Positions 1 to 64,000 of a stretch of DNA of 64,000 nt are shown piece by piece. The DNA comes from Brasilonema angustatum HA4187-MV1. Lineage in GTDB: Bacteria; Cyanobacteriota; Cyanobacteriia; Cyanobacteriales; Nostocaceae. The notes under the pieces are model-generated. The model ran no database searches and was not told where the DNA came from. It saw only the letters and a list, made by a program, of their open reading frames with translations. Where the stretch lies: assembly GCA_019359695.1 (NCBI GenBank), contig JAHHGV010000039.1, positions 1 through 64,000 of the forward strand. Direction: 5' to 3'. Each line of letters starts with the position of its first letter. Positions within the stretch are counted from its first letter, which is position 1. Both the position numbers and the translations under genes were made by a program.

Positions 1-668
1 TTGTGTTTTTGAGTTCATTTAAGTGGCGGTTGCGCGACGCGCAACCGCACACTTCGTTGTGAACGATCGCACGACTATTCAAGTGCAAAGCACCCACAGG
101 TTGATAACCCGCAACTTGGGTTAATACAAAACATAGTTGTATAACCCAGATTCCGCACCTTGATCTGTGAACTGTTACAGAGCATAATTACTGAAAAAAT
201 TTTTCAAGTAATTAATTATGCCTTGATATTGGGGGCAAATTTTGTTGGAAATACACTTGATCAGTACGCCCAGTATTTTAGATAGCATCCTTGCATCTTT
301 AAAATAGTGAAAACCTTTGACAGCCAGTTGAGGGGGCGGAAGATGGGTTATAAATCTTTCTGTGTGGCAGATCTGAACCAGCCATAGCCGTATTCATTGG
401 GACAACAGACACTTCACCCAACTCAGCTACAGCAGGCAAATTATAGCCACAAATTTTATCACGACAATGTACCTCACCCTGTGGAAAAAAGCTGTACAAA
501 ACGTGAAGCGAACTTCGTTCCGCTGCGCTAACGCGCATGGTCATAGGACTTACGCACGCGCTACGAAAAAGAGTGGGTTGCGATTGCTTCCCTATGCCCT
601 CCGGGCACGCTGCGCTAACGGTCGCAATGACTATAACTACGTTGTTCGTGCGTAAGTCCTGTTAATCA
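1..668. other. Gene-free stretch before mutS
   Basis: No convincing gene is seen. It holds a perfect hairpin at 25-47 (10-bp arms GCGGTTGCGC and GCGCAACCGC around GAC) and a MITE-like element at 545-660, described separately. A minus-strand reading frame at 299-544 has no recognisable domain and its 5' end runs up against the MITE, so it is not called. Confidence 0.6.
545..660. mobile_element. MITE-like element with 13-bp terminal inverted repeats
   Basis: A 116-bp element is bounded by perfect 13-bp inverted repeats: AGGACTTACGCAC at 545-557 and GTGCGTAAGTCCT at 648-660. Its interior has no coding capacity. A second copy with the same termini but a different interior lies at 62009-62130, and a single terminus-like stretch occurs near 51546-51558. 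Non-autonomous elements of this form depend on a transposase elsewhere, and no matching transposase is seen in this window. No clear target-site duplication is visible. Confidence 0.7.
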
Positions 669-3401
669 TTATTCCAAGTTTTGTAGTCCCATTGCAATCT
701 TGCTGTGCTTCTCAATTTGCCCCATCACTTGTTTTGCCCGTGCAATCACAACCTTTGGTAAACCCGCCAACCTTCCCGCTTCAATCCCATAAGACTTATC
801 CGCACCTCCTGGTTGGACTTGGTGCAAAAAGATAATTTGGTCAGCTAATTCCTTCACCGTCACTTGGTAATTAGCAACATTTGGTAACAGCGAAGCCAAT
901 TCATTTAACTCGTGGTAGTGCGTCGCAAAAATCGTCCGCGCCAGAATCTCCGTTGCAATGTACTCCGCCACCGCCCAAGCAATAGAAAGACCATCAAACG
1001 TCGCGGTTCCCCTGCCAATCTCATCCAACAACACGAGTGATCTTGACGTTGCATGGTTGAGAATATTCGCCGTCTCATTCATCTCCACCATAAAAGTCGA
1101 TTGACCAGTCGCCAAGTCATCTACTGCACCTACACGAGTGAAAATGCGATCGCACACTCCCAACCTAGCAGACCCAGCAGGCACAAAACTACCAATCTGC
1201 GCCATCAGCTGAATCAACCCCACCTGACGCAAATAACAACTCTTACCACTCGCATTCGGACCAGTGAGGATAATTAAATCAGGAGATGAGGGAATATTTT
1301 CTCCCCCTGCTCCCCTGCTCACGCCAGTCGCCTCAACGGAGGGAACCTCCGCACGGTGAGACAGCGCTGCAGGAGGGTCTCCCGACCTAGGCGACTGCGT
1401 TAGCGCAGCGGAACCGGAGGTTCTCCCCGAAGGGCGCTGGCTCCCCTGCTCCCCTGCTTCCCCTCCCAGCTGCGTCGAATTCGGCACAAAAAATCCTGCA
1501 GGCAAAGACTGTTCCACCACCGGATGACGTCCATCCACAATCATAATTTCTCGTCCTTCCACCATCTCCGGACGACAATAACCTTGATAAACTGCCAACT
1601 CAGCCAAACCACACAACACATCCGCCGCTGCTACCGCACGGGAAATATTGCGAATAACTTCCGCCTGTCCCCCCACTTCTTCCCGCAACGCCACAAAAAT
1701 CTCATATTCTAACTGATTCAAATCATCTCGCGCCGTGAGAATCCGTGCTTCCCGTTCCTTCAACTCAGGCGTGATGTAGCGCTCCTCATTAACCAGCGTT
1801 TGCTTGCGTATATAATTAGACGGCACTTGGTTGGCTTTTGCACGAGAAATGCTAATGTAGTAACCAAAAGTTTTGTTAAATCCCACTTTCAGCGTCGGAA
1901 TTCCCGTCTTTGCTCTCTCCTCAACTTCCAAATTGGCAATCCATTTTTGGTCGTCTTCGACAGTTGCACGTCTTTCGTCCAACTGAGTATTTACCCCAGG
2001 GCGAATCAACCCGCCTTCTTTGATATGTATGGGTGGTGACTCCACCAGATGGGCGCGAATTTTCTGTGCCAGTTCTTCTAAAACAGGTGGTACCTTTTGC
2101 AATGCTTTCAGAAATGGAGAACGAGCACTACCCACCAAGCGGGATAATTCCGGTAAACGAGAGAGCGAGTCTGCCAAAGCAACTAAATCCCTTGCATGAG
2201 CAGTACCAGAACCAGCCCGTCCCGTCAGGCGTTCTAAGTCATAAATTTGACGTAATAACTGCCGTAGATCTTGACGAAGAGTTGTATTTTCTACCAATTC
2301 TTGGATAGTCTCTTGCCGGGAACGAATACCCTTAACATCAAGTAACGGTTGTAATAACCACCGTCGTAACGCACGACTGCCCATCGCTGTACTGGTTCTA
2401 TCCAAAGCCCACAAAAGCGAGCCGACAAAACTACCATCGCGGACAGTTTGCGTAATTTCTAGGTTACGACGAGTTTGATAATCAACAATTAAAAAGTCAG
2501 TGAGGGTATAGGTGCGTAACAACTGTAAGGGAATTGCGTTTTCTTTTTGCGTATCTTCTAAATATTCCAGCAACCCACCTGCGGCGCGGACGGCTAGCGG
2601 GAGTTGGTCACAGCCAAGTCCTTCTAGGGAGCGTACTTTAAATTTTTGCAACAATCTTGCTCTTGCTTCTGCTTGAGAGAAGGGAATTTGCGATCGCAAA
2701 CAATAACAAAAAGATGGCGGCAAACATTCGGGTAGATGTTCCGATTTTTCTCCTGCACGCAGTAGTAAACTTCTCAAGTCTGGTGCATTGGTAGGAACGA
2801 GAACTTCCGCAGGCTGCAAGCGCATGAGTTCCTGTGTCAAATGTTCTAAATTGCTACCTTGCGTAGTGAGGAATTCACCGGTAGAAATATCTGCATAAAC
2901 CAAACCCCAATGCTCTCCAGCCATGACCACAGCCGCCAGGTAATTATTGCGACTTGACTTGAGCATTCCTTCCTCTAGCAAAGTCCCAGGCGTCAAGATA
3001 CGGGTAACTTCTCGCCGCACCAATCGGCCAGCAGCTTCTGCTGCATCTTCCACTTGGTCGCAAATCACAACCGCATACCCTTTTTCCACCAATTGCGTCG
3101 CGTGGCGTTCCCAGGCGTGATGCGGTACACCACTCATCGCCACTCGTCCTACGTCGCCTACAAGCTTGCTGGTGAGGGAGAGTTCTAATTCCTGCGCTAA
3201 AGTCACAGCATCTTCAAAGTAACATTCAAAGAAATCTCCCACTCGATACAGTAGCATCGCGTGAGGATACTTATCCTTGATATCCACATAATGCTGGAAC
3301 ATTTGAGTCAGCTTACTGCGATCCACTAGCCGATGATCGGCGTGAGGTGCAGTTGGGTTACTGGGTTGGGTTGTTTGGGATGCAGAGTAAGAAGCGCTCA
3401 T
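669..3401 (-). CDS. mutS: DNA mismatch repair protein MutS
   Basis: MutS binds mismatched or looped DNA as a clamp and uses ATP to start mismatch repair with MutL. The N-terminal mismatch-contact motif GDFFE is at residues 55-59. The ATPase has Walker A GPNASGKS at 714-721, Walker B LVLLDE near 789-794 and the THYHEL helix near 827. At 910 residues it is longer than usual (about 850-870). The excess is a block of about 65 residues at roughly 642-706, just before the ATPase, rich in Gly, Ser, Pro and Arg. That block is encoded by a dispersed GC-rich repeat (1318-1436) with the reading frame kept. The gene is monocistronic. The start is the first Met before the conserved LTQMFQHY segment. The identity is certain; the effect of the insert is unknown. 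Confidence 0.98.
1318..1436. repeat. Dispersed GC-rich palindromic repeat inside mutS
   Basis: This stretch carries the same modules as many spacers in the window, for example AGCGCTGCAGGAGGGT, CGACCTAGGCGACTG and GGTTCTCCCCGAAGGG, also seen near 44340-44418 and 56570-56715. Here it lies in the reading frame of mutS and adds a multiple of three bases without a stop codon. Confidence 0.85.
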
Positions 3402-3665
3402 CGATGTCTACCAATACACATGACAACCTGCCAATATCCGATGATACCTTGATATCGAGGATACTCTCAAATTGTTCAAGGTTTTTAACTCTTCGACGAG
3501 TTCAGCTAGGAATCTGGATAGAAACTGTTAATTCTTAACACTCCCCACGGCTATCAAAACAAGGCGTTAGCTCGTTTTAACTTAAAGCTGGGGGATTCTT
3601 GGCGGGGGCGTCGGAACTTGCAAGGGACTGGCTGGCGGCTATTATAGCGATACTCAATTTCCTTC

Positions 3666-4297
3666 CTACAACTGACAAATTGCTTTGAGAACTTGTAACA
3701 ATAAGATTGAACGCTGTCTTTCCATCAAATTTAATTCGCTCATCAAGTGATAAGTTTGAAGATGTCCCTGTTGGATCTTGACAAACTGATAACTTCTTCC
3801 ATTGGTTGTCAAACCCCAAACTGATTCTTGATGCTCTAAACTTTTATAAGCGTATGTCAGCAGTTGAGGTAATCCTGTTGATATGTCAATCTGACTTTTT
3901 TTAGATTCAATTAATAATACCCAGAAAAATGCATTAACTTTTGTACGTTTGGCTTTGGTAATAGCTAAGATATCGAACCTACCTTTGATTTTTGTATCTT
4001 CATCTTCAACTTCTATATCAGCTATATCCTCTTCCAAAATAATCTCTATAGGGTAGCGGTAAAAACCAGCCAACCTCATCAAAAGAGCAAGGACAAGAAA
4101 CTTTACCTGCCCTTCGGAAACTGTGCCAGTTGTGAGGTAACGCCGAAAGTCATCCCGTATTTGCACAAGTTCTTGCTGTTCGACTTCTGTAAGTGGCTCG
4201 ATAATAAGGGTGTGAATGAGTCACTGTAATGTTATTGGAAGCCTAAAAGGCGCTGAACATCTTCCAATGATAAATTGCTATCTTTGAGGATTGTCAT
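3666..4297 (-). pseudogene. Broken PD-(D/E)XK cyanobacterial nuclease-like gene
   Basis: The long frame (3666-4166, or back to about 4199) encodes the body of a cyanobacterial family related to type I restriction HsdR N-terminal domains. It has a predicted Asp in GRFDILA and an ESKK motif (acid-x-Lys), followed by a conserved LPQLLTYAYKSLEHQ segment. The proper N-terminus is still readable upstream. An ATG at 4297-4295 begins MTILKDSNLSLEDVQRLLGF, then comes a TAA at 4234-4232, the same frame reads HYSDSFTPLLS, and a one-base shift near 4199 joins it to EPLTEVEQQELVQIRDDF. One nonsense and one frameshift therefore separate the start from the body. The GTG at 4166 is probably not a native start. 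The family assignment is from memory of similar proteins; the decay is seen directly. Confidence 0.7.
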
Positions 4298-4801
4298 AGT
4301 TATGTTGTGCGTATTTTGAAGACTTATTTTCCTTTAAATTTTATAGCAACCAGACTTTTAACAGTTATCAAGTAAGTGCAGTATCAGTTCCATTCCTTAA
4401 TGAACGGTCGGTTCACTACTCGAAACATTCACGCATCATAAACTTAAAAGAAAAATCTTTTTTTGAACTTAGATCCAAAGCGCTTTGCTGAGGACGCGAT
4501 CGCTATTATCTAAGCGCAAAGCCCATGAATCAAGCGTGATTCGCGCGTTTTTAGTGGAGGAAATACGCGCTTCGCCATGTGGGAATACTTTGAATTAAGC
4601 CCAGCGAGTGGCAAGTTGAAATCTTCCAACGCGAAAGCCCAATGTCCGCAGCACGCACGCTCCTGCAGGACTGGTTTTACCAGCTAGCTGCCTGGTAGCT
4701 ATTCACTGATTTCACGGAAATTTCTAAATTTCAGATTTTTCCTTGCGAAATGGACTAATCAGGCGGTGATTCTAAGCATACAAACACATTGAGGAATAAC
4801 A
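4298..4801. other. Gene-free stretch with a possible decayed small frame
   Basis: No intact gene is seen. On the plus strand an ATG at about 4578 opens MWEYFEL. One base out of frame a sensible stretch follows (KPSEWQVEIFQRESP, then ARTLLQDWFYQLAAW), ending at a TAG near 4697. This could be a small frameshifted gene, but I do not recognise it. Two HIP1-like GCGATCGC-type sites occur near 4497. Confidence 0.4.
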
Positions 4802-5317
4802 ATGACCATTACAAATGAAGCTGCTTCTGCTCAACTTAATAAACCTGTTCTCAAGGAAGGTTCAAAAGGTGACGCTGTTAAAGAACTGCAAAAACTGTTA
4901 TTAAAATGGGGTGCTTTTGTATCTCTTGATGACGAGGGTGCTTGTGTATTTCCTGGTGAAGAAGTTGTTGACGGTATATTTGGTCCCAAAACAAAAAGTG
5001 CGGTTATACTCTTCCAAGGTAAAGTGTTTCTTGTACAAGATGGAATTGTTGCAGATAAAACTTGGCGAGCACTTTTTCTGAATGCGCCAGTTGATATGCC
5101 TATCCTCAAGAAAGGTAGCAAGGGAGATCTTATAAAGAAGGTTCAAGAAAGACTGGCGATCGCCGACTACTATAACGGTAAAATTGACGGTGATTTTGCT
5201 AACAGTACAGAAAGAGCAGTCAAAGCTCTGCAAAAGGAGGCAGAGTTACCTGTGGATGGAGTTATTGAAGCTCGCACCTGGTTTGCGGTAAGCCAAATTA
5301 ATACAATTTTCTGTTAA
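4802..5317 (+). CDS. Tandem peptidoglycan-binding-domain protein
   Basis: This 171-residue protein has two PF01471-type peptidoglycan-binding repeats. The first runs from about residue 17 to 90 (LKEGSKGDAVKELQKLL then VDGIFGPKTKSAVILFQ). The second runs from about 98 to 165 (LKKGSKGDLIKKVQERL then IDGDFANSTERAVKALQ). Each has the expected G-x-x-G-xx-V/I pattern and the D-G-x-F-G/A turn. No signal peptide or catalytic domain is present, so it either acts as a stand-alone binding module or leaves by an atypical route. The start is supported by GAGGAATAAC just upstream of ATG. It is a single gene followed at once by a strong hairpin terminator. The domain call is firm; the biological role is not known. 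Confidence 0.85.
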   Translation: MTITNEAASAQLNKPVLKEGSKGDAVKELQKLLLKWGAFVSLDDEGACVFPGEEVVDGIFGPKTKSAVILFQGKVFLVQDGIVADKTWRALFLNAPVDMPILKKGSKGDLIKKVQERLAIADYYNGKIDGDFANSTERAVKALQKEAELPVDGVIEARTWFAVSQINTIFC

Positions 5318-5330
5318 TTAATTCGCTTTG

Positions 5331-5367
5331 AAAAGACCCAGTTTCTTTGAGAAATTGGGTCTTTTTG
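5331..5367. terminator. Bidirectional intrinsic terminator
   Basis: A hairpin has arms AAAGACCCAGTTTC and GAAATTGGGTCTTT (one G:T-type mismatch) and a short loop. It is followed by a T run on the plus strand and by the mirrored T run on the minus strand. It lies between two convergent genes ending at 5317 (+) and 5387 (-), so it can serve both. Confidence 0.85.
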
Positions 5368-5386
5368 ATTGTGGGACTTTTAGAAA

Positions 5387-6763
5387 CTAACACCAAGTTT
5401 GTACAACTCGACCTGTTAATTGCTGTCCCAGCCAAAATGTATTACTAGAAAGTGTATGTAGATTTTGCTTTTCGACTTTCCAGTTTTGCTGCGGATCAAA
5501 TAAAGTGAGTTCCGCTTTTTGACCTGGCGCGATTGCACTTATTCTCTGTTGTAAACACTCTGCCGGACGAGTACTAAAAGCTTTCCACAATTCTAATGCT
5601 GTAAATTCTCCTGTTTCTACTAGATGCTGCCATAAAAGAGGTAATGCTAACTCGTAACCAATTGCCCCTGGTGGTGCTTCGGCAAAAGCAACGGTTTTTT
5701 CTTCGTAGGTGTACGGTCTGTGGTCTATGGCTATTGCATCTATTACACCCGTCCGTACTGCCTGCCGTAACGCTGCTACGTCATTAGGAGTTCCCAAAGG
5801 GGGCTCTAAACGAAGACTTGGATTATAGCTTTTCAGTGCTTGCATGTCAAGTAAAAGATGCATCCAAGTGGTACTGACGGTAATCGGTAGACCTCTGGCT
5901 TTGGCTGATGCAATCAGTTCGACACTGCGAGCAGTGGAAACACGCATGATATGTACTGGCGTACTTGTGGCGGTGACTAATTCCAACAAAGCGGCGATCG
6001 CAGAGGTTTCCGCACTAGAAGGTATAAAAGGCAGCCCAAAACGGATAGCATCTGGAGCTTCCCGGATCACGCCATTTCCCATCAATTGGCGATCGCAACA
6101 CCAAAATGCAACTGGTTTCCTCAAAGGTTGGATATATTCCAACACCCGACGTACCAGCCCAAAATTTTCCCAAGGCTGACTATCAGTAAAGCCAACCACC
6201 CCAACTGCTGCCAAGTTTGCCAATTCAGTCATTTGCTTGCCAGCAACATCTAAACTAATTGCACCCCAGACATTGACCTGGGGAGAAGACAATGAGGACA
6301 AAGGAGAATTTTGCTTCTCCCTCATTTCTACACCAGTCACCTGCTCTGGTAAATCTTCCTGGAGTTTACGCTTACCCTGGCGCTGGCTTTTCATCTGGCT
6401 CATCACCTCCAACTCCCCTCCTCGCTTCTGCAACTGTGCTACCACAGCCGGATTATCAATCACGGGTAGGGTATCGGGTAAGATACTAATTCGTGTAAAG
6501 CCCCCAGCAGCAGCAGCTTGCAGGAGAGACACGAAGGTTTCGCGTTCTTCAAATCCTGGTTCTCCAGAGTGGCTATACAAATCTACCAACCCTGGTCCTA
6601 ATATCAACCCTTGACAATCTCTGACACGAGTGTTGCTTGGCACATCAGAAATGTGATTCGTTACAGACTTGATATAGCCATCATCAATGAGCACATGAGC
6701 AATTTGGTCAGTTCCAGAAACAGGGTCGATAACCCTGACTTGTTGTAGCAGTTCACTTGTCAT
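5387..6763 (-). CDS. Dihydroorotase-family protein lacking key metal ligands
   Basis: The 458-residue protein is a cyclic amidohydrolase most like dihydroorotase, which closes carbamoyl-aspartate to dihydroorotate in pyrimidine synthesis. The conserved EAPPGAIGYELALPLL segment and the overall order match the family. Several active-site signatures differ. The first barrel motif reads DLYSHSGEPG where DxHxHLREPG is expected, so the first His and the substrate Arg are absent. The HVSTA motif reads RVSTA. The DHAPH motif reads DHRPY. It therefore looks like the PyrX-type non-catalytic homologues that assemble with aspartate transcarbamoylase. A charged insert of about 45 residues lies near 120-165. 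I chose ATG 6763; an in-frame TTG four codons upstream is less likely. It converges on the peptidoglycan-binding gene. Confidence 0.85.
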   Translation of the reverse strand: MTSELLQQVRVIDPVSGTDQIAHVLIDDGYIKSVTNHISDVPSNTRVRDCQGLILGPGLVDLYSHSGEPGFEERETFVSLLQAAAAGGFTRISILPDTLPVIDNPAVVAQLQKRGGELEVMSQMKSQRQGKRKLQEDLPEQVTGVEMREKQNSPLSSLSSPQVNVWGAISLDVAGKQMTELANLAAVGVVGFTDSQPWENFGLVRRVLEYIQPLRKPVAFWCCDRQLMGNGVIREAPDAIRFGLPFIPSSAETSAIAALLELVTATSTPVHIMRVSTARSVELIASAKARGLPITVSTTWMHLLLDMQALKSYNPSLRLEPPLGTPNDVAALRQAVRTGVIDAIAIDHRPYTYEEKTVAFAEAPPGAIGYELALPLLWQHLVETGEFTALELWKAFSTRPAECLQQRISAIAPGQKAELTLFDPQQNWKVEKQNLHTLSSNTFWLGQQLTGRVVQTWC

Positions 6764-6891
6764 TTTCGCTATCAACCATCAGCTATCAGCTATGAGCTTT
6801 TTAACTTTTATATATTCTTAACTGTGCGCTTGTGTTACGTAACCCAAGAATCAACTCGCGGCAAAAGGCTGAGGGGGCAAACATTACAATG

Positions 6892-8244
6892 CTACAATGC
6901 TCCCGCCGCTGTTTTATCAAGTACGCCACCACCTAAATGAGCGGTAATGTTCATGGCTTGCAGTACTGGTTTGCCACTTGCTTCCAAGGGGTAGTCAATA
7001 ACACTTACTGCACCGTTACCCTGACGAAAATTCCAAAAATGCTCTGACGATAAACCCAGAACGTGACAAAGCAGGGTTTTGTTAGTAGCATCATGAGCAA
7101 CAACTAATCCAATTTTGAGTTCGTTTGCCAATGCAGTTTGGACAATTGACTCCCACGCTGCGACACTACGTTCCCAAACTTGTTGTAAGTTTTCTCCTTC
7201 TGGCATTTGGACTTGTGCTGGGACTGTTCGCCAGCGATCCAACTCTCCTGGAAATTCCTGCTCTATTTCTTTTTCTAATTTACCTTCCCAAAGTCCGTGA
7301 CTAATTTCCCTTAAACCATCCTGTAATTCCAAATTGACATCAGTATGATACCGCAAAATAATTTCTGCAGTTTCTTTAGGACGCACCATTGTGCTACTGA
7401 GTGCAAAATCAATCTCTACGTCTTTGAGAAACTGAGCAGCTTTTTGTGCCTGCTGTTTACCATTGTCGTTGAGGGGGACATCAATTTGCCCCTGAAATCT
7501 GGTTTGGCGGTTCCACTCAGTTTCTCCGTGACGCACCAGCAACAACCTTACACCTTTGTGATTTGGGCGAAATGAGGGCAGAATATCTCCTAAATGTTGC
7601 GTCTGATTCAGAGATTCTAGTTGGACAGGTTCTCCCAATCCTCCAGAAAAATTCAGTACACTGATGCAACAGTTAGATTGTTGTATGGAATGGTAGCGTT
7701 CTGGAGGGATTTCCAGTGCCGTGCTCAAAAGAGCACGATTAATGCCATTATGTCCCACAACAAGTATTGTTTCGTTTGGATGGCGAGCTAAAACTTCTTG
7801 CCAAAACTGCCGCGCCTGTTCGTACAAAGCCACAACAGGAAAATGTTCTGTTGTTTGCTCACCGTCTTTTACAGACATCCGCAGTAGCTGAGGAGTTTCC
7901 TGCCAAATACGGTAGTCTTCACGAAACTTCTCTTTCACTTCAGCAGAAAGCATTCCCTGCCATAAAGGCAGATCAATTTCCATTAACAGATCAGAAGTTT
8001 GGGGAATAGCAGACTGCTCAGTATGAATTGTCAACTCACGGTGAATAATATCTACTGTATCTTTTGCACGTTGCAAAGGACTGCTATATATTGCATTAAA
8101 TAGGAAATTACTGAGGGCTTTGCCTACTTGAGTAGAATCACTACGACCTTTTTCAGTTAACTTAGAAGCATCCAAGCGTCCTTGTACGCGTTTTTCGGTA
8201 TTATAAGTACTTTGACCGTGGCGCACGATAATTACACGAGTCAC
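6892..8244 (-). CDS. Two-domain histidine phosphatase (phosphoglycerate mutase-like)
   Basis: The 450-residue protein has two histidine-phosphatase domains in tandem. The first starts with RHGQSTYN at residues 8-15 and has VVGHNGINRALL near 160. The second starts with RHGETEWN near 238 and has VVAHDATNKTLL near 382. Each RHG His is the phospho-acceptor. Members of this family act as cofactor-dependent phosphoglycerate mutases or as phosphatases, including metal-independent phosphoserine phosphatases in photosynthetic bacteria. The substrate cannot be read from sequence. The GTG start at 8244 is preceded by a clear GGAGGG at a spacing of 7. The gene stands alone, with dihydroorotase downstream after about 130 bases. 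The double-domain form is usual in cyanobacteria. Confidence 0.9.
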   Translation of the reverse strand: MTRVIIVRHGQSTYNTEKRVQGRLDASKLTEKGRSDSTQVGKALSNFLFNAIYSSPLQRAKDTVDIIHRELTIHTEQSAIPQTSDLLMEIDLPLWQGMLSAEVKEKFREDYRIWQETPQLLRMSVKDGEQTTEHFPVVALYEQARQFWQEVLARHPNETILVVGHNGINRALLSTALEIPPERYHSIQQSNCCISVLNFSGGLGEPVQLESLNQTQHLGDILPSFRPNHKGVRLLLVRHGETEWNRQTRFQGQIDVPLNDNGKQQAQKAAQFLKDVEIDFALSSTMVRPKETAEIILRYHTDVNLELQDGLREISHGLWEGKLEKEIEQEFPGELDRWRTVPAQVQMPEGENLQQVWERSVAAWESIVQTALANELKIGLVVAHDATNKTLLCHVLGLSSEHFWNFRQGNGAVSVIDYPLEASGKPVLQAMNITAHLGGGVLDKTAAGAL

Positions 8245-8478
8245 GTTTTACCCTCCTGTATCTAAAGGAATCATTCTACTGTAAAGTGTTAGCAGAATAA
8301 TCTCTTGACAGAAGTCTACCTCATGTGTTGACTACTCTTGCAATTACCTGAAAATGAAGATCCCTCCAAGCTTATAGGCATTTTAGCCCAAAATCTGGAG
8401 GGTATTTGAGTTTTTGGATTGTTATGGAGATTTTACCCAAAAATTTCCGTAAAACAACAAGAAAACTCATTATTTCTA

Positions 8479-8871
8479 TTAATTTCCATCTTTATCTAGA
8501 TCAACCTGTACTTTCACCCCATCATTACTGTAAAACGAGTCATCTCCTTGGGGGAAAAGCAGATTGTTTGGAGTTGTTAACGGTTCTCTACGACGTAATT
8601 CGACTTGATCCCCAAGTTGCAAAACATCACCTTGATATACACTTTCTGCATAATTTTTTTGTGGGACATTATTTTGAGAATTTAGTCCTGTAAAAAATCT
8701 TGCGAAATCACCTTCGGCTGTTCTATTACTTACGCCAGTTAAGGAATTTCCTTGAATTGTGTAATTCCCAGTTTTTGAGTTTGATGAGACTGAGGACTGT
8801 GCGTAAACTTTGGTTTGTAATCCGGCAGTTGCCGCTAGTATAGCCAAGGCAGAGAATATTTTGAAGTTCAT
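8479..8871 (-). CDS. Small secreted protein of unknown function
   Basis: This 130-residue protein has a typical signal peptide: Lys at position 4, a hydrophobic core of about 15 residues, and a cleavage site after VYA near residue 24. The mature part is rich in Asn, Ser, Gly and Gln, has no cysteine, and ends in an acidic stretch with D-x-D-x-D-G-N. That stretch resembles a calcium-binding dockerin/EF-like loop, but only one copy is present. GGGGAAAAAC precedes the ATG as a ribosome site. The gene stands alone between two spacers. I do not recognise the family. It is probably periplasmic or exported. Confidence 0.65.
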   Translation of the reverse strand: MNFKIFSALAILAATAGLQTKVYAQSSVSSNSKTGNYTIQGNSLTGVSNRTAEGDFARFFTGLNSQNNVPQKNYAESVYQGDVLQLGDQVELRRREPLTTPNNLLFPQGDDSFYSNDGVKVQVDLDKDGN

Positions 8872-9438
8872 TGTTTTTCCCCAAACTTTAGATTATTTTT
8901 TGCATAAGTATGAAAAAGCTTTTTGACTTAGCAGTATAGAGTCAGCTTTATACAACAAACGTCTTGGAATAAACGCTTTTTGAAGTTTAAAAAATTTTCT
9001 AATAGCCAAAAAGCTAAACCATAGCACGTTATTCAGAGTTTATGTTTGAGAACGCATTATGGAACAAGCACAATTTTTTATGATTGTCGAGCTTGATTAA
9101 GCTCTACAGGTTGAGTTTACTGCTGTGCCCCTAATTAGCGAGGTATTAGATACTCACTCTTAATAATTGCTGTTGTCTGTTAATACAAATAAACAAGTAC
9201 TTTCTAGGATATTAAAGATTTGTAGATTTTTCCTCTTATTTGAGAGATATGTCTATAAGCATAGATGAAATTTGCTAATCTCATTAGCGAACCAACAACG
9301 CCAACACTATTGTTTCGTAGATTTATGGTTGTGGTTTCACAGATACATCCCTGGCATATTCTGATCAAAAAATATGCCATGAATTCTCAGGATTAAGAAT
9401 GGGGTTATAAAACAGATATATACGAAAAAAAACCAGCA
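8872..9438. other. Gene-free spacer between divergent genes
   Basis: This AT-rich spacer separates the secreted-protein gene (-) from the nuclease gene (+) and must hold both promoters. No repeat, hairpin or known operator is convincing. Confidence 0.5.
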
Positions 9439-10134
9439 ATGTCCTTTGATACCCAACTGCTACCCCGCATCAATGCCAAATCAATGCGGGAAGATGGTAA
9501 ACAATATTACGTAGATACTCAGGGAAATCGCTTCCCTAGTGTGACGACAATACTTAACGCCACCAAACCCCAAGAAGACCGTGATCGGCTGTTAAATTGG
9601 AAAGCGCGTGTTGGAGGTGAAGAAGCCACCCGAATTACAACAGGAGCCAGTCGTCGAGGAACGCAAACCCACAAACAAATTGAACGTTATCTACTCGGAG
9701 AAAATCCTACTTGTCCTGAAGCCAGTCGTCCTTATTGGGAAAGTATCAAACCTGTTTTAGAAGAAATTGATACAGTCAAACTTGTGGAAGGCTCAGTCTT
9801 TCACTACAACATGAGTTATTCCGGCAAAGTAGATTGTGTCGGAAGTTACAAAGGTATTCCCTGCATTTGCGAGTGGAAAACAGCAGACAAACCTAAAGGT
9901 TCTATTGAGCGTTTATATGAACATCCTCTGCAATTAACAGCTTACATAGGAGCAGTTAACCAGTGTTATCTTGAATATGATATTGAAATCAATCACGCCC
10001 TGTTGGTTGTAGCAATACCAGACACAGAAGCTGAGGTATTTTGGTTTGAGCCAGAAGTCATGAAAGATTACTGGAAGCAATGGGAACAACGAGTTGCTGA
10101 GTATTGGAAACGTAGAAACAGTTGGAGTTGGTAA
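9439..10134 (+). CDS. PD-(D/E)XK exonuclease-like protein (MGME1-type)
   Basis: The 231-residue protein resembles the single-strand exonuclease domain of the mitochondrial MGME1/Cas4-AddB superfamily. The core is readable: an early SVTTILNATK segment (34-43), a RRGTQTHKQIERYL helix (72-85), D132 in SGKVDCVG, then E145-W-K147 as the E-x-K pair, and QLTAY (165-169) as the final Gln motif. These residues form the metal site of RecB-like nucleases. No helicase is fused or adjacent, so it is a stand-alone nuclease of unknown pathway. The start has no clear ribosome site. It converges on the FGE gene, with only 8 bases between the stops. Confidence 0.8.
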   Translation: MSFDTQLLPRINAKSMREDGKQYYVDTQGNRFPSVTTILNATKPQEDRDRLLNWKARVGGEEATRITTGASRRGTQTHKQIERYLLGENPTCPEASRPYWESIKPVLEEIDTVKLVEGSVFHYNMSYSGKVDCVGSYKGIPCICEWKTADKPKGSIERLYEHPLQLTAYIGAVNQCYLEYDIEINHALLVVAIPDTEAEVFWFEPEVMKDYWKQWEQRVAEYWKRRNSWSW

Positions 10135-10142
10135 AGCAGAGT

Positions 10143-11138
10143 TCACACATTAACTACGCAACGAAATCCAATATGACAAGTTGAGGTATCTACTGTTTCT
10201 GGATGACGTGCGGCTGGTCGATAACGCTGGCAGTAGTTAGGGGCACACAGAAAGGAACCACCTTTGAGTACCTTTCTGGGTATTTGGGAGGGTGTATTTG
10301 GGTCAAAGCTCTCTTCGCGTGTTCCACCTCTGGGGTTGACCGGAATACAGCAAGATTTTGTCTTATTTTCCGGGTGAGAATCTCGATACCAGTCAGTTGT
10401 CCACTCCCAAACGTTGCCGATCATATCGTACAAACCATAACCATTTGCAGGATACGAGCCGACAGATTCTGCTCCTGGAGAGCGCGGCTTTAGGTTTTGC
10501 CAAGGAAACTCACCTTCCCAAGTGTTAGCCATCCGCTTACCTTTAGGAGCAAATTCATTTCCCCAAGAGTAGACAGCACCCTCCAGCCCACCGCGAGCCG
10601 CAAATTCCCACTGTGCCTCTGTTGGTAACAATTTACCAGCCCAAGCTGCGTAAGCTTCAGCATCTTCATAGGCAATATGTACCACAGGATAATTGTCTCG
10701 CCCTTTGATAGAACTTCCAGGTTCGGCTGGATGTCGCCAGTTTGCACCCGGCACATAAACCCACCAGCTACAAGTTTGTAAATTCACTGGATGTTTCGGC
10801 TGCTGAAAGACAGCCGAACCAGGTACTAAAAGTTCCGGTATAGCTCCAGGATAATCTTCTGGCTTTGGTGGACGTTCTGCCACTGTCACATAGCCAGTTG
10901 CTTTCACAAAACGTTGAAACTGTTTGTTAGTAACAGCATAGCGATCCATCCAAAAGCCATCTACACGGATAAGATGGGCTGGAGCTTCCTCTGGGTAATG
11001 GTGGTCAGACCCCATCACAAAAGCGCCACCTGGTATCGGGACCATATCTTTATCAGGTGCTTTACCAGGACGCTTGATCGCGATTTGTCTACCAGATTTA
11101 CCAGATGAAACCTCGTGATGTACTGTACGTTCCTGCAT
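10143..11138 (-). CDS. Formylglycine-generating enzyme (SUMF1/FGE family)
   Basis: FGE oxidises the active-site Cys of sulfatases to formylglycine. The 331-residue protein has the family start VPIPGGAFVMGSD, the PVVHIAYEDAEAYAAWAGKLLPTEAQWE core split over residues about 185-210, GNVWEWT, and the terminal GGSFLCAPNYCQRYR block. The last block carries the two redox/copper cysteines C298 and C303 with the C-x4-C spacing of human FGE (C336/C341), so it is likely a true FGE rather than a SUMF1-like ergothioneine or kinase-associated protein. The longer in-frame start (11444) overlaps the sulfatase. ATG 11138 is preferred, with AAGGAAAA upstream. It lies 13 bases after the sulfatase stop and is surely co-transcribed with it. 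Confidence 0.92.
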   Translation of the reverse strand: MQERTVHHEVSSGKSGRQIAIKRPGKAPDKDMVPIPGGAFVMGSDHHYPEEAPAHLIRVDGFWMDRYAVTNKQFQRFVKATGYVTVAERPPKPEDYPGAIPELLVPGSAVFQQPKHPVNLQTCSWWVYVPGANWRHPAEPGSSIKGRDNYPVVHIAYEDAEAYAAWAGKLLPTEAQWEFAARGGLEGAVYSWGNEFAPKGKRMANTWEGEFPWQNLKPRSPGAESVGSYPANGYGLYDMIGNVWEWTTDWYRDSHPENKTKSCCIPVNPRGGTREESFDPNTPSQIPRKVLKGGSFLCAPNYCQRYRPAARHPETVDTSTCHIGFRCVVNV

Positions 11139-11151
11139 GAATGACTTTTCC

Positions 11152-12525
11152 TTAAGCTGGGTAAGGCAGTACTTGTCCGTTCCATTCCTCAAAGCGATCG
11201 CGCAACTGCTGGAATACTTTGGGATTGTTATCCTTAAGATCAGTTTGTTCGCCTTCGTCAGCAGCAAGATTGAACAGATATTCCTTCTCTCCCTGACGCA
11301 AGTACTTCCAATCCCCACTTCGGACTGCTGCTTGGAGTTGCCCTGAAGGACGCCCACCAACATTAGATTTATAGCGCCAGAACAGCGTTCGAGGATAAAC
11401 GGGTTTTTTGCCCACAAGAACTGGAAGCAAATTCCGACCATCAAGTGGATAGTTGGGGTCGGGTGAAGTACCTGTTGCTGCCAGAATTGTTGCTGTTAAG
11501 TCGAAAGTGATAAGAACTTGGCTGTTCACTTGGTTTGGTTGAATCACTCCGGGCCAGCGAATAAAAGTAGGGACTCGTATACCACCTTCATACAAACTGC
11601 TTTTTCTCCCTTGAAAAGATCCGATATCAGAGTATCTCTCACCCCCGTTATCACTGGCAAAAATGACTATGGTATTATCAGCCTGCCCAGAATCTTTTAA
11701 AGCTTGCAAGACTTTACCAACTCCCTCGTCTAGCCTTTTTAGGATCGCAGCGTAAGTTTCTTTTGACCCTCCGGCAGTATAATCGTTTGAATTGTAGAAA
11801 GTTCGACTCAACTCTTCATCTTCTGGTCCTTCCCAAGGCCAATGAGGTGCATTGTAATGAAGGCTCAGGTAAAACGGTTGATTGCGGGGTCTGGTGAGGA
11901 ATTCAACAGCACGCTCAGTATACAAGTCTGTAGCGTAGCCTGGTTTATCTACAGGCACCTCACCTTCATAGAAGTCAAGTTCTCCAGCTACACCTTTGTG
12001 GGTAAAGTAGTCGATCCCCCCACTGTAATTTCCAAAGAATTCGTCAAAGCCACTCTTGAGTGGACCGTAATCTGGAAGAAAGCCAGCGTGCCATTTACCA
12101 ACCAATGCTGTCTGATAACCATTGGCTTTTAAAAGCGAAGCGATCGTTGGCTGTTGAGGCGGTAATCCTACATTGTCACTTTCAACTAGAGGTTCTTGAA
12201 GACCAACTGGCAATCGCGCTGGATAACGACCTGTAAAAAAGCCGATCCGTGTTGGCGTGCAAACTGTTTGCGCTGCATAAGCATTGGTGAAGCGTGTACC
12301 TTCGGTTGCCAACTGGTCTAAATTCGGCGTCTGATAGGTTTTTCCATAAATACCAATGTCGCCCCAGCCCAAGTCATCCGTCAAAATAAACAGTATGTTC
12401 GGACGCTTTCGTTTGGCAGCGACAGCAGAAAACACACTCGATCCTCCTAATGTCAAGACTGTGCTGGCAAGTGCTGTCCCCACAAACTGACGACGACTAA
12501 TTGGTGGTAGTTTGCGTTTGTTCAT
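11152..12525 (-). CDS. Tat-exported arylsulfatase-family sulfatase
   Basis: The 457-residue protein begins with a twin-arginine signal (SRRQFVGTA at 10-18 and a hydrophobic stretch ending AVAA near 37). The mature enzyme has the metal pair D50/D51 in ILTDDLGWGD and the sulfatase signature C89-T-P-T-R with TGR at 98-100. C89 is the residue to be converted to formylglycine, and it is a Cys-type site, which matches the FGE gene 13 bases downstream. A second metal motif, FASDNGG, occurs near 290. The natural sulfate ester is unknown; such enzymes can scavenge sulfate from organic esters in the periplasm. AGGAGAAATCA precedes the ATG. If FGE acts in the cytoplasm, the Tat route would let the modified, folded protein be exported. 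Confidence 0.93.
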   Translation of the reverse strand: MNKRKLPPISRRQFVGTALASTVLTLGGSSVFSAVAAKRKRPNILFILTDDLGWGDIGIYGKTYQTPNLDQLATEGTRFTNAYAAQTVCTPTRIGFFTGRYPARLPVGLQEPLVESDNVGLPPQQPTIASLLKANGYQTALVGKWHAGFLPDYGPLKSGFDEFFGNYSGGIDYFTHKGVAGELDFYEGEVPVDKPGYATDLYTERAVEFLTRPRNQPFYLSLHYNAPHWPWEGPEDEELSRTFYNSNDYTAGGSKETYAAILKRLDEGVGKVLQALKDSGQADNTIVIFASDNGGERYSDIGSFQGRKSSLYEGGIRVPTFIRWPGVIQPNQVNSQVLITFDLTATILAATGTSPDPNYPLDGRNLLPVLVGKKPVYPRTLFWRYKSNVGGRPSGQLQAAVRSGDWKYLRQGEKEYLFNLAADEGEQTDLKDNNPKVFQQLRDRFEEWNGQVLPYPA

Positions 12526-12976
12526 TGATTTCTCCTGATCAGTTTTTGATTACCTAGGTTAAGCATGGTGATTCGAGCCTGAGTGATGAAACTTCAGACT
12601 TGTTGGACACACATTTGTGATCTATAGGCTACAAATTGATTGGTGCTATGTCCCTGCTTATATTCCGGCAATAGGATCGGCTAACAGTATTTTTACTAAA
12701 GACATAATTGCACATATAGAATGCGCAAAGCAAGTATTTTTATAACAAATTGTGTCGAAGATGACAGGAAAATAGATTAGTAGCCTTCACTCCTATTTTC
12801 AAGTTAGGCTGGAGTGGATTGTGTTTTAGAAAAAATTGCCTTTCAAGCCCTTGCCGCAAATTTTCTCTGAAGGTAGAGATATATCCATTGACAGAAAACA
12901 GAAATAATAGGAATATAAGCGCCGGTCAAGTCAATAGTAAGCTGCTTGACCATCAAAGGTCAGAGGTTAAAGAGGA
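12526..12976. other. Gene-free spacer between divergent genes
   Basis: The spacer lies between the sulfatase (-) and the EamA fusion gene (+) and should contain both promoters. No repeat or recognisable operator is seen. Confidence 0.5.
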
Positions 12977-14923
12977 ATGGGGCGATACGAAAGGCGACCA
13001 GATAACCCACGAGAAAAAGGCGATCCATATGGGACAGCAGAAAGTGCCTTACGGGCTGTCACTGAGGAATTGCAAATTCTCCAACGGAATTTGCTTAGGT
13101 CTTTACAGGAAGATACCAAGCGGTTGCAAGCAGAAAAAGACCGCTTAACTGAAGACATTAGACGCCTGGAAGAGGAAAAAGAACATCTTCAACAGGCGTA
13201 TCAAATTAATGAGCAGCAAACGTTAATTCGTCAATTGTCACAAGTATTAGCTAATCATATATCAACGCAGCTGCAATCTTCTTTGGGAACTTTAGCTACC
13301 CAAGCTATGGAGCGTGTTTCCCAACCACTGGGAAGTTCTGAATCTGTACAAACCAGTCGCTCCACCAGTGAAGCAAATGAGTATGCAGAAAAACTTTTGG
13401 GTTCTTTGGATGACACCCTTACTATTACCTTTAACTCACTGCAACAGGAGTTGAAAAACTATCAAAGCGGTCTTTCTCAGCAGTTGTCCCGAATGATAGT
13501 CCAACAAAGGGAAGGCGAAGCAATTTTAATAGAATTAGTGAATAGTCTGCGTAGAGAACTGGAACAAACAACACAACATTCACCATCTGCAATTGCACCA
13601 GTTCCCTCTGGTGAGATTGAACAAATTCTACAACAGCAACAGCTGAGTTCTGAGGAAGTACCAACAAAGTTGCAAAGAGATATTCCTCCAGAAACTACAA
13701 TTTTACCTAGGAGTTTACCCCAGGAAGAAACCCCTGCTTGGAATTCTCTTTCCCAAAGTATAGTCTCGCCAAGCGAAACAACTCAGTCTCCTCCTGTGTT
13801 AGAAGAACCAACTCCGGTAGCATCTCCAAGACGCGCCGTTTTAGAGCCAGAAACATCTCCTCCACCAGAACCACAACTTACACCAAGGCAGAGGGGAATT
13901 TCTTCTTTACAAATCACAGGAATTATCCTGCTTGCATTGTCAACAGTAGCAACAGCGCTGTATAACGTAGCTATTAAGGTAATTTTCCTGCCTGGCTCCC
14001 AAATTTTGGGTGTGTTTGATGCACAACGCCTGATCTCACCAAATTTGGGTAATTCACTTTTCATTTTGATGCTCAGGATGCTGGTGGTTCTACCGCTAAT
14101 GTTGCTTTTGGCTCCCATGCTACATTCACGAGTATGGCAAGATCTGCAATACCTGAGTGACTCAGTTCGAGGAAACTCCAGTAATCCGAGTACAAAACAA
14201 GTGTTGATACTGTCAATTGTCAGTGGATGCTTTTTGTTCCTCTCTCAGGTACTCATCTACCTTGCCATCGGTCAAATTCCGACTGGGATGGCGATCGCAC
14301 TTTTCTTTGTGTATCCAATTATCAACGGACTGGTGTCATGGTTTTTGTTCCGCGATCGTCTAACTTTATTCAGTTCTGGCGCTATAGCTGTTATTGGCAT
14401 GGGTGAATTATTGGTTTTAGGAAGTTCTAACAGTAGTGTCATTGGTAATACTCGTATCGGCAGCATTGCAGCAATTGCTTCAGGAGGTGCTTTTGCTGTG
14501 TACCTCCTAGTCTCCCGCATGTGTGCAGCCAAACTTCATCCAGTGTCTCTTACCTTAATCAATTTTGCTACGATGTTGCTGTTGTCTGTCTTCGGTTTGA
14601 TACTGCCTTTACCCACAAGTTGGAACTTGCAACTAAACCGTGGTTACCTGCTAGAACTTGTTTTATGTGCTTTCCTATTGGGTGTACTAACGCTCTTCAG
14701 CTATCTGTTCAATAATTTTGGAATTCGTAAAATTGGTGCCTCACGCTCAGCAATTATCGGTGCCAGTATTCCTGCTCTAACGGTCATTTTTGCTGGGTTG
14801 ATTCTTCAGGAAACTTTGCAACTTGAGCAAGTTTTGGGAGTGCTGCTGGTTAGCTTTGGAGCAGGGGCTCTCTGTTTTGAAAAAATCCGCAGGACTAAGC
14901 CTTTTCATCAGTCTTCGCAGTGA
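12977..14923 (+). CDS. Coiled-coil N-terminus fused to an EamA/DMT transporter
   Basis: This 648-residue protein has three parts. Residues about 20-90 are a charged, heptad-like coiled coil (RLQAEKDRLTEDIRRLEEE). Residues about 90-300 are Gln/Ser-rich, then Pro/Glu/Thr-rich, and look unstructured. Residues about 307-640 hold about ten hydrophobic helices with the EamA pattern: YNVAIKVIF, TGMAIALFFVYPIINGLVSWFLFRD in the first half, and GASRSAIIGASIPALTVIFAG in the second. EamA proteins move small metabolites across the inner membrane. The large soluble N-terminal domain is unusual and may anchor or regulate the transporter. GAGGA almost abuts the ATG, so a slightly later start is possible. 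A strong hairpin follows the stop. The substrate is unknown. Confidence 0.85.
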   Translation: MGRYERRPDNPREKGDPYGTAESALRAVTEELQILQRNLLRSLQEDTKRLQAEKDRLTEDIRRLEEEKEHLQQAYQINEQQTLIRQLSQVLANHISTQLQSSLGTLATQAMERVSQPLGSSESVQTSRSTSEANEYAEKLLGSLDDTLTITFNSLQQELKNYQSGLSQQLSRMIVQQREGEAILIELVNSLRRELEQTTQHSPSAIAPVPSGEIEQILQQQQLSSEEVPTKLQRDIPPETTILPRSLPQEETPAWNSLSQSIVSPSETTQSPPVLEEPTPVASPRRAVLEPETSPPPEPQLTPRQRGISSLQITGIILLALSTVATALYNVAIKVIFLPGSQILGVFDAQRLISPNLGNSLFILMLRMLVVLPLMLLLAPMLHSRVWQDLQYLSDSVRGNSSNPSTKQVLILSIVSGCFLFLSQVLIYLAIGQIPTGMAIALFFVYPIINGLVSWFLFRDRLTLFSSGAIAVIGMGELLVLGSSNSSVIGNTRIGSIAAIASGGAFAVYLLVSRMCAAKLHPVSLTLINFATMLLLSVFGLILPLPTSWNLQLNRGYLLELVLCAFLLGVLTLFSYLFNNFGIRKIGASRSAIIGASIPALTVIFAGLILQETLQLEQVLGVLLVSFGAGALCFEKIRRTKPFHQSSQ

Positions 14924-14935
14924 ATGAGTCCCCGT

Positions 14936-14970
14936 CCCAATACGGTTCGGTTTAACGGAACCGTATTGGG
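14936..14970 (+). terminator. Strong hairpin after the EamA fusion gene
   Basis: The arms CCCAATACGGTTC and GAACCGTATTGGG pair over 13 bp without mismatch around a 9-base loop, 13 bases after the stop codon. No T run follows, so it may be a terminator of the weaker type or an mRNA-stabilising end. Confidence 0.65.
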
Positions 14971-15268
14971 CAGGTGGATAGTGTGGTTCACAATTGTTGA
15001 AATGGGCTGCAAGTAAGAGTCAGAATGGGCTTTGCCCGGCTGCGCTAGTACCGTTTCACTTTTAGGTTGATACAAATGGGCAGCACTTGGGTGCAGGGTG
15101 CACCGGAGCAGGGGAAAATAATTGCAGAAAAATCATTTGTATCAAGCCCGGTCGTGAAATCGTATAACAGCAATTCTGATTCAGAATATCCCCACGCATA
15201 AATCCGGGGGCTTTAGACCATTATTCATTCACTTTAGTGGAAACGGCCACGCCTTACGGTGAGTAAGC

Positions 15269-15307
15269 GCGCTATGCAGCAGGTTGTCGTCACCTGCTGC
15301 ATAGCGC
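15269..15307. repeat. Perfect 16-bp inverted repeat
   Basis: GCGCTATGCAGCAGGT (15269-15284) is repeated as its exact complement at 15292-15307, with the 7-base loop TGTCGTC. It lies between two GC-rich repeat modules and is not near a gene end. Confidence 0.8.
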
Positions 15308-15344
15308 TGTATCACTAGTTCCACAGCTCGTTCGTTCTGAACAC

Positions 15345-15600
15345 CCTATGGCTAACGCCACGCCTTACGGCTATCGGGGAGAACCTGAGCCCTATGGCTT
15401 ACGCCACGGCTGCGCCTAACGGGGCACGGCCCCGTGCCGAACGGTTCCGCTAGCCCCTAAGGGGGCCGGAGCTAACGCTAACGCCAGTCGCCTCTGTCGG
15501 GAAACCCTTCTGCAGCGCTGGTCTCACCAGACACCTAGTAGGTCAGGAAATTCTCGTGCGTAGTGCTGGCTCCTCGTGGCGACTGACGCCTCTATTGTTC
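15345..15600. repeat. Dispersed GC-rich modular repeats
   Basis: The stretch contains modules GAGAACCTGAGCCCTATGG, GGCACGGCCCCGTGCC, AACGGTTCCGCTAGCCCC and TAACGCCAGTCGCC. The reverse complement of the same order is found at about 56575-56720, so this is one repeat family in both orientations. It has no coding content. Confidence 0.8.
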
Positions 15601-15907
15601 TGAGGTAAGTGTCCTACATAACCTAACCATCTGTCGCATTATTTTTTTAAATCAGTATTACCCATTATGGCAGCAGGGGAAGCTTAACCGAGCAGTTCTT
15701 CAACTCCGGAGAAAAAAAGGAAATCTTATACCGGAAACCCACTAAGCATTTAGTTAATAAACAGTTAGCTCTAAATTCTGAACTTTACTGCTCAATCCGG
15801 AAAATTTACAAAAAAGTTTGTCTTTTAGACATTTCATTTATGTACTGTTAGCAATTTAATACTTATTACAAGGAGGGTTTTATTCAGAATTTTGTCTTTT
15901 TAAGACT

Positions 15908-15924
15908 GAGGGGTTAAACCCCAC
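15908..15924. promoter_or_regulatory. Candidate HetR-binding inverted repeat upstream of hetR
   Basis: GAGGGGTTAAACCCCAC contains a perfect 13-bp palindrome (GGGGTT, A, AACCCC). It has the same geometry and flanks as the published 17-bp HetR target upstream of hetP in Anabaena (GAGGGGTCTAACCCCTC), with three differences. It sits about 1.08 kb upstream of the hetR start. Binding is inferred. Confidence 0.5.
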
Positions 15925-16979
15925 ACCCTTTTATTCCACTTATTAAGATATACATTTATGTTGTTGGCTCCTAAAAATGCCTACAAGTACTGATAAGTCA
16001 AGCATTTATTAGACAAATAAGTTGTTATTTAGCACCTTTTGTTGATATTTTTTTAAAAATCTGAGTTACATTTATACCATAAATTAGACTTTTTATTTAA
16101 TTAAAATATTTAATTATATTTAATACTATAAATTAATTGTCAATTTTACTGTTCTAACAAAAATACTTGAATATTTTGTATCTTCTCTAACATTCCTATA
16201 TCAGCCAGATTGATAAAATTAACAAAAATTGTCGAAACAGGAAGGTAGTTTGAACCTTGGATTATCTTTTCAACGTAAGGTCAGCGATTTTCCCGAAAAG
16301 AAGTTGCTTTTACACCCAAAACATAACTATCAGTTTTGAGCAGCACAGCAATTTGCAAAGAGCCGCACCACCTGTTACTGTGTCAACTTTATTACAAAGG
16401 CAGGTGAAACACTGAAACCTGCATTCTATCGGGATCTATATTGAGGCAGACTAAAACTGTAGGGAAGATATCGAATAAATGCGGGAAGGGAGTAACTCGC
16501 TTACAATTATCTTGCTCTACCCAGTACTACCTAAATTCGTAAGAACCCCACGAAAATTACCTTTGTTTGAAAGATACATCATCCATTAGCCGTAGGCACT
16601 AGCTAGTTGTTGAACTGAAACAATCCCTTCAAAGCAGGCATTCTCCTTGAAACCATGCCTTCTTTGTCGGAACTAATTTTCTACTGTGTCGGTTCAAGCC
16701 TCTAGAGGAAAGGTGCGCTTACGAAATGGTTGGCAGTTTATCCTGCGTATATGCTCTATATGATACCTACGATTAAGTGACAGAAATTTTCGGTTTTTTC
16801 CTAAGGGAATTCTACATATAGAGTGCAAGCTCGGATTTATTGCTTGAAAACACGGATGAATTACCAACCATGACTACCATCAACACTCATACTTAACGCA
16901 TAATAGATGATCTAAGGGAAACACATTACCCTAATGTGGGTGTATACTACTTACTTTCCATTGACTGACAATTTTGTAA

Positions 16980-17903
<924 letters not shown>

Positions 17904-17914
17904 AAGCCTGTTAA

Positions 17915-17985
17915 CAGTTAACAGTTAGCAGTATTAAAGTTGATTGATAGCTGATAACTGACTGATAACTGATAACTGTTAGTAG
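17915..17985. repeat. Heptamer-type tandem repeats
   Basis: The short gap between hetR and the next gene consists of runs such as GTTAACA, GATAACT and CTGATAA repeated several times. This is the short tandem repetitive type common in Nostocales spacers. Confidence 0.6.
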
Positions 17986-17988
17986 AGC

Positions 17989-18687
17989 TTATTTGCTACT
18001 GGGATTTGCCGGGGTTTGAGATGGTTGAGATGGGATTGGATTAGACTCAAAAGTTGGTCTGAAATCCGTAGGTTGCCGATTTGACGGGATAAAAGAAGGC
18101 AAAAAGCCGCTAACTTTGTCGCTGGCGTCGATACAAGTCTCCATTGCTTGAGTCGGGGTAAAATCTACTTCAGTACGCAAACCGACTACACATTGAGCAA
18201 AACGTACAGGTAACAAGCTACGACCACAATAATTTAAAACTTCCTGACCAACACCCTCACGAGTGTAGCGGCTGATACCAACAACACAACTCCCTAACTC
18301 TTCAGGACGCCGTGCTTGCCGACAAGTTGCTAGGGCTTCAGATGCTGCAATTTGTGTTTGTCGTCCAATTCCAGTCACACAGGCAGACAAGTCCCCAGGA
18401 CGTACTGCTTCAGCACAAGCTTGTGACGCTACTTGTGCAGCTACACCCACACTCAAAAGTCGTCCAGCACATAAACGAAAATCATTTGTGTATGTGGTAG
18501 TGACAGCCAACGCTGATGAAGTCATTGCAAAGCATCCAGCCACAGCAAACATTGGTGTGGCTAGCACTACAGTAACTCTAAAAATAACTGCTTTTAAGGC
18601 GTCTGCGCTTCTTTCAAGACGCTGTGCAGTATGTCCAGATCTTTGCCCAAGCGTGTGGGTATCTTTGCTTTTTCTCTTGCCTAACAT
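17989..18687 (-). CDS. Secreted or anchored Cys-repeat protein, unknown function
   Basis: From ATG 18687 the protein has 232 residues. It has a basic N-terminus and one hydrophobic segment (about residues 34-62, ending SALAV), which may be a signal peptide or anchor. Four copies of a motif follow, with pairs of cysteines about 20-25 residues apart (CAGRLL..CAEA, LSACVTGIGR, LGSCVVGISR, FAQCVVGLRT). The C-terminus is rich in Pro, Ser and Gln. The repeat pattern suggests a disulfide-bonded extracytoplasmic domain. A longer frame from 18834 adds an unlikely N-terminus; GGAGAACG lies upstream of the chosen start. It is divergent from rpsD. I know similar proteins only as cyanobacterial hypotheticals. 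Confidence 0.7.
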   Translation of the reverse strand: MLGKRKSKDTHTLGQRSGHTAQRLERSADALKAVIFRVTVVLATPMFAVAGCFAMTSSALAVTTTYTNDFRLCAGRLLSVGVAAQVASQACAEAVRPGDLSACVTGIGRQTQIAASEALATCRQARRPEELGSCVVGISRYTREGVGQEVLNYCGRSLLPVRFAQCVVGLRTEVDFTPTQAMETCIDASDKVSGFLPSFIPSNRQPTDFRPTFESNPIPSQPSQTPANPSSK

Positions 18688-18918
18688 TATTTTTCGTTCT
18701 CCAAACACCCAAAGGTATGCTACCTCATGATAAAAGCCCACTTTGATGCTTGCAATACAGAGCAGGGAAGATGAGGGAGGGAGAGAGTGAGGGAACCAGA
18801 TACAATTTCCTATCTTTCCTCCTTCCATTCTCATTGCCTTGATTTCGCAATCTTATTTAGGACTGCTATATAATTGTATGTCTGGGTAAAGTTAAGCAAG
18901 ATTAAATTTAGGAAACTC

Positions 18919-19527
18919 ATGTCCCGATACAGAGGACCACGCCTTAGGGTTGTACGTCGCTTAGGCGACTTACCAGGATTAACTCGTAAAAGCGCTAGAC
19001 GCGCCTACCCGCCAGGTCAACATGGTCAGAACCGCAAAAAACGTTCTGAATACGCCATCCGGTTGGAGGAAAAGCAAAAGCTCCGTTTTAACTACGGTGT
19101 GACTGAAAAGCAATTGCTACGCTACGTACGCAAAGCGAGACGCGTTACCGGTTCTACCGGACAAGTGCTGCTGCAATTGCTGGAAATGCGCTTGGATAAT
19201 ACTATTTTCCGCATGGGTATGGCTCCCACTATTCCGGCGGCTCGCCAACTGGTGAATCACGGTCATGTTACAGTTAATGGTCGCGTTGTCAATATTGCCA
19301 GTTACCAATGCCGTGCCGGAGAGCAAATTGCCGTCAGAAACCGGGAAGCATCACGGAAGTTGGTGGAAGCTAACCTACAATACCCTGGTTTGGCAAACTT
19401 ACCCAACCATCTGGAGTTTGACAAAAACAAGTTGCTTGGCAAAGTCAACAGCGTTATTGAACGCGAGTGGGTGGCGCTACAAATTAACGAACTGCTTGTG
19501 GTGGAATACTACTCACGTCAAGCTTAA
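18919..19527 (+). CDS. rpsD: 30S ribosomal protein S4
   Basis: S4 binds 16S rRNA early in small-subunit assembly. The 202-residue protein starts [20 protein letters not shown], the form shared by cyanobacteria and plastids. It has the S4 RNA-binding domain from about residue 91 ([28 protein letters not shown]) and the ending VVEYYSR. ATG 18919 was chosen over a frame start 15 codons upstream because it matches the family and has AGGAAA before it. As is usual in cyanobacteria, rpsD stands alone rather than in the alpha operon. Confidence 0.98.
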
Positions 19528-19529
19528 GT

Positions 19530-19600
19530 CAAGAGTCAACACTCAACAGTCAACAGTCCAAAGTCAAGAGTTAAAAACTCTATGAGTTTGGACTACCGAC
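19530..19600. repeat. Heptamer-type tandem repeats
   Basis: GTCAACA/GTCAAGA-type heptamers recur six or more times between the convergent rpsD and moaA genes. Confidence 0.6.
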
Positions 19601-19607
19601 TGGTGGA

Positions 19608-20597
19608 CTAACCACCAATTTGTGACATGGTACGGGTGTAGATACCAGTCGCCGTACCTGAATAACGTTGCTTAAAGTTAATTTCTGGCTTAATTGCCAA
19701 CAAGTCCCTAACCTGAGCCCGCAATTCGGCAGTGCTGATACCTCCACGCAGAGCAGTTTTTAAGTCAATTTGATCAGCTTCATTTAATAAACAGGGACGT
19801 AACCAACCATCGGCGGAAAGACGCATCCGGTTGCAGCGATCGCAAAAACACTCCGACATCTGACTGATAAATCCCAGTGTCCCTTTCGCTCCCGGAATTT
19901 GAAACACATCAGCAGGACCATTACCACGAACTTGGGATTCTGTCAATCCCCAACGTTGGCGGATGCATTGGCGTAACTCTTCTGAAGATATCCAACTGCG
20001 ATCGCCAAACAACTGCGAATTACCAATTGGCATAAACTCAATAAATCGCACGTGCCATTGTTTATCAATCGTCAACGCCGCAAGATCCAGAACTTCGTGG
20101 TCGTTGACACCAGGAATGACCACCACATTTAGCTTCAACGGGTCAAATCCTAGGCGATAAGCTGCATGAATCCCCTGCCAAACTTGTTCCCAGCGTGGAC
20201 GACCGCGATTATTTATAATTTGGTCAAAGGTGTCGGAATCAAGGGAATCTAGGCTAATATTGACTCTTCGCAAACCAGCATCGTACAGGTTTTGCGCCAT
20301 TGGAGCGAGTAAAAAGCCGTTTGTTGTCATTGAGAGGTCTTGAGTTTGGGGGAGAGAGGCGATCGCTCTCACCAATTCCACCACACGGGGACGCAGTAAA
20401 GGTTCTCCCCCAGTCAAACGAAACCTAGTAAATCCAACGGGGATAAACACTTCTTGAATAAGGGTCAGCAGTTCCTTATCAGTCAACAACTGCTGCTTGA
20501 GGATGTAATCAAGCTCCGCTCCCTCTGGCATACAGTATTGACAGCGGAAGTTACAGCGGTCTATTAAACTTATGCGGAGGTAATCTACCTGGTTCAT
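19608..20597 (-). CDS. moaA: GTP 3',8-cyclase MoaA (molybdenum cofactor)
   Basis: MoaA is a radical-SAM enzyme that rearranges GTP in the first step of molybdopterin synthesis. The 329-residue protein has the N-terminal cluster motif C15-x3-C19-x2-C22, the [12 protein letters not shown] motif, and a second cluster in [20 protein letters not shown] (C-x2-C-x13-C). It ends in the catalytic Gly-Gly tail. All key features are intact. The gene stands alone. The partner moaC is not in this window; mobA is about 30 kb away. The molybdenum cofactor serves nitrate reductase in such organisms. Confidence 0.97.
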
Positions 20598-20738
20598 GGT
20601 TTTATAGAATTATTTTATCGTCTACTTTCACAAGATGATGTTTTTGTCAAGCTATACAAGCTTGCTTTACGAATTTTATTTATATTCTTTTAAGGTAGCG
20701 TGTACTAAATATATTTGCGAAATAGCAATCTCAAATCA

Positions 20739-21038
20739 TTAATTGGATAGAGGAGATTTTCGGCTCAACATTGGGATACGATTATCTATGCCGATAGGAA
20801 TTCCTCTAGAGTCGCCTTCGTCAGGTTTTGCAGACCGTCCCAAACTAGGAGGTATAAAAGGTTTCCTGTCACCTTGCAGCTTAAGTTGACCTGCTTGTTG
20901 GGAACTGATGAATTTGGGTGTGATGCTTTGCTGTGGTTTTACCTGTGCTTGTGCTTGTACTGGTGTCCAATCACGACTAGTAATAGTTGTGACACCAAGA
21001 AGTCCAGCCAACAAGAGGACGAAAGATTTTTTATTCAT
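20739..21038 (-). CDS. Small secreted protein of unknown function
   Basis: This 99-residue protein has a signal peptide (MNKKSFVLLLAGLLGVTT, then a probable cleavage after VQA near residue 30). The mature region is polar with many Gln, Pro and Ser and no Cys. ATG 21038 is preferred over a start four codons upstream because the signal then has a normal n-region. It lies about 270 bases downstream of the CHAT gene on the same strand, separated by repeat sequence. Function is unknown. Confidence 0.55.
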   Translation of the reverse strand: MNKKSFVLLLAGLLGVTTITSRDWTPVQAQAQVKPQQSITPKFISSQQAGQLKLQGDRKPFIPPSLGRSAKPDEGDSRGIPIGIDNRIPMLSRKSPLSN

Positions 21039-21089
21039 TGCTGTTAACACTCCAAATTGAAATATTTGATACCAAGTTGCGACTCAAAA

Positions 21090-21275
21090 CCTCACCCTCG
21101 CTTTTAGCTGCGCTAAAATCTTTCCCTCTCCTTACTAAGGAGAGGGATGCCCGACAGGGCAGGGTGAGGTAAGACCAGTGCGCATAAGGAGGATCTCCCT
21201 CCGTAGGCATCTGGCGTGCGTGTCCGGAGGACATACCCAGAGGCTGATACGTATGCGTGTAATATGAACTACCAT
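21090..21275. repeat. Two dispersed palindromic repeats
   Basis: The first part (21093-21172) has CCTCACCCTCGC and GGGCAGGGTGAGG around a TTACTAAGGAG hairpin. The second part (21180-21270) has CTCCCTCCGTAGGCATCTGG, a module of the family also found at 51440-51470 and 56540-56560. It fills the gap between the CHAT gene and the small secreted protein. Confidence 0.7.
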
Positions 21276-21312
21276 TACTTGCTCTCATCCTTTGCTTAAG
21301 AACCAAAAAACC

Positions 21313-23292
21313 TCATCTCCACTCACCTTGCAAGGTAAAAGCCGCCCAATAGTAAGGGTTTCGCCAATCTTTTTGCCTCCACAGTTTAAGTTGTGCCTCA
21401 CGCAGAGCAATTGTGGGAGATGTCTTTTGCTGCAACATCGCTGTGTAAAATAGGGGCATTAATTTTGATGTTGCAGTGTCATTAACTTGCCACAAAGACA
21501 CCACAGCACGTTTTGCTCCTGCATACATTAATCCTCTTGTCAAGCCCACTAATCCTTCACCTTGGACATCTTTACCTAAACCTGTTTCGCAAGCACTCAG
21601 CACAACTAAATCTGCACCTAAGTCCAAGTTAAAAATGTCACCCAGGCGTAGAGTACCTGGAATATTAGGTTTGCCTTGTTTGTCTATTTGAGAAAGTATA
21701 ATTCCCGATTTTTCTGGGTTGATAGGGTCAGCAAAGCCGTGGGTTGCAAAGAGTATGAATCGATATTGTTTGAGTTGTTTGCTAGTTGCGAAGTTGTAGT
21801 TAGCATCAAAATCAAAAGCGTACACACTTTCCAAAGGCGAGACAAGTTTTAAGATTTGTTCGGCTTCTGTGCGCGTACCCGGTAGCCGTCCCCATCCTGT
21901 ACGTTTAAGATTTCTCGCGGTTTGTTTGAGGCTGGACTGTTCGAGATTGATTTCAGGACCGAGGGAAGGGGGTTTACCTGTGAATCGCTCGTCATCAGCT
22001 GCAAATATGGGGTCAGCAAGGACGGCTAGGGTTTTGGGTGCGACTTGGTGTTTGTTTAAGTCGTTTCGGTGGATGGCGATCGCCGTGACGGAAGGTAGAT
22101 TTACAATCTCGTGGTTGACTAGCAGAGGCTGATATAGAACCTCTCCCCCAGCCCCTCCCCTACTAGGGGAGGGGGGTTTATCTTGCTCCCTCTTCCCTGG
22201 TAGGGAAGAGGGTTGGGGAGTTAGGTCAGTTAATGCTGCAAAGGGAATTTCTTGCAATCCACCATCCGCAACAATCACCAAGCGCTTTTTCCCCAACTTC
22301 TGTGCAACGGGTGCAAGGATAAGCTTGCTGAGTTCAGTTGCAGCTTGGGTGATTTCTTGAAAATCTTTGGCTTTTTGTTCAGCGGGTAACTTCTGGCAGT
22401 TTAAACCTGGGTTTTGACATTTTCTCAATAGTTCCTGGAATGTGGCTGCTGATTTTTCTATCACTTCGCGTCCAGGGAGTTCATAAGTATTGAGAGAATT
22501 GGGAGTCACCGCCCAAAGATAACTGCGTTCTTTACCCAAGGAATATTGTAATAGCAGGGTGTCTTTATCGAGTTGTTGCTGAATTTGGGGTAACTTGAGG
22601 ATGTCCCGTTCGGGGTCGGGATACTTCAGTTCAGCATATTTAGGGCTAGTCGTGCGGATTTTGGTTTCTAGTTCTTTTTGTTGAGTCAGGAGGTCTTCGA
22701 CTTCTTTTTTGAGCTTTGCTTCTGCTGGTTGAGTTTCTGGTTTTTTAGGTAGGTCTTGTAGTCGTTTTGCTCTAGCATCAATTAACTGCTGCAAGCGCTT
22801 TTCTTCTGCCAAGAGTTTTGGATCAGCGCCTTTGCGGATATTAGCATGAGCTTCAGTTAAAAGTTCGATCAAACCACGAGCGCGGGAGCGTTCGCTGATG
22901 TGCAGTGCAAGAGCATCATATCCTTTTGATGGATTCTTTTTGTGCAACTGCATCAACAGGTCGATGTAGAATTTGTAATAATTTTGCACTGAGGCGAAGT
23001 AGGAAGTTCGTAAGTCTTGGTTGTCAATTTTCGTGCGTAAATCTTCGATAATTTTGATTGTTGCTTCGATTTGTTTGCGGGATTGTTCTAAGTTGCCTCG
23101 GTAGCGTTCTAGGTAAGCTAGGTTAAAATGGGTTTTAGCTTCTCCATCCCTGTCGCCCACCGCGCGAACCAGTGGAAGTCCTTGGTTGCAGAATTCAAGT
23201 GCTTTTTGTTTTTCTCCTAAATCGTCGTAAACTAGCCCGATATTATTGAGTGTTGCGGCTTCTTTACTCCTGTCGCCCACCGCGCGAACCAG
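21313..23292 (-). pseudogene. TPR-CHAT protease-like gene with its 5' end lost
   Basis: The readable protein has at least two 40-residue TPR repeats at the N-terminus (LVRAVGDR twice), a long charged helical part (about 60-250), and a C-terminal CHAT domain. CHAT is a caspase-like peptidase fold, and both catalytic residues are present: H514 in FATHGFAD and C564 in SACETGLG. Related proteins usually begin with a signal peptide and several more TPRs. Here the frame runs into unrelated sequence at about 23292, where a Uma2 gene, also lacking its start, reads away on the other strand. No credible start exists; the GTG at 23280 lies inside a TPR. A proline-rich stretch near residues 350-382 comes from an in-frame palindromic repeat. 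It may be silent, or be translated poorly as a fragment. Confidence 0.75.
22135..22231. repeat. Palindromic repeat inserted in frame in the CHAT gene
   Basis: A run with CCCAGCCCCTCCCCTA / TAGGGGAGGGG and CCCTCTTCCCTGG / TAGGGAAGAGGG forms two hairpins. It encodes the Pro/Gly/Arg-rich segment [20 protein letters not shown], which is foreign to the CHAT fold, without shifting the frame. Confidence 0.75.
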
Positions 23293-23843
23293 ATGGGCAT
23301 TATGAACTGCATGGTGGAGTCATTGTTAAAATGCCGCAACCATTAGGAGGACATGAAGAAATCACAGGTTTTTTATCGATACAACTAGGTGTCCAATGTT
23401 ATCAATTAGGTCTTCCTTACCTCATCCCCAAAACAGCATTGGTAAAACCACTAGAAAGTGAATCAGCTTATTCACCAAATGTAGTGTTAATAAACCGTGA
23501 AAATCTGATCAACGAAGAATTATGGAAACACGAATCGACTGTTACTCAAGCTGCATCTATTCCTTTAGTGGTTGAAGTCGTTAGTACTAACTGGCGTGAT
23601 GATTATCTCAAAAAATATGCTGATTATGAAGAAATGGGAATTCCTGAATATTGGATTGTTGATTATGCAGCTAATGGTGGCAGAGAATTTATTGGCAAGC
23701 CTAAGCAACCGACTATCTTGATTTGCTCTTTGGACGAGGGTGAGTATCAAATTAGCAAGTTTCGAGGCGATGAGCGCATACACTCACCAACATTCCCACA
23801 ATTGAATTTGACAGTTCAACAAATTTTTGAAGCTGGGAAATGA
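23293..23843 (+). pseudogene. Uma2-family endonuclease gene lacking its N-terminus
   Basis: From the junction at 23293 the frame reads [15 protein letters not shown] and continues through a full Uma2 (DUF820, PD-(D/E)XK) core: SPNVVLINRE, PLVVEVVSTNW (Glu of the active site), DYLKKYADYEEMGIPEYWIVDY, and a C-terminal QIFEAGK. The first 20 or so residues of the family are missing. They are replaced by antisense TPR sequence of the CHAT gene, although an accidental ATG at 23250 keeps the frame open. The promoter and start were therefore lost in the rearrangement. Uma2 proteins are very numerous in Nostocales and have unknown targets. Confidence 0.7.
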
Positions 23844-23960
23844 TCAAGCAAGAACTCACCAACTCACGAGTCGTTTTAGTTGAAACTTTGGCACGGTCTT
23901 CTTGTGCAACTTAACCAAAACAGCAATTAAAATTGACATATCCCTATTCTGGTTGCTAAA

Positions 23961-25811
23961 GTGTCTGACTCTCTGCCGTTGCGCGAAAAGTATCTCGCCC
24001 TCATCGACGAAATTATCCAAACCACCCTCAAGGGCAAGATTAGCTCTCAAGAGCAGGTTTATCAAATGTTGATCAAAGGTGTGACTGCTGATACGGGGGA
24101 AGTTTTTGAACTGGCTTTGAGCGATCGCCTCAATTCCACTCAGCAACAGGTAGACACGGAAAAAGATGAACTCAAGCAAGCCAAAGCAACCCGCAGTCTC
24201 AGGGCAATCAAAACCATTCAAAGTCAATGGCAACGCGCTCAACAACAAAATAAAACTACAGAAGCCATTGTCTCAGCATTTAGAGAAGTGACGACTGCGG
24301 AAGTGGGAAGTCGTCTGGCTGCATTCTTACGTACTCTTGACTTCAACCGCAAGAATGCACTGAATTTGCAACAAATGCAGCAAGTGTCAAAGTCTTTACA
24401 ACAATTTGCCCAAGCTGATTCGGATTTTCAGGAAATTTCAGATGGTATAAACCGTGGCATTGTTGGTTGGCAGCGACTGCAAGACCACTTAGTCAGTTGG
24501 ATGTACGAGCAAAGCCGGGAATCACTGGGATTTGGTGGTGTACCAGGAGAACGTGGTCCTTGGGCAACTTGGGCAAAGCAAGTGAATAGTGAGTTTCCCA
24601 AAACACTTTTTAGCTACTTGGCTTTAGAGAAGTCTGCAATTGAATTTGCACAACAGCATAGCAGTGTCAGCCTGAGCAATTGGGTGGAGATGGCAGTTAT
24701 TTTGCAGTACTTGCAACGGGGATTAATCAACTGGTTTGACCAACAGCCTTACAATGTCAAAGCAGGCTCTAAGTTGTCGATTTCGACTTTCTTGACATTT
24801 GCAGTGATTTGGAGTCAACTGGCAAGTGGCTTTGGTAGTACTGCATCAATATACAGCGCTGGTTGTTCTCAAGTCATGGTGCAAATTCTGCGAACCTTTG
24901 CACAGCGTTCATACTTTCCTTTGTACGGCGGAATTTTTGCTTCTTTTTCTGGGAAGTACTTACGAGATGCGCTGAATTATTTGGATGAACCGTTGCGTCA
25001 AGTAGAAGGAACTCAAGAAAAAGCACGGATTTTGACACTTTTAGGCTCTTCTCAACGAGCATTCGGGCAATATAAGCGTTCTGTGCAATTTCATCAACAA
25101 GCTTTGGAGATAGCACGCAGTGCAGGCGATCGCGCTTGTGAAATTGCCAATCTCAACCACCTCAGCCGTACCCACGTTGCCCAAAAAATGTATGCTGAAG
25201 CAATTGACTTTAGCCAACGCGCCTTAATACTGAGTCGGCAAACAGGCGATCGCACTGGCGAAGCAAATGCCCTTGTAAACTTGGGATACAGCGAAGTTAT
25301 GCAAGCCCAGCAACTGGAACAATTAGAACCAGAAGTTTATGAGACAGCAATTAACTACTTGCAACAAGGTTTAACACTCTCAGAACGACTGGGCGATGTT
25401 CAAAGTAAGGCTCTGTGTTTTAGTAGTTTGGGTGTAGCTTATTTAATTATCGAACAACCTCAAACAGCGATTAAATATTTTGAAGACGGCTTTCAAGCAG
25501 CACAAATTTCTGGTGATTTGTATCTTCAAGGTTTGAACTTATCGAATTTAGGCGAAGCTTATTATTATTTACCCGACCAAGAAAAAGCAATTTATGCTGG
25601 TTGTTTGGGAATGTATTTATTAAACCAAATCGCTTCAAATGAATGGCAAAAATCTGCAGTTTGGCTGACAATTTTACAAGGACAAATAGGGGAAGAATCA
25701 TTCCGAAATTTATTGCAGAAAAATCGTTCTAAAATAATTGCTGTCATTGGTGTAGATGGGTATGATTACATCCCACAACTGTTGGAAGAATATAGGAATC
25801 CTAAAAACTGA
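23961..25811 (+). CDS. TPR-repeat protein, cyanobacterial
   Basis: This 616-residue soluble protein has an alpha-helical N-terminal half of unknown fold (about 1-340, including a Gln-rich coiled region near 70-100). A C-terminal TPR array follows (about 345-550) with repeats such as AFGQYKRSVQFHQQALEIAR, YAEAIDFSQRALILSRQTGD and QTAIKYFEDGF. Such arrays bind partner proteins. It starts with GTG (23961); no strong ribosome site is visible, and a later start cannot be excluded. It lies close to the CHAT/Uma2 junction, but there is no sign of an operon. The partner is unknown. Confidence 0.8.
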   Translation: MSDSLPLREKYLALIDEIIQTTLKGKISSQEQVYQMLIKGVTADTGEVFELALSDRLNSTQQQVDTEKDELKQAKATRSLRAIKTIQSQWQRAQQQNKTTEAIVSAFREVTTAEVGSRLAAFLRTLDFNRKNALNLQQMQQVSKSLQQFAQADSDFQEISDGINRGIVGWQRLQDHLVSWMYEQSRESLGFGGVPGERGPWATWAKQVNSEFPKTLFSYLALEKSAIEFAQQHSSVSLSNWVEMAVILQYLQRGLINWFDQQPYNVKAGSKLSISTFLTFAVIWSQLASGFGSTASIYSAGCSQVMVQILRTFAQRSYFPLYGGIFASFSGKYLRDALNYLDEPLRQVEGTQEKARILTLLGSSQRAFGQYKRSVQFHQQALEIARSAGDRACEIANLNHLSRTHVAQKMYAEAIDFSQRALILSRQTGDRTGEANALVNLGYSEVMQAQQLEQLEPEVYETAINYLQQGLTLSERLGDVQSKALCFSSLGVAYLIIEQPQTAIKYFEDGFQAAQISGDLYLQGLNLSNLGEAYYYLPDQEKAIYAGCLGMYLLNQIASNEWQKSAVWLTILQGQIGEESFRNLLQKNRSKIIAVIGVDGYDYIPQLLEEYRNPKN

Positions 25812-25881
25812 TTTTTGAAGAAGACGGAAGTCACAAGTCAGAACAAAGAAAAATTCTTGCTCCCTACTCCCTACTCCCTGA

Positions 25882-27360
25882 CTACTTCTTCACCAGCATA
25901 TTCGCACACAAAATACCAGACGCTGCTACAGCAGGTACACCAATTCCTGGCGTAGTGCTATCACCAACGCGATATAATCCTCGTATTGGTGTGTGTGGTC
26001 CTGGAAACATGCCCTGTCCCGCTTGAATAGCCGGACCATAAGTTCCCTGATATCTTCGTAGATAATAAGCATGGGTTAAAGGTGTGCCAATAAGTTCTAA
26101 CACAACACGCTCCCTAATATCTGGAATAATTTGCTCTAAAGCACGATATAAAGTTTGCGCTTTCTCTCGCTTTTTGTGTTCATATTTGTCGTTCCGTTCC
26201 CATCCCGCATATGGTTCTAGGGTGTAAGCGTGAACCACATAATGTCCCTCTGGGGCAAGTGTTGCATCCCACACACTAGGAATTGATATCATGCAAGTAT
26301 TTCCCGGTACTGTGATATCCTTATTACTGTCGTGAACGACAACATGATGTCCGATCAAATTTTCTAAACCATCTGCACGAATACCTAAATGTAAATGCAT
26401 AAAACTATCAACTACTGGTGTATTCAATGCAGCTTTGCGAAAAGACGAGGGCAAATCATCGGGACGTAATAACTTAGTGTAAGTGTCCCATATACTGGCA
26501 TTAGAAATAACAATGGGTGCTTTGAGGATTTCACCTTTTGTCAACTGGACACCAATGACTTTGCTATTCTCAACTAAAATTTGCTCTACATGATGTCCCA
26601 AAAGTAATTGACCGCCCCAACGTTCTAACCCTCGCACCAAAGCCTTGACAATAGCCGCACTCCCACCCACAGGATACTCAACCCCAGCGCGGGAACGTTC
26701 ACCTAACATAAAAGCTACCTCTGGAGCAATCGTGCCATGTGCTTTTAAACCAGATAGTAAAAAGCATTCTAGGTCGATAAGCCGCCGTACCCACGGCTCT
26801 TGTACTGTTGCATCCATCACATTACCCACAGATGCTTGTACAAGAGACAAATGAGGTAGCATCTTTAACAAAGAGGGTAAGTAACGTCCGAGCAACACAG
26901 GAATCACTTGCCAATCTCCTCGTAAAGCTAGTGTAGGAATACCTTTCATCGCGTCGTACAATGGCAATAAGCGTTCCTCAAAGCGCTTGAATTCCTTCGC
27001 TCCTTGGGGCGTAATTTTCGCAATTTCTTCACGGTAATGGAACTGATTGCTATAAACAGGTAAACTCGCTTCAGGAAAATGGTAGAGTCCAAGGGGGTCG
27101 TAAGGTACAGATTCTAAAGATTCGCCCAAAACGTCAAGAACTTGTTTGACGGGATTCAAACTTCCGGCACTTGTCAGACCACAATAGAATGAGGGACCGG
27201 AATCAAATTCAAATCCCCGTCGTCTGAAGGTATGGGCAGCACCCCCAGGTATTGTATGGCTTTCACAGACAATTACCCGCTTACCGTAACGAGCAAGTAA
27301 TGCAGCAGTAGTTAACCCGCCAATACCACTACCGATAACAATGACATCACTATCCTGCAT
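25882..27360 (-). CDS. CRTISO-like NAD(P)/FAD-dependent oxidoreductase
   Basis: The 492-residue protein has an N-terminal FAD-binding Rossmann motif, VIVIGSGIGGLTTAALLARYG with GxGxxG at residues 10-15, then GGAAHTFRRRGFEFDSGPS. It ends in the FAD-contact GLYRVGDSTTPGIGVPAVAASG, characteristic of the phytoene desaturase and carotenoid isomerase (CrtH/CRTISO) superfamily. It differs enough from classical CrtH that I would not assign the isomerase role. It could act on carotenoids or other polyisoprenoids, possibly as a retinol-saturase-like enzyme. It is divergent from the MlaF-like gene, with an 87-base gap containing heptamer repeats. Membrane association is likely. Confidence 0.8.
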   Translation of the reverse strand: MQDSDVIVIGSGIGGLTTAALLARYGKRVIVCESHTIPGGAAHTFRRRGFEFDSGPSFYCGLTSAGSLNPVKQVLDVLGESLESVPYDPLGLYHFPEASLPVYSNQFHYREEIAKITPQGAKEFKRFEERLLPLYDAMKGIPTLALRGDWQVIPVLLGRYLPSLLKMLPHLSLVQASVGNVMDATVQEPWVRRLIDLECFLLSGLKAHGTIAPEVAFMLGERSRAGVEYPVGGSAAIVKALVRGLERWGGQLLLGHHVEQILVENSKVIGVQLTKGEILKAPIVISNASIWDTYTKLLRPDDLPSSFRKAALNTPVVDSFMHLHLGIRADGLENLIGHHVVVHDSNKDITVPGNTCMISIPSVWDATLAPEGHYVVHAYTLEPYAGWERNDKYEHKKREKAQTLYRALEQIIPDIRERVVLELIGTPLTHAYYLRRYQGTYGPAIQAGQGMFPGPHTPIRGLYRVGDSTTPGIGVPAVAASGILCANMLVKK

Positions 27361-27430
27361 TTTTCTTATTTGTCAGCTGCTTTGTAAAGTCCAGGGTCAA
27401 GAGTTCAAAATTTAGAGTAACTTATTTTAA

Positions 27431-27454
27431 CTAATGACTAATGACTAATGACTG
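27431..27454 (+). repeat. Heptamer repeat that includes the MlaF-like start codon
   Basis: CTAATGA is repeated three times in tandem. ATG triplets occur at 27434, 27441 and 27448, in three different frames. The last is the start of the ABC ATPase gene. The repeat occupies the place where a ribosome site would be, and none is visible. Confidence 0.75.
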
Positions 27455-28230
27455 AACCTTTGATTGAACTAAAAGGCGTTTCTAAATCCTTTGGTAGCAA
27501 TAAGGTTTTAGATAACGTAGATTTGACAATTTACCGAGGCGAAGCACTAGGAATTATAGGTCCTAGTGGTACTGGAAAATCAACAATTTTACGGGTAATT
27601 GCTGGATTAATTGCTCTTGATTCTGGAGACGTTTTTATTAAAGGGGTGCACCGAGAAGGATTGATTGAAGATGGGACAGATCCAGTTGGTATTGGTATGG
27701 TGTTTCAGCAAGCAGCGTTGTTCGATTCTTTAACGGTGGAGGAAAATGTGGGTTTTTCACTTTATCAATACTCAAAACTGCGGCATTCTCGGATTCGAGA
27801 ACTTGTTCATGAAAAATTGGAGATGGTGGGGTTATCAGAAGTAGGCGATCACTATCCAGCTGAACTCTCTGGAGGTATGCGAAAACGAGTCAGCTTTGCT
27901 CGTGCGATTATGTCTAACCCCGATAATCCCAAATCGGCTCCAGAAGTTTTACTGTACGATGAACCAACAGCCGGACTTGATCCCATTGCTTCCACTGTGA
28001 TAGAAGATTTGATTCGGCAGTTGCAATGTATACAGGGAATTTGTAATACTTACGCTATTGTTACTCATCAACAAAGCACTATTCGTCGCACGGCTGACAA
28101 AGTGGTGTTTCTCTACCAAGGTAAAGTGCAATGGCAGGGTAGTGTCAGTGAAATAGACACTACAGATGATCCTTTGATTCGACAATTTATTAGTGGAAAT
28201 GTTTCTGGACCAATTCACGTTGCTGGTTAG
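27448..28230 (+). CDS. MlaF/TGD3-type lipid ABC transporter ATPase
   Basis: The 260-residue ATPase has Walker A GPSGTGKS (39-46), the Q-loop VFQQAALFDSLTVEENV, the signature LSGGMRKRVSFARA, and Walker B LLYDEPTAGLDP. The FDSLTVEENV and GGMRKR forms are typical of the MlaF/Ttg2A class that powers lipid transfer between inner and outer envelope membranes. The gene 86 bases downstream encodes the matching MCE-domain substrate-binding protein, which supports the call. The permease (MlaE type) is not in this window and must be encoded elsewhere. In cyanobacteria and plastids (TGD1-2-3) these parts often lie apart. Confidence 0.9.
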   Translation: MTEPLIELKGVSKSFGSNKVLDNVDLTIYRGEALGIIGPSGTGKSTILRVIAGLIALDSGDVFIKGVHREGLIEDGTDPVGIGMVFQQAALFDSLTVEENVGFSLYQYSKLRHSRIRELVHEKLEMVGLSEVGDHYPAELSGGMRKRVSFARAIMSNPDNPKSAPEVLLYDEPTAGLDPIASTVIEDLIRQLQCIQGICNTYAIVTHQQSTIRRTADKVVFLYQGKVQWQGSVSEIDTTDDPLIRQFISGNVSGPIHVAG

Positions 28231-28316
28231 GGTAATTTTGGATTTGGGATTTTAGATCGAAAAAAACCTACAACCTCAAATCTAAAATCTAAAATCCATA
28301 GGTGAGGAAAAATAAA

Positions 28317-30056
28317 ATGCGAGGTTTATTGACAAGCCGCTTCGCCTCTGGGCGAACTTTTCGAGAAGGTTCTGTTGGGTTGTTGCTTTTATTGGGACTG
28401 GGAGTGTTTGGGTTAATTATATTATGGCTAAGTAAATTCACTTTTGGTCGTAATTCATACAAAGCTATTGTGGAATTTGCAAATGCGGGCGGTATGCAAA
28501 AAGGAGCACCTGTTCGGTACAGAGGTGTAAAAGTAGGCACTATTTCTGCCATTCGACCAGGAGCAAATAACGTTGAGGTCGAAATTGAAATTACCAAACC
28601 CAAGCTGATTATTCCTAGCAATGTCGCAGTTGATGCTAATCAGTCTGGATTGATTGGCGAAAGCGTTCTTGACATCACACCAAAAACAGAGCTACCTCCT
28701 GGAGCTGTAGTAGGCAAACCCTTAGAAAAAAATTGTAACCCTCAAATTATTGTCTGTAATAATTCTCGATTAAAAGGTCAAATTGGAATCAGTACAGATG
28801 AACTGATTCGTTCAAGCACTCAGTTAGCAACTGTATACAGTGACCAGAAATTCTACGGTAATGTGAATAGAGCTGTAGAAAATACTGCTCTTGCTGCTGC
28901 AAATATTGCTGAGTTAAGTCGTAACTTCACAGTTTTAAGCAAAAACCTTCAACAACAACTAAACTCCTTTTCGGCGACGACTAATACAGTTCAAAAAGCA
29001 ACAACTCAACTGAGTGCATCCAGTACCAAAACTCTAAGTCAATTCGGTAATACTGCAGACCAATTTAGTTCCACTGCTAAAGAACTTCGTTTAACAAACA
29101 CTCAAGTTAGTAAGCTGATTAATAATCTTGATAATCTAGTTACTAGCAACCGCTCTTCACTTGTTGCAGCCTTAAACAATATCACCGAAACTAGCAATCA
29201 GTTACGTAAAACAGTTAGCAGTTTTTCACCTGCTGTTAATCGTGTAACTCAAGGAGAATTAATCAAAAATTTAGAAACTTTGTCTGCAAATGCTGCACAA
29301 GCTTCTGCTAATTTGCGCCAAATCTCCAACAGCCTTAACAACCCTAATAACGTGGTGGTTCTGCAACAAACTTTAGATTCTGCACGAGTCACATTTGAAA
29401 ACACCCAAAAGATCACATCTGATTTAGATGAATTGACTGGAGATCCAGCTTTTCGGAAAAATTTACGACAACTTGTTAATGGTTTAAGTAGCTTGGTTTC
29501 CTCCACGCAGCAGATACAAGAGCACACGCAAATTGCCAGTACTCTAGACTCAGTCAAAGCTGTTGTTAACAATTCTAATGTGGCAATTTCCGTACCCGAG
29601 ACAAACCAAGAGCAGACGTCATTTAGTCTGCCATTGACAGCTACCAAAAGTGCTGAGAAAACGTTTCAACCTACCACTATTACTGTGGCGAATCCCACAC
29701 CAAGTAATCGTCCACAGCAGATGATGTTCGATCTCTCACCTGGTGCGACCAAAAGTGCTGAGAAAACGTTTCAACCTACTACCATTACTGTGGCGAATCC
29801 CACCCCAAGTACTCGTCAACAGCAGATGATGTTCAATCTCTCACCTGGTGCAACTAAAAGTGCTGAGAAAACGTTTCAACCTACTACCATTACTGTGACT
29901 TCTTCCACTCCAAACACTGAACAACAATCATCTGATACTAAAAGTGCTAGTAAGCAGCCTCAACGTACTAGTGATCAGGTGACTCCCTCTTTAGCTCAAG
30001 AAAACCTTTTGAGGAAACTGAGGGAACATCGTGAGCAGGGGAAATTAGGTGAGTAG
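28317..30056 (+). CDS. MlaD/TGD2-like MCE-domain lipid-binding protein
   Basis: The 579-residue protein has one N-terminal membrane helix (about 18-40), then an MCE domain (about 48-125: FANAGGMQKGAPVRYRGVKVG, SGLIGESVLDITP). A very long Asn/Ser/Thr/Gln-rich helical region follows (about 150-440), probably forming a coiled tunnel or bridge. The C-terminal tail has three 35-residue direct repeats starting KSAEKTFQPTTITV. MCE proteins bind lipids in the periplasm for an ABC transporter, and the MlaF-like ATPase gene is just upstream. ATG 28317 is chosen over GTG 28302 because AGGTGAGGA stands at a good distance before it. A hairpin near 30105-30131 may end the unit. Confidence 0.87.
   Translation: MRGLLTSRFASGRTFREGSVGLLLLLGLGVFGLIILWLSKFTFGRNSYKAIVEFANAGGMQKGAPVRYRGVKVGTISAIRPGANNVEVEIEITKPKLIIPSNVAVDANQSGLIGESVLDITPKTELPPGAVVGKPLEKNCNPQIIVCNNSRLKGQIGISTDELIRSSTQLATVYSDQKFYGNVNRAVENTALAAANIAELSRNFTVLSKNLQQQLNSFSATTNTVQKATTQLSASSTKTLSQFGNTADQFSSTAKELRLTNTQVSKLINNLDNLVTSNRSSLVAALNNITETSNQLRKTVSSFSPAVNRVTQGELIKNLETLSANAAQASANLRQISNSLNNPNNVVVLQQTLDSARVTFENTQKITSDLDELTGDPAFRKNLRQLVNGLSSLVSSTQQIQEHTQIASTLDSVKAVVNNSNVAISVPETNQEQTSFSLPLTATKSAEKTFQPTTITVANPTPSNRPQQMMFDLSPGATKSAEKTFQPTTITVANPTPSTRQQQMMFNLSPGATKSAEKTFQPTTITVTSSTPNTEQQSSDTKSASKQPQRTSDQVTPSLAQENLLRKLREHREQGKLGE
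29643..29957 (+). repeat. Three 105-bp direct repeats in the MCE gene
   Basis: The unit beginning AAAAGTGCTGAGAAAACG starts at 29646, 29751 and 29856, so the period is exactly 105 bases (35 codons). The first two units are nearly identical; the third diverges at its end. It encodes the tail repeats. Confidence 0.9.
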
Positions 30057-30186
30057 AGAATACGACAGAGCAAACGCATCTAAGTTACCCGCCTTATAAC
30101 AAGAGCGCTAAACGGAGTACCGTTATAGCGTGGGGCGAGGGCGCGAAGAAGCTAAAGCTTTTCCCAGAACTTGGAAGCTTAGCAGC

Positions 30187-30867
30187 ATGACACCAACAAA
30201 AGCTATCACGGACGCGATTACCAGTCTGGCGGACGCAGAGAACCGCTTTGGGTTCGTCCGCATTGAGTCCGAGGGGTTTTTCTCGGAGTGGTGCGAAAAA
30301 TTACCAGCCCTAACCGAAGCTGACAAAGCGAACCTCGATGTCCTACGACGCAGGTATCTTTACCACCGGGCTAGCGGTAATTTGCTAAAGGGGACGGTTA
30401 TGCTGTTGCTGGTTTCCCCGTTACTGGCGCTTGCTGGGTTTTACGATCCGCCGTTCCGCATCAAGGCAGAAGAATCAGTGAATGTCGTAGTGGATGATGG
30501 TGAGGAGATTTTGCGCGGACGGATTGATGTGAAGTCTGCCGGACAGAAGATTCTGTCCGGCGAGCTTCACGTGCTGGTGCTGCAAGATCGCTTTTGGGTG
30601 ATGGTGCTGGAATCTAAAAAAACCACGCTGTCGGTGTGGTCGGCATTACCGCAAGCCCTGGCGTATCTGATGGCGAACCTAAACCCCAATCTACCCGTAT
30701 TTGGTATGGTGACGAATGGCGATGATATTTTGTTTGTCAAGGTGGAACAGGCGGATACGCCACAGTACGATTTGTCACGGGTTTTCGCGCCGTTTACTTC
30801 TGTTAGAGAACTGTACAGCGTTTTGCAAAGCCTCAAGCGGTTTGGTCAGGCAGTTACCTGTGTGTAA
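30187..30867 (+). CDS. PD-(D/E)XK cyanobacterial nuclease-like protein
   Basis: This 226-residue soluble protein belongs to the group of cyanobacterial proteins related to type I restriction HsdR N-domains, as does the broken gene at 3666-4297. The acid-then-ExK core is readable: LRGRIDVKSA (Asp), VMVLESKKTTLSVWSALPQALAYL (Glu-x-Lys), then PVFGMVTNGDDILFVKV. A Leu-rich segment near 75-90 (VMLLLVSPLLALAGFY) is a family feature rather than a membrane span. No methylase or helicase is near, so a restriction role is not supported. ATG 30187 matches the family start better than an upstream GTG at 30130. Confidence 0.75.
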   Translation: MTPTKAITDAITSLADAENRFGFVRIESEGFFSEWCEKLPALTEADKANLDVLRRRYLYHRASGNLLKGTVMLLLVSPLLALAGFYDPPFRIKAEESVNVVVDDGEEILRGRIDVKSAGQKILSGELHVLVLQDRFWVMVLESKKTTLSVWSALPQALAYLMANLNPNLPVFGMVTNGDDILFVKVEQADTPQYDLSRVFAPFTSVRELYSVLQSLKRFGQAVTCV

Positions 30868-30998
30868 TTACCCACAGTGCTATGAGTCATCTCAAAAGAG
30901 CGAAAACGCTTATTCCAATTCTTGCCAGCCAATCACGGGAAAATCTCACAACCAAACATAAAAATGTATTTCCCCTACACCCCTTTTTCAAGCCAGTA

Positions 30999-31289
30999 CT
31001 AATTCCAATCTTCTTCTTCTTTTTTGCCCCGACTTTTGTAAATACCCCCACGACTGTGTAAGGCGCGTGTTTTCTCAAAAAGTTCTTCTTCGCTCAGATT
31101 CCACTGCAACAAAATCTTATCCAAATCGCTTTGAATATCTCTTGCCCCAGGAAAACTGGAATAGCGAATTCGCAATCTAGCTAATTCTGCTAAATTATAA
31201 TCAGTCGCCTCACCAACCAGTAAGTTTTCAATGATGGGGCGATCGCGATTGTACAACGGGTGCTGTTGGTCTTTATTTGCTTTACTCAT
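30999..31289 (-). CDS. DUF3288 family protein
   Basis: This 96-residue soluble protein has the cyanobacterial DUF3288 pattern: QQHPLYNRDRPIIENLL, then DYNLAELARLRIRY, a GARDIQSDLDKILLQW segment, and a basic-acidic tail ending EEDWN. The family is conserved across cyanobacteria without a known function. The gene stands alone, divergent from clpC with a 400-base gap. Confidence 0.85.
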   Translation of the reverse strand: MSKANKDQQHPLYNRDRPIIENLLVGEATDYNLAELARLRIRYSSFPGARDIQSDLDKILLQWNLSEEELFEKTRALHSRGGIYKSRGKKEEEDWN

Positions 31290-31687
31290 CTTGATTTTAG
31301 GTTGTCAATTCGGACTCGTAAGTGAAGCGCTGTTTATTGTGACATAAACTACCGCTAACCGCCAACGAATGACTACTAATAATTATCCGTCTCTTCGCTT
31401 GTATTGACGCTCCTGACGGGTAACACGCCTAAACTCTTACGGCTCTCACTACTGTCACTCGACTTAAAATAAAGATACATTATCCATAAGAAAGTACACA
31501 AAAATTCAGGTGAGGGTGAATCTTAGATAGTGATGAGTGCGAATTGTGTGCTGAGTGACGAGAACCGAGTGCTAAATACAATTTCCTAGCACCCGCCATT
31601 CATATTCCTCAGAACTACCGTCAGGCTTCATTCTCTATACTACTGAAATCACCATTAGCCCAAGCAGCAAGGGAGCAAAAACCCAAT
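31290..31687. other. Spacer between DUF3288 gene and clpC
   Basis: The divergent promoter region shows no repeat family member and no clear operator. A run GTGATGAGTGCGAATTG / GTGCTGAGTGACGAG near 31530-31565 is weakly repetitive. Confidence 0.4.
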
Positions 31688-34141
31688 ATGTTTGAACACT
31701 TCACATCCGAAGCCATTAAAGTCATTATGCTAGCCCAGGAAGAGGCGCGTCGCCTGGGACACAATTTCGTAGGAACGGAGCAAATTCTCCTAGGGCTGAT
31801 TGGAGAAGGATCAGGGGTTGCTGCCAAAGTGCTGACCGACTTGGGCGTTACCCTCAAAGATGCACGTCGCGAAGTCGAAAGAATTATAGGTCGGGGTTCT
31901 GGTTTTGTACCCCCGGAAATTCCTTTTACTCCCAAGGTGAAAAGTTTGTTTGAGCAAGGCTTTAAGGAAGCTCGCAGCTTGGGAAATAATTATATAGGTA
32001 CTGAACACTTACTCTTGGGATTAACTGAAGCTGGTGAAGGTGTCGCCGCTAAAGTCCTGCAAAATTTGGGGCTTGATTTGTCGCAAATCCGCACTGCAGT
32101 TATTCGTCAGTTGGGTGAGGCGACATCTGTTTCCGGTTCCCGTGGCGGCGGTTCAAGACGTACCCAAAATTTAACTTTAGAGGAATTTGGTAGAAATCTT
32201 ACCAAACAAGCGCAAGAAGGCAATCTCGATCCTGTTGTCGGTCGCGAAAAGGAAATTGAGCGTGCAGTCCAAATTTTGGGACGCCGCACTAAGAACAATC
32301 CTGTGCTGATTGGGGAACCAGGAGTTGGTAAAACAGCGATCGCCGAAGGTCTTGCCCAACGCATTGTAAACCAAGATGTTCCCGACATTCTACAAGACAA
32401 GCAAGTCATCAGCCTCGACATGGGGTCAGTGGTGGCTGGTACTCGCTTCCGTGGCGATTTTGAAGAACGCCTCAAGAAAATCATGGATGAAATCCGCACA
32501 GCTGGTAATATCATCCTGGTAATAGATGAAGTTCACACTTTGGTTGGTGCTGGCGGCACAGAAGGTGGTATGGATGCAGCTAACATCCTGAAGCCCGCAT
32601 TGGCACGAGGTGAACTCCAGTGTATTGGCGCAACCACTCTTGATGAGTACCGTCAACACATAGAGCGCGATGCAGCCCTAGAGCGTCGTTTCCAACCGAT
32701 TATGATCGGTGAACCATCGGTTGAAGAAACTATCCAGATATTATACGGGTTGCGCTCTGCTTACGAGCAGCATCACAAAGTCCAAATCTCTGATGCAGCA
32801 GTCGTTGCTGCAGCTAACTTGTCAGACCGCTACATTAGCGATCGCTTCTTACCTGATAAAGCTATTGACTTGATTGATGAAGCAGGTTCTCGTGTTCGCC
32901 TACGGAACTCTCTCAAGTCTGCTGATCGCGAACTCAAGCGCGAATTGGCGCTAGTGAATAAGCAAAAGCAGGAATCTGTCAAAACTCAGGACTTTGATAA
33001 AGCTGGTAAACTGCGCGATCAAGAGTTGGAACTTGAAACCAAATTGCGTGATTCACAAGAAGACAAATCTGTCAATAGCCCAATTGTTGATGAGGAAGAT
33101 ATTGCTCAGATTGTCGCTTCTTGGACTGGCGTTCCAGTCAACAAGTTGACTGAATCTGAATCAGAGATGCTGTTGCATTTAGAAGACACTCTTCACCAGC
33201 GTCTCATCGGTCAAGAGCAAGCAGTAACCGCAGTTTCTAAATCCATCCGTCGCGCTAGAGTTGGGTTAAAAAATCCTAACCGACCGATAGCAAGCTTTAT
33301 CTTCTCTGGTCCCACAGGAGTAGGTAAGACAGAATTGGCGAAAGCATTGGCTTCTTACTTCTTTGGTGCTGAAGATGCGATGATTCGTGTGGATATGTCC
33401 GAATTCATGGAACGCCACACCGTTTCTAAGCTGATTGGTTCACCTCCTGGTTTCGTTGGATACGACGAAGGTGGACAACTCACTGAAGCAGTACGTCGCA
33501 AACCTTATACGGTAGTGCTATTCGACGAAATCGAAAAAGCGCATCCCGATGTCTTCAATATGCTGCTGCAAATCTTGGATGACGGTCGTCTCACCGATGC
33601 TAAAGGTCGGACAGTGGACTTCAAGAACACACTGATTATCATGACTTCTAACATCGGTTCTAAAGTGATTGAAAAAGGTGGTGGTGGTTTGGGCTTCCAG
33701 TTTAGCGAAGATGAAGCTGAGGCTACTTACAACCGGATTAAAATGCTGGTGAATGAAGAACTCAAATCATACTTCCGCCCAGAATTCCTCAACCGTCTTG
33801 ATGAGATTATTGTCTTTACTCAACTTAAGAAAGATGAAATCAAGCAAATTGCTGATATAATGTTGCGCGAAGTCGCAATCCGCTTGACTGAGAAGGGAAT
33901 AACTCTGGAAGTGAGTGATCGCTTCAAAGATCGTGTGTTGCAAGAAGGCTACAACCCCAGCTACGGCGCAAGACCGTTACGTCGGGCAATTATGCGCCTC
34001 TTAGAAGATTCTCTGGCTGAAGCGATCCTCTCAGGTGAGATTGGAGAAGGTGACACAGCTATTGTGGATGTGGACGATGACGGTCAAGTCAAAGTCAACA
34101 AGTCCGAGAAGCGAGAGTTGTTACTGGCAAATCTTGGCTAA
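31688..34141 (+). CDS. clpC: ATP-dependent Clp protease ATPase subunit ClpC
   Basis: ClpC is the class-1 AAA+ unfoldase that feeds ClpP-type proteases. The 817-residue protein has the double Clp-N repeat (about 1-150), the first AAA domain with Walker A GEPGVGKT at 209-216, a short middle UVR-like helix (about 425-445), and the second AAA domain with Walker A GPTGVGKT at 541-548. [14 protein letters not shown] loop follows. The P-loop F/VGF peptide for ClpP docking is expected in the second domain. It is the essential cyanobacterial/plastid type. clpP is present about 10 kb downstream on the other strand. Confidence 0.98.
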
Positions 34142-34465
34142 GATTCGGTATAATGTCGCTTTTTGACTGATGGCACTTTTTAATAGTAGGGTGGGCATGG
34201 GTAGTGTCCACCCTACTGTTGTCAAGGTGACTTTTTTGCAGTAGCTAAAAGTTGAGCGGTGGAGAGATGATGATGCGGTAGGTCGTATTTTGGAGAGTCT
34301 TTCTTTTCAAAAATGATACCAATTAAAAAAAATACGACAGATGGAATGCTAAAAGCAATTACCAGTAAGTCTTTTACAATCACGCCAGTTCGCTCAAGTC
34401 GGGAGACAGGCTCACGCGACTGGCTCCAAAATCTAAAATCTAAAATCCAAAATGGTATGACTATT
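34142..34465. other. Spacer between convergent clpC and argB
   Basis: It contains a hairpin at 34184-34217 (AGTAGGGTGGGCA and TGTCCACCCTACT), and a copy of the dispersed CGCCAGT..ACTGGC module at about 34382-34424. No gene is seen. Confidence 0.6.
34184..34217. repeat. GTAGGGTGGGCA-type hairpin repeat
   Basis: The inverted arms AGTAGGGTGGGCA and TGTCCACCCTACT enclose a short loop. A related element with a longer loop lies at 49889-49953. It may act as the clpC terminator. Confidence 0.65.
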
Positions 34466-35362
34466 CTAAATTATAAACTGCGAGCCAACAAGCATTGTAC
34501 CGATACCAACATCAGTAAAGATTTCCAGTAGCAGTGCGTGTGGAATACGACCATCAATGATATGAGCTGCACGAACTCCTTGAGCGAGCGATCGCACACA
34601 ACAATTGACTTTGGGAATCATCCCACCACTGACAACACCTGTTGTAATTAACTCGCGGGCTTGTTGAATGTCTACTCTTTGAATCAGGGTAGAAGGATCT
34701 TTATAATCCTTGAGAATTCCCCTCGTATCCGTTAGCAAAATCAACTTTTCCGCCCCTATAGCTGCTGCTATTTCTCCTGCAACAGTATCTGCATTAATAT
34801 TGTAAGGTTGTCCTGTCTCGTCTGCTGCGACGCTAGACACAACAGGAATATAGCCATTATTAACTAGTGTCTCCAAAATTTTGGTATCGACAGAGCAAAC
34901 TTCTCCCACAAAACCTATGCCTTCTTCACCTTGAGGTCTAGCCTTGATTAAGTTACCATCTTTGCCGCACATTCCCACTGCTGAACCACCAGCTTTGCTA
35001 ATCAAGGTAACTATTTCTTTATTAACTCGACCAACTAACACCATTTCCACAACATCCATTGTGGGAGCATCAGTCACTCGCAAACCATTTTTAAATTGGG
35101 CTTCGATTCCCAGTTTACTCAGCCAACTATTAATTTCTGGTCCACCCCCATGCACCACAATTGGTCGTAAACCAACACAAGATAGGAATACGATGTCACG
35201 GATGACTTTATCTTTAAGATTACTATCTTTCATTGCCGCGCCACCGTATTTAACGACAATAGTTCGACCACTAAATTGTTGAATGTAGGGTAGTGCTTCG
35301 CTTAGCACTTCTACCCGGCTGGCGGCATCTTGCTTTATCATGTGCTCAGTTTCGCTGACCAT
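34466..35362 (-). CDS. argB: Acetylglutamate kinase
   Basis: ArgB phosphorylates N-acetylglutamate in arginine synthesis. It is the classical target of PII control in cyanobacteria. The 298-residue protein has the Lys-Tyr-Gly-Gly nucleotide motif ([10 protein letters not shown]), the substrate motif [10 protein letters not shown], and the [12 protein letters not shown] and [11 protein letters not shown] signatures. The N-terminal helix before [11 protein letters not shown] is the extension typical of arginine-inhibited, hexameric enzymes. The gene is followed upstream (on the same strand) by aroK after about 100 bases. Confidence 0.97.
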
Positions 35363-35468
35363 TATGGGAAGCTATTGTATAGATATCGCGGTTTTAGTTT
35401 CGGTCAATAAAATCCTAATATTGTAGTTAAAGTATTATCTACCTACAAAATAGAAATTTTTATCTTTA

Positions 35469-36044
35469 CTAAAAATTGTTATCATTATTAATAGTAGACA
35501 ATACTCCAGGTTTAAGAACGCTAGGAATTTGCTCTATAATTTTTGTGGCAATTTCTTCTGGGGTTTCTCCTTCGTTTACGGTAATTCGCAAATCTGCTTG
35601 TCGGTAAAGATGTTGTCTTTGTTCCAGGAGAAATTGCAGCTTTGCTTTGCGATCAACATTTTGCAGCAGTGGTCTTGTTGTATCTTCTGCTAATCGATCG
35701 CAAATTATTTCCACTGATGCATCCAGCCAGACAATTAAACCGTGGTGTAGGTAACTCCAGTTTTGTTGTTGTACAACAATACCTCCACCTGTTGCGATGA
35801 CAAGCTTGGTGAAAGCACAAACTTGTGACAGTACCTGAGTTTCTAATTGGCGAAACGTTGGTTCTCCAAGTTCTGCAAATAATTGAGTTATCGATTTTCC
35901 ACCAGCAGCCTTCTCTACACAAGCGTCAATATCAACGAATCCGTAGCCCAAATTCTGTGCCAAGAAGCGTCCTATAGTCGTCTTGCCAACGCCCATAATG
36001 CCAATTAGGTACAGATTAACCCCTTTTAACAAGTCAATAGTCAT
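35469..36044 (-). CDS. aroK: Shikimate kinase
   Basis: Shikimate kinase phosphorylates shikimate on the way to chorismate. The 191-residue protein has Walker A GIMGVGKT (14-21), the DID metal/substrate motif near 35-37, the ATGGGIV substrate loop, and the RPLL lid Arg. The start at 36044 (MTIDLLKGVNLYLIG) matches the family length. An in-frame start at 36155 would add 37 residues of no known function. The ribosome site is weak for both. The gene shares its strand with argB downstream and could be co-transcribed with it. Confidence 0.95.
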   Translation of the reverse strand: MTIDLLKGVNLYLIGIMGVGKTTIGRFLAQNLGYGFVDIDACVEKAAGGKSITQLFAELGEPTFRQLETQVLSQVCAFTKLVIATGGGIVVQQQNWSYLHHGLIVWLDASVEIICDRLAEDTTRPLLQNVDRKAKLQFLLEQRQHLYRQADLRITVNEGETPEEIATKIIEQIPSVLKPGVLSTINNDNNF

Positions 36045-36633
36045 GATTGTTTGTAGTTGCCCTTCAGCATTAAGACTAACTACTTCTGACTTTACTTTAA
36101 ATCTATTTTTAGCTTCTGTAAATTCTTTGTCTAGTTTATTCAAACCAGACACCATAACTACCGTTATTTATTTCAAGTTAGCGAAGAAAACACTATAACT
36201 ATCTTTTATCTTAATTCACATTATATAAATAATAAACTTATATTAATTGAGTAACATTTGTTAGGGAATTTGCCTATTGTTACTTACGTATTTTTGGGCT
36301 TATATGCAAATTTAAGAAATCTTGATTGAAACTTTATTGTGATTATGTCGGTCAACATATACGAGCTTGACTACCACTGAATTGCACATTTTTGTGTACA
36401 AAAATACACTATTTTTCTCAAGCACTACATCGGTGTCACACTAATGAGTTGCAGTAAGCTGTAGTCAGCAAACCAGTGTTTTCGATCAAGGTGTAAAAGA
36501 TGACAATTTCTCATGACAAATACAAAAAATATCTGCCAACTAAGCCGTTGAGGTACAAAGCCATTGCATATTTTATCGAGAACAACCTGATTAAATAACT
36601 GTGCCATAAGTGTGGTCGTTTGAGGTTTCAACC
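36045..36633. other. AT-rich spacer between aroK and a small conserved gene
   Basis: This divergent region holds the aroK promoter (minus) and that of the 63-residue protein (plus). It is AT-rich with no repeat family member. If aroK starts at 36155 the spacer is shorter. Confidence 0.4.
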
Positions 36634-36825
36634 ATGATTCGGATTCGAGATGTTGTGCAAAAAGCTTTAGCAACCGGCTATTTGACCGTTGAGGCAGAAA
36701 ATCAACTGCGACAGCTGCTGACAACCCGCTATGATCTTGAAGATTTAAATGCTTTCATGAGCTTGCAGGAAGCTGCTATGACCGGAAAAGTTAAGCAGGA
36801 GTCACGTGGGGGATGTGGAATTTAA
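36634..36825 (+). CDS. Small conserved cyanobacterial protein
   Basis: This 63-residue protein starts MIRIRDVVQKALATGYLTVEA and continues with NQLRQLLTTRYDLEDLNAFMSLQEA, then VKQESRG. I recall near-identical small proteins across filamentous cyanobacteria, without a function. It is helical, soluble and has no Cys pairs. GAGG stands 13 bases before the ATG; a slightly longer frame from 36610 is less likely. It converges on the LapA-like gene with a gap of 20 bases. Confidence 0.7.
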   Translation: MIRIRDVVQKALATGYLTVEAENQLRQLLTTRYDLEDLNAFMSLQEAAMTGKVKQESRGGCGI

Positions 36826-36845
36826 TAGGGAGTATTCTATTGTAC

Positions 36846-37553
36846 TCAACGACGGGGGCGCTTGTCGGGATCTTCAATATCCTCATCGAGAAATCCCCAA
36901 TCATCATCCTGAGCTTGATTGGTTTGAGCTTGATTGGTCGTTGGTGGTTGATAAGGGGGGATAATAACTCGATAATCAGCATCGTAAACTGATTCAGTTT
37001 TCCCCACTCCAGAATTTTTCGGTTCGCGGTAGCTGTAGGAGTAAACTGAATCTGACTTGTTACTGCTTGATGGTTCTTGCTGACGTTCGTAAGTCTTAGA
37101 GTCCCTAACCTGTGTGTTTTGAGAATTGGGTGTAGGTGCTTGTTCTTTTTTTTCTTCGAAGTCCCAATCATCTGTGCTGTCATCTGTTTCCCAGTCATTA
37201 AGTGGATCACTAGTTCGTGTTGACTCAGTTTTACGATCTGATGATGAGGGAGAAGGACGGGGTGCTGGTTCTTCCTTAGGAGTTTGACTCTTTGCTGTCG
37301 AAGTTGCGGCTGTTCTCACCGGAGTTTGAGGTTGTTGTCCCGCAAAATAGTTAGAAAAGTTAAATAAGCTTGTGACGAATACAGTGGTAAAAGCACCCGC
37401 TGCAGTACTGAATAAAATCCAAATCGCCAGTGGTAATGCTTTAGATTTCATTCCCAAAAAGACCAGTGGGAGGACAGGTGACAGGTTTTGCACCAGTAAA
37501 AGCGTTAGTCCTCCTAACACCGTTAATAACAAAAATAAACGAAATACAGCCAT
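36846..37553 (-). CDS. LapA-like membrane protein with disordered tail
   Basis: This 235-residue protein has two N-terminal membrane helices (about 3-22 and 38-62) in the arrangement of LapA/DUF1049 domain proteins. A long hydrophilic tail follows, rich in Ser, Pro, Thr, Asp and Gln with several DDxD/WD patches (DDWDFEE, DDDWGFLDEDIEDPD). The tail is probably disordered and cytoplasmic. Similar proteins occur widely in Nostocales as hypotheticals. Its role is unknown. Upstream is a repeat cluster rather than another gene. Confidence 0.65.
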   Translation of the reverse strand: MAVFRLFLLLTVLGGLTLLLVQNLSPVLPLVFLGMKSKALPLAIWILFSTAAGAFTTVFVTSLFNFSNYFAGQQPQTPVRTAATSTAKSQTPKEEPAPRPSPSSSDRKTESTRTSDPLNDWETDDSTDDWDFEEKKEQAPTPNSQNTQVRDSKTYERQQEPSSSNKSDSVYSYSYREPKNSGVGKTESVYDADYRVIIPPYQPPTTNQAQTNQAQDDDWGFLDEDIEDPDKRPRR

Positions 37554-37969
37554 AGTTGTTTAGTCATTAGTCATTAGGAGGCAGTGCGGTGAGTCCAGCA
37601 CTGCGGGAGGGTTTCCCTCGTGCCGGCTCTGGCGTATGCGCAAAGCGCACGCCCAGAGGTCTAAAGCGCAGCGAGACCGCGGGGGTCTTCCCCGTAAGGG
37701 TGGACAGGTTTCACAGGCTACAGGAGCCAGTGCGTTGCGGTGAATCCAGCGCTGCAGGAGGGTTTCCCTCCGTAGGCGACGGGCGTTCCCGAAGGGAGCC
37801 AGTACTTGATGAGGGTTTCCCGACAGAGGTATCTGGCGTTTGGGTTCCCCCGCTAGTAGACGCCCACCAGAAGGCTTCCCGCTTGGCGTCACCTGCCGTT
37901 CATTAGTCAAAAAGTTTTTGAGTGTTGACTTTTGACTTTATCTTTATTACCCCATATTCCCTATTTTGA
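37554..37969. other. Repeat-filled spacer before ubiX
   Basis: The spacer starts with TAGTCAT heptamers (37560-37576), then carries about 300 bases of GC-rich modular repeats (37585-37905), and ends with AT-rich heptamer-like sequence. No gene is supported; open frames inside the repeats are by-products. Confidence 0.7.
37585..37905. repeat. Cluster of dispersed GC-rich modular repeats
   Basis: Modules CAGCACTGCGGGAGGGTTTC, CGGGCGTTCCCGAAGGGAGC, GAGGGTTTCCCGACAGAGG and CACGCCCAGAGGTC follow one another. The same modules occur singly at 44340-44418, 48850-48940 and elsewhere. Confidence 0.85.
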
Positions 37970-38593
37970 CTAATCTTGACGACCTTGCCATCTTTGAATA
38001 GGTATACAATCAACATCTAGTTGATCCAATGCACGGGCTACCACAAAATCAACTAAATCCTCAATGGTTTTGGGATTGTGATACCAGGCAGGAATGGCAG
38101 GAACAATTCTAGCTCCGGCTTCGGCTAAAGTCGTTAAGTTACGAAGGTGAATTAAGCTAAAGGGAGTTTCACGAGGAACGAGAATCAATTTTCGTCCCTC
38201 TTTGAGTTGGACATCCGCCGCCCGTTCGAGTAAATCGGAACTTAAGCCCGCTGCTAGCTTGGCTACTGTAGCCATACTGCATGGCATCACAATCATTCCT
38301 AGGGTGCGAAAGGAACCACTAGCAATGTTTGCCCCAACATTACCCCAAGAATGACAACATAGTTTGCCGCTCCCTTCGACTCCAGCTTGCTGTCGCCAAA
38401 ATTGCTCTTGTTGAGTGGCTTCTGCTGGCATACGAATATTCTGCTCAGATTGCCATACCATGTAAGTTGATTTGGAAGCAACTAGTTCAATTGCATACTC
38501 AGCTTCTAGCAGAAATTTAAGAGCACGAACAGCGTAAATCAGACCAGATGCACCTGATACGCCTAAAATCAGTGGTTTTGTATTAATTGACAC
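37970..38593 (-). CDS. ubiX: Flavin prenyltransferase UbiX
   Basis: UbiX makes prenyl-FMN, the cofactor of UbiD decarboxylases. The 207-residue protein has the FMN site GVSGASGLIYAVRAL (10-24), the central IVMPCSMATVAKLAAGLSSD and LILVPRETPFSLIHLRNL segments, and the end motif AFxxRP-like PAWYHNPKTIEDLVDF. The start is GTG. The gene stands alone between two spacers. In cyanobacteria it is part of the plastoquinone-type quinone pathway, with UbiD elsewhere. Confidence 0.95.
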   Translation of the reverse strand: MSINTKPLILGVSGASGLIYAVRALKFLLEAEYAIELVASKSTYMVWQSEQNIRMPAEATQQEQFWRQQAGVEGSGKLCCHSWGNVGANIASGSFRTLGMIVMPCSMATVAKLAAGLSSDLLERAADVQLKEGRKLILVPRETPFSLIHLRNLTTLAEAGARIVPAIPAWYHNPKTIEDLVDFVVARALDQLDVDCIPIQRWQGRQD

Positions 38594-38851
38594 GTATTTT
38601 TATAAAGGGACTTACCGGAGATTGGGGATTAGAGATGTTGTCATTTCTTAATTGTTAGTTGTTAGTTATTAATTATTAGTTAACCTTTGTAATAACCTAC
38701 TAACAACTAACTCATATGTCGAGCGCGCAAATCAACACACTATTGGACAAAATATCAAAAACCTAGAACACAAAATTTTTGGAATTTTGTAAAATGTGTG
38801 CCCATAACGCTTAGGGCATATTTTGAATTCCGCAAAGCGGTGCTCGTCCCT

Positions 38852-41212
38852 TTATTCCTCGTCAGGATACAGTTCTAAGTCATCAGGATATTGATCCTCA
38901 TGTGATAAGTAAAGATTTGTATCTTCTCCATTTGAGAGGTTGACATCCTTACCAAAAACTGGCAAACCATCGCTGCCAACAGTGACTAAATCGATTTGCT
39001 GGCGATAATAATCAACACTCTTAACCTGTACGGCTACGCGATCGCCTAATCTATAGGATGCACGATTTTTGCGACCAAACAACGCCTGCTGTCTGGCGCG
39101 ATACTCATACCAATCGTCTTTGAGAGAACTGACGTGGACAAGTCCTTCTACCCGTAGAGGTACGCGAGGATTGCTAACTGAGTTTGACACAGTTGGTGGA
39201 ACTTCAATTTCTACAAAGAACCCGTAGGACTGGACACCTGTGATCACACCAGTGAAAACTTCGCTGATACGCTGTTTCATCAGTGAGGCTCTTTGCAATC
39301 CTGCTAAATCGGCTTCTGCTTCTTGAACTTCTTTTTCTCTATCGTTGAGCTGAATAATCACCCTTGTCAAATCGCTTTGGAGTTCTTGTTGCAATTCTGG
39401 CGGTAGGACATTCCAGTTAATTTCACTCTCGCTATTTGAGTGGCGTAGGTTGACACGCTCTTTGACACGGGTGGTGCGGCGATCGCGTCCGTGTTCAAGT
39501 AATGTATAAAATACCCTTTGCATCAGTAAATCCGGGTAACGTCGCAAGGGAGCAGTGAAATGAACGTACTCTGGTAATGACAATCCAAAGTGAGGTCCTT
39601 TGGTTGTACTATACGTAGCTGGCTTGAGTGTGTCTTGCAACAAATAGGTCAGAACTTGCTCGGATGCTGATTCTGCAAAAACTCTGGTCAACTGTTGATA
39701 GTCGAGGGGTTGAACATCTATTTCTGGATCTAATGACAGCTCGACGCCCAAGTTAATTGCTAATTTCAACATTTCTTGGACATCTTCGGCATCAGGTGCG
39801 CTTTGAACTCGCCAAATAGCTGGGATACCTAAAGCATTAAAGTGGGTTGCTATAAGTTGGTTAACGAGTAGCACAAACTCAGTTAACAATGAGTGCACAG
39901 GTAAATCATTCACCATCACACACCCCATAGCACCTTCATCATAGTATGGGTTTTGGTTTGGTGGCAGATTTAACTGCAAGCACCCACGGTTCGACCGTAC
40001 TTCTTTTAACAAGTATCGCAAACTATCGAGTTGTTGCACCATCTCTACAAAGGACGATGAGATTTTGGTAGACTCCTTTGTGAGAATTGCCTCTACTTGT
40101 TCTTCACTCACTGAGGCGTCTACTTTGACAACGCTGGGTTGTACTTCCCACTCCAGTACTTGTCCTGATTTTGAATCAATTGTTATTAAGAATGAAATGG
40201 CTAAGCGATCGCTTTTGGGTAATAGAGCACAGCGTTCGGCAACAGCTTCTGGCAACATTGACAGTACCAATTCTCCCAGATAAACTGAGCGACCGCGCTT
40301 GAGTGCTTCTCGGTCTAGGGCTTCGTCTGGTTGAATATAATGGGAAAGATCTGCAATATGAAAGCCTAAGCGCCAATGTTCTTCGCTTGTTTTTTCCAAG
40401 GTGAAAGCATTTTCGAGCATCGTTGAGTCATTACTGTTGCCAATAATGCTCAAAGTCAATTGCTGACGTAAATCGAGGCGATTCTTTAAATCAGCTTTTA
40501 GCAGCTTTTTCGGTAATTTTGAGGCTGCTTCCTGTACGGATTCTGGAAAAGTACGAGAAAGGTCATGCTTACAGGTGACTAAATCGATGTCCGCCGCCGC
40601 TTCAGCATCACTGCCAAGAATTTGTACAACCCGACCAAGTGGAGGATATTGTGCTAGTGGGTAACGTAAGACCTCGACATGAGCCAGATGGTCAATTGCT
40701 TGTTCCAAGTTAGCGCTGTTTAGTTGCAGTTTGAGTTCAAACAGTAACCTATCATCCAAAGGTACCGCACGAAATCCACTTTCTACTTGCTTAATCCGCG
40801 CTAGTAAAGTGTGATTGGAGCGTTCTAAGATTAATTTAACCTCTCCTTCTGGGGAGCGACGACGACTACCTTCTTTGAGAACTCTAACCAAAACGCGATC
40901 GCCATTCCACGCGTTACTGAGATGACTTTCGCGGATATAAATATCTTCTGAACCTTCCACATCTTGAATTGCAAAGCAAAAGCCTTTACTGGAACAACGG
41001 AGTTTTGCTTCAATCAGCCCTTCTTCTGTGACTCGACGATACTTGCCACGTTCTTTGACTAAAACCCCAATTTTTTCCAGTATCTCTAAAGCAATATGAA
41101 GTTTTTGTAAACTAACTTCATCTTCGCAACCAAGTTTCTTTTCTAAGAGTTTACGAGCCACCAATTTATCATCAGTGAAATTGGCGAGAAGTGTAGCGAT
41201 TGAAAATTCCAT
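38852..41212 (-). CDS. RNB-family (RNase II/R-like) protein without catalytic aspartates
   Basis: This 786-residue protein has the RNase II/R layout: N-terminal winged and cold-shock parts (about 1-200), an RNB domain (about 245-590), and a C-terminal S1 domain (about 650-750) with a VEGLVHVSSL core. The C-terminal part of the RNB site, HFTAPLRRYPDLLMQR, is intact. The four Asp cluster that binds metal (in E. coli RNase II the run IDSASTEDMDDA, D201/D207/D209/D210) is here IIGNSNDSTMLENA near residue 255, so the acid cluster is gone. The protein may be a non-catalytic RNA-binding RNB homologue, or may use other acids. A second, active RNase II/R should be encoded elsewhere. No ribosome site is visible before ATG. 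Confidence 0.85.
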   Translation of the reverse strand: MEFSIATLLANFTDDKLVARKLLEKKLGCEDEVSLQKLHIALEILEKIGVLVKERGKYRRVTEEGLIEAKLRCSSKGFCFAIQDVEGSEDIYIRESHLSNAWNGDRVLVRVLKEGSRRRSPEGEVKLILERSNHTLLARIKQVESGFRAVPLDDRLLFELKLQLNSANLEQAIDHLAHVEVLRYPLAQYPPLGRVVQILGSDAEAAADIDLVTCKHDLSRTFPESVQEAASKLPKKLLKADLKNRLDLRQQLTLSIIGNSNDSTMLENAFTLEKTSEEHWRLGFHIADLSHYIQPDEALDREALKRGRSVYLGELVLSMLPEAVAERCALLPKSDRLAISFLITIDSKSGQVLEWEVQPSVVKVDASVSEEQVEAILTKESTKISSSFVEMVQQLDSLRYLLKEVRSNRGCLQLNLPPNQNPYYDEGAMGCVMVNDLPVHSLLTEFVLLVNQLIATHFNALGIPAIWRVQSAPDAEDVQEMLKLAINLGVELSLDPEIDVQPLDYQQLTRVFAESASEQVLTYLLQDTLKPATYSTTKGPHFGLSLPEYVHFTAPLRRYPDLLMQRVFYTLLEHGRDRRTTRVKERVNLRHSNSESEINWNVLPPELQQELQSDLTRVIIQLNDREKEVQEAEADLAGLQRASLMKQRISEVFTGVITGVQSYGFFVEIEVPPTVSNSVSNPRVPLRVEGLVHVSSLKDDWYEYRARQQALFGRKNRASYRLGDRVAVQVKSVDYYRQQIDLVTVGSDGLPVFGKDVNLSNGEDTNLYLSHEDQYPDDLELYPDEE

Positions 41213-42023
41213 GCAGTGAACCGGCCTTTGGTCAAAAGATCATTTTTTTTTTCTGGTTTTTTGCTCGTGTACCCTCACGACTACAAACACCCTTTGGCAA
41301 ACGAATTGCCCAATCATAGAGGGCACTGCACGAACATTTCAGAGTGTTGATGTGTCCAAGCTCCTTGTCCAAGACTATCTTCCAAAGTACGCCCGTTTGA
41401 GATTTTGCCCCCTCGCTAATAACGTAACGGGTTTTTGAGTGACGTACGTTGCACAATTCTCCACGCTGCCCAAAAGCTCTCTTTAGGGGAACTACAGGTG
41501 TTCGATTGTCTTGTGTGAAGGTACTTCTACGCCATGTAACTCTGATTTTTAACTAGGAGAAACTGCCGATATATCTAATTGACCCATATGTAGGATCGGA
41601 AACAATTAGCTCAGCAGTCCATAATAGGTGAGGATGAACCATTACTTCATTATTGTAGATATATAGCGCACTTACAGGAAATACTTCCACATCACTAATT
41701 AGGTAATTAGTATAGCAACAACCATGCAATCGCTCTTCCTCAACAAGCAGTCAGGAAAAATTTACCTGAACCAGTAATAAGGCTCACATCTTACCGCGAA
41801 GCGTTCGTTAGAGATGAATTGCGAGTGAGTTGACGACAGTCCTCCGACCAAGTAGTCAATGGCGAGGGAAGAGAACACGTAGGAAACAAACAAACTTTTT
41901 GTTTTTATGGTCATGTCTTAAATATTTTTGTTACCATGAATCCAGAAACACGGTAATATACCAAGACCCTCCGGGTTCGCCAGTTTGGCGGGACGGAAAC
42001 CGACACCGCCAACTGGACTCACC
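41213..42023. other. Spacer between the RNB gene and tnpB
   Basis: No gene is supported. An open minus frame at 41232-41456 has no recognisable domain. The last part (from about 41950) has a strong hairpin just before tnpB and likely contains the left end of that element. The rest shows no pattern. Confidence 0.5.
41974..42017 (+). promoter_or_regulatory. Hairpin before the tnpB start
   Basis: CCAGTTTGGCGG pairs with CCGCCAACTGG just 6-7 bases before ATG 42024. It could be part of the element's left end or could control translation of tnpB. Confidence 0.5.
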
Positions 42024-43256
42024 ATGTATAGGGCAGTTAAAGTTAGAATCTATCCTACTGATGAGCAAGAATCTTATTTAGCTCAGTGTTTCGGTAACAC
42101 TCGCTGGTTGTGGAATTATATGCTTAATGCCACAACCACAGCATACAAAGAAACGGGCAAAGGTCTTTCTAAGGCTGCGATGGACAAGTTGTTGCCAGGA
42201 TTAAAGAAGGAATACGAATGGTTAGGACTTGCCTACAGTCAAGTATTGCAACGAGTGACCTTCAATCTTTCAAGTGCGTTTGTCAATTTCTTTGAGGGAC
42301 GTGCTAAATACCCCAACTTCAAACCCAAGCATGGTAAGCAATCGATCCAGTATCCCCAAAATGTAAAATTAATGCCAAACGATTCTGTTATTAAATTTCC
42401 TGGTAATTTGGGGATGCTCAAAGCCGTGTTTCATAAAGACCTTCCACATGCAAAATTCACAACTGTAACTATATCGAAAAATGCTGATGGTAGATACTAC
42501 GCTTCTATTCTGTTTAATCAAGAGGACAACCCAGTAGTTGCGGTTAATGAAGCTATTGGGGTTGACCTAGGATTAAAGAACTTCGCAGTAACTTCCAATG
42601 GGTCAAAATATGATCTCCCTAAGAAGCAACTGGCTTCCTTAGAGAAGAATAGAAAGCGTAAACAGAAGAAGCTATCTAGAAAAACAGCCTTGACTTCAAA
42701 GGCGCGTCGTAAGGCAAAGCGTTTAGTTGTAAGGATTTCTAGCAAAATAGCTAGAGTTAGAGAGGATTTTCTACACAAGCTATCTCGCAAAATAGCATAC
42801 GAAAACCAAGTGATTTGTGTGGAAGACTTGGCAGTTAAGAACATGGTAAAGAATCCTAACTTGGCAAAATCTATTACTGACCAAGGGTGGGGAATGTTTT
42901 TAACCATGCTGAAATACAAGGCTGAAAGATTTGGGCATACTTATCAACAGATAGGTCGCTTCTTCCCATCTTCTCAACTATGTAGTGAGACTCTACTACC
43001 AGTCCCAATGTTGCAAAATGGCTATGATTCTTTGGGTGTCAGGTTTGTAGACTGTCCACACTGCCACCAAAAACATGATAGAGACATCAATGCTGCCATA
43101 AATATTAGAAACGAAGGTTTGCGATTATGGGCGTTAGGAACTAGCGCTTCTGCCCTTGGAGGGGATATAAGACCAAAATCTTCTGGACGAAAAAAATCCA
43201 CGAAGGCAGAGGCAATCCCCAATGAATTGGGAAGCCCACACAACCCGTTAGGGTAG
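42024..43256 (+). CDS. tnpB: TnpB, RNA-guided nuclease of an IS200/IS605-type element
   Basis: TnpB is a compact RuvC nuclease that uses an omega-RNA made from the end of its own element. The 410-residue protein keeps all three RuvC acids: D181 (IGVDLGLKNFAV), E267 (CVEDLAVKNM) and D354 (HDRDINAAINI). The C-terminal zinc knuckle is incomplete. C344-P-H-C347 is present, but the first pair reads C320-S-E-T, so one ligand is missing. No tnpA transposase is near, so this is a solo copy. ATG 42024 (MYRAVKVRIYPTDEQ) is the family start. The 3' end runs into a structured right end at 43215-43270. Confidence 0.9.
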   Translation: MYRAVKVRIYPTDEQESYLAQCFGNTRWLWNYMLNATTTAYKETGKGLSKAAMDKLLPGLKKEYEWLGLAYSQVLQRVTFNLSSAFVNFFEGRAKYPNFKPKHGKQSIQYPQNVKLMPNDSVIKFPGNLGMLKAVFHKDLPHAKFTTVTISKNADGRYYASILFNQEDNPVVAVNEAIGVDLGLKNFAVTSNGSKYDLPKKQLASLEKNRKRKQKKLSRKTALTSKARRKAKRLVVRISSKIARVREDFLHKLSRKIAYENQVICVEDLAVKNMVKNPNLAKSITDQGWGMFLTMLKYKAERFGHTYQQIGRFFPSSQLCSETLLPVPMLQNGYDSLGVRFVDCPHCHQKHDRDINAAINIRNEGLRLWALGTSASALGGDIRPKSSGRKKSTKAEAIPNELGSPHNPLG

Positions 43257-43270
43257 TGTAGGTAGTTCAC
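43215..43270 (+). ncRNA. Candidate omega-RNA 3' scaffold at the tnpB right end
   Basis: The last codons and the following bases form small hairpins (CCCCAATGAATTGGG and ACCCGTTAGGGT) and end in GTAGGTAGTTCAC at 43270. This matches the right-end form seen in cyanobacterial IS605-like tnpB elements. By the known arrangement, the guide would be the flanking sequence starting at 43271 (TCCAAAAGCTCATGCTAC). This is inferred; expression is not shown. Confidence 0.55.
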
Positions 43271-43497
43271 TCCAAAAGCTCATGCTACAATCAGAACACG
43301 GATGAAATGAGTCGTCGGTCATCGGTTATCAGTGAGCCGTTGGATCAAACTCGTAACTGATAGCACGTAGCTGTTCAAGCTTTAGACTTGGCAAAATAAA
43401 ATTGGAGTTTAGTCGATAACGGGACGAGAGTCAAAGCTTGGACTGATAGATAATAGTAAACTGTTTGTTTGACAGATTTTAGATTGGTAGCAGTATT

Positions 43498-44304
43498 ATG
43501 TTGGCTCAATTTCAGAGCAAATATCCCCAGGGCAGTCTTATTTCTGAATTAGTACAAATTTATCACGGTAAGTATATTGTCCGGGTAAGCATACAAATTG
43601 ATGGTGTCACACGTGCCACTGGAATGGCTGCAGCAGAAACAGTGGAGGAAGCAGAAGACCAAGCCAGGAACAGAGCACTTGTCGTTTTGGGAATGAGTCA
43701 TTCGCCAGATTCGGTTGTCATTTCCCCAGAACCTATCAAACCGGTTCAGCCAACTCTGACAACAACCAGATTTAATGAGTCTGCCTATCCCGCTACTGTC
43801 AAGACTTTTCCTCAAACAGAAGCAACCCCAACATCACCAGTTATCTCATCCGTTGTCAGTAAAAAGGATATTAAAAATGAGGAGATAATTGAGCGGTTTC
43901 CTACAACTGACAACCAGGAAACTCAGTTATTGGAGACCCCGTTCCAAAATTTGGAGATGATGTTTGGTAATCAAACAGAAAATGATATGATGCCGGAGAC
44001 TTCTGCGAGTAATGTGACACCCTTTCCATCACGTAATTACAGCACCTCAGCAGAGGATGTGCCAACTCAGACACCCACAGGGAAGAAAAAGAAGAAGAGC
44101 GAACCTGTGGATCAGTCCGACGATATCGCAAAAATTGGTGTTGAAATGCAGCGCCTAGGTTGGACAACAGAACAGGGGCGAGATTATTTGATAAAAGCTT
44201 ACGGCAAGCGATCGCGTCATTTACTAACTGACGAAGAATTGCACGATTTCCTCAGATATCTAGAATCTCAACCCACGCCCCCAGATCCATTAGCAGGATT
44301 TTGA
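43498..44304 (+). CDS. Conserved cyanobacterial protein, possible nucleic-acid-binding N-domain
   Basis: The 268-residue protein has a small N-terminal alpha/beta domain (about 15-65: GKYIVRVSIQIDGVTRATGMA, then ETVEEAEDQARNRALVVLG), which resembles the strand-strand-helix order of dsRNA-binding or Rad52-like folds. A variable Ser/Thr/Pro-rich linker (70-205) follows, with a KKKKK patch. The conserved C-terminal helical segment is DIAKIGVEMQRLGWTTEQGRDYLIKAYGKRSR followed by LLTDEELHDFLRYLESQP (split for length). The C-terminal part is common in Nostocales hypotheticals. The domain likeness is only a pattern reading. The gene stands alone downstream of the tnpB element. Confidence 0.6.
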   Translation: MLAQFQSKYPQGSLISELVQIYHGKYIVRVSIQIDGVTRATGMAAAETVEEAEDQARNRALVVLGMSHSPDSVVISPEPIKPVQPTLTTTRFNESAYPATVKTFPQTEATPTSPVISSVVSKKDIKNEEIIERFPTTDNQETQLLETPFQNLEMMFGNQTENDMMPETSASNVTPFPSRNYSTSAEDVPTQTPTGKKKKKSEPVDQSDDIAKIGVEMQRLGWTTEQGRDYLIKAYGKRSRHLLTDEELHDFLRYLESQPTPPDPLAGF

Positions 44305-44337
44305 AACAGTGAACAGTGAACAGTTATCAGTTATCAG

Positions 44338-44418
44338 TGAGCCAGCGCTGCAGGAGGGTTTCCCTCCGTAGGCGACTGGCGTTAGCGCAGCGGAACCGGA
44401 GGTTCTCCCCGAAGGGTT
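44338..44418. repeat. Dispersed GC-rich modular repeat
   Basis: One clean copy: CAGCGCTGCAGGAGGGTTTC, then CCCTCCGTAGGCGACTGGCG, then GCGGAACCGGAGGTTCTCC. It is flanked by TTATCAGT tandem sequence on both sides, as if inserted into a heptamer array (ATCAGTTATCAGT before and TTATCAGTAAATCACTGAT after). Confidence 0.85.
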
Positions 44419-44502
44419 ATCAGTAAATCACTGATATAGCTGTTGCCAGGTGTTTGAGGACAGAAACTGAACATAAAACTCAGACACTGAGAGAGTTTCA
44501 AG

Positions 44503-44542
44503 CCTGTTCCCTGTTAAGCGTTCCCTGTTAAGCGTTCCCTGA
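44503..44542. repeat. Short tandem repeat at the clpP 3' end
   Basis: GTTCCCTGTTAAGC occurs twice in tandem plus a partial third copy, immediately before the clpP stop. Confidence 0.75.
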
Positions 44543-45148
44543 CTACACCATAGCCATTGGACGGCTACCAGCAGCGTGACGGTCAATCACTTGGTCGATT
44601 AATCCATAATCCTTTGATTCCTCAGGCGACATAAAGAAGTCCCTTTCTGTATCCTCAGCAATTTTGTCATATGGCTGACCTGTGTGTTCGGCTAAATATT
44701 CATTTAGCTTGCGCTTGTGGTAAAGGATTTCGCGCGCCTGAATTTCGATATCAGTCGCTTGTCCTTGAGCGCCACCCAAAGGTTGGTGAATCATAATCCG
44801 AGAATGAGGTAAACTCATCCGCTTACCCTTAGTCCCAGCGCTGAGGAGAAAAGCGCCCATACTCGCCGCCAATCCGGTACAAATTGTACAGACATTCGGG
44901 CGGATGTGCTTCATAGTATCGAATATCCCCATACCCGCCGTTACCGAACCTCCTGGAGAGTTTATGTACATATAAATGTCTTTCTCCGAGTCTTCTGCAT
45001 CCAAGAACAGCAGCTGGGCAACAATCAAGTTAGCTACGTTGCTATCAATCGGCTGTCCCAAAAAAAGGATGCGCTCACGTAACAGCCGTGAGTAAATATC
45101 AAAGGCGCGTTCGCCACGACCTGATTGCTCAATAACGATAGGAATCAT
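44543..45148 (-). CDS. clpP: ATP-dependent Clp protease proteolytic subunit
   Basis: The 201-residue protein is a complete ClpP serine protease with the triad S96 (TGLAASMGA), H121 (IMIHQPLGG) and D170 (DTERDFFMS). The N-terminal [21 protein letters not shown] is typical of ClpP1/ClpP2-type subunits with active sites. Cyanobacteria have several clpP genes plus clpR; I cannot tell which paralogue this is. It usually pairs with clpX or clpC. clpC is in this window. The gene stands alone, with a 570-base spacer upstream. Confidence 0.97.
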
Positions 45149-45718
45149 GCAGACTGCTTGTTACTAATTTACATACATTTTATCGATTGCAACGGCTGAT
45201 TGTTTTCAAAGAACCACAAACCGAACTTTTAAAACGAACCAAGTTTTTAGAACTTACACACTGTACAAAGAGAAAATAATGTGGATTAACTCAAGTGCAA
45301 CCTGAATGACGTTTTTCTTTAAAACAATTTACAAAATACTCACAAAGTCCTCATATTTCCTATGTATGTTGGAAATGACAATTCTCATTGAGCCGAAATT
45401 ATGCGTCTTAAAAAAGTTCAAACCGAAGATTTGACTCAATTCACATAATCATTTTTTGACAATGCGCAAGTCCTAGAGATCAAATGTGGATTGGTTCCAC
45501 CTTTGTTTGAGCGCACAATACCAGACATTGGTCAATGCGTAAGCTCTAGTTTTTATACAGAAGGTTTCAGTTTGTGACTTTTTCATAACATTGTCACCAT
45601 TTTTACAGCCTTTTCCGGAATCTAACTACTTCTTGCGGTAGATAGATAATATCAGGAGTCATCTTATTACATAAATTCTATTTGAGATGTCACCCACCAA
45701 AAGTTAGAGGAAGTCGCC
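45149..45718. other. AT-rich spacer upstream of clpP
   Basis: This divergent region between clpP (-) and a small gene (+) is AT-rich and has no repeat family member. No operator is recognised. Confidence 0.4.
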
Positions 45719-45871
45719 ATGCTAGAAAAATTTGTGCAAGCCGCCATCATTACCTTTTTACTCCACCTACTGGCAGGTCTTAGCCCAACAACTATCAAAA
45801 CACAAGCGACACCATCTTTAAGTACGCTGTCAGCACCAATCGCCAGAACTCTGTCCAACAATCTTGAATAA
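45719..45871 (+). CDS. Small single-span membrane peptide
   Basis: A 50-codon frame starts with ATG 6 bases after GAGGAAG. It encodes MLEKFVQAAIITFLLHLLAG, a hydrophobic helix, followed by a Thr/Ser/Pro-rich tail ending SNNLE. The good ribosome site and the amphipathic start suggest a real small protein, perhaps exported or membrane-anchored. It is not adjacent to a gene in an operon. No function is known to me. Confidence 0.45.
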   Translation: MLEKFVQAAIITFLLHLLAGLSPTTIKTQATPSLSTLSAPIARTLSNNLE

Positions 45872-46024
45872 GATGAATAATTATTATTTCGTCTAAGATG
45901 AGAAAACTGTTAGCTTCTAAGGTTATAAAGGTATATTACTGCGGAGTGGTTTAAGGCTGGTAAGTGAATGTCTCTCAAACACAAGCTAAACTGAGCAAAG
46001 AAGGCTGTCATCAAGAATCCTATC

Positions 46025-48082
46025 ATGACTAATCGTCTAGCTCAAGCTAAAAGCCTCTACCTCCGCAAACACGCCGAAAACCCTATTGATTGGTGGTCTT
46101 GGTGCGACGAAGCACTCGCCACGGCAAAGGCACAGAATAAACCGATATTTCTTTCGATTGGTTACTCCAGTTGCCACTGGTGTACTGTTATGGAAGGTGA
46201 AGCTTTTTCTAACCTAGCTATAGCCGAGTACATGAACGCCAACTTTCTTCCGATAAAAGTAGATAGAGAAGAAAGACCAGATATTGACAGCATCTATATG
46301 CAAGCTTTGCAGATGATGAGTGGTCAAGGCGGTTGGCCTTTAAACGTTTTTCTCACCCCAGATGATTTAATACCATTCTACGCTGGTACTTACTTCCCAG
46401 TTGAACCACGCTACGGTCGTCCTGGGTTTTTGCAAGTCCTGCAAGCAATTCGTCGTTACTACGACACAGAAAAACAAGATTTAAGTGAACGCAAAGCAGC
46501 TATTGTTGAGTCACTTCTGACCTCTGCTGTGTTACAGTCAGATGGGATCATAGAATCTCAAGATAAAGAATTGTTGCACAAAGGTTGGGAAACCTCAACA
46601 GGCATTATTACACCCAATCAATACGGTAACAGCTTCCCGATGATTCCCTACGCCGAACTCGCATTGAGGGGAAGTCGGTTTGATTATGAATCGCAGTATG
46701 ATGGCAATAAAGTTTGTACCCAGCGAGGACTAGACCTGGCATTGGGTGGAATTTATGATCATGTCGGTGGTGGATTTCATCGCTACACGGTTGACCACAC
46801 TTGGACAGTACCGCACTTTGAAAAAATGCTCTACGACAACGGACAGATTGTAGAGTATTTGGCGAACTTGTGGAGCGCAGGTGTAGAACAAGCAGCTTTT
46901 AAAAGGGCAATCGCCACAACTGTCCAATGGCTGAAACGCGAAATGACAGCGCCATCTGGATACTTCTATGCAGCGCAAGACGCAGATAGTTTCACCACTC
47001 CCACAGAAGTAGAACCAGAAGAAGGCGCGTTTTACGTCTGGAGTTACAGCGAATTGCAACAACTGTTGACTCCGGAAGAATTAACAGAATTACAACAACA
47101 GTTTACAGTCACGCCTGACGGTAACTTTGAAAGTCAGAATGTCTTGCAAAGGCGTAACGCTGGAAAACTGAGTGAAACCCTCGAAAGCACACTCGCAAAA
47201 CTGTTTGCAGTTCGCTACGGTGCTGCACCTGAGTCCGTGGAAACTTTCCCACCCGCACGCAATAACCAGGAAGCGAAAACAGAAAACTGGAAAGGACGCA
47301 TTCCCGCAGTCACAGATACAAAGATGATTGTCGCCTGGAATAGCTTGATGATTTCCGGTTTAGCAAGGGCGTATGCAGTCTTCCAACAACCAGAGTATCT
47401 GGAACTTGCAGCGAAAGCGGCGAACTTTATCTTGGATAATCAGTTTGTCGATGGGCGTTTTTACCGATTGAATTATGAGGGACAAGTTACTGTCTTAGCT
47501 CAATCTGAAGATTACGCCTTTTTTATCAAAGCACTACTGGATTTACACAGCAGTTCTGGTGAGCAAAAAAACTGGTTGGAAAGAGCGATCCCAATCCAAG
47601 AAGAATTCCACGAATATCTCTGGAGTGTAGAACTCGGCGGATACCACAACACATCAAGCGATGCTAGTCAAGACTTGATTGTGCGAGAGCGCAGTTATAT
47701 GGATAACGCGACACCTTCGGCAAATGGAGTGGCGATCACCAACCTTGTTCGTCTTGCTCTTGTCACCGACAATCTTCATTATTTGGATTTAGCCGAGCAA
47801 GGCTTAAAAGCATTTAGAAGCGTCATGAGCCAAGCTCCCCAAGCTTGTCCCAGTTTGTTTGCAGCGTTAGATTGGTATCGTAACTGTACTTTAGTCCGCA
47901 CCACCGCAGAGCAGATACAGTCTCTTAACTCCATGTATTTACCGAGTACAGCGTTTGTTGCGGTGTCGAAATTACCTGAGAGTAGTGTCGGGTTAGTTTG
48001 CCAAGGTTTGAAGTGTCTAGCACCAGCGGAAAGTTTGGAGAAGTTGTTGCAGCAAGTGCAGCAGAGTCAGGTGAGAGGGTGA
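46025..48082 (+). CDS. DUF255/YyaL thioredoxin-domain protein
   Basis: The 685-residue protein is a member of the YyaL/SPATA20 family. It has an N-terminal thioredoxin-like domain (about 1-165) with the motif GYSSCHWCTVME (C-x-x-C at about 50-53), then GGWPLNVFLTPD and FYAGTYFP. An alpha/alpha-barrel domain like glycoside-processing enzymes follows (about 190-680). Typical signatures LARHY-like GGGFHRYTVDHTWTVPHFEKMLYDN and YAAQDADS are present. The function of this widespread family is not settled; it is thought to be redox or sugar related. The gene stands alone. Confidence 0.9.
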   Translation: MTNRLAQAKSLYLRKHAENPIDWWSWCDEALATAKAQNKPIFLSIGYSSCHWCTVMEGEAFSNLAIAEYMNANFLPIKVDREERPDIDSIYMQALQMMSGQGGWPLNVFLTPDDLIPFYAGTYFPVEPRYGRPGFLQVLQAIRRYYDTEKQDLSERKAAIVESLLTSAVLQSDGIIESQDKELLHKGWETSTGIITPNQYGNSFPMIPYAELALRGSRFDYESQYDGNKVCTQRGLDLALGGIYDHVGGGFHRYTVDHTWTVPHFEKMLYDNGQIVEYLANLWSAGVEQAAFKRAIATTVQWLKREMTAPSGYFYAAQDADSFTTPTEVEPEEGAFYVWSYSELQQLLTPEELTELQQQFTVTPDGNFESQNVLQRRNAGKLSETLESTLAKLFAVRYGAAPESVETFPPARNNQEAKTENWKGRIPAVTDTKMIVAWNSLMISGLARAYAVFQQPEYLELAAKAANFILDNQFVDGRFYRLNYEGQVTVLAQSEDYAFFIKALLDLHSSSGEQKNWLERAIPIQEEFHEYLWSVELGGYHNTSSDASQDLIVRERSYMDNATPSANGVAITNLVRLALVTDNLHYLDLAEQGLKAFRSVMSQAPQACPSLFAALDWYRNCTLVRTTAEQIQSLNSMYLPSTAFVAVSKLPESSVGLVCQGLKCLAPAESLEKLLQQVQQSQVRG

Positions 48083-48098
48083 AGAACCCCTCCCCTTA

Positions 48099-48341
48099 CT
48101 AAGGGGTGGGGTACTTTGGCGTAGCTAAAAGCGGGGTGAGGTTCTCCGCGATGTGTTTTCTCGTTCCCTGGCAAAGCCTTACTCTCACCTTCTCCTGTAG
48201 AGCAGCGATAGCTTCGCTGCTGCGCTCCGCGCAGATCGCCTCCTCACGGGTTTGAGCCAATGCCACACAATCAGCCAACTCTGGCACTGATGCCATAAAA
48301 TACCCCGACTCAACCCGTTCAACCAGAACATGAAGGGACAT
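48099..48341 (-). CDS. HicB-like antitoxin-type protein with in-frame repeat
   Basis: From ATG 48341 the protein has 80 residues and starts MSLHVLVERVESGYFMASVPEL, the beta-strand core of HicB/UPF0150 proteins. The stretch CAERSSE after TREEAI comes from a palindromic repeat (GCTTCGCTGCTGCGCTCCGC). The C-terminus is also odd, ending ATPKYPTP, encoded by a CCTCCCC repeat. No HicA toxin gene is adjacent. An upstream in-frame Met would add 20 residues. It may be a decayed antitoxin or an orphan HicB-like protein. Confidence 0.6.
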   Translation of the reverse strand: MSLHVLVERVESGYFMASVPELADCVALAQTREEAICAERSSEAIAALQEKVRVRLCQGTRKHIAENLTPLLATPKYPTP

Positions 48342-48438
48342 TTTCTTCAAACTTGCAATGGCTTGAAAATTCATAGACGGCGATACCAGCTTACCTTTCA
48401 CTATGATAATGCCTCCGCCACCCTTATTATAAACTCGC

Positions 48439-48747
48439 TCAGGCTACATCATTCAACGGAAGTTTAGGTATTTGATTGTAAACTTCTGCATTCTCTTCAA
48501 GAGCTTGACGTAAATCGTATTGTGTTTGTAAATTCAACCAAAACTGAGCGCTGTTACCAAAATAGCGAGATAAACGTAAAGCTGTATCTGCTGTAATACT
48601 GCGTTTTCCAGATAAAATTTCACTAACTCGTGTCTGAGATACACCGATATCTTTGCTCAATCGATAAGGGGTGATACTGAGTGGCTCTAAAAATTCTAGT
48701 TGCAAGATTTCGCCAGGGTGGATATTTGGCAGACGGTTGTTGTTCAT
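48439..48747 (-). CDS. higA: HigA-family antitoxin (XRE regulator)
   Basis: The 102-residue protein has the HigA pattern: NIHPGEILQLEFLEPLSIT (the HigA signature), a helix-turn-helix RLSKDIGVSQTRVSEILSGKR, TADTALRLSRYFGNSAQFW and NLQTQYDLR. HigA normally represses its operon and neutralises the HigB mRNase encoded just upstream. Here only the end of higB is left. ATG 48747 is preferred to a frame start 9 codons earlier. The protein is therefore an orphan antitoxin that could still bind DNA or a HigB from another locus. Confidence 0.85.
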   Translation of the reverse strand: MNNNRLPNIHPGEILQLEFLEPLSITPYRLSKDIGVSQTRVSEILSGKRSITADTALRLSRYFGNSAQFWLNLQTQYDLRQALEENAEVYNQIPKLPLNDVA

Positions 48748-48766
48748 AATTATTGACCTGCGGAGC

Positions 48767-48820
48767 GTGCTCATCTACCATTTCAACTTCCAAAGCATTG
48801 TTCTCATACCAAATCCGGAT
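48767..48820 (-). pseudogene. higB: Remnant of the higB toxin gene
   Basis: Upstream of higA a minus-strand frame reads RIWYENNALEVEMVDEH, which matches the conserved C-terminus of HigB (QWRICFVW..EVEIVDYH). A stop lies two codons before it and the rest of the toxin is missing. The sequence changes to spacer and to the modular repeat at about 48845. The toxin was truncated by deletion or by repeat-mediated rearrangement. Confidence 0.7.
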
Positions 48821-48844
48821 CTAATACCCCCTTTATTATTTAGT

Positions 48845-48940
48845 CCGCGTAGGCGGTGAGTCCAGCGCTGCGGGAGGGTTTCCCTCCGCAGGCGACTGGC
48901 GTATGCGCAAAGCGCACGCCCAGAGGTCTTCCCCGAAGGG
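48845..48940. repeat. Dispersed GC-rich modular repeat
   Basis: CCAGCGCTGCGGGAGGGTTT, CCCTCCGCAGGCGACTGGCG and GCCCAGAGGTCTTCCCCGAA form one copy of the family, ending in GGGAC. Confidence 0.85.
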
Positions 48941-48942
48941 AC

Positions 48943-49002
48943 TTTGTTTGTGTAGCCGCGATTTCTAATCGCTTTGTTTGTGTAGCCGCGATTTCTAATC
49001 GC
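48943..49002. repeat. Perfect tandem 30-bp repeat
   Basis: The 30-base unit TTTGTTTGTGTAGCCGCGAT plus TTCTAATCGC occurs twice, exactly. Each unit ends in the small palindrome GCGATTTCTAATCGC. Confidence 0.9.
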
Positions 49003-49146
49003 CTGGGTTAAAAGGGGGTTATAAAAGCGGATTTGTTCTCATCTGTCCAAACAAAGCAGATTCGTCATTGATCGTTATAGCAATAAGTAACGCATCATGA
49101 TGACAACGTTAAAATAAACCCATCAATACCTGATACCATACAAGCC

Positions 49147-49821
49147 ATGTCCCTCGCCAAAGAAATAGACTTTCCTCAAGATATCCCAGAAGATGTTATC
49201 CTTCCTCCATGTGATTTATATAGTGACGAACCTCCCTTAGAAACAGAACTACATTTCGAGCAAATAATTCTACTTTTTAAATGCTTGGAATGGTTGTGGC
49301 GAGACAGGACTGATTTTTACGCTGCTGGCAATCTGACTATTTATTACAGCCTCAGCAAACGCAAATCAGAAGACTTCCGAGGGCCAGATTTTTTCGTCGT
49401 GCTAGACACAGAACGCAAAACCCGCAAAAGTTGGGCAGTCTGGGAAGAAAAAGGTAAATATCCTAATGTTATTCTAGACATGCTTTCGGAATCAACTGCT
49501 AATACTGACAAAGAACTTAAGAAAAAACTTTATCAAGATACCTTCCGTACTCCCGATTATTTTTGGTTTGATCCATACACACTAGAGTTTGCTGGATTCC
49601 ATTTAGTGGATGGCAAGTATCAACCCTTAGAAGCAAATCATCAAGGGCATTTGTGGAGTCAGCAACTAGATTTATATCTAGGAATTCATCAAGGTTTATT
49701 GCGATTTTTTACAGCATCAGGACAGTTAGTTCCAACACCAGAAGAAGAGGCTGAGTCTGAACGTCAACAAAAAGAATTAGCACTCAGTAAAGCTGAAAGA
49801 TTAGCCGCTAAATTGCGATAA
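49147..49821 (+). CDS. Uma2-family protein with shortened tail
   Basis: This 224-residue Uma2 (DUF820) PD-(D/E)XK protein has PDFFVVLDTE (Asp), VILDMLSEST and KKKLYQDTFRTPDYFWFDP segments. A C-terminal Gln/Glu-rich coiled coil ends ERLAAKLR. The next codon is TAA, and the frame then continues LNIDPNTI to a TAG. Relatives end in AKLRELNIDPN, so GAA probably became TAA and cut eight residues. The cut is small and the protein core is intact. The ILDMLSEST motif has Asp where family members often have Glu, so the activity cannot be judged. Confidence 0.8.
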   Translation: MSLAKEIDFPQDIPEDVILPPCDLYSDEPPLETELHFEQIILLFKCLEWLWRDRTDFYAAGNLTIYYSLSKRKSEDFRGPDFFVVLDTERKTRKSWAVWEEKGKYPNVILDMLSESTANTDKELKKKLYQDTFRTPDYFWFDPYTLEFAGFHLVDGKYQPLEANHQGHLWSQQLDLYLGIHQGLLRFFTASGQLVPTPEEEAESERQQKELALSKAERLAAKLR

Positions 49822-49888
49822 TTAAACATTGACCCTAATACAATTTAGAGCATTTTCAGTTAACAGTTATCAGTTATCAGAAATATAC

Positions 49889-49953
49889 GTAGGGTGGGCA
49901 ATACTCACTATATCTGGGTTATATCTAAATTTTGGTGAGCATTGCCCACCTTA
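49889..49953. repeat. GTAGGGTGGGCA-type hairpin repeat
   Basis: GTAGGGTGGGCAATACTCAC and GTGAGCATTGCCCACC pair across an AT-rich loop of about 30 bases, a longer relative of the hairpin at 34184-34217. It fills the gap between the Uma2 gene and mobA. Confidence 0.7.
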
Positions 49954-50018
49954 GAGATACTTAAATTTTTTCAAAAATCAAACCGGATTGCTATAGTTCT
50001 CAGTTATCGGGTAAGCTA

Positions 50019-50630
50019 ATGCACCTTTCAAGCATAGTCTTAGCAGGCGGAAAAAGTTCTCGCATGGGACGGGATAAAGCATTGATTCCCATTCAAGGCG
50101 TACCCCTGTTGCAATTGGTTTGTCGAATTGCTGAAAGTTGTGCTGATACAGTGTATGTAGTAACACCCTGGCAAGAACGCTATCAACATTTGTTACCATC
50201 TACAGTTCAGTTTATCAAAGAAGTGCCTTTGTCTGGTGAAACTGGCAATCAATCGTTACCTCACGGACCAATTATTGGATTTGCTCAAGCACTGGAGTAT
50301 GTACAAACAGATTGGGTGCTGCTGCTGGCTTGCGATTTACCTAAGTTGCGCGTTGAGGTGTTGCAAGAATGGGCGGCTGTATTGGATAGTGTGGAAGGTG
50401 AAGCAATCGCTGCTCTAGTTCCTCAAGCTAAAGGATGGGAACCACTGTGCGGTTTTTATCGCCGTCGCTGTTTACCTAGTTTGGTGGAGTATATCAATCA
50501 AGGGGGGCGATCGTTTCAGGAATGGCTGAAGTGTCATCCCGTGCAAGCATTACCTTTACCAGATCCAGAAATGCTTTTTAACTGTAATACACAAGACGAT
50601 TTATTTCGATTCCAATCTCAGGTACAATAA
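50019..50630 (+). CDS. mobA: Molybdenum cofactor guanylyltransferase
   Basis: MobA adds GMP to molybdopterin, the last step for bis-MGD enzymes such as cyanobacterial nitrate reductase. The 203-residue protein has the nucleotidyltransferase motif LAGGKSSRMGRDKAL (8-22), LLACDLPKL (metal Asp), and WEPLCGFYRR. It stands alone and shares the pathway with moaA. The start ATG 50019 has AAGC-type rather than a strong ribosome site. Confidence 0.94.
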   Translation: MHLSSIVLAGGKSSRMGRDKALIPIQGVPLLQLVCRIAESCADTVYVVTPWQERYQHLLPSTVQFIKEVPLSGETGNQSLPHGPIIGFAQALEYVQTDWVLLLACDLPKLRVEVLQEWAAVLDSVEGEAIAALVPQAKGWEPLCGFYRRRCLPSLVEYINQGGRSFQEWLKCHPVQALPLPDPEMLFNCNTQDDLFRFQSQVQ

Positions 50631-50814
50631 GGGATTACAATTGCAATCTTGTGCAGGAGTAGGTGTAGCTTAGCTACATCCTAGGTAGGTCAACATTGAA
50701 AAACGTAAAATAGAGTCTTTGCGATTACGTAATGACATTTCACGTTTAATTAGGTTGAGCGACTTAATATCTGTGTTACTTATAACTTACTTCCTCTAGC
50801 CTGTGTTGGCGACG

Positions 50815-51336
50815 ATGAAACATACCTTATCAGTACTTGTCGAAGATGAAGCGGGAGTTCTTTCCCGTATTTCTAGCTTATTTGCCCGTCGCGGCTTTAA
50901 CATAGAAAGCCTTGCCGTTGGTCCTGCTGAGCAATCAGGAATTTCTCGGATTACAATGGTAGTCCCTGGTGATGACCGCGTGATTGAACAACTCATTAAG
51001 CAACTATATAAACTGATCAACGTTTTGAAAGTGCAGAACGTTACGGAAATTCCTTGCGTGGAACGAGAATTGATGTTGCTTAAAGTGAATGCAACCAGCA
51101 GCAGTCGTTCAGAAATTGTCGGAATAGCTCAGATTTTTCGGGCGAGAGTCGTAGATGTGGCAGAAGATTCTGTTACTCTCGAAGTTGTGGGAGATCCAGG
51201 TAAAATGGTGGCAATTGTACAAGTGCTGCAAAAATTTGGCTTAAAAGAAATCGCTCGCACCGGCAAAATTGCTTTAACTCGTGAGTCTGGTGTAAATACT
51301 GAGTTGCTGAAGTCTTTGGAAGCAAAGGTTTCCTGA
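50815..51336 (+). CDS. ilvN: Acetolactate synthase small (regulatory) subunit
   Basis: IlvN/IlvH activates the catalytic subunit of acetolactate synthase and gives valine feedback in branched-chain amino acid synthesis. The 173-residue protein starts [20 protein letters not shown] and has an ACT domain (about 4-78: [21 protein letters not shown]). The conserved C-terminal domain ELMLLKVNA, then FRARVVDVA, runs to about residue 160. ATG 50815 is the conserved start. The frame can be extended by four codons to a GTG, which is not needed. The catalytic subunit is elsewhere. Confidence 0.96.
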
Positions 51337-51354
51337 GAAGCCGAATCGCCCGTT

Positions 51355-51505
51355 TTGCGTCACCCTCACGCTTGTTCTGGCGTGTGTAAGGGTTTGAACA
51401 CCTACAACGCGCTTGTGCCTCAAGTCGGGGAACCCGGACGCCAGATACCTACGGAGGGAGACCCTCATCAAGTACTGGCTCCCCACGGCACTGGCTCCCC
51501 TTACA
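51355..51505. repeat. Dispersed GC-rich modular repeats
   Basis: CCGGACGCCAGATACCTACG, GAGGGAGACCCTCATCAAG and CACGGCACTGGCTCCCC are modules of the family, placed between ilvN and the pentapeptide gene, which converge. Confidence 0.75.
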
Positions 51506-51560
51506 CCCCTATACCCCTTGCCCAAACCCTTGATTTCTCGTTTCCATGCGTAAGTCTTAG

Positions 51561-53807
51561 TTACTTCAGATAAATCAACAAATTCAATCCCGGAATTGTG
51601 CGAGACAGAGTCCACAAAAGTAGCGTGATGTAGAGTATACCCAAAATCCACTGATACCAAGCAAGTGTGGTGATGATGCCTGGGAGGTGTTCATCTCGCA
51701 AACGAATGTCATTGAAGCCCAATTTTAGTAAGTTGTTAAGGCTAAAGTCGTAATAGTTAAGCCAATTCCAGCGGCGATCGCACAACAAAGGCAAATATCG
51801 CTCACGAAACATTTCATACCTAGGTATGACTGGCAAACGTCCAATCAGTAATCGTAACTGCCGCAAAGTTCCATCTTCTTTGAAGTAGGAAATGTCCATT
51901 AAGTTATGGTAGCGTCCTTGTTGGTAAAGTCGGAATAATAAAGTTATTGGCAAGGGGACAATAATAACGAAAAGACACCCTAGTGTGAGCCAAGGTTGTT
52001 CTGCACTCCAAAAGATGGCTAAGATCCCAAATAGTGAAAGTAGAGTGAAACTACTTAGCATCCAAATAGTTTCGTAAGCTGTGGGAAGAATTGGTGCTGG
52101 AAGCAAGCGACGGAAACGATCAAGAAGCCAAAATAGGAATCCAAAGTAGGCGATCGCAATCAACCCCACACCAATTACCAGCCAAAAATCTGTACCATAC
52201 CCAGAAAGCAGCAGCAGTAAACTCAACATCAACCAATTCCATGCTTGCAGTAACCACTTAAATGGTGAAAGGGGTTCATCAACTATTAACAGTGAACTGA
52301 CTCGCGTGTATGTGTCATAATCCATATCAGCTAAAGTGAGTAACTCAGTTTTGTGATGAAATAGTTGTTGAAAACGCTGGGTGGCGATCGCTGTTGCTTG
52401 AGTTTCCGAAAAACCCAGATTCATCAAACGTTCTTGGGAAGCAGTGTTTATGTTCGTACCTATCAGACGATGGCTTAAATCCTCTAATTGCAAACGCTGC
52501 TTTTTATACTCCCACTCATTAGCATCACTGATTTGCTGTAACTGACGGAAATTTTCTCCTAAATTCCGCAAGACGCTTTGATTCCCTTGTAATCCAGATA
52601 TCACAAGCTTTTTACCAATTTGACCTGGATTGCCTAAAATCTTTGCTTGGTTAGAGTTAAAAATCAGACTGGAGACATTCACATAAGCACTCTTTGCAAA
52701 TCCAGCATCACTAAAATCTGCAGAGTTGATAATACTAGCACCTTGCAGATTGATATCTTTGTTAAATTGTGTGTTTACAAAAGTGACAGCTTGCTCAAAT
52801 GTTGTTTCTACAAAAAAGAGAAACTGTCTGAACATAGCTTTATTAAACTGTGCTTGATCGGAAAAACGTGCATTAGAAAAATCAGTATTTCCTTGCCATT
52901 GTACACGACTAAATTTAGTCAATTGCTTAAAATCTACCTGGGTAAAATTGGCTATATCCTCAAAAGTGCTGTCTTGGAAATTTGTACTTTGCTGAAATTT
53001 CGCTTGCTTAAAATTAGCTTTATCAAAAAATATACTGCCTTGAAACTGGCTTTCTTTCTTAAAAGTTGCACTACCAAAGTTAACTGCACGACTGAATCTT
53101 GTTTCAGTCCAATTTACCTGTTGATTAAAAATAGCACCTTGAGCATCTACAGGCTGAAGGAAAAATGTATTCGCAAACTGCACAGTTCCGTCGAAGCTAG
53201 TTTCCAGCAGTGTCAACGAACCACGAAAAACACTGATTTCACTTGATAAAGGTAACTGAGTTGCTAAAAGCGACTTACAATCTTTAGAACTAGGAAAAGC
53301 CAAGGCAAGTGACTGCAAACAAATTTCGCGTAGACGTTCTAATTGTTCTTGTTCGGTTGAGATCAAAATGGGGGCGAGTGCTTGAGTATACAAAGGCGTT
53401 CTCAAACTCAAATTACTACCAATAAAATCTCCCTGAATCAGAGAACGACTTAAGTCTAAACCCAAAGGTTTTGAGCCTGCTTTTTGCAATTCCTTTCGCA
53501 AAATTTGATAAAAACTATCTCGGAAGCTAGCATTTTCTGGTCGTAAATCTATCACCATCTTCTGTAAATCTACCACAACACTACCTTCACGAAGAATGGG
53601 TGTATCCAGTCGTTCTTGCAACAATTCTGGAGTTAAAGGAGTACGTTCTATTTGTTCAGGTGCACCCCATGCGGGTAGAGGTTGTAACAACAACAGTAGC
53701 GCACATAGACTCATCAACCAGCCAGCCGTTTTCAGCCAATCTACCCAAATAACCTCGTTACCAGGCTGCAGCCTGGTAATGCATTCAAAGAGGCTCCGCC
53801 TCGTCAT
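51561..53807 (-). CDS. Pentapeptide-repeat membrane protein
   Basis: From ATG 53807 the protein has 748 residues. It begins with a palindromic-repeat-derived N-terminus (MTRRSLFECITRLQPGNEV), then a hydrophobic segment (about 28-42) like a signal peptide ending PAWGA. It then has an extracytoplasmic part with A(D/N)LxxA-type pentapeptides (FxxAxF: FRGSLT, FSRAVNF, FSNARFSDQAQF and many more, about 190-380). A helical linker follows, then five membrane helices (about 525-660) and a C-terminal loop. Pentapeptide repeats fold as a right-handed beta-helix. The binding partner is unknown. A native start may lie after the repeat, at a GTG before IWVDWLKTAG. A longer frame from 53951 is unlikely. 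Confidence 0.8.
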   Translation of the reverse strand: MTRRSLFECITRLQPGNEVIWVDWLKTAGWLMSLCALLLLLQPLPAWGAPEQIERTPLTPELLQERLDTPILREGSVVVDLQKMVIDLRPENASFRDSFYQILRKELQKAGSKPLGLDLSRSLIQGDFIGSNLSLRTPLYTQALAPILISTEQEQLERLREICLQSLALAFPSSKDCKSLLATQLPLSSEISVFRGSLTLLETSFDGTVQFANTFFLQPVDAQGAIFNQQVNWTETRFSRAVNFGSATFKKESQFQGSIFFDKANFKQAKFQQSTNFQDSTFEDIANFTQVDFKQLTKFSRVQWQGNTDFSNARFSDQAQFNKAMFRQFLFFVETTFEQAVTFVNTQFNKDINLQGASIINSADFSDAGFAKSAYVNVSSLIFNSNQAKILGNPGQIGKKLVISGLQGNQSVLRNLGENFRQLQQISDANEWEYKKQRLQLEDLSHRLIGTNINTASQERLMNLGFSETQATAIATQRFQQLFHHKTELLTLADMDYDTYTRVSSLLIVDEPLSPFKWLLQAWNWLMLSLLLLLSGYGTDFWLVIGVGLIAIAYFGFLFWLLDRFRRLLPAPILPTAYETIWMLSSFTLLSLFGILAIFWSAEQPWLTLGCLFVIIVPLPITLLFRLYQQGRYHNLMDISYFKEDGTLRQLRLLIGRLPVIPRYEMFRERYLPLLCDRRWNWLNYYDFSLNNLLKLGFNDIRLRDEHLPGIITTLAWYQWILGILYITLLLWTLSRTIPGLNLLIYLK
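53757..53807. repeat. REP-like palindrome at the pentapeptide gene 5' end
   Basis: ACCAGGCTGCAGCCTGGT and GAGGCTCCGCCTC are two hairpins joined by AATGCATTCAAA. This two-hairpin form recurs in Nostocales genomes. Here it supplies the first codons and the ATG of the gene. Confidence 0.7.
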
Positions 53808-53964
53808 AATATAAAAATGGAGATAAAAATGGAGGTAGAACCTCCTAGTTTTTACTCCCTGGTAGAACCAGAGAACAAGGAAAACGCTCCTGCACCACCA
53901 CAGATTCTTTCGGAGGGAAACCCTCCTCCGAACTGCTAGCTGTCTGACCAAAATAATTTTCGTA

Positions 53965-54972
53965 TCATTTATCTTCTACTAATAAGATAATTTTACCTGT
54001 TACAGACCCCGTTTCGAGCAAATGGTGAGCTTTCGCTGCTTTTTCTAGCGAAAAAGTATGATTAACTTGGATTTGCAATTTGCCTGCATCAATCCATTTT
54101 GCGCACTGTTCTAAAATTTCTGCTTGATGTTGCTGCGCTTCTACAATTCCTTGCAACATTGGTATTAGCATGAATTCTAAACCAATGCGGAGATTACGTT
54201 GTCTGGCAGATTTCCAAACGGTATTGGCATCTGGTTCTAGTATTGTGACTATGTCACCATAAACTCGCACTGCTGGAAAAGTTTTGTGCAAAGTCTCTGA
54301 GCCTACGGTGTCAAAAGCTAAGTCTACACCTTCCCCATTTGTCCAATCGAGTGCGGCTTGCACAAAGTCTCTCTGTTTGTAAAAAATAACATGGTCTGCA
54401 CCGAGCTTGTGAACAAAATCTGCTTTCTCCTGAGTACTTACAGTCGTGCAGACATTAGCACCTTTGAGCTTTGCCAATTGAATTGCTACATGCCCGACGC
54501 CGCCAGCACCTGCATGAATCAGTACCCGTTCTCCAGGTTCCAAGCGTCCCCGTTCGTATAAAGCTTCCCAGGCGGTAATCAGCACCAATGGTGCTGCTGC
54601 TGCTTCTGCAAAGGATATAGAAGCGGGTTTACGAGCAACAAATCGCTCATCAACAGTTGTATACTCAGCATAATTGCCTTGGTGTGCGCCCAAGCCACCA
54701 TGACAAAAATAGACTTCATCGCCTACGCGAAACTTTTGAACGCCAGCACCCACAGCCTCAACAACACCAGCACCATCACATCCTAAAATAGCAGGCATTC
54801 TATCGGGATAGAAAGTGCCACGTTTACGAAGTTTGGTGTCAATGGGGTTAATGCCTGCTGCTCGTAAGTGTACCAGAAGTTCAGTTTCTCCTAAACGAAC
54901 GCCAGGGTTTTGCACATCCTGTAGTTGCAGAACTTCGGGATCGCCAGCTGCTGTCATTAAAACTGCTTTCAT
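53965..54972 (-). CDS. MDR-family quinone/zinc-less alcohol dehydrogenase
   Basis: The 335-residue protein is a medium-chain reductase. Residues about 1-120 form the GroES-like catalytic fold (GINPIDTKLRKRGTFYP, then GCDGAGVVEAVGAGVQ). Residues about 140-270 form the nucleotide fold with VLIHAGAGGVGHVAIQLAK. The structural zinc cysteines are absent, as in quinone oxidoreductases (QOR/zeta-crystallin), so NADPH is a likely donor. ATG 54972 has AGAGGAAGAAG before it; a 13-residue longer frame is not needed. The substrate is unknown. It stands alone. Confidence 0.88.
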   Translation of the reverse strand: MKAVLMTAAGDPEVLQLQDVQNPGVRLGETELLVHLRAAGINPIDTKLRKRGTFYPDRMPAILGCDGAGVVEAVGAGVQKFRVGDEVYFCHGGLGAHQGNYAEYTTVDERFVARKPASISFAEAAAAPLVLITAWEALYERGRLEPGERVLIHAGAGGVGHVAIQLAKLKGANVCTTVSTQEKADFVHKLGADHVIFYKQRDFVQAALDWTNGEGVDLAFDTVGSETLHKTFPAVRVYGDIVTILEPDANTVWKSARQRNLRIGLEFMLIPMLQGIVEAQQHQAEILEQCAKWIDAGKLQIQVNHTFSLEKAAKAHHLLETGSVTGKIILLVEDK

Positions 54973-55222
54973 GACTTCTTCCTCTGTGTTAAAGGTAGTT
55001 GCACTTGACAATTTACCGCAAAGGGGAGGGCATTATGAGCAATTCAAAATTCAAAATATGTCCTACGAGTACGCTTGCTTGAAAAACTGTACAAATATAT
55101 ACTATTATTTTTTCTTACGTAGATAACTTGCTGTAGAGTAAGGACAATTCATCCTTTAACATCTTTTGCAAAATTCCCGCAACCAATGCGGTGGAGATAG
55201 ATAGCGGACTCCTTGAGCATCT

Positions 55223-55795
55223 CTATATTTCCGAGAATAAAACATCTTCGTAAACCTCTGCCAGGGAACAGGAAAAATTTACACTGGTTAACTCTAAATC
55301 TTGATTTCTTCTATAGCTGTAAAGCACCCATCTTCCTTCAGAATTGCGTCGAAAACAATCAACACGCTGGCGTGTTTGACTGATTAATACATATTCTTGC
55401 AATGTTTCTAATTCTTGATAGTCACTAAATTTATCGCCCCGGTCAAAAGCTTCTGTCGATGGTGATAAAACTTCTATAATTAAGCTGGGATAGCGTTTGA
55501 AATATTCAAATTTTGTATCTCGTTGGTCACAAGTGACCATGATATCAGGATAGTAGAAAATATTCAGTGTTTCGATGCGGGCTTTCATGTCAGCGACGTA
55601 AACACGACACCCTGTTCCTCGGATATGATTTCTTAGCAGGGTAACTAAGTTAGCTGTAATTGTTACATGAGCATCACTTGCACCAGACATTGCATAAATC
55701 TGCCCTTGAATATATTCATGTTTAATCGGGCTAGATTTTTCGGTTTCTAGGTACTGTTCTGGGGAAAGATAGGGATGAGATTGACTAAGAGTCAT
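55223..55795 (-). CDS. Uma2-family endonuclease-like protein
   Basis: This complete 190-residue Uma2 protein starts with MTLSQSHPYLSPEQYLETEK and has the typical HEYIQGQIYAMSGASDAH, YYPDIMVTCD (Asp), PSLIIEVLSPSTEAFDRGDKF (Glu of ExK-type site), and YQELETLQEYVLIS segments. The length fits the family and both ends look native, unlike the other two Uma2 genes in this window. Targets of these numerous cyanobacterial proteins are unknown. Confidence 0.9.
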   Translation of the reverse strand: MTLSQSHPYLSPEQYLETEKSSPIKHEYIQGQIYAMSGASDAHVTITANLVTLLRNHIRGTGCRVYVADMKARIETLNIFYYPDIMVTCDQRDTKFEYFKRYPSLIIEVLSPSTEAFDRGDKFSDYQELETLQEYVLISQTRQRVDCFRRNSEGRWVLYSYRRNQDLELTSVNFSCSLAEVYEDVLFSEI

Positions 55796-56519
55796 TGAAT
55801 AACTCCAATTGTATGGCTGTGGTTTCTCGTTGCTGGGGTTAGAAACTGTAACTTAATTTATACACATTTCTTTTCAGAACTAGTCAATTTTGAGTAGGTA
55901 TTGCTGAAAAGGTGCTAAAATATTACCTATAGTAACGGTTAACTACCGTGCCGTCAGAGGATAACCCTTCCAGCATAGACTGGCGTTTGATAAACGTGCC
56001 GCAGGCGAAGTGCAAGCTCCATAGACAAGCGAGTGCGGTCTTGGGGTTTGCCCAAGTGAAGCAACTCGCGTAGAGGGTCGTTAGTAGCGCCTCAAAAGAA
56101 GTTTTTTTATAACTTCGACACATATAGCGGTCAGTTAGACCGTTTTAGCCTGTGGACTGGATAATGCCGACATTGCCAGAATGAAGCAGGAAGTAAGCGT
56201 CAAGCTACACATGAGTAGATTTGTCTAGTTGTGAGTAGTTATGAATAGGTCTTATGTAACGGTTGTTTCGTTTCTATTTTAAGTTGGTACTTTGATTTAT
56301 TTTCTGCTTAGTGGGACTTGAGAAATTTTGGACATAAAAAGTACCTGAAACCCTTGCTGGGCAAGGAGAATACGTCAAGCAGGAAAAAACATCTCAACTT
56401 CAGTTAAATCAACAAACAGTGACTAATCGATGTAAAACCTCTACCCAATCTATGTTTGAGGCTATTTGAGCCTAGTTTTTTACAAAGTCCCATTAAAGCG
56501 AAACGGTGTAAGGGTGTAA

Positions 56520-56720
56520 GGGAGTCAGTACTTGATGAGGGTCTCCCTCCGTAGGTATCTGGTGAGACCAGCGCTGCAGGAGGGTTTCCCGACCTAGGCG
56601 ACTGGCGTTAGCGTTTGCGCAGCGCCCAGGGGCTAGCGGAACCGTTCGGCACGGGGCCGTGCCCGTTAGGCGCAGCCGTGGCGTTAGCCATAGGGCTCAG
56701 GTTCTTCCCGAAGGGCGTGA
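56520..56720. repeat. Long copy of the GC-rich modular repeat
   Basis: It contains CCAGCGCTGCAGGAGGGTTT, CGACCTAGGCGACTGGCG, GGGGCTAGCGGAACCGTTCG, GCACGGGGCCGTGCC and CATAGGGCTCAGGTTCTTCC. The same order, reversed and complemented, is at 15345-15600, and part is at the window end. Confidence 0.85.
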
Positions 56721-56864
56721 AAAAGGTGTTTGTTTCATTCATCACGGGTGGTGCGCCGCCTGTGTGTCGCTATCAGAAAACGGGCTTGGCACTGTGCCCT
56801 TACTGGAAGCCTAGGATGTTGGTGAATGGGGAGAGTTGAACCCTGGTGGATCCATACCAAAAAA

Positions 56865-57215
56865 ACAAAAGCCATGAAACTGAATGTTCCACGGCTTTTG
56901 CTGTAGTGTGAGGAGCTAAACTTTTTATCATCATAATGGTCACTGACGAGTATAAACACGCTCGTAACGATTTTGGTAACAAGAATTTTTCCGCCAGTAT
57001 TCACAAGACATCTCGCCTGTGGTAAATTAACACCCTTGCGTATCATCCTCACATTAGGTGACTTTGTGTTTACATTGGATAAAAAATAAATAACCGTGGA
57101 AGCTGAGATGAGTCCACGGCTATGAATGTGGTGTGAGGAGACTTAACTTAAAATCATCATAGATCTATTCGAGTTTTGGTAAGGCGCTCGTAACAGTTTT
57201 GGTAACGAGATTATT
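56865..57215. repeat. Two imperfect direct hairpin units
   Basis: Unit 1 (about 56875-57025) has a hairpin with arms AAAAGCC and GGCTTTT (14 positions, two mismatches), then GTGTGAGGAG, ATCATCATA and CGCTCGTAACGATTTTGGTA. Unit 2 (about 57095-57210) has CCGTGGA and TCCACGG, then GTGTGAGGAG, ATCATCATA and CGCTCGTAACAGTTTTGGTA. They are spaced by about 220 bases and lie downstream of arsS on the minus strand. The order of elements is conserved while the stem bases differ. Confidence 0.7.
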
Positions 57216-57267
57216 ATCAAGCCGCACAAATCACTTGCTCAAGCTTTTCCCAGACAATCAAAGGACT

Positions 57268-58266
57268 TCACATCAAAGCCCCACCACAGCTCGAACCAGT
57301 ACCGGCTGTACAGCCATAACAATAAGCTGCTGTCTGTACCTGATCTATCAAGTCCAAAGAACCAGCTTGTAATAACTTGGCGACTGTCAGGTTTTCCCCA
57401 TCGCGAGTTTTTGCAGGTAAATTCATCATTTGGTTGAAGTCGCAGTCATACACATAGCCCAGATAATCAATTGATATCTCATCCCGACACATCAAATGTT
57501 CAACTGTACCAGTATTGAAGTGAGACTCTAAAAACTGCAAATAAGGAGCGTATAATTTCTTTCTTTCTAAATACAGTTTTGTTCTTCCAACTGGTAAGTT
57601 GGTAATCGTAAATAGGTTGTTAAAAGTAATACCAAAGTGTTCTTGCAAATATTGCTTATAATCTCTTTCCAGCTTTGTTTGATTTGGAGTTAAGGAAAAT
57701 TTCTCATCTTTGGGTAATTGTGGATTATAAACTAAATCTACGATTAAATCTGGCTTTTTACCATAACCTTGTTGATTCAGCAATTGCAGTGCTTTGATGG
57801 AATCATCATACACACCCGCACCGCGCATTTTCTCCACATTATCTGATAAATAGCAGGGCAGAGAAGCAACAACCCGAACTTTATGTTTGGCAAAGTATTC
57901 TGGCAAATCAGCAAAGCCATCTTCAAAAAAGATAGTCAAATTAGACCGGACAATCACCTGTTTACCTATTGTTCTTGCTGCTTCTAGCAATGGTTTGAAA
58001 CCATAATTCATTTCCGGTGCGCCACCAGTCAAATCAACAATTTGAATTTGAGGAAATCTCTGAATAATCTCAATCAATTGTTGGCAAGTTTCTGGAGAAA
58101 GTTCTTCTGTGCGTTTTGGTCCTGCTTCTACATGACAATGGTTACAAGCGAGGTTGCAGCGCTTACCTAAGTTAATTTGTAAAACAGTGATTTCTTTTTT
58201 TGTTAAAGGTTTAGATAGCTTCTTTTTAAATGGTGTTAAGGCTGTATCTACTGGTTTTGTCTGCAT
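57268..58266 (-). CDS. arsS: Arsenosugar biosynthesis radical SAM protein ArsS
   Basis: ArsS is a radical-SAM enzyme that adds the ribosyl/deoxyadenosyl group to dimethylarsenite in arsenosugar synthesis. The protein has 332 residues from ATG 58266. It has C37-x3-C41-x2-C44 (CNLACNHC), TGGAPEMNYGF (SAM glycine motif), and the C-terminal DUF3641 cluster CRDEISID, DCDFNQM and YCYGCTAGTGSSCGG, which may hold further clusters. A TTG start three codons earlier is also possible. An AGGAGGATAG ribosome site precedes both. It is the last gene of arsM-pit-arsS, 46 bases after pit. Confidence 0.93.
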   Translation of the reverse strand: MQTKPVDTALTPFKKKLSKPLTKKEITVLQINLGKRCNLACNHCHVEAGPKRTEELSPETCQQLIEIIQRFPQIQIVDLTGGAPEMNYGFKPLLEAARTIGKQVIVRSNLTIFFEDGFADLPEYFAKHKVRVVASLPCYLSDNVEKMRGAGVYDDSIKALQLLNQQGYGKKPDLIVDLVYNPQLPKDEKFSLTPNQTKLERDYKQYLQEHFGITFNNLFTITNLPVGRTKLYLERKKLYAPYLQFLESHFNTGTVEHLMCRDEISIDYLGYVYDCDFNQMMNLPAKTRDGENLTVAKLLQAGSLDLIDQVQTAAYCYGCTAGTGSSCGGALM

Positions 58267-58311
58267 GGTTGACAACTATCCTCCTATCATTCCTCAAATA
58301 TTCACTTTTCT

Positions 58312-59298
58312 CTATCTGTGCAACAATCCATAAGCGATCGCGCTAATAATTGCGGCAGTAGGTAAAGTTAATATCCACGAAAGTAAAATCTGATAAAAAA
58401 CACCTACGTTCGCTTTTTTTGAGATAAGTCCAACACCAAATATTGAACCAACTGAAACATGAGTTGTAGAAACGGGAAGCCCAAACCAACTGGCAGCAAT
58501 TACCAGTATTCCTGTTACTATATTGGCAGATAATCCCTGAGTATGATTCATTTCTGTAATTTTTTTACTCATGGTTTCTGCAACTTTCCTGGCGTTCAGT
58601 AAACCCCCAACCGCCATTGCAATTGCTACAGCTAACATTCCTCCTTGAATCGAAAGACTCTTAATCATTAAGATCAGTGAAACTATCTTAGGAGTATCAT
58701 TTAAGCCTCTAGCAAAACTTACGACGCCAGCACTGATAAAATGACAAGTATCAATAACTTGACGGTTGCTTTTTAAAGAACTCTCTGTCGTGGTAGGGTT
58801 GACGACTAAACGACTCGTAGTCTTGAGAAATAAACTATAAATCACGCCTCCCAAAGGGATAGCAATAACTGGACTTAGCAATAAAGGCAGAACAAACGAA
58901 TTTCCCAAAGCTGCAAAATTCACTTTTAGACCAATTGCTACTAACCCAGCACCAACCAAAGCACCTGTTAAACCATGAGTCGTTGAGATCGGAAATCCAG
59001 TTATTGTCGCTATGATAACTGTTAAACCAGCCGCGATCGCTACTGCTAAATGAAAGTCTGCAGCATTGGCGATCGCATCTGGAACCAGTCCTTTTCCCGA
59101 AAAGTTTTTAATTAGTGTTTCTGCTAGGAAAACTGAGGCTACTGAACCAGCAAAAGTTGTGATAGTCGCCCACAATATTGCTGTTTTGTAGCTTGTTGTT
59201 TTACTACCAAATAGTGTGGCGACTCCTTTAAAGTTGTCATTTGCACCGTTTGAGTAAGCTAAAAAAAGCGTAGCCAGAAGTAGAGCAATTAAAAACAT
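58312..59298 (-). CDS. PiT-family phosphate (possibly arsenate) permease
   Basis: The 328-residue membrane protein has about 9-10 helices and the two PiT signatures: FLAYSNGANDNFKG (N-terminal repeat) and FARGLNDTPKI (second repeat). GFPISTTHGLTGALVGAG and GLPVSTTHVSVGSIFG mark the inverted halves. PiT proteins carry phosphate with protons or metal. Between arsM and arsS it could supply phosphate during arsenic stress or move arsenate or a product. The gap to arsM is 15 bases, so it is one transcript. Confidence 0.93.
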   Translation of the reverse strand: MFLIALLLATLFLAYSNGANDNFKGVATLFGSKTTSYKTAILWATITTFAGSVASVFLAETLIKNFSGKGLVPDAIANAADFHLAVAIAAGLTVIIATITGFPISTTHGLTGALVGAGLVAIGLKVNFAALGNSFVLPLLLSPVIAIPLGGVIYSLFLKTTSRLVVNPTTTESSLKSNRQVIDTCHFISAGVVSFARGLNDTPKIVSLILMIKSLSIQGGMLAVAIAMAVGGLLNARKVAETMSKKITEMNHTQGLSANIVTGILVIAASWFGLPVSTTHVSVGSIFGVGLISKKANVGVFYQILLSWILTLPTAAIISAIAYGLLHR

Positions 59299-59313
59299 TT
59301 TTGTTTCTAAATA

Positions 59314-60282
59314 CTAACAGCACCCACCACCAGTATAATGCCAAGTAGAATCAGTAATTATTACGGTTTTTGGCATTTTTGCGGCAAGTTTGACTGCAGT
59401 CTTATCACACACTGAGGCTGGAATTCCACGCTGAAGAATATGACCTGCATCATCATCAAAAAATGATTCTGATCCAGCATAAATAGCGGTTTTTCCTGTA
59501 AACACACAAGCGCCATCTTCAGGAATGATAACCTTGAAAGCCACAGAATCTAGACTTTCTAAAAGAAGATTCTCTTCTAACTCATAAGTTTGGGTATCTA
59601 ACAAGCGGTAGGGGCGACGGGCGCGAATTTCTACTTGCCCAAAACCTACATTTATAATACACTGAATGTACTCTTCATAAGTGAGTGCGCCTGATAAACA
59701 CATTGCTCGCAGCTGCTCATCTTTTTGCAGATGTTGTGGAATGGGACGAGTTGCAATTGGATCACTCATCTGCAATTTTCCCCCTGGTTTTAACACCCGG
59801 TATGCTTCTTGCAAAGCACGTGTTAAATCCTCTGGTTCAAAGATATTGAACAGGCAATTTTGGGCTACGATATCAACAGAATTATCAGGAACAGGTAATC
59901 TAAAGGCATCGCCTTCGCGAATTTCTACAAAGCTGGCGTCAAACCAAGGATTTTCTTGAGCAGCAATTTCCAAGTTACGTGCAGCAGCTTGACGCATTTC
60001 TGCTACTGGATCAACAGCAATCACAGCACCAGGACGTTGAGAAAAGTAGGCAAATTGCAAAGCTTCTAAACCACCACCAACTCCAACATACAGTACTGTG
60101 GGTTGATTTCCAAGTTCGGTGGGATGAACAGTCGTCCCGCAACCATAGTTCATTTGCTGCATTTTGCAAGGAATTTTCAACCCTGGTAATTGCAAGGGTG
60201 TGCTTTGCACACAACAAAGTCCGACTTGCGGTGTTTGGGCGACTTCACTGTAAAACTGCGCCGCTGTTTCAAGATAACTCAT
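59314..60282 (-). CDS. arsM: Arsenite S-adenosylmethionine methyltransferase ArsM
   Basis: ArsM methylates arsenite with SAM to methylated arsenicals. The 322-residue protein has the SAM fold with VLYVGVGGGLEAL (motif I) and VAQNCLFNIFEPEDLTRAL. Cysteines are arranged as in cyanobacterial ArsM: C23-C24, C39, C48, C144 (approx.) and a C-terminal Cys pair at 321-322. A C-terminal domain (about 230-322) is longer than that of the small bacterial type and is shared with the arsenosugar-linked form. It is first in the operon with the PiT and ArsS genes, which strongly supports the pathway. A single methyltransferase is present here. Confidence 0.92.
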   Translation of the reverse strand: MSYLETAAQFYSEVAQTPQVGLCCVQSTPLQLPGLKIPCKMQQMNYGCGTTVHPTELGNQPTVLYVGVGGGLEALQFAYFSQRPGAVIAVDPVAEMRQAAARNLEIAAQENPWFDASFVEIREGDAFRLPVPDNSVDIVAQNCLFNIFEPEDLTRALQEAYRVLKPGGKLQMSDPIATRPIPQHLQKDEQLRAMCLSGALTYEEYIQCIINVGFGQVEIRARRPYRLLDTQTYELEENLLLESLDSVAFKVIIPEDGACVFTGKTAIYAGSESFFDDDAGHILQRGIPASVCDKTAVKLAAKMPKTVIITDSTWHYTGGGCC

Positions 60283-60522
60283 TGCACTCGCTGATGTTGA
60301 CTACCGTCTTTAAGTGTAGCGGGAACTAAATCGGTAATTTCATATCAATTGGGTAATTTAATTATCAAACAAATGCAGTAAGTAGAACGGCGCAAAAAAA
60401 CCGAAGTATGTAACGGAAAGTAAAGTTGCCCAAAAAGCTCTTCTCTTCTGCCTTCTGCCCTCTGCCTCCTGCCTTGTCATAACGACAATTTTCAACACCG
60501 ACCTACTTATGGGGCGTTCAGA

Positions 60523-60640
60523 TTATTCTGGCAGTGCGTAACCAACTCCACGCACAGTTTGAATGAGACGCTTTTCCTGATTCGCCTCCAATTTCAGCCG
60601 CAAGTCGCGAATGTAAAACTTATTGATGCTGTAAACCAGG
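60523..60640 (-). pseudogene. OmpR-type response regulator C-terminal fragment
   Basis: The minus strand reads [16 protein letters not shown], then [15 protein letters not shown] and a TAA at 60525-60523. This is the end of an OmpR/PhoB winged helix (the wing and last strand). The receiver domain and the rest are absent, and the frame becomes meaningless upstream of about 60640. It is a decayed or truncated copy. Confidence 0.75.
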
Positions 60641-60903
60641 TAGCATCCAGTTTAATATCACTAAATCTGGATGAGACTCTCGTGCAGTCGTTATAACCCT
60701 TTCACAACACAACAATCAAAATTAGGTTAAACTTTTTTCAAAAACTTGATTTATTTACGCCACCAAAAGAGCGATGATCTTTTGTACTATATGAAGCTAA
60801 CAGATTAGAAAAGTTCTTAAAATAAATCTTGCTATGTACAAAACCGCAGATGTTGCGGTTCTAAAAAATAGATATTAATGAATTCATCACCTAAATTCTG
60901 CCT

Positions 60904-61256
60904 TTGCTGCAAAATATGTTAGAAGCTATCGGACGGAAAGTTGATTTTGAACCAGCAATGAATGAGGTGAAAGTAGAAGGAGCAAAGAGAAATGAAAACA
61001 AGTATTTATTAATCTTGTGTGGAATGTATTTGAAGCAATTCCAGAAGCAGAGACTGTTAAATCGGAAATTGAGAGTAACACCAATTTAAATCAAGTCTGT
61101 ATTCATGTTGACAATGGCACTGAACCTATTTTTCCAGAGATTTTAACCGACCTAACCCAGCAATTTTACTCTACAAAATATTTTGAGACCGGGTTAGGAC
61201 TTGCTATTACCAAATACATTCTAGAAGTTCATAGTGGAGAGCTTTTGATGAAATAA
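60904..61256 (+). pseudogene. Sensor histidine kinase C-terminal fragment
   Basis: One frame starts LLQNMLEAIGRKV and reaches EVKVEGAK. After a shift near 60990 another frame reads KQVFINLVWNVFEAIP (N box), IHVDNGTEPIFPEI (G1), and YFETGLGLAITKYILEVHSG (G2), ending LLMK. It is the HATPase part of a histidine kinase with the ATP-lid partly lost and at least one frameshift with an in-frame stop. It lies opposite in strand to the response regulator fragment. Confidence 0.75.
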
Positions 61257-61330
61257 AATCTTGCGGAAGGTACTACACTCAGTGTGTAATTGCCTATAGT
61301 GACTGCATGATATTACTACCAGACGTACTA

Positions 61331-61618
61331 TTAGCAATAGGCGGTTACATCTTCACCACATTCATCAGCAAGATAACACAAAGCTTTGAAACGTAAGGTC
61401 ACCAGTTCTTCATAAAGAGGATTTAACTTACACATAGGTGGAATGTGAAATAGCTTGCGACCAAATAGTTTAATGTCACGTTCAAAAGGACATTGAGCAG
61501 GAATTAGCTTGCAGAGTGAATGAGCTAATTTGGCGTTATGAATTTCTATCGAATCAAACCATTGACGAACAGGTTGCAGAAGGTCGTGTTGTGGGCGGAC
61601 TTGAGTAAAGCTAGTCAT
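61331..61618 (-). CDS. Mo-dependent nitrogenase C-terminal-domain protein
   Basis: This small protein (95 residues from ATG 61618) has the PF06967 Mo-nitro_C pattern: LLQPVRQWFDSIEIHNAKLAH, CKLIPAQCPFERDIKLFGRK, and LCKLNPLYEELVTLRFKAL, with a CxECGEDVT-like end. It is found as a small stand-alone protein in nitrogen-fixing cyanobacteria and may help nitrogenase maturation or electron transfer, but its role is not known. Cysteines near the CPFERDI and CKLNP segments could bind a metal or cluster. In-frame starts at 61630 (ATG) and 61633 (GTG) are possible. It agrees with the heterocyst setting of hetR. Confidence 0.85.
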   Translation of the reverse strand: MTSFTQVRPQHDLLQPVRQWFDSIEIHNAKLAHSLCKLIPAQCPFERDIKLFGRKLFHIPPMCKLNPLYEELVTLRFKALCYLADECGEDVTAYC

Positions 61619-62008
61619 AAGATTTACCATCACTTGATAATTGCAAAGTTGGTCTTATTTGTTGGGTTTGAACCCTTTCCTATATATCTATAGGGAGCAG
61701 TTGTCTGTCTTATGCAGTTGTTTTTTGTTCTCTTGTTTGGGAACACTCATTACTACAAACTCCAGTTCTAGTGTTCCGGACGATTTCCCCGACATTTTTG
61801 TTGCACATAGAATTTTTCGTACTGAAGGGGTTTGACATCCTCAGCTACACAGGTAAAACGTGCCTTTTCTATTCCAAATTCTTGGTTTTCTCTCAGTCCA
61901 CGTAGGTGGTGAGACACCAAGCACTTCAAAGTCCTTGTTTCCCTCCGGAAGAAACAAGGACTCCTAATGATCCTGAAGCAGGGGGCGCGAATGACCAATG
62001 ATTTCTTT

Positions 62009-62130
62009 AGGACTTACGCAAAAATAACGCAATTATCGTCATTGCAACCAAAACGGAGCGATCAGCAATGCTAGCGCTCCCTGCTGGAGCATCGCAAAGC
62101 CTTATTTTTCATCACGAGTGCGTAAGTCCT
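62009..62130. mobile_element. MITE-like element, second copy
   Basis: The ends AGGACTTACGCAA (62009-62021) and GTGCGTAAGTCCT (62118-62130) are the inverted repeats of the copy at 545-660, with one terminal mismatch. The interior differs between copies, but both have GCAATG/CATTGC stretches. Length is 122 bp. Confidence 0.7.
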
Positions 62131-62219
62131 ATTCTTGATAGTACAAGTCCCCTAACCCGTCCGTGGAATCAATTCTTTAATCCGTCTTGAAAAGCTTTGA
62201 TGCCTGCAGCAAGCCGCAA

Positions 62220-62480
62220 AACGTCTACGGAGGAAACTTCCCTCCAGGTTCGCCAGTCCCCCAATCTCCTGCACAGGCTACGCTAACGTGACGGAAACCG
62301 GAGCCACTGCGGTGGACGGGTCTCCCCGCATAAAGGAGCCAGCGCCGGGGTGAGGCAGCGCGGACGCCACATACCTACGGAGGGAAACCCTCCTGCAGCA
62401 GTGGCTCGTCTTGGGGGTTTCCCCCATGAGCGACCTCCGTTAGGGTCTCCCGACTTGAGGCGTCTGGCGTCAAGTGGCAT
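62220..62480. repeat. Dispersed GC-rich modular repeats
   Basis: Modules ACGTCTACGGAGGAAACTTC, CGGACGCCACATACCTACG, GAGGGAAACCCTCCTGCAGC and GGGTCTCCCGACTTGAGGCG are present, in the same style as at 37585-37905. Confidence 0.8.
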
Positions 62481-62713
62481 CCAAGACGGGGGCTGGACTC
62501 ACCGCTCAAACTTTTCGCAAAATCCAAAATTCCCAAGAAAGCGGATCAGTCCGTGCGGTCAATTCCATTATCCAAAATTGTCTGACAGCTTTCGATCCGC
62601 CAGTAGCTTGTACCGTAAACTGGGTAAAACCACATCTGTGAAGCGGCGATCAATGGAGCGGTAGAAGTTGTATCTACCAACTGCGAGGATGACTACATTA
62701 ATAAGCTAGACTA

Positions 62714-62746
62714 CTTAGCGATCTGCACTGCGCGCAGATCGCTAAG
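62714..62746. repeat. Perfect 13-bp hairpin with HIP1-like stem
   Basis: CTTAGCGATCTGC pairs with GCAGATCGCTAAG around a 7-base loop. Confidence 0.75.
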
Positions 62747-62859
62747 CTATCGCCCGTATGTTGCCGAGGGGTAACTTTTGCCAAACCCATGGTTCTTGGT
62801 TTTTACGCGGGAGATTTATTTTTATGGATCTGCCATTAGCTGTGAAAATCTGGGCAACC

Positions 62860-62990
62860 CTCCGGGAATGCCCGTCGCCTGGCTGTCGGGAAAACGCCAC
62901 ATGCTACCCGAAGCCTTCTAGTGGGCGTCTACAAACCGGGAAACCCATCTAACGCAGTGGCTCCCCTACCAAAAGCGCTGGTCTCGCCCT
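62860..62990. repeat. Dispersed GC-rich modular repeats
   Basis: The modules CCTCCGGGAATGCCCGTCG, GCCTTCTAGTGGGCGTC and GCAGTGGCTCCCC continue the family. Confidence 0.65.
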
Positions 62991-63150
62991 TGCTGAGTGA
63001 CGTGACGTGCGCGTCTGGTTGGGTGGATTTTTCAGTGGTGATACCCTCACCAAGCACAGGATCTATTCGTTAGATGCTGGCGATTTTTGATACGCTTGCC
63101 CAGACTTACCTACGGTAAAAATGAAGGGGAGTTTATCAGCCAAGTGCTTA

Positions 63151-63318
63151 CTAGTGATTTATTGATTCCAGCCCTCGAATGAGTTCTCGAATCACATCTG
63201 TTGCAGGTCTTCCTGTTTCATCACAATACTTTTGAAGTTTTTCAGCTTCGGCTGATGCCAGATTTAAGGTCATTCGCTTGACCGCCCATTTTTTCTTGAA
63301 TATCATTTCTTGTGTCAT
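63151..63318 (-). CDS. Small ribbon-helix-helix protein
   Basis: A 55-codon frame from ATG 63318 encodes MTQEMIFKKKWAVKRMTLNL (basic beta-strand), then ASAEAEKLQKYCDETGRPAT, then DVIRELIRGL. This is the ribbon-helix-helix (CopG-like) fold: a DNA-contact strand followed by two helices with the GRPATDVIRELI hallmark. Such proteins are small dimeric repressors, often antitoxins, and near-identical ones are common in Nostocales. No toxin gene is adjacent. The strong family match makes the frame likely to be a gene despite its size. Confidence 0.7.
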   Translation of the reverse strand: MTQEMIFKKKWAVKRMTLNLASAEAEKLQKYCDETGRPATDVIRELIRGLESINH

Positions 63319-64000
63319 TTGTCAGCTCAATAATTATTACTACGAATTTAAGTTGAAGCAGTAGTTATGCACCTAATAAAACCGGAAATTAAGTCAAATA
63401 AATAAATAGACGCTGATTGTCTTACTTGATTTAATACTAACTCTTTATCGCCAAGTATCTTCCTTTTGAAGGAATTTATCTTAAGAAATTATGTATTGCC
63501 CTATACTCTAAAGGTAGTTTTTAGCTGAATTTTATTATGCTATTAGCTAAATTTTATCATGCAAATATAGGAGAAAGTATGCAAAAAGCTAAATCTGTCA
63601 TATTGTCAGGAAATGAAAACGGTAACTCTACCATTTCTTTGTGAGGCTGCGGCAAATTTTGTTGACTTCTTCTTTCTTTCTTTCTTTGTGTCCTACCCTA
63701 CGAGAAGCCGCTCCGCGTCTATGCGATTCGTTTCTTATATCATTGGGTGCATCTATGTCACTTTACGGGCAGGTTATCATACAGAATTGGTATTACGGTA
63801 AAACTAGTAATCATCCCACCTCCAAACAATAAGTAGCTCAACCTAATTAAACGTGAAATATCATTGCGTTAGCGCAGCGGGCAAGGGACGGCATACGGAA
63901 TGCAGTGTAGACGCGTTTGCGCAGCGCCCCCTTAGGGGCTAGCGGCTTCCCGATAGCCCTCCGGGGAGAACCTGAGCCCTATGGCTAACGCCACGGCTGC
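63319..64000. other. Window end without a supported gene
   Basis: AT-rich sequence (to about 63600) leads to low-complexity TTCTTTCTTTC runs (63668-63685) and then modular repeats from about 63865. The open frames at 63613-63832 are not convincing. Confidence 0.5.
63865..64000. repeat. Dispersed GC-rich modular repeats at the window edge
   Basis: It contains GCGTTAGCGCAGCGGGC, GCGTTTGCGCAGCGCCCC, TTAGGGGCTAGCGGCTTCCC and GAGAACCTGAGCCCTATGGC, the last also at 15380-15400 and (complemented) near 56690. The copy runs off the window. Confidence 0.8.

Follow-up and report, generated by a model that had tools for sequence, protein, structure and literature searches.

The mutS gene lies at 669-3401 on the minus strand of the window, a term used here for the whole 64-kb stretch of DNA analysed, and encodes a protein of 910 aa. 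Its open reading frame contains no internal stop. The protein matches the Pfam domains MutS_I to MutS_V and the NCBIfam models PRK05399 and TIGR01070, all above their cut-offs, and the possession of domains I-V together with the curated equivalog score identifies it as MutS1. The Walker A region TGPNASGKS occupies residues 713-721 (1239-1265, minus strand), and T713, G714, P715, N716, G719, K720, and S721 are invariant among 63 aligned MutS proteins. Nineteen residues before this region ends a GC-rich palindromic cassette of 119 nt (1321-1439, minus strand), which is read in frame as 40 codons (residues 655-694). Its boundaries come from BLAST comparison with genome G001; genomes are designated G### and loci L###, G000 being the own genome (8.5 Mb). 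The first-pass annotation had placed the repeat at 1318-1436, correctly within mutS and with limits 3 nt off. From the sequence and the residue numbering, the linker preceding the cassette in gene sense starts at residue 646 and consists of the first part of an array of AGCAGGGG (1440-1466, minus strand). The linker following it comprises the rest of that array and the codons up to PDLIIL, ending at residue 706 (1284-1320, minus strand).

The linker of G001, the closest relative, holds a tandem array of the 8-nt unit AGCAGGGG that lacks the cassette. In G000 the cassette interrupts this array. Since the array is uninterrupted in G001, the cassette entered a pre-existing array. On either side of the insertion the MutS proteins of G001 and G000 are nearly the same, with 98% identity over residues 1-656 and 100% over residues 695-910. 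The linker stretch measures 267 nt in G000 versus 177 nt in G001, a net gain of 90 nt or 30 residues. With a cassette of 40 codons and a net gain of this size, the earlier figure of about 65 added residues is overstated. It holds in comparison with the solved MutS structures, whose sequences have 5-6 residues at the linker position versus 63-64 in G000 MutS, and it then includes the flanking array. Only one of the six frames of 1321-1439 is free of stops, and mutS reads that one. A long hairpin, in which the cassette ends pair with each other with interruptions, is formed by the stretch 1318-1440 (-61 kcal/mol, z -2.57; 2 of 200 shuffles were equally stable). As to terminal inverted repeats of the MITE type, local alignment of the cassette with its own reverse complement gives an internal pair of 15 nt with 2 mismatches.

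The AlphaFold2 model of the protein has a mean pLDDT of 84.8 and a pTM of 0.81. The best match among solved structures is E. coli MutS (1ng9_A), with a TM score of 0.91 by target length. Residues 651-703 (1293-1451, minus strand) have pLDDT values below 50 and are predicted to form a disordered loop, flanked by strands at residues 641-645 and 709-713. As far as a model can indicate, these structural data fit a tolerated loop. Most likely G000 MutS is a functional protein with a normal core and a longer disordered loop.

The same linker was compared in a wide set of relatives. Of 149 genomes searched, 148 gave a mutS match, and loci were taken from 110. Family f1, taken to be Nostocaceae (named relatives include Anabaena and Dolichospermum), contributes 86 of its 89 genomes; G007, G013, and G057 were left out, having no full-length match. 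A match to MutS_I (PF01624) is absent in G007, G057, and G145, all rated 99-100% complete, and in G013 the only match covers an N-terminal fragment located at the end of a contig. The mutS1 gene may have been lost, or missed, in these four genomes.

Three of the 110 linkers could not be judged because of runs of N (G002 and G129) or a contig end (G006). In the 107 complete linkers, the frame is kept in 106. The sole exception is G005 (L014), where a poly-C-rich array separates two halves of mutS that are both open and similar but do not share a frame. This shift could be either a real frameshift or a sequencing error, the assembly being a draft of 400 contigs. Linkers that are gapped by a run of N (G002), cut by a contig end (G006), or frameshifted (G005) can make mutS look split in annotation. 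Frame retention, together with the predicted disorder between two strands, makes it probable that the added segment is tolerated as a loop, as the first-pass annotation had proposed.

The linker is the only strongly variable region of MutS. Among 102 aligned proteins its length takes 38 values spanning 55 aa; the next gaps span 16 and 13 aa and have 4 lengths each. The suggestion that the site is a hotspot in the MutS alignment is borne out by these figures. The alignment omits L013, L014, and L102, in which the frame differs or N occurs, L040, whose gene is cut by a contig end, and L095, which lacks the anchor; L015, L081, and L101, without the anchor pair, are also omitted, and L081 and L101 were read separately and found in frame. 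An earlier alignment based on an N-terminal anchor had kept 69 proteins and dropped 35. The distance from GRHP to TGPN is 36-89 residues in 82 members of f1, 34-56 in 22 members of other families of the order, and 33-66 in 16 named cyanobacterial loci. Outside photosynthetic cyanobacteria it is 30-39 (median 32) in 57 of 60 loci (L181-L240), among which three Gastranaerophilales have a distance of 37. Where a relative shows no obvious repeat, its linker is short, as with LGSGEATAFPDL in L052 and LGNGQKQDSSPDL in L075, and is not the equally long and similar block that had been named beforehand as evidence against an insertion.

The linkers as a whole have no sequence in common, and their length varies even within a genus. 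By eye, those of different genera differ in kind. Matches to a 64-nt piece of the G003 linker number at least 14-41 in every one of 7 genomes of its genus, and those to an 84-nt piece of the G038 linker at least 13-98 in every one of 8 genomes; the mutS site is counted wherever it matches. Both pieces are dispersed repeats other than the G000 cassette. When linkers were compared with 583 kb of mixed library sequence, 25 of 82 were matched, as were 3 of the 82 control pieces taken downstream and none of the 82 taken upstream. The other 57 linkers had no match in this library, which is drawn mostly from other genera, so a repeat origin is established for part of the linkers only. The long linkers of G087 (asparagine-rich), G025, and G073 are unlike known repeats in look. 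Pairwise comparisons reveal further nested in-frame inserts in the linker, of 24 nt (G036 versus G081), 21 nt (G033 versus G078), 45 nt (G004 versus G003), and, with a palindrome, 33 nt (G043 versus G061). G006 carries a GC-rich insert cut by the contig end; in both G004 and G006 the insert lies inside a different element at the MutS loop.

GC-rich members of the cassette family occur at other places in the window. With the 119-nt query, at least 50 matches at E<=0.001 were found in the own genome, a lower bound given that 40 of 273 first-look candidates were scored. A 120-nt piece of neighbouring mutS DNA used as a control gave exactly one match per genome in 9 of 9 genomes. The best other copies of the cassette are 96% identical over 117 nt and 91% over 118 nt. 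This abundance and the stop-free mutS frame agree with the initial description of a dispersed GC-rich repeat inserted in frame just before Walker A. The family had also been called intergenic, which applies to most copies: of 35 matches to the cassette peptide in the own genome, 31 lie in frames of at most 105 aa. The remaining four are in open frames of more than 700 aa, and coding hosts are therefore rare. Among 30 nucleotide-match loci, the cassette is inside a long open frame at three, namely mutS, a DUF4347 protein, and a CyRepA1 replication protein; the fourth long-frame peptide match is near the N-terminus of RecJ. In all four proteins the cassette is read in the same frame, the sole stop-free one, and gives the same peptide. 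The peptide also has matches in 9 of 10 other genomes, mostly in short frames and, among the matches listed, in some long ones.

Empty sites were seen for two of the four coding hosts, MutS and RecJ. The RecJ site is empty in the congeners G001, G002, G005, and G006; in G000 and G003 it is occupied by 78 nt and in G004 by 54 nt, and each of these inserts preserves the frame. The copies of G003 and G004 differ internally from that of G000 (L264, G000:C80). On the assumption of a start codon upstream of the copy, the RecJ copy would be translated. No array is present at the empty RecJ site. A target-site duplication is unreadable inside the mutS array, and none is clear at the RecJ site.

A simple-array motif lies within 100 nt of 18 of the 30 cassette copies, mutS included, versus 10% of random window positions; this excess is a lead only, since the motifs were picked after some of the flanks had been viewed. 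The six Y1_Tnp loci of the own genome, with flanks of about 1.5 kb, have no cassette beside the Y1 transposase genes. A single 20-nt match to the cassette was obtained there (E 3.1), which is at chance level. A REPIN moved by a RAYT was therefore rejected, as none of the six Y1 transposase loci has a linked cassette beyond that match. No mobilising enzyme for the cassette was found at these six loci. The cassette presumably moves with the help of some agent.

The small dispersed repeats (SDR) of heterocystous cyanobacteria are reportedly very small mobile repeats that are often found in tandem heptamers and are nested. Compared by description, the 21- and 24-nt inserts in mutS are of such size, whereas the cassette is longer, at 119 nt, and resides in coding DNA. 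The Nostoc SDR (Elhai et al. 2008) are cited in PMC4390886 and PMC3116915. Palindromic repeats inserted in frame into proteins have been described for Rickettsia (Rickettsia palindromic elements, RPE) and others (PMC10969869, PMC2229807). The RPE described there are dispersed palindromic repeats that measure about 100-150 nt and contain an open frame; they occur between genes and also fused in frame into unrelated proteins. Judged by description, the cassette is of this kind, as it is dispersed, forms a palindromic hairpin, and provides the same peptide to several unrelated genes. It differs in belonging to another phylum and in having its mutS copy nested in a tandem array; a further difference is that, in members of a family, a variety of repeats enter a single loop of the same protein.

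The mutS gene is a recurrent home of mobile DNA in other bacteria as well. In Vibrio splendidus and other Beta- and Gammaproteobacteria, mobile elements in mutS have been linked to mutation rate (PMC5296598). As described there, these elements carry integrases, are located near the HTPMMQQ motif, introduce a new promoter and start, and are able to excise, whereas G000 has a small in-frame repeat before Walker A. An element of the Vibrio type was rejected for G000: the cassette has 119 nt and is located at residues 655-694, and MFQHY, which aligns with the HTPMMQQ region, is at residue 34. G-rich short repeats with quadruplex potential are reported for Nostoc and Xanthomonas (PMC4692102) as under-represented in coding regions. 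In Nostoc they form arrays of short G-rich units at many places in the genome; the array considered here is similar in kind and differs in being inside a repair gene. Related background can be found in parts of PMC4907049, PMC5101192, and PMC2884548. A search of open-licence PMC papers found no literature on repeats in this MutS loop.

A footprint of raised mutation was sought in mutS and five neighbouring genes. The terminal branch of G000 is 0.0256 for the N-terminal part of mutS, versus 0.0231-0.0253 for G001-G004. For the five neighbouring genes it is 0.0267, versus 0.0253 in G003, 0.0191 in G004, and 0.117 in G001. No long branch of G000 was found in this weak test, and its transition/transversion counts are ordinary. 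The trees are unrooted, with support of 45-76 on some nodes. In the stretch 669-12525, mutS is 95.0% and 97.0% identical to that of G001 in its two parts, and the five neighbouring genes together are 89.5% identical, which suggests, from sequence identity, that mutS has recombined between congeners. The branch test is weakened by this apparent recombination and by the unrooted trees with low support. A change in mutation rate, one of the two outcomes envisaged in the first-pass annotation, is thus unsupported; this weak test shows no trace of a raised rate, and a recent insertion or change would escape it.

Taken together, these observations are very probably explained by an RPE-like protein-coding repeat that entered a tolerant, repeat-collecting loop through a two-step insertion filtered by selection. 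The loop before the ATPase P-loop would accept extra residues in this cyanobacterial family; both short tandem arrays rich in G and other dispersed repeats may have entered or expanded in it repeatedly. Small palindromic cassettes would then have been inserted into those arrays. They may arrive by a general dispersal process, possibly one favouring arrays. Insertions that break the frame would mostly be removed by selection, leaving the surviving ones in frame. Confidence in this explanation is held down by the repeat origin having been found for only part of the linkers.

Targeting at the DNA level alone would require that arrays attract cassettes and that mutS was struck only because an array arose there once. 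The position of the G000 cassette inside an array, the array motifs near 18 of 30 copies (chosen post hoc), and the inserts of G004 and G006 within a different element at the MutS loop agree with such targeting. However, unrelated-looking repeats occupy the loop across genera, no other MutS site varies comparably, and the empty RecJ site is without an array, and we regard it as unlikely. Alternatively, the loop might have been put to use, with the added segment tuning the ATPase, clamp formation, or partner binding. It adjoins the P-loop, and its span of 36-89 residues in 82 family members exceeds the 30-39 of non-photosynthetic loci, but the lack of a sequence common to all linkers and the length differences within genera make such a use very doubtful. 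An addition of 30-40 residues near the nucleotide site could conceivably disturb the ATPase, impair MutS, and turn the strain into a mutator. Yet the frame and motifs are intact, the core is predicted with confidence by AlphaFold2, and the branches and substitution counts of G000 are unremarkable, although a recent insertion would be traceless; this outcome is highly improbable.

Another possibility is a switchable mutator, in which linker units of 7 and 8 nt slip and frameshift MutS off and back, giving phases of high mutation. Neither the 8-nt unit of G001 nor the poly-C-rich 7-8 nt units of G005 are multiples of 3, and because the AGCAGGGG array is open in each of its three frames, adding or dropping one unit would shift downstream reading. 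In keeping with switching, G005 is out of frame at the linker, with both halves open and similar. But the frame is lost in just 1 of the 107 complete linkers, a poly-C error in the 400-contig draft could explain that one, the mutS branch of G005 is no longer than that of G006 (0.046 versus 0.065), and the array of G000 is split by the cassette. Such switching seems quite improbable. It is even harder to believe that the MutS loop is a slippage-prone fidelity switch which an array-splitting cassette, as in G000, locks on; if true, arrays of 7- or 8-nt units would leave mutS a single step away from shifting frame reversibly.

The favoured explanation, a tolerant loop that collects repeats under selection for frame, points to RPE-like protein-coding repeats in cyanobacteria. 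More unusual is that one loop of a core repair protein is entered by different repeats across a family. The MutS loop variants that have arisen naturally in the relatives could be used to ask how far the ATPase tolerates insertions beside the P-loop, and to test whether mutation rate is affected by repeat arrays located in a mismatch-repair gene.

Other repeats and variable segments are present in the window. The dihydroorotase at 5387-6775 (minus strand) has at residues ~110-150 a second linker that varies among congeners and is repeat-like in look. An in-frame coding repeat occurs at 12977-14923 (plus strand), where G003 and G004 have 21 additional residues (VASPRR..EEPTP) compared with G000, G001, and G002. 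Three tandem copies of a 105-nt unit are located at 29640-29954, the others being 93% and 60% identical to the first, and a perfect 30-nt tandem pair is found at 48942-49001.
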